This document shows positions 1 to 29,186 of a DNA stretch of 29,186 bases, piece after piece. This stretch comes from a virus. The DNA lies in the IMG/VR virus record IMGVR_UViG_3300030450_000111, positions 1 through 29,186 of that record; one strand, 5' to 3'. The translations under genes and the position numbers were made by a program. The notes beneath the pieces are model-generated. The model was not told where the DNA came from and searched no databases. It saw only the letters and a program-made list of their open reading frames with translations. The number at the start of each line of letters is the position of its first letter. Position 1 is the stretch's first letter.

Positions 1-602
1 CCGCAACCAACTTGCATTCCAAATACTTTAAAACGTTTGCCAACAAACCATCTACAATACGCTTCTGTGTGTGTATGTCCGCAAACGCTAGACATTAGAT
101 TGTTCTTAGCTTTGGCTTGAGCTTGTCCTCCTTCTCCGTGTTCATATAAGACATCATCATATACTACTGATTCTACCCAATTCCAATTAGGAGTTCCTAA
201 TACTTCGTTGTAAGTTTTTATCCAAGCTTTAGGAATACTACCTGTCATAGCTTTACGACTAGCCATTCTATCGTGATTCCCTACGCATACATCAGCTTCA
301 GGGAAAGCTTTATACCATTGAGCTACTTTTTCTATTGTCTTTTCAAGTTCTAAACCTGCTGACATTCCATCAGGATCAGGTTCGTGGTAACTAAAGGCGT
401 GGTTATCTAATATATCTCCAATAAAAATTACTTGATTGCAATTATAAGTTTTGTATTGCTCTATGCAAAATTCTAAGTAACCATCAAGACAAAAGGGTTC
501 GTGCAAGTCGCCGATAACTAGGATATTCCTAGCTTCGGTTTCTCGCATTTTTTCAAGTGCCACTATTTCGTGCGGCTTTAATCTGTATCTATTATTTTGC
601 AC
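1..602 (-). CDS. Metallophosphoesterase (calcineurin-like), partial at left edge
   Basis: The reading frame is open to the left edge and encodes a calcineurin-like metallophosphoesterase. The metal-binding motifs appear in the family order: GDLHEP, then GDILDNH, then GNHD, then GHTH near the edge. Such enzymes hydrolyse phosphomonoesters or phosphodiesters with two divalent metals; the phage substrate is unknown. I placed the start at a GTG (602) overlapping the end of the preceding holin-like gene, because the extra residues (RYRLKPHEIVALEKM) look coding. An ATG at 548 is the conservative alternative. The missing C-terminus is very likely the segment at the right edge of the window, which encodes the same GHTH region and then a stop. 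It is last in the lysis-proximal cluster, but nothing ties it directly to lysis. Confidence 0.88.
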   Translation of the reverse strand, partial: MQNNRYRLKPHEIVALEKMRETEARNILVIGDLHEPFCLDGYLEFCIEQYKTYNCNQVIFIGDILDNHAFSYHEPDPDGMSAGLELEKTIEKVAQWYKAFPEADVCVGNHDRMASRKAMTGSIPKAWIKTYNEVLGTPNWNWVESVVYDDVLYEHGEGGQAQAKAKNNLMSSVCGHTHTEAYCRWFVGKRFKVFGMQVGC

Positions 603-774
603 TATCTGCTATCCCCTGTCCTACAACAAGCGTTAAACAAGCATAAAATAGATTAGATGCAGTTGCTTCATCAACTCCTAAATAAGTTACAAGCAAAGGA
701 ATTACAATAGAACTTACTGCATACCAAAACTTTTTTGACTTAATCATTTGTGCAATTAAAAAATTTTTAAACAT
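592..774 (-). CDS. Holin-like small membrane protein (60 aa)
   Basis: This 60-residue protein has a basic N-terminus (KSKK at 12-15) and two hydrophobic stretches, roughly residues 17-33 and 41-55, separated by a short polar turn (GVDEATAS). That is the usual layout of a small two-pass class II-type holin, which would make holes in the inner membrane at the end of infection. The start is 2 bases from the stop of the DUF5675 gene and the end overlaps the metallophosphoesterase start, so the three are translated as a unit. I do not recognise a specific holin family; the call rests on topology, size and position after the structural genes. Confidence 0.6.
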   Translation of the reverse strand: MFKNFLIAQMIKSKKFWYAVSSIVIPLLVTYLGVDEATASNLFYACLTLVVGQGIADSAK

Positions 775-776
775 AG

Positions 777-1268
777 TTATTTATTTTTGATTATTAAATT
801 AATATTCTCGCCACCCAAATTTATTATTTCTTTTATAAGTAAATCCATAGCTAAAGTTGAATTATAAACAATATCTTGTTGGCTTCCCTGTCCTACTAGG
901 ACACAGCCCTTTGTATCTTTAGCGGTGTTACCTCTATGAAATAATATGTGTGAACGGTTTTTTACATCTTGAACTAATAGGTGCAAATAATCTCTAGTTG
1001 CACTTTCTCTTGGGTATCTTAACCTGACTGAGTATTCCCCTATTGGAATACAAGATACACTTCTTTGGTTATCTCTATACGGAAGTTCTAAGGTATCACA
1101 AAACCTTTCTCCATTTACAAATAATTCTCCAATAGTAGATTCATCAGTAAACGTATCTCTTAGAATTAAAAGGTTAATATGATTAGTTTTAGAGATAGTA
1201 GGTTTTGTAGATTTTACACCCCCTAACCTCCTTAGCAAATTCTTTACGAACTTTAGGAGCTTTTTCAT
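777..1268 (-). CDS. DUF5675 family protein, candidate lysis-associated enzyme
   Basis: Residues from about 31 match the pattern I associate with DUF5675: a RDTFTDESTIGELFVNGE opening, IPIGEY near residue 75, then ILFHRGN and KGCVLVG. The spacing of His111, Gly113-Asn114 and Gly121-Cys122 resembles the H...GC active-site signature of L,D-transpeptidase (YkuD-like) folds, although the usual Ser before Gly-Cys is replaced by Lys. The first ~28 residues are basic and amphipathic (KKLLKFVKNLLRRL) and might bind membrane. The gene sits between small membrane genes, and I see no conventional endolysin elsewhere, so a peptidoglycan-directed role is a reasonable inference. The biochemical activity of the family is not known to me. 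Confidence 0.7.
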   Translation of the reverse strand: MKKLLKFVKNLLRRLGGVKSTKPTISKTNHINLLILRDTFTDESTIGELFVNGERFCDTLELPYRDNQRSVSCIPIGEYSVRLRYPRESATRDYLHLLVQDVKNRSHILFHRGNTAKDTKGCVLVGQGSQQDIVYNSTLAMDLLIKEIINLGGENINLIIKNK

Positions 1269-1317
1269 CTTTCTTATGGTATTTTGGATTGGTGCTATTT
1301 AATTTTGTTTTTTTCAT
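1189..1317 (-). CDS. Possible 42-aa Lys-rich small ORF overlapping the DUF5675 gene
   Basis: An ATG frame of 42 codons starts 20 bases before the end of the 55-aa membrane-protein gene and overlaps the first 80 bases of the DUF5675 gene in another frame. The predicted peptide is strongly basic (NPKYHKKDEKAPKVRKEF). Nothing but position and the start codon supports it. It could be a translational coupling leader, or chance. Confidence 0.22.
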   Translation of the reverse strand: MKKTKLNSTNPKYHKKDEKAPKVRKEFAKEVRGCKIYKTYYL

Positions 1318-1462
1318 AGATAATGAATTTATAAATTGTGAAACTAATTGCTAAAATTAACGAAATTAGCGTAAGATAATCATTAATTGCTCCTATCAGG
1401 GAAATTCCAATAGCTGAACCGTTAGCTATTCCTACTTGTATTGTGTCTTTTAGATCTGTCAT
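1295..1462 (-). CDS. Small membrane protein, holin-like (55 aa)
   Basis: A complete 55-codon ATG frame fills most of the space between the head-tail connector gene and the DUF5675 gene. Residues ~29-49 form a strongly hydrophobic segment (ISLILAISFTIYKFIIY) followed by a short basic tail (EKNKIK). Residues ~9-26 are moderately hydrophobic. This is a one- or two-pass membrane protein of the size of holins or holin partners. Together with the 60-aa protein at 592-774 it would give two small membrane proteins flanking DUF5675, an arrangement compatible with a holin/antiholin pair. Specific family not recognised. Confidence 0.6.
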   Translation of the reverse strand: MTDLKDTIQVGIANGSAIGISLIGAINDYLTLISLILAISFTIYKFIIYEKNKIK

Positions 1463-1544
1463 TATTATTAGATTTTGGCTTACTTTCCAAGTAGGTTTTC
1501 AGCTTAGTTATGTTAGTTTTCTTTGGTTTATAATATTTCTTCAT
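1422..1544 (-). CDS. Possible 40-aa basic small protein
   Basis: The start ATG overlaps the stop of the connector gene in a TAATG arrangement, a coupling seen repeatedly in this genome. The 40-residue product is very basic and polar (MKKYYKPKKTNITKLK at the start) with no hydrophobic segment. Its 3' end overlaps the 55-aa membrane gene by 41 bases in another frame. I do not recognise it; the coupling is the only argument for translation. Confidence 0.4.
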   Translation of the reverse strand: MKKYYKPKKTNITKLKTYLESKPKSNNNDRSKRHNTSRNS

Positions 1545-2101
1545 TAATCAGATGCGCTTAAAAAATCCCTTAAAGTTAATTTCGTACCCTGTCTTGGTAT
1601 ATCTAAATTCATATTGGAGTAATAATTCTCAGTTGAAGGAGATACATCTGCTCCTGAGTTTGTAGAGTATTCAGGAAAACTACTAGTGTTATTTCTAATG
1701 TAGTCTATAAGTCTTTCTCTATAATAACTAGCTGTGTTCAAAATTTCTTCTCTAAAGCTTTGTGCTTCAGCAGTAGATAAAGCAGTACCTGTTTCTGAGG
1801 TTTTGTTATAGATATTACCATTCTCTATCTTGTGCCTTAAATAAGGTAAAGCGTGATAAAGACTGTAAGATGGTAGCATTTCTGCTACATAATCATCTAC
1901 TAGTGTTTTATAAGCACCTGCTAAAGTTCCTGCTGTAATTTCATCTTTAAGCTTTTTAGTTAAGTTAGTTCCTAAAGCTGTTTCAACATAAAGCTTTTGA
2001 GCTTCTTTTACAAATGGTAGTAATAAATCAACATCAACATTAAGATTAATAGCTGTGCTTTCTTTTAATTTTTGTTCTGATATAAATAGTACGTATGACA
2101 T
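1544..2101 (-). CDS. Head-tail connector-like protein (DUF6712-type)
   Basis: This 185-residue, mostly helical protein has the layout of small phage head completion proteins: an N-terminal strand (LFISEQKLKEST), then helices with LLLPFVKEAQKLYVETALG and LVDDYVAEMLPSYSLYHALPYL. I associate this pattern with DUF6712 of Bacteroidota phages, which plays a gp6-like adaptor role between portal and tail. The C-terminal ~50 residues are Ser/Asn/Thr-rich and probably flexible. It lies 2 bases after the portal gene, which fits a portal-ring partner. The family assignment is from memory of sequence patterns, so it is moderate. Confidence 0.6.
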   Translation of the reverse strand: MSYVLFISEQKLKESTAINLNVDVDLLLPFVKEAQKLYVETALGTNLTKKLKDEITAGTLAGAYKTLVDDYVAEMLPSYSLYHALPYLRHKIENGNIYNKTSETGTALSTAEAQSFREEILNTASYYRERLIDYIRNNTSSFPEYSTNSGADVSPSTENYYSNMNLDIPRQGTKLTLRDFLSASD

Positions 2102-2103
2102 AA

Positions 2104-4098
2104 TTATCTTGGTTCTAAAAATCCGTTATTCTTCATTCTCTTTGGTGGTCTAGCTACTAGATTATCATTCTTTTCAGCAGTAAATCCTTCACTTCTTGCT
2201 TTAGTATAAGATATTAATTGCTTAGAAGATATATTACCCTTAGCTCCTCTTAATGATGTTTTGTAGATTTGTCTTAACCAAAAGTGATGACAATTACCTC
2301 CTCCTTTGTATAACCATATAGAATAAGTAGCTGCCCCTCTAGGTCCCCAACCTCGATTAACTGCTCTATCAGTCATTTGTAAAATATCTTCTTTTCTGTA
2401 TATCTTTTTAGCAGCCATCATTAATTTGCAAAATTCTCTAGTTTCTCCTTCTTGTTTTAAGAAATTATCCTTAGTATAAACGTATCTCACTTTGTAAAAA
2501 TCATTGTCTGACTTGTTAGTACCATCTTGAGTACTTCTTGCGTTTGGTCTAGCTGTTCCTGTACTAGCTAATTCTAGCTTTTCATTAGCTGCTTGGTTTA
2601 ACTCTTTTTCAAAATTAAAATCTTGATGCTCTCCATCTACCACTTCTTCATCTACCATTTCCCAATCTTCAGGAATATCCTCTCCAAATTCAGCTATAAA
2701 TTTAGATAACTCAGTTGCTTCTGAGTGTCCATCACAAGCCATATAAACAGTATCTCCTTCTAATTCGTGTTCGTGATACCCCTCGCACCCTTTTGTCTTA
2801 GCGTGTTCTTCTGCTTCTTCTATCGTGCTAAATACAGGTTGTCCATCTATCATTCCTACTTTAGAAAGTTTTACATCTTGCTCAACAGTATCTTCATCAG
2901 ATTCAAGAGGTGCAAGTCCAATAGCCTCTCTAATTTCATCTTGTGTTGTAACCTCACGTATTGTCTTAGAATCAAACTGAACTGTTATTGGTTTTAATTG
3001 TACAAACTCAACCTCTAAATCCATATTATTTACTGAGAATATTGTCTGTAAAGTATCTAGGATATTTAATTGGTATGGTCTAACAACAGTATTTAAGTAG
3101 AAGTTAGAAGCGTTTATAAGCTCATCTGTATTGCTTGAGAAGCCATTGGTACTATCTATACCCATAAGTGTCTTAGAAGTTACCCTATGCCCTGTGAGAA
3201 TGTTCTGTACTAATAGTTCTTGGAGTGCAAGATACTGCTTGTCTGCATCAGATACACTTATTGGTGTAATTTCAGGTGTTCTAGTTTTATCATCTGAGAA
3301 TGTCAATATAAACTTACCTGAGTTTTTTGCTCCTGTGAATTTATCAGCTAAACTTTGTTCTATCTGTCTGCGTTCTTCAGCAGTTGGCACACCGTTAGCA
3401 AAGGAAATGAAGTAAGATCCTGAAAACCCATTCTCTATGTTGTTCAAATGGAACTCCGCAACTCTTTGATCAACCAATGCCCAATTACAAGCAGCTAAGT
3501 AGTCAGGGGTATGGTAGATGTCCATATTAGGACTATAAGAACCTGTGTAAAGTAACTGACTACCTGCTGTTCTATCATTAGTATTAAAAGCTGCTATTGG
3601 GTAAGGTTTATTCGTTCTTGTATTTGCCCAGTCAGAACTAATATAATAAGTATCTACTTGTCCTAATTCATTAGGTTTACCTGCTCTAACTCTTTCCACT
3701 GGAACGTGATACAATTCAGCAATTTCAGTACGTTCACGATTCCAAATAACGTGGATAGCGTAAGCTCCTTGAAGCTTAAAATCAAAAGCTACTTTCTTTA
3801 TTACTTGGTGTAAACTTTCCTTAGAATTTGCATTACGCATAAACTTCTTGAGCTTTACATAAGCTTCTAAATTTACATCTTCATCAGTTGCTATTAAATC
3901 TTCTCCTGCTATCATTTCAGCAGTTCCGTTTATTATTGCAGCGTGAGTTGAAGAATTGTAGTATAAGTCAATTAAAAACTGTGGGTATAAATTTCTCCAA
4001 TCATCAGTACCATATTCTATATAGTCCCTACCTCTTACCTCTTGGATAATAGGTGCTGTTGCTGTTTCTAAGTTTACTGAAATTATGTTATCTTTCAT
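2104..4098 (-). CDS. Portal protein with C-terminal Cys/His-containing extension
   Basis: Residues ~1-400 look like an SPP1/PBSX-type portal: GTDDWRNLYPQFLIDLYYNS near the start, a PVERVRAG segment, then NILTGHRVTSKTLMGI with NTDELINASNFYLNTVVRPYQ. The portal is the dodecameric ring at the packaging vertex through which DNA enters and leaves. At 664 residues it is longer than typical portals (400-500). The extra C-terminus has two recognisable parts: a GYHEHELEGDTVYMACDGH segment, and after an acidic linker a domain with FCKLMMAAKKIYRKEDI and SIWLYKGGGNCHHFW. I have seen similar tails on Bacteroidota phage head proteins, but I do not know its function. The start lies one base from the upstream stop. 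Confidence 0.87.
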   Translation of the reverse strand: MKDNIISVNLETATAPIIQEVRGRDYIEYGTDDWRNLYPQFLIDLYYNSSTHAAIINGTAEMIAGEDLIATDEDVNLEAYVKLKKFMRNANSKESLHQVIKKVAFDFKLQGAYAIHVIWNRERTEIAELYHVPVERVRAGKPNELGQVDTYYISSDWANTRTNKPYPIAAFNTNDRTAGSQLLYTGSYSPNMDIYHTPDYLAACNWALVDQRVAEFHLNNIENGFSGSYFISFANGVPTAEERRQIEQSLADKFTGAKNSGKFILTFSDDKTRTPEITPISVSDADKQYLALQELLVQNILTGHRVTSKTLMGIDSTNGFSSNTDELINASNFYLNTVVRPYQLNILDTLQTIFSVNNMDLEVEFVQLKPITVQFDSKTIREVTTQDEIREAIGLAPLESDEDTVEQDVKLSKVGMIDGQPVFSTIEEAEEHAKTKGCEGYHEHELEGDTVYMACDGHSEATELSKFIAEFGEDIPEDWEMVDEEVVDGEHQDFNFEKELNQAANEKLELASTGTARPNARSTQDGTNKSDNDFYKVRYVYTKDNFLKQEGETREFCKLMMAAKKIYRKEDILQMTDRAVNRGWGPRGAATYSIWLYKGGGNCHHFWLRQIYKTSLRGAKGNISSKQLISYTKARSEGFTAEKNDNLVARPPKRMKNNGFLEPR

Positions 4099-4099
4099 A

Positions 4100-4903
4100 T
4101 TATAATAGTGATTGTAAATAAACGTAGTTTTGTTTTCTTTGAACTGAGGTTAAGACAGTATCTTTATAGAATAAAAGATTTTTTATAACACCTTTGAATT
4201 CATTAGCATCATCTGCACCTGCACCTATATTGTTAATAGTAAAAGAATCAGGATCAGTATTTGCTGTGCTTCCCCAAGTCTTATCTTCATAAATACTTTC
4301 TGAATGTACATAACAAGCCAAATTTCCTGTTGCTCCGTTAGATCGTTGTATTGTAACAAAGTAATCTGCGTTTATACTAATTACATCAGAAGCTTCTGTA
4401 AAGTTTTGATTACCTGCACCACCAATTTTACATCTAAAACCTGAAGCACTATTAATTCTAAAAAAATTATTAGTATCTGAACCATAGACAGCCCTAGTGC
4501 TTAAATCTGTAAAGACAACGTGAGCCATAATACTAAAATCTTGATTTGCATTAATAGTTATATCCGAAGCCATATCTAGCCATTGATTACCTCCAAAAAA
4601 GCAGTTAGGTTTTGTTCCTGCTGGTGCTAAACCCTGATAGTTCCATCTAGGTTTATCATCTGAATCTGATTGAGTAGCACCATTTAAACCAACTATATCT
4701 TGCCAAGCATTTATCCTGTCATCTATATCCATTGTACCTGCTGTTGTAGAATGAACAGGAGATAAAGCACCCCCTGAATCATCTTCATCAGCAATTATTT
4801 TGGTTTGAAATTTCCACCAATTAGATAGTCCACTTATATCAGTAGGAGCAAATCGGCTGTGCTTAATATCAGGTAAGCTTAATCCTAGTCTTTGTACTAA
4901 CAT
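4100..4903 (-). CDS. LamG/concanavalin-like jelly-roll virion protein
   Basis: A 267-residue beta-rich protein. Its centre (WLDMASDITINANQDFSIMA, then YGSDTNNFFRI, YFVTIQRSNG and FKGVIKNLLFYKDTVLT) has the alternating pattern of a LamG/concanavalin A-like lectin domain, where the last strand describes an object resting on the surface. Such domains bind glycans or decorate virions. N-terminal residues 1-45 (GLSNWWKF) are typical of phage genes that carry this fold. It lies between a small beta-rich gene and the portal, so a capsid decoration or fibre role is likelier than a tail tip role. Receptor binding is an inference only. Confidence 0.55.
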   Translation of the reverse strand: MLVQRLGLSLPDIKHSRFAPTDISGLSNWWKFQTKIIADEDDSGGALSPVHSTTAGTMDIDDRINAWQDIVGLNGATQSDSDDKPRWNYQGLAPAGTKPNCFFGGNQWLDMASDITINANQDFSIMAHVVFTDLSTRAVYGSDTNNFFRINSASGFRCKIGGAGNQNFTEASDVISINADYFVTIQRSNGATGNLACYVHSESIYEDKTWGSTANTDPDSFTINNIGAGADDANEFKGVIKNLLFYKDTVLTSVQRKQNYVYLQSLL

Positions 4904-4906
4904 ATC

Positions 4907-5182
4907 TTATGTAGTTACTCCTTCGTGATAACCTACTCCTACACCACTAGTCAAAGTGATAGCAGTTACGTTCATAAATAATGTCGTTCCCGCAGGTAGA
5001 GTAGTGTGTAAAGCAGCTTCTCCTGTCGCATCTGCTACTGTTATTGCTGATACTACACTCTCAACAGGAAAGTAAACACAATACCAATCTTTACCTGATT
5101 GTGCTGCTGTTGTGAATATTTCGGTACTTCCGTTTTTACCTAACTGCTCGGTTAGGAGTTGTTGTACATTTTCTATTGCCAT
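4907..5182 (-). CDS. Small beta-rich virion protein, putative decoration protein
   Basis: This 91-residue protein combines an N-terminal helix (ENVQQLLTEQLG) with a beta-rich body (DWYCVYFPVESVVSAITVAD, then LPAGTTLFMNVTAITLTSG). The motif of a hydrophobic strand followed by LPAGTTL...V..ITL.SG is common in small phage surface proteins and resembles the 149-aa product at 16114-16563. The position downstream of the capsid gene suggests a head surface role. No specific family recognised. Confidence 0.5.
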   Translation of the reverse strand: MAIENVQQLLTEQLGKNGSTEIFTTAAQSGKDWYCVYFPVESVVSAITVADATGEAALHTTLPAGTTLFMNVTAITLTSGVGVGYHEGVTT

Positions 5183-5194
5183 AATTTTTTATTT

Positions 5195-5914
5195 TTATCC
5201 TGTGTATATGTAATTTGATTGATTAATTTCTGCTGTTATAACGGCAGGAGCAGTAGGAGTACCACTAATTGTAACTGAAGGGTTTTCTGTATATCCACTT
5301 CCTGCATTAGTTATTGTTACCGTATCTATTGCTCCACTACCATTTATTGTGCAAGTAGCTGTTGCTGTTGTAATACCCCCTGTACTTATTGTAAGTGTCG
5401 GAGCTGATGAATATCCTGATCCACCATACTCAATATTTAAAGTTTGAACGCTTTTAGCCTTCTGAGTATAAGTTACTTCTTCTGTTCCTACTTTTTCTTC
5501 TATATACATTTTACCTTTAGTTACCTCTCCCTGAACTACCCCTAAATCATTTGCAGCAGGGTTAAATACAAAATCTTCTGTTGGTGGCATATTATTTGAA
5601 TAATAAGGTGTTTCTCCTCCTGTTGGAATAGTTTGCCAAATAACCTCAAATACTTGGTATTTCCAATATCCTGCTGGTAGTAGATTAATCCTGCCTACAT
5701 AGACATTAGGTGTCACATTGTATGTAAAGCTAAAGCTACCATATCTTTCAATTACAGTAGAAGTAGTAGGATAAGCATATTGCACCTCTCCTGTCATATC
5801 ATTAGTAAACTTAAATAGGTATTTAACCGATCCTCCTGAAGGTACTGTACCTATGCTATTATCCTCAACTTGAATGTAAGCTGTTAAGTTTGTTTTAGTA
5901 AAACCCTGTATCAT
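5195..5914 (-). CDS. Virion protein with C-terminal GSGY repeats
   Basis: The first ~150 residues (MIQGFTKTNLTAYIQVED, KYLFKFTNDMTGEVQYAY) form an Ig-like beta domain I associate with Bacteroidota phage structural clusters. The C-terminus carries two copies of a GSGY-xx-xP-[ST]-[LV]-TIS repeat, at about residues 164-177 and 206-219. These repeats usually form beta-solenoid segments in fibres and adhesins. The gene is the first after a strong terminator and has the recurring TCTATTATAT element directly before its ATG, so it probably starts a new transcript. It may be a head fibre or neck appendage; the exact role is unknown. Confidence 0.55.
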   Translation of the reverse strand: MIQGFTKTNLTAYIQVEDNSIGTVPSGGSVKYLFKFTNDMTGEVQYAYPTTSTVIERYGSFSFTYNVTPNVYVGRINLLPAGYWKYQVFEVIWQTIPTGGETPYYSNNMPPTEDFVFNPAANDLGVVQGEVTKGKMYIEEKVGTEEVTYTQKAKSVQTLNIEYGGSGYSSAPTLTISTGGITTATATCTINGSGAIDTVTITNAGSGYTENPSVTISGTPTAPAVITAEINQSNYIYTG

Positions 5915-5936
5915 ATATAATATAATAGAAAAGTTA
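5915..5936 (-). promoter_or_regulatory. TCTATTATAT element upstream of the GSGY-repeat gene
   Basis: Reading on the minus strand, TTAAC is followed by a short spacer and TCTATTATATTATAT, ending at the ATG. The same core precedes four other genes in this window. Here it lies immediately downstream of an intrinsic terminator, which argues that transcription restarts at or near it. It could be a phage-specific promoter or a translation leader. Confidence 0.45.
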
Positions 5937-5950
5937 AGTATTTATTGTAC

Positions 5951-5981
5951 TAATAAAAGAAAAGAGGACTTAAAGCCCTCT
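5951..5981 (-). terminator. Rho-independent terminator after the 196-aa virion gene
   Basis: On the minus strand an 8-bp stem (AGAGGGCT / AGTCCTCT, one G-U pair) with a 3-base TTA loop is followed directly by TTTCTTTTATT. It sits 34 bases past the stop of the gene at 6015-6605 and before the gene at 5195-5914. Confidence 0.85.
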
Positions 5982-6014
5982 ATTTCTAATATATATAAAA
6001 CCTACTAATTAAGA

Positions 6015-6605
6015 TTATGAAGTAGTAATTGATACATTTGTAAACGCACCATTGTCAAATGGGTTAGTTGTATAATCTGCTACCATTGGAAAAGGAGATT
6101 GCTCTAAACCATCAAATGTCAAATTATATCCATTTCTATCTCCCCAAGCTGCACCTGTTGTAACAGTACCTGCGTTCATTTCCATTCCATTAACAACCCC
6201 CATACCAATTATGATATCGTGTCCGTTTGCTAATTGTTGGTTAAGTTGGCAAAAGATAACTGTTTTAGTTGCTCCTAAAAGCTTAATTTGGTTTTGATCT
6301 TCTTTTGATAGTCTGTTGAAAATAACCTCAACAGTTGGAGTATAATAGATAGTTCCGTTCTCACGACTACCTACAACAGTATCAAGTGCTGAAGCAACTC
6401 CTAAAGGCATAGTGTATCTGTATAGTCCACTACCTGTTCCTGCAACCATCTCAATATCTGTTATTTCTCCATCAACTACTGTAATTCCTGTATCTTCAAT
6501 CGGTTCTACAAATTTATCAAGAACTCCGAAATATACATACTTAATTCCTCCTGAGATTCTGTTACAATCAACCCCCCTACCTTTTGTTAAAAGTGTACAA
6601 GCCAT
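6015..6605 (-). CDS. Conserved virion protein, possibly tail tube-like
   Basis: This 196-residue product starts MACTLLTKGRGVDCNRISGG, an opening I recall from structural clusters of Bacteroidota phages, followed by GIKYVYFG. The rest alternates beta strands with acidic turns (EITDIEMVAG), and the C-terminal half carries GMEMNAGTVTTGAAWGDRNGY. Its size and beta-rich make-up would suit a tube or minor capsid protein. It lies directly after the major capsid gene, separated by a hairpin, and is followed by a strong terminator, consistent with high expression. I cannot decide between tail tube and head-associated protein from sequence alone. Confidence 0.6.
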   Translation of the reverse strand: MACTLLTKGRGVDCNRISGGIKYVYFGVLDKFVEPIEDTGITVVDGEITDIEMVAGTGSGLYRYTMPLGVASALDTVVGSRENGTIYYTPTVEVIFNRLSKEDQNQIKLLGATKTVIFCQLNQQLANGHDIIIGMGVVNGMEMNAGTVTTGAAWGDRNGYNLTFDGLEQSPFPMVADYTTNPFDNGAFTNVSITTS

Positions 6606-6633
6606 ATTATTTTATTATTTTAAAGGTTAAAGG

Positions 6634-6655
6634 AGTGAGTGCCTAAGCACCCACT
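6634..6655 (-). terminator. Hairpin after the capsid gene, weak terminator or attenuator
   Basis: On the minus strand a 9-bp stem containing one G-U pair (AGTGGGTGC / GCACTCACT) with a TTAG loop lies 17 bases past the capsid stop. The downstream sequence (CCTTTAACCTTT) is a poor U-tract, so it may terminate partially or protect the 3' end of the capsid message. Confidence 0.45.
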
Positions 6656-6671
6656 TCTTGAATTAAGTTTA

Positions 6672-7586
6672 TTACGATTGTCTTACAATATCAGCTCCAA
6701 CTCCTGTTTGAACACCTGCTGAATATCTAGCTACTAATCTCATATTGTCTGAACCATCTAATTGTGCCATATCCATCAAAGTTATTCTAGTTGCATCTGA
6801 AAGTAAATCAGTTCCGAAGAAAAGATTAGATTTTTCAGCAGCTACTAATTCGTTGTCATTCATTCCAGGACAAACTGCGATTTTGTAACCTTCAAATACA
6901 GGTTCGTAATCTCCGTTCATATTGTAAGCATTAACATATCCTAATGTAGATACTGCTGAGATATATATAGCGTAAGTCTTAGGCGACATATAAATATGTA
7001 AGTCCTCTTTTCTTAATACTGCTGAAATATTTGTTGCCATATCATTTGTCAATCCCTGAAGGTTAGCAATAATGTTCGCAGTATCATAAGCTCCTGTTGC
7101 CGCATCTTGATTTACAGTACCATCAACACCAGGCAATAATAATCCTGTTACAGCTCCTAAGAAGCCATTAAATTTCCCTGCAACAGCAGTTCCTCCCCAA
7201 ATACTTTCTTCAGTTGCTTGTGCTATAATTTCTCCCATATAAGAGATAACGTAGTCATCAAAAGATGCAGGTGGTGGCGCTCCTGCTCCTGCTCTCATTT
7301 GTAACGCTTCCCAAGAATCTAGTAATGTAGATTTGCAAAGATCTAAGTTAATTTGTAAGTTCTTAGGTTCTAATACTTTTTCAGTAAGTGCTAAAGTACC
7401 TGCATCGGTAAAGTCGCAAGTAGCATCAGCAACTACTCCTGAACCTGCCATACGTTGAATGTTACTCTTATACTTGATATTTTCTATCGTAGTTAAGTAG
7501 TCTAAACTTGTCGCTTCTTTAAGTGCTGCTGAGATGTAAAACCCTGCTGCTTTTCCTGCGAAGTTTGATGTTGTAGTGAATGCCAT
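6672..7586 (-). CDS. Major capsid protein (HK97-fold type)
   Basis: This 304-residue protein is the best capsid candidate: it directly follows a protease-like and an acidic scaffold-like gene, is bracketed by possible 3' stabilising structures, and has the expected size. Visible parts include a hydrophobic N-terminus (FAGKAAGFYISAALKEATSL), a central helix with SFDDYVISYMGEIIAQATEES (spine-helix-like), and a C-terminal half with LHIYMSPKTYAIYISAV and FEGYKIAVCPGM typical of the P- and A-domain strands. It forms the icosahedral shell. There is no long N-terminal delta domain, which agrees with a separate scaffold gene. Confidence 0.82.
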   Translation of the reverse strand: MAFTTTSNFAGKAAGFYISAALKEATSLDYLTTIENIKYKSNIQRMAGSGVVADATCDFTDAGTLALTEKVLEPKNLQINLDLCKSTLLDSWEALQMRAGAGAPPPASFDDYVISYMGEIIAQATEESIWGGTAVAGKFNGFLGAVTGLLLPGVDGTVNQDAATGAYDTANIIANLQGLTNDMATNISAVLRKEDLHIYMSPKTYAIYISAVSTLGYVNAYNMNGDYEPVFEGYKIAVCPGMNDNELVAAEKSNLFFGTDLLSDATRITLMDMAQLDGSDNMRLVARYSAGVQTGVGADIVRQS

Positions 7587-7608
7587 AATTATTTAATTTT
7601 TTTTGTTA

Positions 7609-8304
7609 TTATTTATTTAAGTTATATAAAAATCTTTCTTGCTTAGATAGTTTTCTGTACTCTTTATTAGATAAAGGTGTTCTTTCTGAGCTAAATTTAT
7701 TTGTATTAATCGGAGTGTCAGCAGGACTAGCTGCTAATTCCGTTTTTAGTTTTTCATTCTCAGCTTTTAGATTTTCTAATTCTTCTTCTGCTGAAAATTC
7801 TACTACTTCAGTAGTTTTTATTGATTTAGGATTTGTAGATGGTTCAACAACTTCTTCAGCCATTTCTTCTACATCTCCTGTTTCCCCTATTTGTTTTTTA
7901 AGATCACTAACTGCATCTTCTAGGTTTTTGATTCTTTTCTCCATACCTTCCCAATCATCAACTGCTGCTTCATCATCATCTTCTCCTCTATCTTCTCCCA
8001 TTTCTTCTTTTACTTCTTCAGAAGCTTCTTCTTCTTCTTCTGTTTCAGATTCAATAACTTCAGATACTACACCTTCTTCTTCAACTCTAAAAGATACGCC
8101 ATCTTCAGTCTTGTAAGTTCCGATAGGCATTGGAATTGTCGTGCCATCTTCTGTCAGAACTGATATGTCCACCCCTGATTCTAATTCTTCAGCAGTAGAT
8201 ACATAGATAGTGCCATCTTCTCCTTTTGATTGCCAAGCTAATTTAATTTCTTCCTCAGCTTTGTTTAAGCCAAGAGCTACTAATATTTGTTCTTTAATGT
8301 CCAT
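7609..8304 (-). CDS. Capsid scaffolding-like protein
   Basis: A 231-residue, highly acidic protein. Residues ~80-115 are nearly all Glu/Asp (ETEEEEEASEEVKEEMGE and onward). Two coiled-coil stretches follow: EKRIKNLEDAVSDLKKQIG at about 120-140 and ELENLKAENEKLKTELAAS at about 175-193. The C-terminus is basic (SNKEYRKLSKQERFLYNLNK). An acidic, helical protein with a basic C-terminal tail placed between protease and capsid is the classic scaffold layout; the basic tail would contact the capsid protein. It should be lost or cleaved during maturation. The start has a TCTATTATAT element 14 bases upstream. Confidence 0.72.
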   Translation of the reverse strand: MDIKEQILVALGLNKAEEEIKLAWQSKGEDGTIYVSTAEELESGVDISVLTEDGTTIPMPIGTYKTEDGVSFRVEEEGVVSEVIESETEEEEEASEEVKEEMGEDRGEDDDEAAVDDWEGMEKRIKNLEDAVSDLKKQIGETGDVEEMAEEVVEPSTNPKSIKTTEVVEFSAEEELENLKAENEKLKTELAASPADTPINTNKFSSERTPLSNKEYRKLSKQERFLYNLNK

Positions 8305-8315
8305 AGGTTCTTTTT

Positions 8316-8337
8316 TAATATAATAGAATAGTTAGTT
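8316..8337 (-). promoter_or_regulatory. TCTATTATAT element upstream of the scaffold gene
   Basis: On the minus strand TAACTAACTAT precedes TCTATTATATTAAAAAAG, and the ATG follows about 14 bases after the core. Of the five copies this one lies farthest from its start codon, which weakens a purely ribosome-binding explanation. Confidence 0.4.
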
Positions 8338-9061
8338 ACTTTGTTTGATTTTCACGAATTATCTCGTTAAGAGCTTTAAGTATTTCTTCATCAGTTGGTG
8401 CTTTTTCTGACATCTTTTCCATTTTGTCCGTAAAGTACCCTTCAATTGACAATCCTTTTAATTCTCCATCTTTTATCTTGCTCCATAAATCAGAATTGTT
8501 TATTTTCATAGAAACCATCCAAGTACCTTTTGGTAAATTTTTATAGCCATAAAGTCTTGACTTATCCATTTTAGGATCTTCAATTATCCAACTTTCAGTT
8601 GTTAAAACTCCTGATACTCTTTCGTTGTGTTCGTGAGTAGCTTTGTGGTGGTTATTATGTTTTAAATAAAGTTCAGATGATTTTCTAACTGTTGCAGGGC
8701 TGAAAAAAACATAATATTCATCTCCTGTATTGTGATTTACGCGATATATATTTTTGTTAGGAATTAAAGCAGGGCTGACAATTCTTTTTTGTTCTTCATT
8801 AACTTTAGCTAGAGTTAAGTTGTTTTTTGCTTTACTCATATAAACCATATTTTCTTCTATTGCAGGTGCTGACACTAAGCTAATAGCATCAATAGCTAAC
8901 TCTTGACTATCATCATCAATAACTAACTCTACAATAGAAGTAGTTTTTAAATTTTCATAATAGTCTTTGTTAGCAGCTTCACATTCAGCAATAGAATCGT
9001 ATTCACATTCTCCTGATTCTCCCCATTTTACTTTTCCTTCTTTACACTCTTTACACGGCAT
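8336..9061 (-). CDS. Prohead protease, XkdF-like
   Basis: The 241-residue protein has the XkdF-type pattern: an IDAISLVSAPAIEENMV segment (~57-73), a His-rich block KHNNHHKATHEHN (~134-146), VSGVLTTESWIIEDP (~149-163), and GTWMVSMKINNSDLWSKI with LKGLSIEGYF near the end. XkdF-like proteins are putative serine proteases that process scaffold and capsid during head maturation. The first 36 residues form a separate Cys-containing element (CKECKEGKVKWGESGECEYD), perhaps a small zinc-binding module. The gene order protease, scaffold, capsid supports the call. The catalytic Ser/His pair is not assigned with certainty. Confidence 0.75.
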   Translation of the reverse strand: MPCKECKEGKVKWGESGECEYDSIAECEAANKDYYENLKTTSIVELVIDDDSQELAIDAISLVSAPAIEENMVYMSKAKNNLTLAKVNEEQKRIVSPALIPNKNIYRVNHNTGDEYYVFFSPATVRKSSELYLKHNNHHKATHEHNERVSGVLTTESWIIEDPKMDKSRLYGYKNLPKGTWMVSMKINNSDLWSKIKDGELKGLSIEGYFTDKMEKMSEKAPTDEEILKALNEIIRENQTK

Positions 9062-9084
9062 ATAATATAATAGATTTAGTTAAT
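9062..9084 (-). promoter_or_regulatory. TCTATTATAT element upstream of the protease gene
   Basis: On the minus strand TTAACTAAA precedes TCTATTATATTAT, which runs into the ATG of the protease gene. It marks the switch from tail to head genes. Confidence 0.45.
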
Positions 9085-9097
9085 ATTTATTTGATTT

Positions 9098-10561
9098 TTA
9101 AATTGTTGATCTTCTTCTAATGTTAGCTAGTTGGTTTTGACTATTAGTCATTTCATCAGTAACTACATAAGCTCTCATAGCATCAGGTTGAACCCCACCA
9201 CTTAAATCAAAAGCTCCTGACATCATTTGAGGTGCAGGTCTTTCACTAACACCTGAAGCCATACCTCCTGCTCCACCACCTGTACCACCATCTCCACCAC
9301 CACCAACAGGACTTTCACTCAAAATACCTTTAATTTGTAGTGCTGAAAAAGCTGCTGCACCTGCTGCCATAATATACGGATAAGCAGGGAAAACAGTAGT
9401 AATAGGGTTTTTAGCTGCTGTTACAAAAGTGTTCTGCACAGATTCTCTACCTGCTATTGCTGCTTGTCTTACTGCTAAAGCTTTTGCTATTACCATACCT
9501 TTTTCCCCTGACTTTGCTAATAGATTTAATCCCATTAAAGCCATATTCTTTTTTGCTTGTAACACTCCTTCTTCTAAGTTTTTCCTTTTTTCAGCGTTTG
9601 CTTCAACAGTATTCGTAAATGTATTGTCAGCTTGAATCAAAGTATCGTAATTATCCTGAGTTATTCTAGGCATAGCAGTTAAATTTTTCATAATTTCTGC
9701 ATCAGCTTCTTTTCTTTCTTTTAATCTTGCCATAGATTCTGCGTGGATTTCTCTCTCTAAAGCATTTACTTCAGTTACTACCCTTCTTCTCATTTTAATA
9801 GAAGCAGTTTCTTTTTCAATTAAATCAACCTTTACTTGAGCCAACTTAGCTTCATCTTCTACTAAATTTTCTGAGGTTTTCATTTGTTCGGTTTGTATAG
9901 CCACTCTCTCTCTAGCTAATTCTAATTCTCTGTTAGTTGTTTTTTCTTCAAGCTCTAACGCTACTTTAAGATTGTCTAATCTTTCTTTGGCTGATTTCGT
10001 TTCATCTTCTGCTATTAATCTAGCTCGTTCTATTTCTTGTCTTGTTTTAGCTTTTTGTATTGCAAATTCTAACTCAGCATCTCTTAAAGCTTGTACTCTT
10101 TTTTCTAAATCTATCATAATAGCTGCTTCTTCTTTTGCTTCAGCTATTATACCTTTAAAAGCATTTTTCAAAATATCTGCTCCTTTGCTCCATTCTCCTG
10201 AGAATATTAAAGATAATCCTTCCCCTAAGCTTGAAAACCTGTCAATAAGTGTAGCTGCCACAGCACCTATACCTGCAAAAGCTTGTGATAATTTATCAGC
10301 TCCTCTCTTAGTATTTGTAAAATATGATACTAAAGAGCCAATAGCTACAAGAAAAGCTCCAATACCTGTTGAAATAAGTCCTGCCTTAACAGTAGCGAAC
10401 ATAGCTTTTGCTGATCTACCTGCTGAAACAAATCCTGCTTTTACAGAATTTAAAGATACTCCCATTATCTTTATTTCTCCTGCTGCATTTGCTGCATCTT
10501 TTTCTACCTGCCCTATATTGGATTTAACATTAAAAGTTGCTGTTTCCGTTGTATTTGCCAT
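9098..10561 (-). CDS. Tape measure protein (short)
   Basis: This 487-residue protein has a tape measure layout: Ala/Gly-rich start, a hydrophobic segment at ~60-81 (STGIGAFLVAIGSLVSYF), a long charged coiled coil from ~145 to 290 (repeated ELELARERV and EIERARLIAE type heptads), then a C-terminal hydrophobic block (PAYPYIMAAGAAAFSALQIKG) and a Gly-rich linker (about residues 419-433). The tape sets tail length and leaves with the DNA. The length predicts a tail of roughly 70 nm by the usual 0.15 nm per residue rule, short for a siphovirus. It is preceded by tail-tip/fibre genes rather than directly by chaperones, an unusual order. No lytic domain is visible. Confidence 0.75.
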   Translation of the reverse strand: MANTTETATFNVKSNIGQVEKDAANAAGEIKIMGVSLNSVKAGFVSAGRSAKAMFATVKAGLISTGIGAFLVAIGSLVSYFTNTKRGADKLSQAFAGIGAVAATLIDRFSSLGEGLSLIFSGEWSKGADILKNAFKGIIAEAKEEAAIMIDLEKRVQALRDAELEFAIQKAKTRQEIERARLIAEDETKSAKERLDNLKVALELEEKTTNRELELARERVAIQTEQMKTSENLVEDEAKLAQVKVDLIEKETASIKMRRRVVTEVNALEREIHAESMARLKERKEADAEIMKNLTAMPRITQDNYDTLIQADNTFTNTVEANAEKRKNLEEGVLQAKKNMALMGLNLLAKSGEKGMVIAKALAVRQAAIAGRESVQNTFVTAAKNPITTVFPAYPYIMAAGAAAFSALQIKGILSESPVGGGGDGGTGGGAGGMASGVSERPAPQMMSGAFDLSGGVQPDAMRAYVVTDEMTNSQNQLANIRRRSTI

Positions 10562-10572
10562 ATCTTTTTATT

Positions 10573-11436
10573 TTAAAGTGCTACTCCTGTTTTCATTTGT
10601 GTCATTCTAACTGTCGCTGCCCATTCTACGTTCATATCTGCATCTCCCCTTACTCTTAAAGTGAAATTAGTTGATCCTGTTACTATTCCTGTTGGCTGCC
10701 AAGATGAAGTGTGTCCTGAGCTTTTAATTGCATCTCTTTCTCTTGAGATAGTTAAAGTTCCTGACTTATTAATAACAACACCTCTTTCAACCCAACTAGC
10801 AAAATCTCCTACTGCTCCTGAACCACTTGATCCCCCTACTCTAACTGCTACTACCTCAGAATGAAAATAGATAGCAGTATTTGTAGGAACAGGGAAGAAG
10901 CTATCAGTAGTGTTATTCATATAAGATGTTGTGTTACTACCATCTGTTGTAGTCCTGCCGAACATAACTGTTATGCTTTGTCTTTCCCCTAAATTATCTC
11001 CCCCTGCATTACCCCCTAAGACTATTGAGTTATCAGCAGTAACCTCTCCTAAAGTACCAAAAACATTACCATTGTTTATTGCATTATTTATCTGATTGTT
11101 GCTGCCTACTACTATGTTGTTTCTTGAATTACCCCTAATAGTATTATTTTCTCCTATTAAGTAAGAGTTGTTAGTTCCTGTTGCTATTGTGTTTCCTGCT
11201 CCCTGAAGATTATTAGTTTCATTTTTTATACCTATTCCTAAATTAGAGCTATAATTAAAAGCCCTGCAAGTACCTGAACCTGAATCGTAAGTATAGCCAT
11301 AAGCTTCGCATTGTTCTTGATTAGGCGTTACTTCTTGCCTTCCATCAGTAAAAGCAACTACCCCTAAATTATCAATAGTAGCAGGTTGTACTGCGAATCC
11401 TGTTAAGTATGGTGTATTACTGTTAGTTCTTGACAT
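10573..11436 (-). CDS. Tail fibre/spike-like protein with beta-helical Asn/Gly repeats
   Basis: Residues ~70-130 are dominated by short repeats around NN, GNT and IGENN (for example NTIRGNSRNNIVVGSNNQIN), the signature of a trimeric beta-roll or left-handed helix like YadA-type head repeats. The C-terminal ~90 residues (VVAVRVGG, GTLTISRERDAIKSSGH, FTLRVRGDADMNVEWAATVR) resemble trimeric tip domains of phage fibres. The start overlaps the stop of the 907-aa tail gene by one base. A host-recognition role is likely from fold and position, but the receptor is unknown. Confidence 0.65.
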   Translation of the reverse strand: MSRTNSNTPYLTGFAVQPATIDNLGVVAFTDGRQEVTPNQEQCEAYGYTYDSGSGTCRAFNYSSNLGIGIKNETNNLQGAGNTIATGTNNSYLIGENNTIRGNSRNNIVVGSNNQINNAINNGNVFGTLGEVTADNSIVLGGNAGGDNLGERQSITVMFGRTTTDGSNTTSYMNNTTDSFFPVPTNTAIYFHSEVVAVRVGGSSGSGAVGDFASWVERGVVINKSGTLTISRERDAIKSSGHTSSWQPTGIVTGSTNFTLRVRGDADMNVEWAATVRMTQMKTGVAL

Positions 11437-14159
11437 TATGGTATAAGTATAAATTCAACTGTCGCTAAGTCGTTTGGTTTGTAATCTATTTTATTTACTC
11501 TAAATTTTCTATTCTTAATCATCACTACATCATAAAAATTAAAAGTATTCATATCTCCTGCTCCTAAATTTACCTTCATAGTCATAATTCTAGTATCTGC
11601 GTTATATAACTCATTAAAATAGGGTAGCCAATACATATTAAAGAGATTATTAGGAGTAGGACTTCCAAGTCCTGGTAATAATTGACATACCCCAAAGTGG
11701 AAATCTCTAGTATCAGTTAATACAGGGGGGTTAGAGGTTACTGTTGGAATAGCTGATAGGTGGCTAAATTGTAAAAACTTTACAGCATTTTCACTAGCAG
11801 TACCATTTTGACTAGGAATGAAATAAGAGATACCTGTTCCTGTTAAATCTACTATTCCATTATTATACATAATTCTAGGGCTATTATCAAAAGGTTCTGA
11901 GGTTTGATCATCTGCATTGTATTTGTAAATAGCAGGAGTTATTAGCTCAGGATATTGTGTCATTAAAGATTTGACAACTGTTGCTGCAAATGGTTCAGGT
12001 ATTATTTCTTCTTCCCCTTCTAATATCGTTTCTAATCCACTTGCACTTATAGAAGCATCATAAAGCATACTTCCGTATAAATGTCCGCCTGTTAGGTTTT
12101 TATAATTCTGAAAAGGGTAATCATCATCATCTTCTACAAACTTGAACATTGTTGTCTTATTTAAGTTAGTAAGCGGAGTGAGTTTCATCTCTTGAATATC
12201 TACTTTTTCAGTCCAATTTAATTCAGTTGAATTATCATCAAAGAAGCTGGGTTTTGTAGCATCATTACTAGACAAGAAAATATCTTTATAAGGTTCTATA
12301 ATAATATTAGTAGGGTTAGATTTATCAGGAATAGAAATTAAATTGAACATCTTAAAAATTCCTTTTAGAAATTCCCATTGTTTTAGCTCTCCTCTTAAAG
12401 TTTGTAATAAAGTATTTGATGTAGTATTATTAGCAGTTGTTGTAATTGTTAAAGGAGCTTGTGTAGGTATGTTTATATCACTCCCACTTATAATTGTTAA
12501 TCTACATTGTAAAGTATCTCCTGCGTTAAGCGTAACGAAAAAAGATGTTACAAAAAATTGATTAATAATAGTAAGGTTAAATGTCTGAGAATATTGCACA
12601 ACCTCAACTCCCCCAATAGTGGCAACCCATTCAAAAGTAACAACAGAAGTGTTAGTAATAGGCGGAGAAGCCGCTTGTATGCTTAAATCACAATCAACAA
12701 CATAGGTTTGATTATCATCAACAGCAGTAAAGATATGAGTTCCATCATCATAACCAAAATTACTATCAAATGTACCTACAAATTCAACATTATCTGTACC
12801 TGTATAATCTTTATCAAAAGCAAGTCCTGTCGCTGTATTATTAAACACTAGTGGAGCTTGACTATCTCCCCAATTAAAATCCATATACAATTTAGCAAAG
12901 TCAGCGTTAGAATCTATAAAATCACTTGTATAAGTAAAGTTAAAACTAGGTTGATTAAATATTCTTTGTATTAAATATTTTAGTTGAATAAAAGGGCGGA
13001 AAACTTGCTCAAAAGAAGTTAATTCAGGGTTGCCTTCTGTTGGTGTGCCACCTGCTGCCGCTACTATTAATTGATGTGTCCAATCAACGAATGGGTATTT
13101 TAAAGTGTCATTGTCATCTCTAAACCCTGAAGCGTTTGTACTAGTATAAGTTATTCCTGCACTTGGGCTATTATTCCAACTATTCTTGATATTTGTTTTA
13201 TTATAAGTGTGATCTAATTCTGAAAAATTTAAATCGCTAAAAGTCCTCTCTCTTAATACATCTGCTAAAGCAATTACTTCAGAATAGAGATTAATGTTAT
13301 AACTTACTTCCCCATCTTTATCTTGTATATCTATCAATCTTAAAAATCCTTCAAAAATCGTAAAGCCATCTTGGTTTATTATACACTTAGTTTTAACATA
13401 AGGATTAAAGATAACACCATCATCTGCTCTTGTTATTTCAAATATATTATTAAATATCTGATTGTTTCTTTTTGTAGCAGGTAATTTAAAAGCTTTAGAG
13501 TATGATTTTACTTGTTCTGCTGCGTTCTTAAATTCATCTACGCTAAGAGTTAAAGGCATATCTTCCATTTCGTATAAATCAAGAATAACCTGCCCTGTGC
13601 TTAAATCTACTGAGCTATTACCTGAAGGTGCTTGTTTTACTGAAATAGAATTAATCCCTACAAGTGATGTCGCACCACCTGTATTTGTAAAAGTAAGAGT
13701 ATCACTAGTTGATTGAGCTACAAAGCTTGTGGTTTGTACTCCTGAAGTTCCTGTTGTATAAGTAGTTGAACTAATAAGGTTAGGAGAAGTACCTACAAAT
13801 TGTTTTATGGAAACTTGTCCTGAAACCCCTGTAATACTTCCTACATCTACTTTTATATCATAAGTTTGCCCTACTGATAAATTAGATAACCTTTGAGCTA
13901 TACCTGTACCTGTTGTAAAGACTAGATTATTTAAAGATTCATCTACATCATCTGCTGTCATACTATATCTATACCAAGTATTAACATTTATAGAACCTGC
14001 TGTTATAAAATCATTTGGTACATTAGATAAGCTATTTACTGTGCTTGAAGTATCTACTGTTAGAAAATCAATACCATCAATAACAAACTCCGTACCTATA
14101 CCGCTTAGAGAATTTAGCCCATTGTAAGACTGAGGAAATACTATTAATTGAATACTCAT
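11436..14159 (-). CDS. Large tail protein with N-terminal carbohydrate-binding-like domain
   Basis: At 907 residues this is the largest product. The N-terminal ~180 residues look like a CBM/discoidin-type beta sandwich (NTWYRYSMTADDVDESLNNL, VGQTYDIKVDVGSITG). From about residue 190 a second region begins with STGQVILDLYEMEDMPLTLS and KAFKLPATKRNNQIFNNIFE, a pattern I recall from Bacteroidota phage tail-associated proteins, and contains FEGFLRLIDIQDKDGE, which resembles tail-hub segments. The C-terminus ends with FYDVVMIKNRKFRVNKIDY. I read it as a tail tip or baseplate hub component. The N-terminal domain may be an acquired module for glycan binding. Confidence 0.6.
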   Translation of the reverse strand: MSIQLIVFPQSYNGLNSLSGIGTEFVIDGIDFLTVDTSSTVNSLSNVPNDFITAGSINVNTWYRYSMTADDVDESLNNLVFTTGTGIAQRLSNLSVGQTYDIKVDVGSITGVSGQVSIKQFVGTSPNLISSTTYTTGTSGVQTTSFVAQSTSDTLTFTNTGGATSLVGINSISVKQAPSGNSSVDLSTGQVILDLYEMEDMPLTLSVDEFKNAAEQVKSYSKAFKLPATKRNNQIFNNIFEITRADDGVIFNPYVKTKCIINQDGFTIFEGFLRLIDIQDKDGEVSYNINLYSEVIALADVLRERTFSDLNFSELDHTYNKTNIKNSWNNSPSAGITYTSTNASGFRDDNDTLKYPFVDWTHQLIVAAAGGTPTEGNPELTSFEQVFRPFIQLKYLIQRIFNQPSFNFTYTSDFIDSNADFAKLYMDFNWGDSQAPLVFNNTATGLAFDKDYTGTDNVEFVGTFDSNFGYDDGTHIFTAVDDNQTYVVDCDLSIQAASPPITNTSVVTFEWVATIGGVEVVQYSQTFNLTIINQFFVTSFFVTLNAGDTLQCRLTIISGSDINIPTQAPLTITTTANNTTSNTLLQTLRGELKQWEFLKGIFKMFNLISIPDKSNPTNIIIEPYKDIFLSSNDATKPSFFDDNSTELNWTEKVDIQEMKLTPLTNLNKTTMFKFVEDDDDYPFQNYKNLTGGHLYGSMLYDASISASGLETILEGEEEIIPEPFAATVVKSLMTQYPELITPAIYKYNADDQTSEPFDNSPRIMYNNGIVDLTGTGISYFIPSQNGTASENAVKFLQFSHLSAIPTVTSNPPVLTDTRDFHFGVCQLLPGLGSPTPNNLFNMYWLPYFNELYNADTRIMTMKVNLGAGDMNTFNFYDVVMIKNRKFRVNKIDYKPNDLATVEFILIP

Positions 14160-14160
14160 A

Positions 14161-15588
14161 TTAGATAGATTGCGTTCTTAGTGTTTTACTCTTTTCTATT
14201 TCAAAAGTATATTGAATTAAATTATCATTTGCTCTTGTCTTTCTTGTAAAGCTTGAGTTAGTTAATTTAACAGGAGTTACATATTGATTTAAGTTAGAGT
14301 TAGCATTATCAGTCTGATACCCCTCTAATAAATAAACTTCAGGACTATTAGTCAATTCTTCAAATATCACATTGTGATCTTCATTAACAAAATCAGTGTT
14401 CATAGTTATTTTCTCAGTTGCGTTTACTCTAAAGGATTTTTTACCCCCACTAAACCCTTCAGAACGATAAACCTTATCATTCCAAGTGCCACCTAATTGA
14501 GTATAAGTAGTTCCCTGAGTTGATAAGCTTTTTATAGATTTTTTTGTGAAAGTATAATAATCCCAAGCTCCCCATTGATTTAACCAACAAAGTCTGATAG
14601 GTTCGTAGTTCTTGCTTTCAGGACAATTAACATAAATAGTTATAGTTTGAAGTGCTTGATTAGAACTTTGATCTGTAACTTGTATAGTGTAATAAGATAA
14701 GTCAGTAGAATAAGCAGTAGCGTAGTTTGTACTCCAATTTTTTAAGTTACCAGGAAAACACCCTAAAAATAGCATCTGTCTTTCTGAAGCCGAACTCCAT
14801 TGTCCGTAACCCCCTGTTGTAAAACTATTTCTAAGATAACTATCTACTCCTGCATAAGCAACCCCTGAGCTATTGTAATAAGTAATGGTTGTTGTGTCAG
14901 TTGCAGTTGCGGCATCACTAGAAGGTGTCATAAAAGCTAAAGTACCGTAATCCCCATCATTAGCATATTGAGTAGTAGGAGCATTAGTTAAAAATCTTTT
15001 ATCAGCAGCAGTACCGCTTGGAATAAAGCTATCCATATCAAAACCAAAGTTAGGATAATCTAACACCAATTCATCATCATACTTTACATAAGAATTAATT
15101 AATACATATTGTTCTGAATTTCTATTAGTATATGGTGCTCTCTCTACTTGATTAGTTGTAGTATTTAACCACTCCATAAAAAATTGACAAGCGAAATATC
15201 TAATCGTGTCTTTATTGGTTGATAGTTTGTCTATAATATGTATAGGAAATCTAATTGAACTTATAGCTTGGGTTGCTCCTTTGTACTTCGTACCTCTATC
15301 TGCTACGTTATCTGCCTTTACATAATTACTTACTATATCTTGAAAATTAAAAATTCCTTTACCTGCATTGTTAGGACTTGCTTTAAATATTCCAATTTGA
15401 TCATCAGTAGTTGAAAGATTAAGAGAGTTTGTTCCTATATGAACCTCAACTCCAAATTTTACTTTGACTTCATTAGCTACTGCATCATCATTCTCAATTA
15501 CAAAAATTATCTCTTGCTCAACAGGTGTTAAAAGAATACCACTTGCTTGACTTTTATAAGGTGCTTGATCTATATTTGATTGTGCCAT
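14161..15588 (-). CDS. Tail protein, possibly distal tail component
   Basis: A 475-residue beta-rich protein starting MAQSNIDQAPYKSQASGI. Conserved-looking stretches include LCWLNQWGAWDYYTFTKKS and SFRVNATEKITMNTDFV, followed by a terminal FTRKTRANDNLIQYTFEIEK segment; I recall similar sequences in tail modules of Bacteroidota phages. The central ~210-300 region is Ser/Thr/Tyr-rich and variable in character, as in surface-exposed loops. It lies one base from the 907-aa tail gene and follows the gp10-like gene, which suggests the two large proteins act together at the tail tip. The exact role is not established. Confidence 0.55.
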   Translation of the reverse strand: MAQSNIDQAPYKSQASGILLTPVEQEIIFVIENDDAVANEVKVKFGVEVHIGTNSLNLSTTDDQIGIFKASPNNAGKGIFNFQDIVSNYVKADNVADRGTKYKGATQAISSIRFPIHIIDKLSTNKDTIRYFACQFFMEWLNTTTNQVERAPYTNRNSEQYVLINSYVKYDDELVLDYPNFGFDMDSFIPSGTAADKRFLTNAPTTQYANDGDYGTLAFMTPSSDAATATDTTTITYYNSSGVAYAGVDSYLRNSFTTGGYGQWSSASERQMLFLGCFPGNLKNWSTNYATAYSTDLSYYTIQVTDQSSNQALQTITIYVNCPESKNYEPIRLCWLNQWGAWDYYTFTKKSIKSLSTQGTTYTQLGGTWNDKVYRSEGFSGGKKSFRVNATEKITMNTDFVNEDHNVIFEELTNSPEVYLLEGYQTDNANSNLNQYVTPVKLTNSSFTRKTRANDNLIQYTFEIEKSKTLRTQSI

Positions 15589-15589
15589 T

Positions 15590-16114
15590 TTATTTTTTAT
15601 TTAATTCTTTAAGTACATCTTCTTTAATAGCTTTGAGTATATCTTTGCCAAACGTTTCTAATCCTAACTGCATAGGTCTTTGAAAGAAGCTAGTGCTTTT
15701 AATTCCTTTTGCTTTAATACTTCTAGCAATTAAGAATGATATGCTTTTTCTTGATATAAATCTTCCCTTTTCATCTCTAGGTGCTATTCCTCTTTTTACT
15801 ATCCACTTATCTAAAGCTCTACTAGGTGGTTGCTTTGATTTGTAACTATATGGACTTGTTTTATTTTTTCCTGTGTAATCTTTATAGCTTTGTTTTTCTT
15901 CATTTCCTGATACTCCTTTATCTACAAAAGTACCATAGCTATTCATAAAGAATTGAATTGTAAAACCATTATTATCTTTAGTTATCTTAAAATTAATAGA
16001 ATTATATAAAGACTTGTTTACATTTTTTTTACCTTTAGTTAAATTAGTCCTAGATTGCTTGACTATATATTTACCAAAGCTATTTAAGTAATTCTCTATG
16101 TTTTCGGTTTTCAT
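15590..16114 (-). CDS. HK97 gp10-like tail completion protein
   Basis: The 174-residue basic protein has the gp10-like pattern: an N-terminal helix (IENYLNSFGKYIVKQSRTNL), a GTFVDKGVSG strand-turn (~61-70), a PPSRALDKWIVKRGIAPRD segment (~96-114) and a C-terminal helix after SFFQRPMQLGLETFGKDIL. Proteins of this type bind at the head-tail joint or tail terminator ring. The gene overlaps its upstream neighbour by one base and lies 1 base before the 475-aa tail gene. Confidence 0.68.
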   Translation of the reverse strand: MKTENIENYLNSFGKYIVKQSRTNLTKGKKNVNKSLYNSINFKITKDNNGFTIQFFMNSYGTFVDKGVSGNEEKQSYKDYTGKNKTSPYSYKSKQPPSRALDKWIVKRGIAPRDEKGRFISRKSISFLIARSIKAKGIKSTSFFQRPMQLGLETFGKDILKAIKEDVLKELNKK

Positions 16115-16563
16115 TATACAAGAGCTACAAATGTTTCAACTTGAATATCAGCACTTCCTGAAGGTTTTACCTGTACACTTGTTATATCTTCTAGCGTAGG
16201 GAAGTTAGGACTTGTATCTGCTTCAGCTATTGCTCCTTCTTCTGCTTGAAATAACATATGTGAACCCCCTGCTCTTACAGTTACTTGATAGTTAGTATTT
16301 GTAGTTACTAAAGCTAATTTCATATCTTCTGTTGAACTTAAATTTGTTACTCTTAAATATTTACAATTCTCTACATCTAAAGCACCTGCTGAAGTATGGG
16401 GAGTTGCTGCGAAAGTACATATAGTTGTAGTCTGAGAATGAGCTGCTGTTAAAACTCTTTCGTAAGTATCTACTATATTAGAAGTTGTTATACTATTTGA
16501 AGAACCCCTCAAAGCACCATTGATTGTTACACTTTCGTTAATTGTTACTACTAAATCTGCCAT
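16114..16563 (-). CDS. Beta-rich virion protein of unknown role
   Basis: A 149-residue Thr/Ala-rich protein, almost entirely beta strand with alternating hydrophobics (MADLVVTINESVTINGALRG, CKYLRVTNLSSTEDMKLALV, YQVTVRAGGSHMLFQAEEGA). It looks like a small tube or decoration beta sandwich and shares its style with the 91-aa product at 4907-5182. Position between a small membrane protein and the gp10-like protein suggests a tail part. No family recognised. Confidence 0.5.
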   Translation of the reverse strand: MADLVVTINESVTINGALRGSSNSITTSNIVDTYERVLTAAHSQTTTICTFAATPHTSAGALDVENCKYLRVTNLSSTEDMKLALVTTNTNYQVTVRAGGSHMLFQAEEGAIAEADTSPNFPTLEDITSVQVKPSGSADIQVETFVALV

Positions 16564-16564
16564 T

Positions 16565-16768
16565 TTATTTATTTTTTATTAATTCTAAAATTTTATTTAT
16601 TTTGGTTTTTATTTCATTCATATTATCAGCATTTTTTTCGTGGTGCTTTTCAAAAGTTCCCTTTACCTCTCTTATGCTAAAAAAAAAGAATTGATACAAA
16701 GCATAAAAAGCTCCCACTAATAAAACTAGCGTTACTCCGTATCTCTCTATTAATTCAAATATTTCCAT
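16565..16768 (-). CDS. Small membrane protein, BhlA/UviB-like topology (67 aa)
   Basis: Residues ~10-31 form one transmembrane helix (GVTLVLLVGAFYALYQFFFF). The rest is a charged, heptad-like tail (KHHEKNADNMNEIKTKINKILELIKNK). This is the topology of BhlA/UviB holin-like proteins. It lies in the tail cluster rather than with the lysis genes, so a tail or host-membrane role is equally possible. The start ATG overlaps the stop of a 29-codon frame. Confidence 0.6.
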   Translation of the reverse strand: MEIFELIERYGVTLVLLVGAFYALYQFFFFSIREVKGTFEKHHEKNADNMNEIKTKINKILELIKNK

Positions 16769-16857
16769 TACAATTTTATTTTTATTGTTGGTGGTATTAT
16801 TCTTATTTCTACTTTACCTATATTTATCCTATTTAATCTCTTTAGTAACTCAATCAT
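16768..16857 (-). CDS. Tiny 29-aa basic ORF coupled at both ends
   Basis: A 29-codon ATG frame exactly fills the space between two genes: its ATG overlaps the upstream stop and its stop overlaps the downstream ATG, both as TAATG. The peptide is basic and amphipathic (MIELLKRLNRINIGKVEIRI then IPPTIKIKL). The exact double overlap suggests it is translated, as a peptide or as a coupling relay. Function unknown. Confidence 0.5.
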   Translation of the reverse strand: MIELLKRLNRINIGKVEIRIIPPTIKIKL

Positions 16858-17414
16858 TAGTACCCTGCTCCAGAACCTAATCTAGTATCTAAAGGAACTG
16901 CACAAGCATCAAAGTCATTCATTACTTTAATTCCTATTGTAAAAGTCCAACCACATAAGAGGTTATCAAATCTCTCTTGAAATGGCTCTATGTTAAACTG
17001 ATCCTGTGTAAAATACAAAGGAGCATTGATATCATTAACTCCTGCTAAAGATTGCTGCGCTGAATGTCTTAGCATAGCAATAAAGTCAGTACAAATATCA
17101 AGTGTCTGATTCCATACCTCCTGCTCGTTGTTTTTTGTATCTAATAATTTAGTTAGTTGTTCTGCTTGATACGTTTGCCAATCTTCTTTTTCAGAAACTA
17201 AATCGCAAATGAATAGTTGGAAATTATAAATCAACTCGCTATCCCCTGTTGCTACTGAAGTTGGGTTGATATGTAGTAAAGGCATTTTCTCCATCTTCTC
17301 TAAGTTGATATCAAATATATCTCCAACAGATACAGTTGAGATCTGTTCGTGCATTTCTCCTAACCTACATAGGGTGTAAATTACATTGTTATAACTCTTA
17401 TTACTTATTGGCAT
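16857..17414 (-). CDS. Tail terminator/completion-like protein
   Basis: This 185-residue protein has long helices (VIYTLCRLGEMHEQI, EDWQTYQAEQLTKLLD, VWNQTLDICTDFIAMLRHSA) and strands near the end (CGWTFTIGIKVMNDFDAC). The N-terminal PLLHINPTSVATGDSELIYN segment is one I recall from Bacteroidota phage tail modules. The size, the alpha/beta pattern and the place next to the tail chaperone genes fit a tail terminator. The start overlaps the end of the frameshift extension by 14 bases. Function is inferred mainly from position. Confidence 0.5.
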   Translation of the reverse strand: MPISNKSYNNVIYTLCRLGEMHEQISTVSVGDIFDINLEKMEKMPLLHINPTSVATGDSELIYNFQLFICDLVSEKEDWQTYQAEQLTKLLDTKNNEQEVWNQTLDICTDFIAMLRHSAQQSLAGVNDINAPLYFTQDQFNIEPFQERFDNLLCGWTFTIGIKVMNDFDACAVPLDTRLGSGAGY

Positions 17415-17655
17415 ATTTTACTCTATTTTGTGATTCTAAATCCGTTTCATAACTTAACCAAGTTAGTGCTTCTAAAAGGTTTAGCTTTGTTATTGTTTCA
17501 AGCTTTGAAATATCTGCATTTGTCAATCTATACATAACTCCAAACCAACTCCATTTATCAGCAAAAGAATTAGTGGCTATTGCTTCTTCGTTTCCTTCAG
17601 GTGTTCCATCAAAGATAACCCTGAATTCATTAACAATACGTTCACGAAACCCCAA
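17401..17655 (-). CDS. Frameshift extension of the tail assembly chaperone
   Basis: This 84-codon frame has no ATG or GTG where one is needed; its first codon is a TTG inside the T9 run. It is open upstream in phase -1 relative to the 199-aa gene, and the protein (GFRERIVNEFRVIFDG, then FADKWSWFGVMYRLTNADIS) reads as a normal coding domain. It is therefore best read as the C-terminal part of a 258-residue fusion made by -1 slippage, equivalent to the T part of lambda GT. The fusion would bind tape measure and tube protein during tail assembly. Confidence 0.75.
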   Translation of the reverse strand: MGFRERIVNEFRVIFDGTPEGNEEAIATNSFADKWSWFGVMYRLTNADISKLETITKLNLLEALTWLSYETDLESQNRVKYANK

Positions 17656-18176
17656 AAAAAAACTAGCGCACTTTGCACTTGTTCTGCTGACATCTTCTTC
17701 ATCTCCTCAGCCCTAATACTTATATTGCCATCATAAGCTTCAATTATATAGACATCATTGTTTTCTTCTACTATCGGTCTATACAAGATAGCCATCAATT
17801 CAGGTAAGTGCTTTTCAATATCATTTTTTATAAATGTTTCTATGTCAGCAAACTCTCCTAAAGTGATCTCATCTAAATTAGGGTGGAACCCATACCTCTT
17901 ACCTTCTATTTCTATTACTCTTTTTAAAGAACTATTTTGCTCGGCTTGTAGCTCAGCCATTTTACTCATTATAAGTGCTACATCTTTTAACTCCAACTGA
18001 TTGATTAAATCCTTTGGAATATTAGACAGCTCAGCAATCGTATCTTGAGCTTCTTTACTTTTTGTTCCTAAACTATAATTAATCAGCTTTAACCACTTCT
18101 CTAATGTTACTTCTTCCCAACTGCTAATTAATTTGAACTGCTTTACTTTGCCCTTCTTCTTAATTTTAACCTTCAT
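17577..18176 (-). CDS. Tail assembly chaperone
   Basis: A 199-residue, mainly helical protein (FKLISSWEEVTLEKWLKLIN, then TLGEFADIETFI and LPELMAILYRPIV), with a final helix (LVFFWGFVNVLLMNSGLSLM). It overlaps a second frame by 79 bases, with a slippery T9 run at codons 172-174. This is the standard signature of the tail chaperone pair of long-tailed phages, where the short form is abundant and the fused long form is rare. It is the first gene after the terminase and follows a TCTATTATAT element, so it probably opens the tail operon. I recognise the arrangement more strongly than the sequence family. Confidence 0.72.
   Translation of the reverse strand: MKVKIKKKGKVKQFKLISSWEEVTLEKWLKLINYSLGTKSKEAQDTIAELSNIPKDLINQLELKDVALIMSKMAELQAEQNSSLKRVIEIEGKRYGFHPNLDEITLGEFADIETFIKNDIEKHLPELMAILYRPIVEENNDVYIIEAYDGNISIRAEEMKKMSAEQVQSALVFFWGFVNVLLMNSGLSLMEHLKETKKQ
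17655..17661 (-). other. Candidate -1 ribosomal frameshift site (T_TTT_TTT)
   Basis: On the minus strand the 0-frame codons are GTT TTT TTT TGG within a run of nine T. The heptamer T_TTT_TTT matches the X_XXY_YYZ rule for tandem slippage by one base back; the next codons then read TTG GGG TTT CGT and continue for 84 codons. The run lies close to the end of the chaperone frame, as in other tail chaperones. Confidence 0.75.
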
Positions 18177-18200
18177 ATATAATATAATAGAAATTTTGTT
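18177..18200 (-). promoter_or_regulatory. TCTATTATAT element upstream of the tail chaperone gene
   Basis: On the minus strand TAACAAAATT precedes TCTATTATATTATAT, which abuts the ATG. It lies at the head of the tail module, after the only sizeable gap in the structural region. Confidence 0.45.
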
Positions 18201-18224
18201 ATTTTAGTTTATTGTGTATATTTG
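18195..18224 (+). promoter_or_regulatory. Plus-strand Bacteroidota-type promoter
   Basis: TTTG (18195-18198), an 18-base spacer and TATATTTG (18217-18224, followed by C) match the TTG-N17/23-TAnnTTTG consensus. It points to the right, against all genes of the window, and lies wholly in the gap between terminase and tail genes. Confidence 0.6.
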
Positions 18225-18230
18225 CATCAG

Positions 18231-18288
18231 TTTGTTTCATTTCAGTTTTTGAAAAGGGGTAGTAGATTAGTCTGCTTCCCTTTTTTTT
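18231..18288 (+). ncRNA. Candidate short regulatory RNA
   Basis: A promoter-like sequence upstream and a strong intrinsic terminator downstream would define a transcript of about 58 bases on the plus strand. No ATG frame exists within it. Its last ~37 bases are the terminator hairpin and its 5' part is a U-rich single-stranded stretch (TTTGTTTCATTTCAGTTTTT), the usual layout of a small trans-acting RNA. Readthrough would make an antisense RNA to the terminase large subunit gene, which ends at the terminator. The start point is an estimate, about 7 bases past the -7 box. Confidence 0.45.
18252..18288 (+). terminator. Rho-independent terminator, plus strand
   Basis: An outer 7-bp stem (AAAAGGG / CCCTTTT) encloses a 6-bp inner stem (AGTAGA / TCTGCT, one G-U pair) with a TTAG loop, followed by further T residues (T8 in total from 18281). 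On the minus strand the hairpin is followed by CAAAAAC, so it is directional for the plus strand. Confidence 0.7.
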
Positions 18289-19498
18289 ATTGCACAAAAT
18301 ACTTACCTGCGTTGGGGTTATCTAAATGATATATAACATTATATCTAATACCATCTATTGCGTGATTGTAATTATCTACATATAACTTAGAACCCTTATC
18401 TGCATAGACATAGTTATTAAGCTCTTTAGCTATGTTAGTTGATTCAGGTGTTATTACTAATTCAAAATCTTGCATTCTGGTTACTCCACTTTCAATAGTT
18501 CCTTTTTTAACAGGCTTAATGTTTACTCCTAAATGTTTTAAGTCAGCTATTAGTCTTGGTTCTGCACTATCTGCTATAATAAGTTTATCTTGTACTTTAT
18601 CTAATATAATCTTTGCTAACTCATTTGACTTTAAGCCATTCTTATAGATATGTTCTTTTAAATAAATCTTATGCTTACGTTTATCTATTGCTACTTCTGT
18701 CAAACTATCAGGATCAATACTAAATCCAAAGTCCATTCCACAAGAAGTCTGTAAGCCATCAGGATTAAATTCTCCTATACTCCAATTATCAAATACTACA
18801 CCATCAGCTCTATTTAACCACCCCCCTAATATTTTGTGCTGATACTTTTTAAAGTTCCTATGTTTTATAGTGTTAATACGTTCTAGGAAGCTCGTAGAAA
18901 GGTTTTCTTTGTTGTCTAGGTATGTACTATGGATATAACATACATTATCTCTAACGCCATTAAAACCTGCTTCTACACCCTTGTCCTCAAAAAATCTTTT
19001 ATAAATCCAGTGTTCTTTAGTAACAGGGTTTAGTATAAGTATAATTCTATTCTGTATATCTTTCTCTCTAATTGATAAATCAATAGTATCAAATATATCC
19101 TCATCAATAAGCTCTTCTGCTTCATCAAGCACCCAACAGCTTATACCCTGTAATGATTTTAGACTTGCAGTCTGATTTCCTGCTGATGTCTTGATACCTC
19201 TAAATAGTATATCTGATTGGTTGCCTAAGTTTACTACCTCAGCTTTATTTACGCTAAATATGTTATCAAATCCTAATAAAGTTATCTTTTCCAAGAACTC
19301 AGGTATTATAGATAAGTGAGCTGATACCATTGTAAATCTTGTAAATAGAACTCTTATTCCCTTAGCCATTGTGAGTAGCGTTAGAAATACTGTTACTGCA
19401 AATGACTTACCTGATCCTCTACCACCTGTTATTATAAAATAACGTGCATCAGAATTAAATAGTGGGTTGTATTTCTTATTCAGTTTCAGTTTCAACAA
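18287..19498 (-). CDS. terL: Terminase large subunit
   Basis: The 403-residue packaging motor has all expected elements. The ATPase has Walker A GGRGSGKS (25-32), Walker B WVLDEAEE (122-129) and coupling motif ILILNP (153-158). The nuclease has the acidic residues Asp256 (GMDFGFSIDP), Asp310 (IIADSAEP) and Asp382 (HAIDGIRY). It translocates DNA into the prohead through the portal and cuts concatemers. The sequence style is that of PBSX/SPP1-type terminases, which usually package by headful; this would give circularly permuted ends, in line with the end similarity of this window. It overlaps the small subunit gene by 23 bases. Confidence 0.95.
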   Translation of the reverse strand: MLKLKLNKKYNPLFNSDARYFIITGGRGSGKSFAVTVFLTLLTMAKGIRVLFTRFTMVSAHLSIIPEFLEKITLLGFDNIFSVNKAEVVNLGNQSDILFRGIKTSAGNQTASLKSLQGISCWVLDEAEELIDEDIFDTIDLSIREKDIQNRIILILNPVTKEHWIYKRFFEDKGVEAGFNGVRDNVCYIHSTYLDNKENLSTSFLERINTIKHRNFKKYQHKILGGWLNRADGVVFDNWSIGEFNPDGLQTSCGMDFGFSIDPDSLTEVAIDKRKHKIYLKEHIYKNGLKSNELAKIILDKVQDKLIIADSAEPRLIADLKHLGVNIKPVKKGTIESGVTRMQDFELVITPESTNIAKELNNYVYADKGSKLYVDNYNHAIDGIRYNVIYHLDNPNAGKYFVQ

Positions 19499-19829
19499 AT
19501 GTTATTACAGGCATATTGATAGCTTTATCTCCTGATGTTACATCTAATCTATTAGTTTCGTTCCAACCAAGTCTAGTCTTAGCTGCGTGTATTACAACAG
19601 CAGGTACTTTATCCTTTACACATTCATAATACTTAGATTTAATAAAATCCTGCTGTATGCTTTCTATTTCTTCTACTTTAGCTGCAAATTCTTCATCTTC
19701 TTTTAGCCACTTATAAAAGTTTGTTCTACTTAGGTCAGTTGCTTTTAATGCAGTTGTTATTACTCCTAGTGAGCTTTCTAAAGCTTTAAGTAATCTATCT
19801 TTGTTAATCTTTGTTCTATTTTGTTCCAT
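19476..19829 (-). CDS. terS: Terminase small subunit
   Basis: A 117-residue protein with an N-terminal helix-turn-helix (KDRLLKALESSLGVITTALK, DLSRTNFYKWLKEDEEFA) and a helical oligomerisation part (EIESIQQDFIKSKYYECV). The small subunit recognises the packaging start and loads the large subunit. It is directly upstream of terL with overlapping frames and its own start overlaps the methyltransferase gene by 14 bases. Confidence 0.82.
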   Translation of the reverse strand: MEQNRTKINKDRLLKALESSLGVITTALKATDLSRTNFYKWLKEDEEFAAKVEEIESIQQDFIKSKYYECVKDKVPAVVIHAAKTRLGWNETNRLDVTSGDKAINMPVITFVETETE

Positions 19830-20994
19830 TCTTTATTGCTTTTTGTCCTGTAAATTGTTCCCATCTTTCTATTATAACATCACAATACTTTTCATCTAAC
19901 TCCATTCCGTAACATTTTCTATTTAGTTTTTCTGCTGCTATTAGTGTTGAGCCACTTCCTAAATATAAGTCAATAATTGTATTATTTTCTTTACTGTATT
20001 TCTTTACAAAGTTTTCAGATAGTAATATAGGTTTTTGTGTTGGGTGGTGTCTTTTATGGTCAAACTCTTTTTCTGTACCGAATACACTAGCCCATCTTAC
20101 TCTTATGATTTCTCTTTTATGTTTATTTTTACTATAACATAATTCAAAACAGCTTCCATACATTTTATCAAAGTTTTCATCAACTCTTTTATCCCAAACA
20201 AACCAACTACCTTTATTTTTATCTTCAATATGTTCTGCAAAATAATCTATACCCCAAATAAATATCTCTTTGCAATAATCAAAGTTCTTAAAAATAGTTG
20301 TTATTAATTCCATTTTAAAATCTTGATTATCGCCAATTACTTTATTATATTTCTTACCATCTTTCACTCCTTTTTCTTTTGCAAAAGTGCTATTGTTTTT
20401 CATTTTACTGTAATCAGTATCTAAATTCATTCCATAAGGAGGGTCTGTAAATACCATATCAGCTTTTTCTCTATTCATTAGTTTAGCAACATCATCTGAG
20501 CTTGTGCTATCTCCACACATAAGTCGGTGTTCTCCTAGCTGCCAAATATCTCCCCTTTTTACTTTGCTTTCTTTTACCTCAGGAATTTCATCATCTTCTA
20601 TTAGTCCTGCTTCAGGTTCTTTATCATCTAAGTTTTCCCATACATCTAAACCCCATTCTGCAAGTTGTACACTATCCCATTCATTAGCTAACATATCCCA
20701 CTCCCATTCTCCAAATCCTACATTGTCTTTAACGATAAATTCTTTTTTTTGTTCTTCTGTAAGTCCTTCAGCTATTTCTATCCATACTTCTTTTAATCCT
20801 GCATCTTTACTTGCCTTTAATCTCATATTGCCACCAAGCACCATCATATCTTCATCTACTACAATAGGTCGTAACTTTAACATTTCAGGAAATTCCTGTA
20901 TTGACTTTACTAGCTTTTTAAATTTGTCATTTTTAATTATTCTAGGATTGTCAGGGTTTCCATTTACTTTACTGATCTTAACTTGTTCTCTCAT
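19816..20994 (-). CDS. ParB-like domain fused to DNA methyltransferase
   Basis: The N-terminal ~110 residues have a ParB/Srx-like domain (NPDNPRIIKNDKFKKLVKSI, RPIVVDEDMMVLGGNMRLKA with the GGNMR box at 54-58). The C-terminal part is a beta-class DNA methyltransferase: TDPPYGMNL (catalytic DPPY at 184-187), HHPTQKPILLSENFVK and DLYLGSGSTLIAAEKL (SAM-binding motif I). It should methylate adenine N6 or cytosine N4 in phage DNA. Such fusions are often found beside terminase genes, which suggests links with packaging or protection from host restriction. It starts with a TCTATTATAT element and leads the packaging module. Confidence 0.85.
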   Translation of the reverse strand: MREQVKISKVNGNPDNPRIIKNDKFKKLVKSIQEFPEMLKLRPIVVDEDMMVLGGNMRLKASKDAGLKEVWIEIAEGLTEEQKKEFIVKDNVGFGEWEWDMLANEWDSVQLAEWGLDVWENLDDKEPEAGLIEDDEIPEVKESKVKRGDIWQLGEHRLMCGDSTSSDDVAKLMNREKADMVFTDPPYGMNLDTDYSKMKNNSTFAKEKGVKDGKKYNKVIGDNQDFKMELITTIFKNFDYCKEIFIWGIDYFAEHIEDKNKGSWFVWDKRVDENFDKMYGSCFELCYSKNKHKREIIRVRWASVFGTEKEFDHKRHHPTQKPILLSENFVKKYSKENNTIIDLYLGSGSTLIAAEKLNRKCYGMELDEKYCDVIIERWEQFTGQKAIKNGTK

Positions 20995-21018
20995 AATATA
21001 TAATAGAATTAATTGTTA
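20995..21018 (-). promoter_or_regulatory. TCTATTATAT element upstream of the ParB-methyltransferase gene
   Basis: On the minus strand TAACAATTAAT precedes TCTATTATATATT and the ATG follows directly. It lies in a 29-base gap after the Cys-rich gene. Confidence 0.42.
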
Positions 21019-21023
21019 TTTAT

Positions 21024-21278
21024 TTAAAAGTCCTCATTTATTCCTCTTTCTCCTACTAGCTTTTCTTTAGCACCTTCCCAAAGCTTATCCCCTCTTTTCT
21101 TTTTACTTAAAGATTCTTCTGTTCTTTTTATACTAGGCATACCCTCAGTAGGTTCTGAGTCCATCCATAAACCGCAATCACAAAGAGCTTGGATAGTTCT
21201 CCATTTACCATCTCTTAGAGCTATTGTAGCTTTCCCTATTTCTATTGTGTTACCACATTCACAACTGTATAAAGTCAT
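21024..21278 (-). CDS. Small zinc-ribbon-like protein
   Basis: An 84-residue protein with two Cys pairs (SCECG at 5-9 and CDCG at 33-36) that would bind one zinc, followed by MDSEPTEGMPSIKRTEESLS and a basic tail. I recall similar small proteins beside methyltransferases in Bacteroidota phages. Its start overlaps the stop of the methyltransferase gene by 4 bases. Role unknown; nucleic-acid binding is plausible. Confidence 0.55.
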   Translation of the reverse strand: MTLYSCECGNTIEIGKATIALRDGKWRTIQALCDCGLWMDSEPTEGMPSIKRTEESLSKKKRGDKLWEGAKEKLVGERGINEDF

Positions 21279-22201
21279 AATATCTTTAATTGTTTTTCCT
21301 GCTTATTAATTCTATCTTCTGCAATCTTAAAATAGTTTTCATCTTTTTCAATTCCTATAAACTTTCTATTTAAATTCTTTGCTGCAACTCCTGTACTTCC
21401 TGAACCCATAGTTAAATCAACTACTAAATCATTTTCATTACTAAAAGTCTTTATTAAATCTTCAAGTAATAACACAGGCTTTTGTGTTGGATGGTGTCCA
21501 TCATAATCCTTTTTATATTTTAAAATATTGCTTTTGTATTTTTTACCTTCCCAAAGATTAAAAGTACTTGTCATTCCGGCATCTATTTTTGATATTTCAT
21601 AAAACGACTTAAAACCATTCATAATGTCAATATTAAAAACCTTTATCAATTCTAAATAAGTTTTTTCTGTGCATATTCCAAACTGTGTACTATCAATATA
21701 AAAACAATGTTCAGCTTTTCTATGCCCTAACTTATTATTTATTTGTTTTAAATTTAATCCTATAAATTGCATAATATTTTTAAAATACAATCTTAATGGA
21801 TGTATGCCTTCTAAATCATACTTTTTACTAAACACTAAAACATCTTCATAATAATTCAAAGGAGCTTTTTTAGCAGTTAAAGCATTTGCAAAATGGTCTT
21901 TTTCCCATATCATAGAATAAGAAAAAGGAATATTTGGTATTGATTTATTTATCAATTCATTTGTAAAAGGTTGTTGAGCAAATAAAACCATTTTACCATT
22001 CTTTCTTAATATTCTTTTTGCTAATTTGTAAATTTCTTTTGTATCAATCACCTCATCCCACTCACATTTTCCACTCATTCCGTGATCTACATTTTTGATA
22101 TCTTTAACCGTACCATAAGGCAAGTCCGTCAATATTAAATCAACTGAGCCGCTTTCTATTTTATCGCTTTCAATTAAGCAATCCCCTTTATACAGCGTCA
22201 T
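21275..22201 (-). CDS. DNA methyltransferase (beta class)
   Basis: The 308-residue enzyme carries catalytic motif IV as TDLPYG (25-30; DLPY in place of the more common DPPY), a HHPTQKPVLLLEDLIK segment and motif I as DLTMGSGSTGVAAKN. The motif order IV before I is that of beta-class N6-adenine/N4-cytosine methyltransferases. There is no partner restriction endonuclease nearby, so it is an orphan enzyme, probably for evasion of host restriction. The insertion between motifs (residues ~95-220) should be the target recognition part. It overlaps DUF3310 by 14 bases. Confidence 0.85.
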   Translation of the reverse strand: MTLYKGDCLIESDKIESGSVDLILTDLPYGTVKDIKNVDHGMSGKCEWDEVIDTKEIYKLAKRILRKNGKMVLFAQQPFTNELINKSIPNIPFSYSMIWEKDHFANALTAKKAPLNYYEDVLVFSKKYDLEGIHPLRLYFKNIMQFIGLNLKQINNKLGHRKAEHCFYIDSTQFGICTEKTYLELIKVFNIDIMNGFKSFYEISKIDAGMTSTFNLWEGKKYKSNILKYKKDYDGHHPTQKPVLLLEDLIKTFSNENDLVVDLTMGSGSTGVAAKNLNRKFIGIEKDENYFKIAEDRINKQEKQLKIL

Positions 22202-22415
22202 TATATAATCTGTCTAGTTCAAAGTGTAAATGATTAATTGCTTTCTGTATATCTTGTTCAGCAGGATTTCCCTCTTTATTCCCTGCTCTTAATAGATAAC
22301 TTATTGCAACACCAAGATTGTAATTGTCAGCTTGAAAGTCCTCTATAACTTTTCTAGCTTCTATTTTATACTTCTTCCCTATGTAATAATGGGGTATTTC
22401 TTCTTTTTTTGTCAT
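22188..22415 (-). CDS. DUF3310 family protein
   Basis: The 75-residue product has the DUF3310 pattern: IPHYYIGKKYKIEARKVIED, then YNLGVAISYLLRAGNKEG and AINHLHFELDRLY. These proteins are common in phages; they are sometimes annotated as nucleotide kinase-like, but the biochemical role is not established. It overlaps the upstream gene by 50 bases and the methyltransferase by 14. Confidence 0.75.
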   Translation of the reverse strand: MTKKEEIPHYYIGKKYKIEARKVIEDFQADNYNLGVAISYLLRAGNKEGNPAEQDIQKAINHLHFELDRLYNDAV

Positions 22416-22596
22416 TTTCTAGTATTTTAATTAGTCCTTCTTGTGTATTAAGCGTTCTTGATCTTGAGGATTTTCTGTATTCTTCTGGAGAGTATATTAA
22501 TTTTACTTCCCTTACTAACTTATTATCATCATATTTTACTATCCATCTACTTGAGTAGTGGTACTGATTTCTTTTTAAGTGTGCTAAATAACTCAT
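22366..22596 (-). CDS. Hypothetical protein (76 aa, basic)
   Basis: A short basic protein without hydrophobic segments (NQYHYSSRWIVKYDDNKLVR, YSPEEYRKSSRSRTLNT). Start overlaps the stop of the Cys-rich gene by 4 bases (ATGA), a strong sign of coupled translation; the 3' end overlaps DUF3310 by 50 bases. Family not recognised. Confidence 0.5.
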   Translation of the reverse strand: MSYLAHLKRNQYHYSSRWIVKYDDNKLVREVKLIYSPEEYRKSSRSRTLNTQEGLIKILENDKKRRNTPLLHREEV

Positions 22597-22994
22597 TCTG
22601 TATATTTTTTATATAGTTTCTTTATTCCATCAAAGCAAGTTGATATACAAGAGCCACAATTAGTTGTTGGTGTGTAATTAGTATTGTATATTGTATTGTA
22701 AGTTTCTATCATTCTTTTTTTTGCTCGTACATCTTTTGCTCTACCTGTCTTTAAGTCTTTCCACATATCTAAAATCTCATCTATTATTTCTTGCGGCAAA
22801 TCATCAGGTGTTTCTACTTCTGTTGTTTTATCCCAATACTTCTGAGGACAAGCCATTGGTGCTATTCTTGCTTTTACTTTCATAAAGCAGGTGCAAATTT
22901 TACAATTTCCTGTAAGTTTAAAATAGTAAACACAAGATTTACATATAGCTATTCTATCTTCATAGATTTCATTTGGTACAAAAAACTTGTTCAC
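22593..22994 (-). CDS. Cys-rich zinc-binding-like protein
   Basis: The 133-residue product has a Cys cluster at ~18-49: CKSC, then CKICTC, then a final Cys (residue 49) in MACPQKYW, spaced as in a zinc ribbon. The C-terminus has a second cluster (NCGSCISTCFDG). It starts with GTG overlapping the stop of a 24-codon frame (GTGA). The N-terminal KSCVYYFKLTGNCKICTC pattern is common in phage accessory proteins of unknown function. I infer metal binding only. Confidence 0.6.
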   Translation of the reverse strand: MNKFFVPNEIYEDRIAICKSCVYYFKLTGNCKICTCFMKVKARIAPMACPQKYWDKTTEVETPDDLPQEIIDEILDMWKDLKTGRAKDVRAKKRMIETYNTIYNTNYTPTTNCGSCISTCFDGIKKLYKKYTE

Positions 22995-23065
22995 GCTATT
23001 ACTCGTTTTGGATATTCAAATCCAAATTGCATAAAAAAACTGTCGTGGGTTTTTGGGTTATACAT
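22991..23065 (-). CDS. Tiny 24-aa ORF coupled at both ends
   Basis: A 24-codon ATG frame fills the gap between the sigma-like gene and the Cys-rich gene: its ATG lies inside the last codons of the former, and its TGA overlaps the GTG start of the latter. The peptide (MYNPKTHDSFFMQFGFEYPK and four more residues) is not obviously membrane-active. Like the 29-codon frame at 16768-16857 it may be a real micropeptide or a coupling relay. Confidence 0.4.
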   Translation of the reverse strand: MYNPKTHDSFFMQFGFEYPKRVIA

Positions 23066-23639
23066 CTTCATTTAATTTCTTTTTAATTATTGTTCTTACT
23101 TTGTCTATTGTGTTAAAGATACTATTCCTGCTTATCTTAGTCTTTGCCGCTAAGGAGTCTAGGGTGTTCCCCTCATAGTAATATAATTGAAAAATTTTAG
23201 AATCGTACCAATACACATCTTCCAACGCTTTATCTATTTGTTCTAGCTTGTTTAGCTTATGGTTATCTACTTCTTTGTTCGGAATATTTGAAATATCTTT
23301 ATAATTAAAACCATCAGGAATAAAAAACTCATCAGTATCAGTTGCATTAGAACTATAAATAGAGCTGTCAATATGTGTATAATACTTTTCATACTTATAG
23401 TAAAAGCTACTTCTAGGACTTGTTAAAGCTCTCCTTAGTGCTACTGCTCCATATCTTGTAACTCCTTCCAATCCATCTTTGTCGTAAATACTTCTAAGGG
23501 TATCAGGGTTCATTTGTAAAAAATAAAGCATTAATTCCTGTACAGCGTTATTTATTTTATTCTCATCAGTAGTTAATCCAAAAGCCATAGTCCTAAACTT
23601 ATCACTAAGCGTAGCTATTTCTTTATATATTTTATTCAT
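23058..23639 (-). CDS. RNA polymerase sigma-70-like factor
   Basis: A 193-residue protein with the two-part layout of small sigma factors: an N-terminal helical part (ENKINNAVQELMLYFLQMNP, then YGAVALRRALTSPRSSFYYKYEKY) and a C-terminal helix-turn-helix (YYYEGNTLDSLAAKTKISRN, SIFNTIDKVRTIIKKKL) like region 4. Similar proteins occur in Bacteroidota phages. It could redirect host polymerase to phage late promoters; structural genes here lack host-type promoters and share a different upstream motif, which is circumstantial support. Region 2 is not clear enough for full confidence. Confidence 0.62.
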   Translation of the reverse strand: MNKIYKEIATLSDKFRTMAFGLTTDENKINNAVQELMLYFLQMNPDTLRSIYDKDGLEGVTRYGAVALRRALTSPRSSFYYKYEKYYTHIDSSIYSSNATDTDEFFIPDGFNYKDISNIPNKEVDNHKLNKLEQIDKALEDVYWYDSKIFQLYYYEGNTLDSLAAKTKISRNSIFNTIDKVRTIIKKKLNEDV

Positions 23640-23988
23640 TAGTAGGTTCTAAGTTATCTAGCTTTCCTACTACTTCTTGTAACATTTGATCTAACACAAC
23701 TTTATAAGCTCTTATTGAAGCTGAGTTAGTTTTGGTTTCTATTCCTGCAAAAAAACCACTTGTAGCAACTGATAAGTTAATTGGTATAATAGTTATCCAA
23801 TCATAAAAATTATTCTCTCTCAGCCCTTCTCCGTAGCCATTATGGTATTCTGTAATCAAATCTATAACCTCTAAATAATTTTTGTATCTTGCTTGGGTTG
23901 ATACTTCTTGTGAGAATTGTTTACACATTGTAATATAAACCTCAACTATTGATCTGTGTTCTTCACTTGAATAAATCGGTTTGAGCAT
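23632..23988 (-). CDS. Hypothetical protein (118 aa)
   Basis: A helical soluble protein (SIVEVYITMCKQFSQEVSTQ, YLEVIDLITEYHNGYGEGLR, KVVLDQMLQEVVGKLDNL). It overlaps the start of the sigma-like gene by 8 bases, so the two are probably co-translated, and it might be a partner or regulator of that factor. No family recognised. Confidence 0.55.
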   Translation of the reverse strand: MLKPIYSSEEHRSIVEVYITMCKQFSQEVSTQARYKNYLEVIDLITEYHNGYGEGLRENNFYDWITIIPINLSVATSGFFAGIETKTNSASIRAYKVVLDQMLQEVVGKLDNLEPTNE

Positions 23989-24009
23989 AAGCCAAAGATA
24001 ATAAAAAAG

Positions 24010-24423
24010 TTATTCTATTCCCTTTTCTTTTTTTAAGTTTTCAACAAGTGATTTATAATAACTGATCTTATCTTCATAATCAATCCTAGAAAACTTTTGT
24101 ATTTGTTTAGACTTTATTTGTAAATCTTCAGCAGTACCCTCTCCATATTTAGCATCAAGATTAAGTCCGAACTTATACTGCTCTCCCTGAGCAAAAAGAT
24201 TATCAGCAGCCGATTGGGGTTGTACATTTATCTCGCACCATCTGGTAGAAAGACATCTCCTAGACATAAAGTGTCCTGCGTGAATACTCTTATAGTGATA
24301 CACCCTTCCTGATGTAAAGCATTGTACCATACCTTCATCAGTAGCATCTCTAAGTCTTATGTAAAGACTAAACCACTTATCTAGTTCTTTTTTTAATTTA
24401 CTAATTGTTTTCATAATCCACAA
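24010..24423 (-). CDS. ninG: NinG-like recombination protein
   Basis: The 137-residue protein has the NinG/Rap-type pattern: KELDKWFSLYIRLRDA, MVQCFTSG, HAGHFMSRRCLSTRW (24-70 region), NVQPQSAADN and GEQYKFGLNL. Lambda NinG (Rap) is a structure-specific nuclease that acts on branched recombination intermediates. It would resolve forks or joints during phage replication. The start overlaps the PP-loop gene by 13 bases; a second Met at residue 4 is an equally good start. Confidence 0.72.
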   Translation of the reverse strand: MWIMKTISKLKKELDKWFSLYIRLRDATDEGMVQCFTSGRVYHYKSIHAGHFMSRRCLSTRWCEINVQPQSAADNLFAQGEQYKFGLNLDAKYGEGTAEDLQIKSKQIQKFSRIDYEDKISYYKSLVENLKKEKGIE

Positions 24424-25277
24424 TATCCACTATCACACTTATTAAAGTCATCATCAAATAATTCGTATTGTTCATTAAAATCAATTATTTCTTGATAAGT
24501 GAGCTTGTCTATTCTCCAAGTTCTATCCATACCTAATTTTTTGCTTTTCTTTTCTTGTTCTATAAACCACTCAATTTTATTTTTATTTTTTTTATATTGA
24601 TGCTTTAAATAAAAAGGGTTAGCTCCCATACAACCAACACAATTATTAACCCAAGCAAATCGTACAGGTTTATCCTTCCAATATGCTTCTATTTTGTCTT
24701 TAAATATACCATCTTCTATTAAAGGAAATGAGAACTTTCTATAAGGTAGTTCCTTCCATTTTTTATCGCCGTTTTTATGATAACCAATATGAAATTTAAA
24801 ATGTTGCATTCCATTTTTATCAGTTTTTGATAAAGAAGTGTTTGCCCTTTTTATTTCGTTTGCTCTAAAACCAATTCTCATCTCACAGGGCAATCCTTTA
24901 TCATAACAATACTGAGCAATTGGATTTATTTTCATTTCTGTTGTGCAAAATCTCATATTTGATTGAGGTAGATATATTTGTTTGCCCTTACCCTTATTAA
25001 ATATAACTTCATCAAACGGCTTTCCTGTTATCCAATCAATCTTTTTCCCTATAAATTGTTCTAAATCAAGCATTGTATAAATTATAACATCATCTTCTAG
25101 TGTTCCAATAAACTCAGTTCCTATTCTATCGCTTACTTCTTGTCTTATTTTCTTATCAGGAAATATACAATTTTTATCTGAAGTCCTAACAAGTGCAAAT
25201 ACATTATAGTCGGCAGGGTAATGAACTGCTATATAACTTGAAGTCTTACCACCACTTAAACTATTTACCGTTTTCAT
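24411..25277 (-). CDS. PAPS reductase/PP-loop ATP pyrophosphatase family enzyme
   Basis: The N-terminus has a PP-loop (SLSGGKTSS, Ser8-Gly9-Gly10-Lys11), which binds ATP and forms an adenylated intermediate. Five Cys residues are placed like an iron-sulphur or thiol-transfer site: Cys111 (RFCTTEMK), Cys213 and Cys216 (CVGCMG), Cys281 and Cys286 at the very end (CDSGYCG). Phage members of this family are often annotated as PAPS reductase but true sulphate reduction is unlikely here. Thiolation of a nucleic acid or removal of a defence metabolite are possibilities. It overlaps its upstream neighbour by 17 bases. Confidence 0.75.
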   Translation of the reverse strand: MKTVNSLSGGKTSSYIAVHYPADYNVFALVRTSDKNCIFPDKKIRQEVSDRIGTEFIGTLEDDVIIYTMLDLEQFIGKKIDWITGKPFDEVIFNKGKGKQIYLPQSNMRFCTTEMKINPIAQYCYDKGLPCEMRIGFRANEIKRANTSLSKTDKNGMQHFKFHIGYHKNGDKKWKELPYRKFSFPLIEDGIFKDKIEAYWKDKPVRFAWVNNCVGCMGANPFYLKHQYKKNKNKIEWFIEQEKKSKKLGMDRTWRIDKLTYQEIIDFNEQYELFDDDFNKCDSGYCGL

Positions 25278-25572
25278 ACCCTAAGTCTTTACGCCATTGA
25301 TCCTGTATTTTCCCTTTTCTTATTGCATAAACTTTACCTCTTAGGTTAGGGTATTCTTCTTGAAGCTTTGCTCTCATTCTTCTAATAGTTTCAGCGTTAG
25401 TTAATTCATTGTCAGCGTATTTATGTAAAAAATCTAAAGCAGTTATAGTATCTGATTCTATACCTTTACTCCTTAATTCTCTAAACCAATAAGCTGCAAT
25501 TAGTTTATTATCACTATCTCGTAAATGAGGTTTGTCTAGCAATATCTTTTTAATAGTTTCTTTTGTTTTCAT
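25261..25572 (-). CDS. Conserved hypothetical phage protein (103 aa)
   Basis: A basic, helical protein with a distinctive end (EEYPNLRGKVYAIRKGKIQD followed by QWRKDLGY) and a central ALDFLHKYADNELTNAETIR stretch. The pattern feels familiar from Bacteroidota phage early regions, but I cannot assign a function. The Arg/Lys/Gln-rich end could contact nucleic acid. It overlaps the preceding gene by 4 bases (ATGA). Confidence 0.55.
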   Translation of the reverse strand: MKTKETIKKILLDKPHLRDSDNKLIAAYWFRELRSKGIESDTITALDFLHKYADNELTNAETIRRMRAKLQEEYPNLRGKVYAIRKGKIQDQWRKDLGYENGK

Positions 25573-25931
25573 TTGAGTAATTTTATTGGTTCTTGATAAA
25601 AGGGTACATTCTTTTGTCCTAGTGTATGTACCTCATAAAAAGCGTTATCTACTACTTTCTTATGAGCATAAGTCCACTTATAAAAAGTTCTAATATTTAA
25701 AAAAGGTTCATCTTTTCCAAACCTAACTCCCTGCCTAAAAGCATCTTCAACTTGATTAAAAGTCATATTTCCAAAGCGTTTCTCTTGGATCAAGTCTTGT
25801 GCAAATATCTTACTAAGAGTAGCCATAGTAGTCGCATCTGTTTTGTGTCCTATTTCTACTGAAGTTCTAGCAACTAAGTCTAATACTTTTTCAGTTAGCT
25901 CTTTTAGATTTTCGTTTTTTAGTGGTTTCAT
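25569..25931 (-). CDS. Conserved hypothetical phage protein (120 aa)
   Basis: A helical protein with the stretch NMTFNQVEDAFRQGVRFGKD followed by PFLNIRTFYKWTYAHKKVVD. The combination of TFYKW and Arg/Lys-rich helices suggests a replication-linked role, similar to proteins placed next to replication organisers in other phages. It is downstream of a lipoprotein gene with a 5-base gap. No family recognised with certainty. Confidence 0.52.
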   Translation of the reverse strand: MKPLKNENLKELTEKVLDLVARTSVEIGHKTDATTMATLSKIFAQDLIQEKRFGNMTFNQVEDAFRQGVRFGKDEPFLNIRTFYKWTYAHKKVVDNAFYEVHTLGQKNVPFYQEPIKLLK

Positions 25932-25936
25932 AATTT

Positions 25937-26203
25937 TTAATTTCTGTTAAAGCAAATATACATATCAGGATAATAATATATTTCTTCTAAAGTATGAATA
26001 CTTGTAATCTCTATACTGTCGCAAGAAGTTTCTATCATTAATATTGATGTAATAATTGGATAATCATTCATTATATGAGTAGCAGCAATTATAGTACCAC
26101 AAGTATCTAAACAAGTATCTACATTATTAATAGGATTGTATGTTTCTTTTACACAACTACTTAAAGCTGTCAAAATTGTTAAAAGTATTGTAAAATTTTT
26201 CAT
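25937..26203 (-). CDS. Small phage lipoprotein (88 aa)
   Basis: The N-terminus is a clear type II signal: Lys at 3, a hydrophobic core (FTILLTILTA) and a lipobox LSSC with Cys17. The mature part begins CVKETYN; the Lys-Glu after Cys recalls lipoprotein export signals of Bacteroidota, which would place it on the cell surface, but the match is partial. There are four further Cys residues (VDTCLDTCG, SCDS, YICF) that could form disulphides. A small lipoprotein in the early region is a good candidate for superinfection exclusion, as lipoproteins of other phages do. It overlaps the replication organiser gene by 4 bases. Confidence 0.65.
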   Translation of the reverse strand: MKNFTILLTILTALSSCVKETYNPINNVDTCLDTCGTIIAATHIMNDYPIITSILMIETSCDSIEITSIHTLEEIYYYPDMYICFNRN

Positions 26204-26793
26204 AATAGTTTTTTAGCTTCTTGCCATTCGTTTATTTGTGAGTGTAACTTACCCATTGTTTTAGTTTTATCCCACTTCTTTTGATTTTTTTCCCAACGAA
26301 CTAATCTTAATTTTATTTCAAATGTACTTTGTTTTTGGTATCTCATTTTCTTTTTACCCTCAGTCCAATAGTTTATAAAATCCTCTAACATATCTTTAGG
26401 ATAATCAAAAGTCATAACCTCTAAAATAAATTTTTCTTTAGTTATATTTATATTACTTGTATTATTAATACTTGTATTATTACCTTTAATCTTTTTAAGT
26501 ATAGGGGTATCAATCTTTTTCTTGATACCTATACATCTTTTTATTATCTGTTTTTTATCGTTCCTCTCTACAATTACAGTAATAAACCCTAATTTTTTTA
26601 AATCACTAATCCAACTACTAATAGTGTTTTTACTTACATCATATAATTCTGCAAAATAATTGTTACTTGCATAACAGTAACCTAGTTTACCACTTAGAGC
26701 TGTTATCTCTCCATATAGAAGTTTAGCATTAGGTTTTAAATTAGAATATCTAACCTCAGCAGGAATAATAGCGTAGTAATTTGGCTTGTTCAT
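26200..26793 (-). CDS. Replication organiser/helix-turn-helix replication protein
   Basis: The N-terminal ~90 residues are a winged helix of the phage replisome organiser type (NYYAIIPAEVRYSNLKPNAK, then YASNNYFAELYDVSKNTISS with WISDLKKLGFITV). The C-terminal part (MLEDFINYWTEGKKKMRYQK, LVRWEKNQKKW) resembles the DnaD-like/primosome-loading tail. A linker at residues ~104-115 is coded by two near-perfect 15-base repeats (NNTSI, NNTSN). Such proteins bind origin repeats, sometimes inside their own gene, and load helicase. Confidence 0.68.
   Translation of the reverse strand: MNKPNYYAIIPAEVRYSNLKPNAKLLYGEITALSGKLGYCYASNNYFAELYDVSKNTISSWISDLKKLGFITVIVERNDKKQIIKRCIGIKKKIDTPILKKIKGNNTSINNTSNINITKEKFILEVMTFDYPKDMLEDFINYWTEGKKKMRYQKQSTFEIKLRLVRWEKNQKKWDKTKTMGKLHSQINEWQEAKKLL
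26454..26482. repeat. Two 14-base direct repeats (period 15) inside the replication gene
   Basis: TACTTGTATTATTA occurs at 26454-26467 and again at 26469-26482. Each copy contains the interrupted inverted repeat ATAC-TT-GTAT or part of it. They encode the NNTS linker repeats. Position in the linker of a replication organiser recalls the lambda O origin, but two copies could also be simple codon duplication. Confidence 0.5.
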
Positions 26794-27299
26794 ATAATCT
26801 CTAAGTTGTAGTTACAATCAGTCAGGGCAAACTTACATTTTTCTAGTTGGTTATAAAAATCTTTATAAGATACTTTTATGTCAGCTTGTACTTTACCTGA
26901 AGTAATTCTAATGATAGTTTGATGTTTTATACTATTATTAACCCCATTATCTTTCAGGTGTCTTTTCAAATGAGCTAAGTCTGCAAAGGTTCTTTTAGCA
27001 CCCTGAATATTGCTGTAAGCATTATAAACCTTATTAAATGTTTCACGATATTTAGGAAAGCTCCTATAATTTGATTCGTGCATTTTCTCATAATAATAAA
27101 TCAAACTCCTATCCCTTTTAAGTTGTTTAGCAATTATTGTATAATGTGTTTTATCTACCATTATAGCTATTACAGCAGCTACCGATCTTGGTATCTGATA
27201 CTTCTGATACCTGCTTTTGTAGGAAAGCGAACCTTTATCTAACCCTACTAAACTTGTAGTAAGATCACATAAATTTTTAAAGTTTTCTTCTTGTATCAT
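26790..27299 (-). CDS. DnaA domain IV-like helix-turn-helix protein
   Basis: The middle of the protein (IPRSVAAVIAIMVDKTHYTI, then IAKQLKRDRSLIYYYEKM) has the pattern of the DnaA DNA-binding domain: a helix, then an HTH with RDxS in place of GRDHTT. There is no AAA+ domain, so it would bind DnaA-box-like sites rather than act as full DnaA. I chose the ATG at 27299, one base after the upstream stop; an ATG at 27323 would add 8 residues and overlap the SSB-like gene by 23 bases. Three DnaA-box-like 9-mers in the control region are candidate targets. Confidence 0.55.
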   Translation of the reverse strand: MIQEENFKNLCDLTTSLVGLDKGSLSYKSRYQKYQIPRSVAAVIAIMVDKTHYTIIAKQLKRDRSLIYYYEKMHESNYRSFPKYRETFNKVYNAYSNIQGAKRTFADLAHLKRHLKDNGVNNSIKHQTIIRITSGKVQADIKVSYKDFYNQLEKCKFALTDCNYNLEII

Positions 27300-27300
27300 T

Positions 27301-27636
27301 TTAGAATGGTAAGTCATTGTCATCAGTTGTTACAAATTCTTCTCTATTATCAGTTGGCAATTCATTACCATTTACAAATCTAAACCCTCTTATCTTATTA
27401 AAGTATTTACCCTTCCATTCTTCACTATAAATATTACAACTAATAGTAACCATATCTCCCTCTCTTAACTTATTCATTTGTTTTATTTTTTCTTCTCCAA
27501 AACATTCAATAGCTACTAGGTTGTTAAATTCATTATCTGTTTCTAATAAACAAATTTGTTTTGCCCAAGCTTTACCTGCTTTACTTGTACCTGTTTCTTG
27601 TTCTAATTTTCCTACTAATTTTCCTGTTAAATCCAT
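27301..27636 (-). CDS. Single-stranded DNA-binding-like protein (DUF3127-type)
   Basis: A 111-residue OB-fold-like protein with LTGKLVGKLEQETGTSKAGK and AWAKQICLLET in the first third, LREGDMVTISCNIYSEEWKG with YFNKIRGFRF later, and a C-terminal acidic tail ending DDNDLPF. The DxDLPF tip is the conserved protein-recruiting tip of bacterial SSB. It coats single-stranded DNA during replication and recombination. DUF3127 is the nearest family I recall in this phylum. Confidence 0.78.
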   Translation of the reverse strand: MDLTGKLVGKLEQETGTSKAGKAWAKQICLLETDNEFNNLVAIECFGEEKIKQMNKLREGDMVTISCNIYSEEWKGKYFNKIRGFRFVNGNELPTDNREEFVTTDDNDLPF

Positions 27637-27654
27637 TTTTATTTATTTATTTAA

Positions 27655-28041
27655 TTAATATTTCTTTTTAAAATCTTCTGATTCATCTTCTCCAAATACT
27701 CCAAGTTCATAGAACCCTGTAAGTTTTAATACTGCTCGGCTCATAGCTCTTTTCTCAGCCATTTCCATTACATACCAAGTGTTACAGTTTCCATCTTTAA
27801 ATCCCCCCTTTAGAGCTGATCCAAAGGTTTGTATTGATGTTTCTCCTTTTAAAGCATTTGCTTTTACTACACAAAAATCTCTTTCACAATTTATAACTTC
27901 ATAGTCAATAGTAATATTTTCTATCGCCTGAATTTTATCAATTCCTGATCTTGTGATGATTACATAGTGTTGATGTTTAAAGACATCTTCTTTGTCTAGT
28001 CCGTAATGGTGGTACTTTTCCTTAATCTTTTCAGTTTTCAT
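27655..28041 (-). CDS. Recombination/annealing-associated protein (uncertain)
   Basis: A 128-residue protein whose second half has TWYVMEMAEKRAMSRAVLKL followed by TGFYELGVFGEDE. This MAEKRA...R.VLKL.G segment is shared with several phage recombination accessory or annealing proteins that I recall next to SSB genes. The Rad52/ERF-like character is not established. It overlaps the previous gene by 4 bases and precedes the SSB-like gene, supporting a DNA-metabolism role. Confidence 0.5.
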   Translation of the reverse strand: MKTEKIKEKYHHYGLDKEDVFKHQHYVIITRSGIDKIQAIENITIDYEVINCERDFCVVKANALKGETSIQTFGSALKGGFKDGNCNTWYVMEMAEKRAMSRAVLKLTGFYELGVFGEDESEDFKKKY

Positions 28042-28403
28042 ATCGTTGTTATTAGTGCTTTGTTATTACTCAGTTTATTGTATCTTTCTTTATATTCAGA
28101 TAGTTTCTTTTCTACTATCTTATTTTGCGTTATAGCTTCATTTTCTCCATACCTTCTTTTTCTATGCTCATACCAATAAGAACCTTTTGGCTCAACCTTA
28201 AAATCAAAACACTCATTCAAATTTAGCCCTGTTAATTCTATATAAGTATCTAAAGATTCATCTATCTGTGATCTTGTTCCAAATATTCTTATACTTGGCT
28301 CTACTTTCTCTATATCTTGAAACCAACCATCAGGAGATAGCTTAGAGATTGTTTTATAAATTCCATTATTATAGAAATAGAAATCTTGGCAAATTAACTC
28401 CAT
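28038..28403 (-). CDS. Hypothetical early protein (121 aa)
   Basis: No recognised family. The N-terminal half is beta-rich (ICQDFYFYNNGIYKTISKLS, GWFQDIEKVEPSIRIFG) and the C-terminal half basic and helical (YWYEHRKRRYGENEAITQNK, LSEYKERYNKLSNNKALITT). Overlaps both neighbours (10 bases upstream, 4 downstream), so it is a co-translated second gene of the early operon. Confidence 0.52.
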   Translation of the reverse strand: MELICQDFYFYNNGIYKTISKLSPDGWFQDIEKVEPSIRIFGTRSQIDESLDTYIELTGLNLNECFDFKVEPKGSYWYEHRKRRYGENEAITQNKIVEKKLSEYKERYNKLSNNKALITTI

Positions 28404-28735
28404 TGTGTATTGTCTTTAAAGTTATAGTATTCTTTTTTAATTTCAATAAACAGGTTGATTATTTGTTCAGAATCTAACATTGAAAGCATACTAACTTTGT
28501 GTTCGTTACGGCTTTTCGACTGTTTAATTGCATCTTCACTCCAACCAGTATAATCACATTCTATAAGAGGCTTGGTTGTTACAATCATTGGTAAGTCCCA
28601 ACATTGTTTTACTACTGCAAACAAGTCGCTAGTGCATTTATTTAGCCATACTGGGTTCTCAATTAGAACATTTTCTATTGAGGTAATTGCTTCTGAAGCG
28701 TTTGTTGCTTCCTTCATTTTAAAAGTTGTTTTCAT
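28394..28735 (-). CDS. Hypothetical first early protein (113 aa)
   Basis: First gene after the early promoter. The product is soluble and acidic-neutral, with a helix-rich end (KVSMLSMLDSEQIINLFIEI). Central DLFAVVKQCWDLPMIVTTKP has no family that I recognise. As the earliest gene it could act on host functions, but that is only positional inference. Confidence 0.52.
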   Translation of the reverse strand: MKTTFKMKEATNASEAITSIENVLIENPVWLNKCTSDLFAVVKQCWDLPMIVTTKPLIECDYTGWSEDAIKQSKSRNEHKVSMLSMLDSEQIINLFIEIKKEYYNFKDNTQWS

Positions 28736-28774
28736 CTTAGTTTGTTTTAAATTTATTTCGTTTTAATTATGGCA

Positions 28775-28806
28775 CAAAGATACAGGTTTCTTGCAATTCA
28801 CACAAC
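28775..28806 (-). promoter_or_regulatory. Early promoter (Bacteroidota type)
   Basis: On the minus strand TTG (28803-28805) is followed after 20 bases by TATCTTTG (28782-28775), an exact match to the TTG-N17/23-TAnnTTTG consensus. The leader of about 35 bases is A-rich (AAACGAAATAAATTTAAAAC) and ends at the ATG of the first early gene. Confidence 0.8.
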
Positions 28807-28838
28807 TATTAACAGTTTTATTTACAAACTTATTAACA
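28806..28838. repeat. Three DnaA-box-like iterons at exact 12-bp period
   Basis: CTATTAACA (28806-28814), TTATTTACA (28818-28826) and TTATTAACA (28830-28838) share seven of nine positions (six for the first) with the bacterial DnaA box TTATNCACA-type consensus and start exactly 12 bases apart. They lie directly upstream of the -33 box of the early promoter. They may be operators or part of a replication origin. Confidence 0.6.
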
Positions 28839-28851
28839 ATTAAGGTGTTAA
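28833..28851. repeat. Inverted repeat TTAACA-N7-TGTTAA
   Basis: Perfect 6-base arms (28833-28838 and 28846-28851) separated by ATTAAGG. The left arm is the end of the third iteron, and the right arm reads on the other strand as a further, degenerate copy. It could be a dimer site. Confidence 0.5.
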
Positions 28852-28957
28852 GAAAGGTATTTACTAGAGAAGAAAGGGTATTAAATAGAAAAGAATAAAA
28901 CTATAATAATTAAGAAGAAATAGAATAAAGTAAGCTTTGTAGAATCATTTAGCTTCA

Positions 28958-29186
28958 CTATAAAGGCATTAAAAGGTTAATTGGTAGTGTGCCATTATTA
29001 AGTACAACTGCACAGCCAATAGCTTGTCTTTTAAAGTTCTTAGCGTAAGCAGCAGCATAAGTAGTTGAATCAACTCCGCAACCTGTCTGTAATCCGAATA
29101 CTCTAAATCTCTTGCCAACGAACCACTTGCAATATGCTTCAGTATGAGTATGTCCGCAAACGCTAGACATTAGATTGTTCTTAGCT
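28958..29186 (-). CDS. Metallophosphoesterase C-terminal part, partial at right edge
   Basis: The frame is open to the right edge and ends with TAG at 28958. It begins in the window with AKNNLMSSVCGHTHTEAYCK, so it contains the GHTH metal-binding motif, and continues with GKRFRVFGLQTGCGVDSTTY and a hydrophobic end (LNNGTLPINLLMPL). The internal Met at 29170 is not the start: the same residues lie inside the gene at the left edge. It is very probably the rest of that gene if the genome is circular. The overlap differs in several residues (K/R, R/K, L/M, T/V), so a different strain or a second copy is possible. Confidence 0.82.
   Translation of the reverse strand, partial: AKNNLMSSVCGHTHTEAYCKWFVGKRFRVFGLQTGCGVDSTTYAAAYAKNFKRQAIGCAVVLNNGTLPINLLMPL

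Follow-up and report, generated by a model that had tools for sequence, protein, structure and literature searches.

An array of head-to-tail 12-bp units was found at the early promoter of a phage genome, and a stand-alone protein with a predicted DnaA domain IV fold was encoded in the same operon, several genes down. We judge the chances to be slightly better than even that the array is an operator for this protein, which would repress the early genes by delayed negative feedback. The original prediction had proposed either a phage-borne origin or an autoregulatory switch. The autoregulatory half was the best-supported reading, with a protein that we infer to bind the array, and the phage-origin half proved weaker.

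The window analyzed was the whole virus record of 29,186 bases, and every recognized gene was located on the minus strand. Bases 1-111 were 83% identical to bases 29076-29186, and both ends lay inside one metallophosphoesterase gene. This shared stretch suggested that the genome was probably circularly permuted. The contig is probably complete, with ends derived from slightly different strains. In relatives from IMG/VR (up to approximately 28-30 kb), the order phosphoesterase, array, and early genes was unbroken. The nearest cultured phages were Nonlabens P12024S/L (terminase 63%). This kinship, together with the promoter type, pointed to marine Bacteroidota as the probable hosts of this virus group. 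Neither Rfam families nor tRNAs were found in the window.

Array of 12-bp units at the early promoter

Three DnaA-box-like sites at a strict 12-bp spacing had been predicted. They were confirmed on the plus strand as TATTAACA (28807-28814), TATTTACA (28819-28826), and TATTAACA (28831-28838). The sites as listed were 8-mers and not 9-mers as had been stated, and the full 9-mers were CTATTAACA, TTATTTACA, and TTATTAACA. The boxes were oriented head-to-tail with the coding-strand consensus TGTTAATAACTT, i.e. TTATTNACA, where the DnaA box is TTATNCACA. Unit 1 was TGTTAATAAGTT (28827-28838, minus strand), and its reverse complement held TTATTAACA. Unit 2 was TGTAAATAAAAC (28815-28826, minus strand; TTATTTACA). 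Unit 3 was TGTTAATAGTTG (28803-28814, minus strand; CTATTAACA), and its final three bases formed the -33 TTG of the promoter. A weaker fourth unit that had been missed, TGTGAATTGCAA, was located at 28791-28802 on the minus strand (AATTCACA, 28795-28802). The best-kept array unit among the relatives was TGTTAATA. The inverted copy predicted at 28846 was also recovered as the half-site TGTTAA (28846-28851, plus strand). It faced unit 1, giving TTAACA-N7-TGTTAA on the coding strand, and most TGTTAAT-class relatives had kept it.

The lag-12 score was matched in none of 500 dinucleotide shuffles of the intergenic stretch 28736-28880; when all lags of 8-24 were allowed, 0.8% of the shuffles matched it. 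When the window was scanned with a unit PWM built from the relatives, this was the sole array, with a score of 31.4 and a runner-up of 6.5. No clusters of canonical DnaA boxes were found in the window, in which TTATNCACA occurred once as an isolated copy.

Sigma-A promoters of Bacteroidota are characterized by a TTG at -33 and by its spacing to the -7 element. The consensus of the -7 element is TAnnTTTG (PMC9723704). The original prediction had placed the boxes beside an early promoter, and this was borne out. A -7 element with this consensus, TATCTTTG, was located at 28775-28782 (minus strand), and the -33 TTG was located about 20 bp upstream at 28803-28805 (minus strand), giving TTG-N20-TATCTTTG. 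This was the single match to TTG-N17-21-TAnnTTTG on the coding strand (28805-28775). E. coli-type sigma-70 sites and terminators were not found at this region. The operon driven by this promoter began with a gene of unknown function (28394-28735, minus strand), which 24 of the 42 long relatives also carried.

Conservation was monitored in about 250 loci, which were gathered with four different bait proteins and inspected behind the phosphoesterase; 146 of them were non-redundant. At least 21 of the 24 core positions were kept in 136 of the 146 loci, and an array of three to four units was present in nearly all of them. The array had the phosphoesterase, or a micro-ORF, on one side and the first early gene on the other. 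The few low-scoring loci checked by eye had mostly two to four diverged units or fewer units, for example two units in L177, TGTTCATAA units in L139, and two weak units in L090. The unit sequence varied between sub-families, with the units changing together and the period being kept (TGTTAATAACTT vs AGTTAAAAACTT). Relatives that encode this protein thus kept the 12-bp period almost without exception, although its absence from them had been named as a refutation of the original prediction. As evidence, this conservation is far stronger than the shuffle test of a single sequence. A scan of 2.9 million viral contigs with the DNA pattern only gave matches almost exclusively in this phage group.

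The array was also anchored to the promoter. The -7 box was a perfect TAnnTTTG in 123 of 141 relatives, and a less perfect box was observed in some (TATTATTG). Among these 141 relatives, unit 1 and the -7 box were either 44-49 or 56-58 bp apart, with none at 50-55 bp and two outliers. A fourth unit was present in 58 of the 63 loci whose -7 box was at least 53 bp from unit 1, compared to 2 of the 78 with a shorter distance (Fisher p ~5e-31). An extra unit shifted the start of the array by roughly a helical turn, with the last unit staying at the -33 element. Since the fourth unit tracked the longer distance and the last unit remained at -33, the array belonged to the promoter.

The stand-alone DnaA domain IV protein as the proposed reader of the array

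The proposed reader was a stand-alone DnaA domain IV-like protein of 177 aa (26790-27323, minus strand), identified using Bac_DnaA_C, AlphaFold2, and structure matches. A DnaA-IV fold without an ATPase domain had been predicted for 26790-27299. The structure model agreed with this fold, the ATPase domain was absent, and the ORF was found to extend to 27323. The earlier start at 27299 corresponded to the near-invariant Met9, which may be the true start. A single-strand DNA-binding protein (DUF3127; 27301-27636, minus strand) was encoded next to this gene. The window protein matched PF08299 (Bac_DnaA_C) below threshold, with 18.6 bits against the curated cut-off of 31.5 (E 0.0019). Among 26 aligned relatives, 23 matched Bac_DnaA_C at E <= 0.1, the best at 1.1e-8. 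The AlphaFold2 model built from 101 sequences had a pLDDT of 90.7. Structure prediction, which could have refuted the original prediction by showing another fold, gave DnaA domain IV: the model matched the DNA-bound structures 3PVP (Z 15.1) and 1J1V (Z 14.5), and the next unrelated fold scored 5.2. The rmsd was 1.8-1.9 over 93-96 residues with a Foldseek probability of 1.00.

In E. coli DnaA, the TTA part of the box is recognized by R399, and TnCACA by the recognition helix (PMC5742627). Residues 13-105 of the phage protein aligned structurally to residues 374-467 of E. coli DnaA, so that R38 corresponded to R399. This minor-groove arginine was invariant in 118 of 118 sequences. The start of the recognition helix, D433-H434-T435, was not kept: D71 was present in 88 of 118 sequences, R72 replaced H434 and was invariant in all 118, and S, T, A, or V occupied position 73. 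Domain IV was followed only by a 73-aa alpha/beta domain, and the AAA+ ATPase domain III was absent. Because of this absence the protein was not a DnaA initiator. The small C-terminal domain was predicted with confidence (pLDDT 93.8). Foldseek gave no match for it at E <= 0.001, and the best hits (Z 4.3) were ACT/PII-like regulatory domains, which was too weak to name it as such. No tblastn match to the DnaA-IV protein was found in 50,697 records of cultured phages. The search of host genomes gave a single match with 71% identity (L113), a contig of 29,000 b in a metagenome-assembled genome labelled Euryarchaeota. It was most likely a mis-binned virus.

The units had been described as resembling a DnaA box. 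This was true of the TTAT and ACA halves, with consensus frequencies of 0.75-0.96. It was not true of the C at position 6 of TTATNCACA, since unit position 4 was T, A, G, or C. All fixed positions of TTATTNACA and TTATNCACA agreed except C6. The fit of the array consensus to the DnaA box was better than that of about 99.2% of column-shuffled PWMs (p = 0.007) and of 99.1% of permuted boxes (p = 0.008).

The DnaA-IV protein probably binds the array, as judged from the fold, the resemblance of the units to the DnaA box, and co-occurrence. It was encoded in all 38 contigs that were found by the DNA pattern alone and had more than 4 kb downstream. Starting from the protein baits, none of the 107 loci with 3.3 kb or more downstream lacked it. 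However, several other genes were universal too, so that the reader cannot be identified by co-occurrence alone. Mantel tests and partial regressions of the array divergence against six proteins gave weak values for all, and the DnaA-IV protein was not singled out. The comparison of recognition-helix residues by array class gave no usable covariation, since the contact residues and the array were both nearly invariant.

It is quite unlikely that the array is read by a different protein, whether from the phage (the replication initiator Rep or a further conserved early protein) or from the host (DnaA or some other factor). Rep was no less universal than the DnaA-IV protein. Its Mantel correlation with the array was weak but the highest of all (0.23, compared to 0.21 for DnaA-IV and 0.21 for the second early gene). 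However, two dissimilar types of the N-terminal DNA-binding domain were observed in Rep (81 and 32 loci); HTH_36 was matched in one and not in the other, and TGTTAATAACTT was the commonest first unit with both. Rep is therefore probably not the reader, because its DNA-binding domain swaps while the array stays. The resemblance of the units to host DnaA boxes spoke for host DnaA. However, host DnaA requires C6 of TTATNCACA, which was not conserved in the array, and this makes it an unlikely reader. For the same reason it was set aside as a competitor for the array, which had been part of the original prediction; the phage protein also has an invariant Arg at the position of DnaA His434.

Proposed operator function and alternative roles

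If the array is an operator, its three to four head-to-tail 12-bp units and the inverted half-site would run from upstream into the -33 element, and the reader would be the product of the very operon that is controlled. The DnaA-type minor-groove arginine would read the TTA half and the modified recognition helix the ACA half. Copies of the protein could align side by side along the 12-bp repeats, and their binding would be cooperative. The host polymerase would fire the early genes at once, before any phage protein is made. The DnaA-IV protein would then accumulate, fill the array, and turn the early genes down, with the occupied last unit covering the -33 element and blocking sigma. Delayed negative feedback appeared the most likely outcome because the -7 element was near consensus, the promoter must fire with the host polymerase first, and the last unit covered -33. 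The position of the gene in a replication module (SSB, DnaA-IV, Rep) also fits a replication role, which was a point against the operator.

An activating role is rather unlikely. In this reading, the DnaA-IV protein or host DnaA on the array would raise the activity of the early promoter, in the manner of DnaA at the lambda origin region. Most units were located upstream of -33 with the last one abutting it, where activators that contact sigma are usually found, and the number of units was in a fixed phase with the promoter. Activation by DnaA has been described for lambda-derived plasmids, and DnaA binding in lambda activates at the origin/early promoter region (PMC8203912). By this precedent, the effect of the array could also be activation. 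The less perfect -7 box in some relatives was also consistent with activation. However, the proposed activator would itself be made from the same operon, and the promoter should need no help since most -7 boxes were perfect. It is highly improbable that the repeats are only a passive feature of the promoter, for example an UP-like A/T tract or a DNA bend without a dedicated protein. The units were very A/T-rich and ended at the promoter. However, the G of TGT at unit position 2 was 95% conserved in a window of about one third G+C, so that the array was not merely an A/T tract. In addition, 12 bp differs from the helical repeat, and the joint change of the units between sub-families with the period being kept did not fit a passive feature.

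A replication origin was also considered, in which the DnaA-IV protein on the array would start replication or recruit Rep and a helicase, with promoter transcription helping to open the DNA. We regard this as unlikely. The box-like direct repeats, the DnaA-IV fold, the single array in the window, and the gene order SSB, DnaA-IV, and Rep were in its favor. However, the DnaA-IV protein has no AAA+ domain, and the array was phased to the promoter. A separate initiator gene, Rep (26200-26793, minus strand; HTH_36, 'replication initiation protein'), was present in 42 of 42 long relatives, and it contained iteron-like repeats of its own. In the window, these were two 15-bp repeats (AATAATACAAGTA) in the Rep linker (26451-26481, minus strand), which provided an alternative candidate origin. 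Such repeats were observed in the Rep linker of 46 of 140 relatives, compared to 6 of 139 control stretches, and the unit sequence differed between relatives. The linker carrying them was Asn-rich and of low complexity. Judged from the sequence, the repeats in the Rep gene are a likelier origin than the array and possibly the true one. The cumulative GC skew was uninformative for an origin; it was monotonic because all genes were on one strand.

An A/T-rich stretch had been noted just beyond the boxes. It was present, but it was mostly coding, and this was a further point against an origin at the array. It contained an unannotated ORF for a 25-aa micropeptide with a single TM (MKLNDSTKLTLFYFFLIIIVLFFSI, GTG start; 28881-28958, minus strand). 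The start overlapped the stop of the phosphoesterase as TAGTG in the window and as TAGTG, TAATG, or TGATG in the relatives. The ORF was found in 103 of 146 loci and was nearly always exactly 25 aa long despite a widely varying sequence. The A/T-rich flank was thus not free to serve as an unwinding element, because it was largely this conserved micro-ORF. A role of the micropeptide in lysis is possible because the ORF lies behind the endolysin region. It is doubtful, to a degree similar to the origin itself, that operator and origin recognition are combined. In that case a widespread marine phage lineage would use a DnaA DNA-reading domain without the ATPase as the regulator of a head-to-tail 12-bp array, and the same site would switch from early transcription to the start of replication.

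Relation to known systems and additional elements

E. coli DnaA represses its own promoter (PMC8203912). The phage system resembled this autoregulation in its DnaA-type DNA-binding domain, in the box-like sites at the promoter of its own operon, and in the negative feedback logic, which is only proposed for the phage. In contrast to E. coli, the phage protein consisted of domain IV and a small C-terminal alpha/beta domain with no ATP switch, the sites were strictly 12-bp head-to-tail with TTATTNACA in place of TTATNCACA, and the promoter was of the Bacteroidota type. By analogy, the circuit would work like DnaA autoregulation, but with a protein other than DnaA and with sites that differ from canonical DnaA boxes. 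The low-affinity DnaA-box arrays of oriC consist of weak boxes in one orientation and at close spacing, on which proteins can assemble side by side (PMC5742627). The phage array was similar in orientation, spacing, and weakness of its boxes. However, it was located at the promoter -33 and not beside an unwinding element, and the phage protein lacked the AAA+ domain that builds the oriC filament. Initiators of the lambda O type carry iterons within their own gene. The Rep gene of the window, with its internal 15-bp linker repeats, was similar in this respect, which concerns the alternative origin and not the array.

Stand-alone 'DnaA C-terminal domain' proteins have been annotated in many tailed phages, for example in Nonlabens phage P12024L (I6RTB7) and in uncultured Caudovirales. 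They share the DnaA-IV fold without AAA+, and the DnaA-C protein of P12024L (by its length apparently gp18) was encoded directly behind the same phosphoesterase. However, the named entries had only approximately 12-23% identity over the domain, and in Nonlabens P12024S/L a distant DnaA-C-like protein was present but no such array was found. The open-licence literature searched yielded no work on how these stand-alone DnaA-C proteins function in phages, as regulators or otherwise. The present phage group offers a stand-alone DnaA-IV protein one concrete, single, and strongly conserved candidate target, and a 145-bp fragment together with a single 177-aa protein allows its role to be tested directly. 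Little is known of gene control in phages of marine Bacteroidota, for which this would represent a simple regulatory circuit. It would also be a case in which the specificity for the DnaA box has been altered in nature.

Several additional elements were observed. A second noncoding TATCTTTG box was located at 23993-24000 (minus strand), with no -33 TTG at the normal spacing. It just preceded a universal gene (23632-23988), which in turn preceded a sigma-70 region 4-like gene. This -7-like box is possibly a middle or late promoter. In L024, L029, L069, and many other relatives, a conserved element of approximately ATATACTAGACAGCACTTAAAGTnGCTTATCTAGT (inverted TACTAGA/TCTAGTA) was located behind a GCC...GGC stem, between the phosphoesterase and the array. 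It was mostly deleted in the window and could be a terminator or a packaging/recombination site. In some relatives, reverse-oriented array-like repeats were observed immediately before a start codon (L213 6130, L085 11261, and L020 9301, all minus strand). The gene behind them was a homologue of 27655-28041 of the window, and the regulator of the array may have a second site in these repeats.
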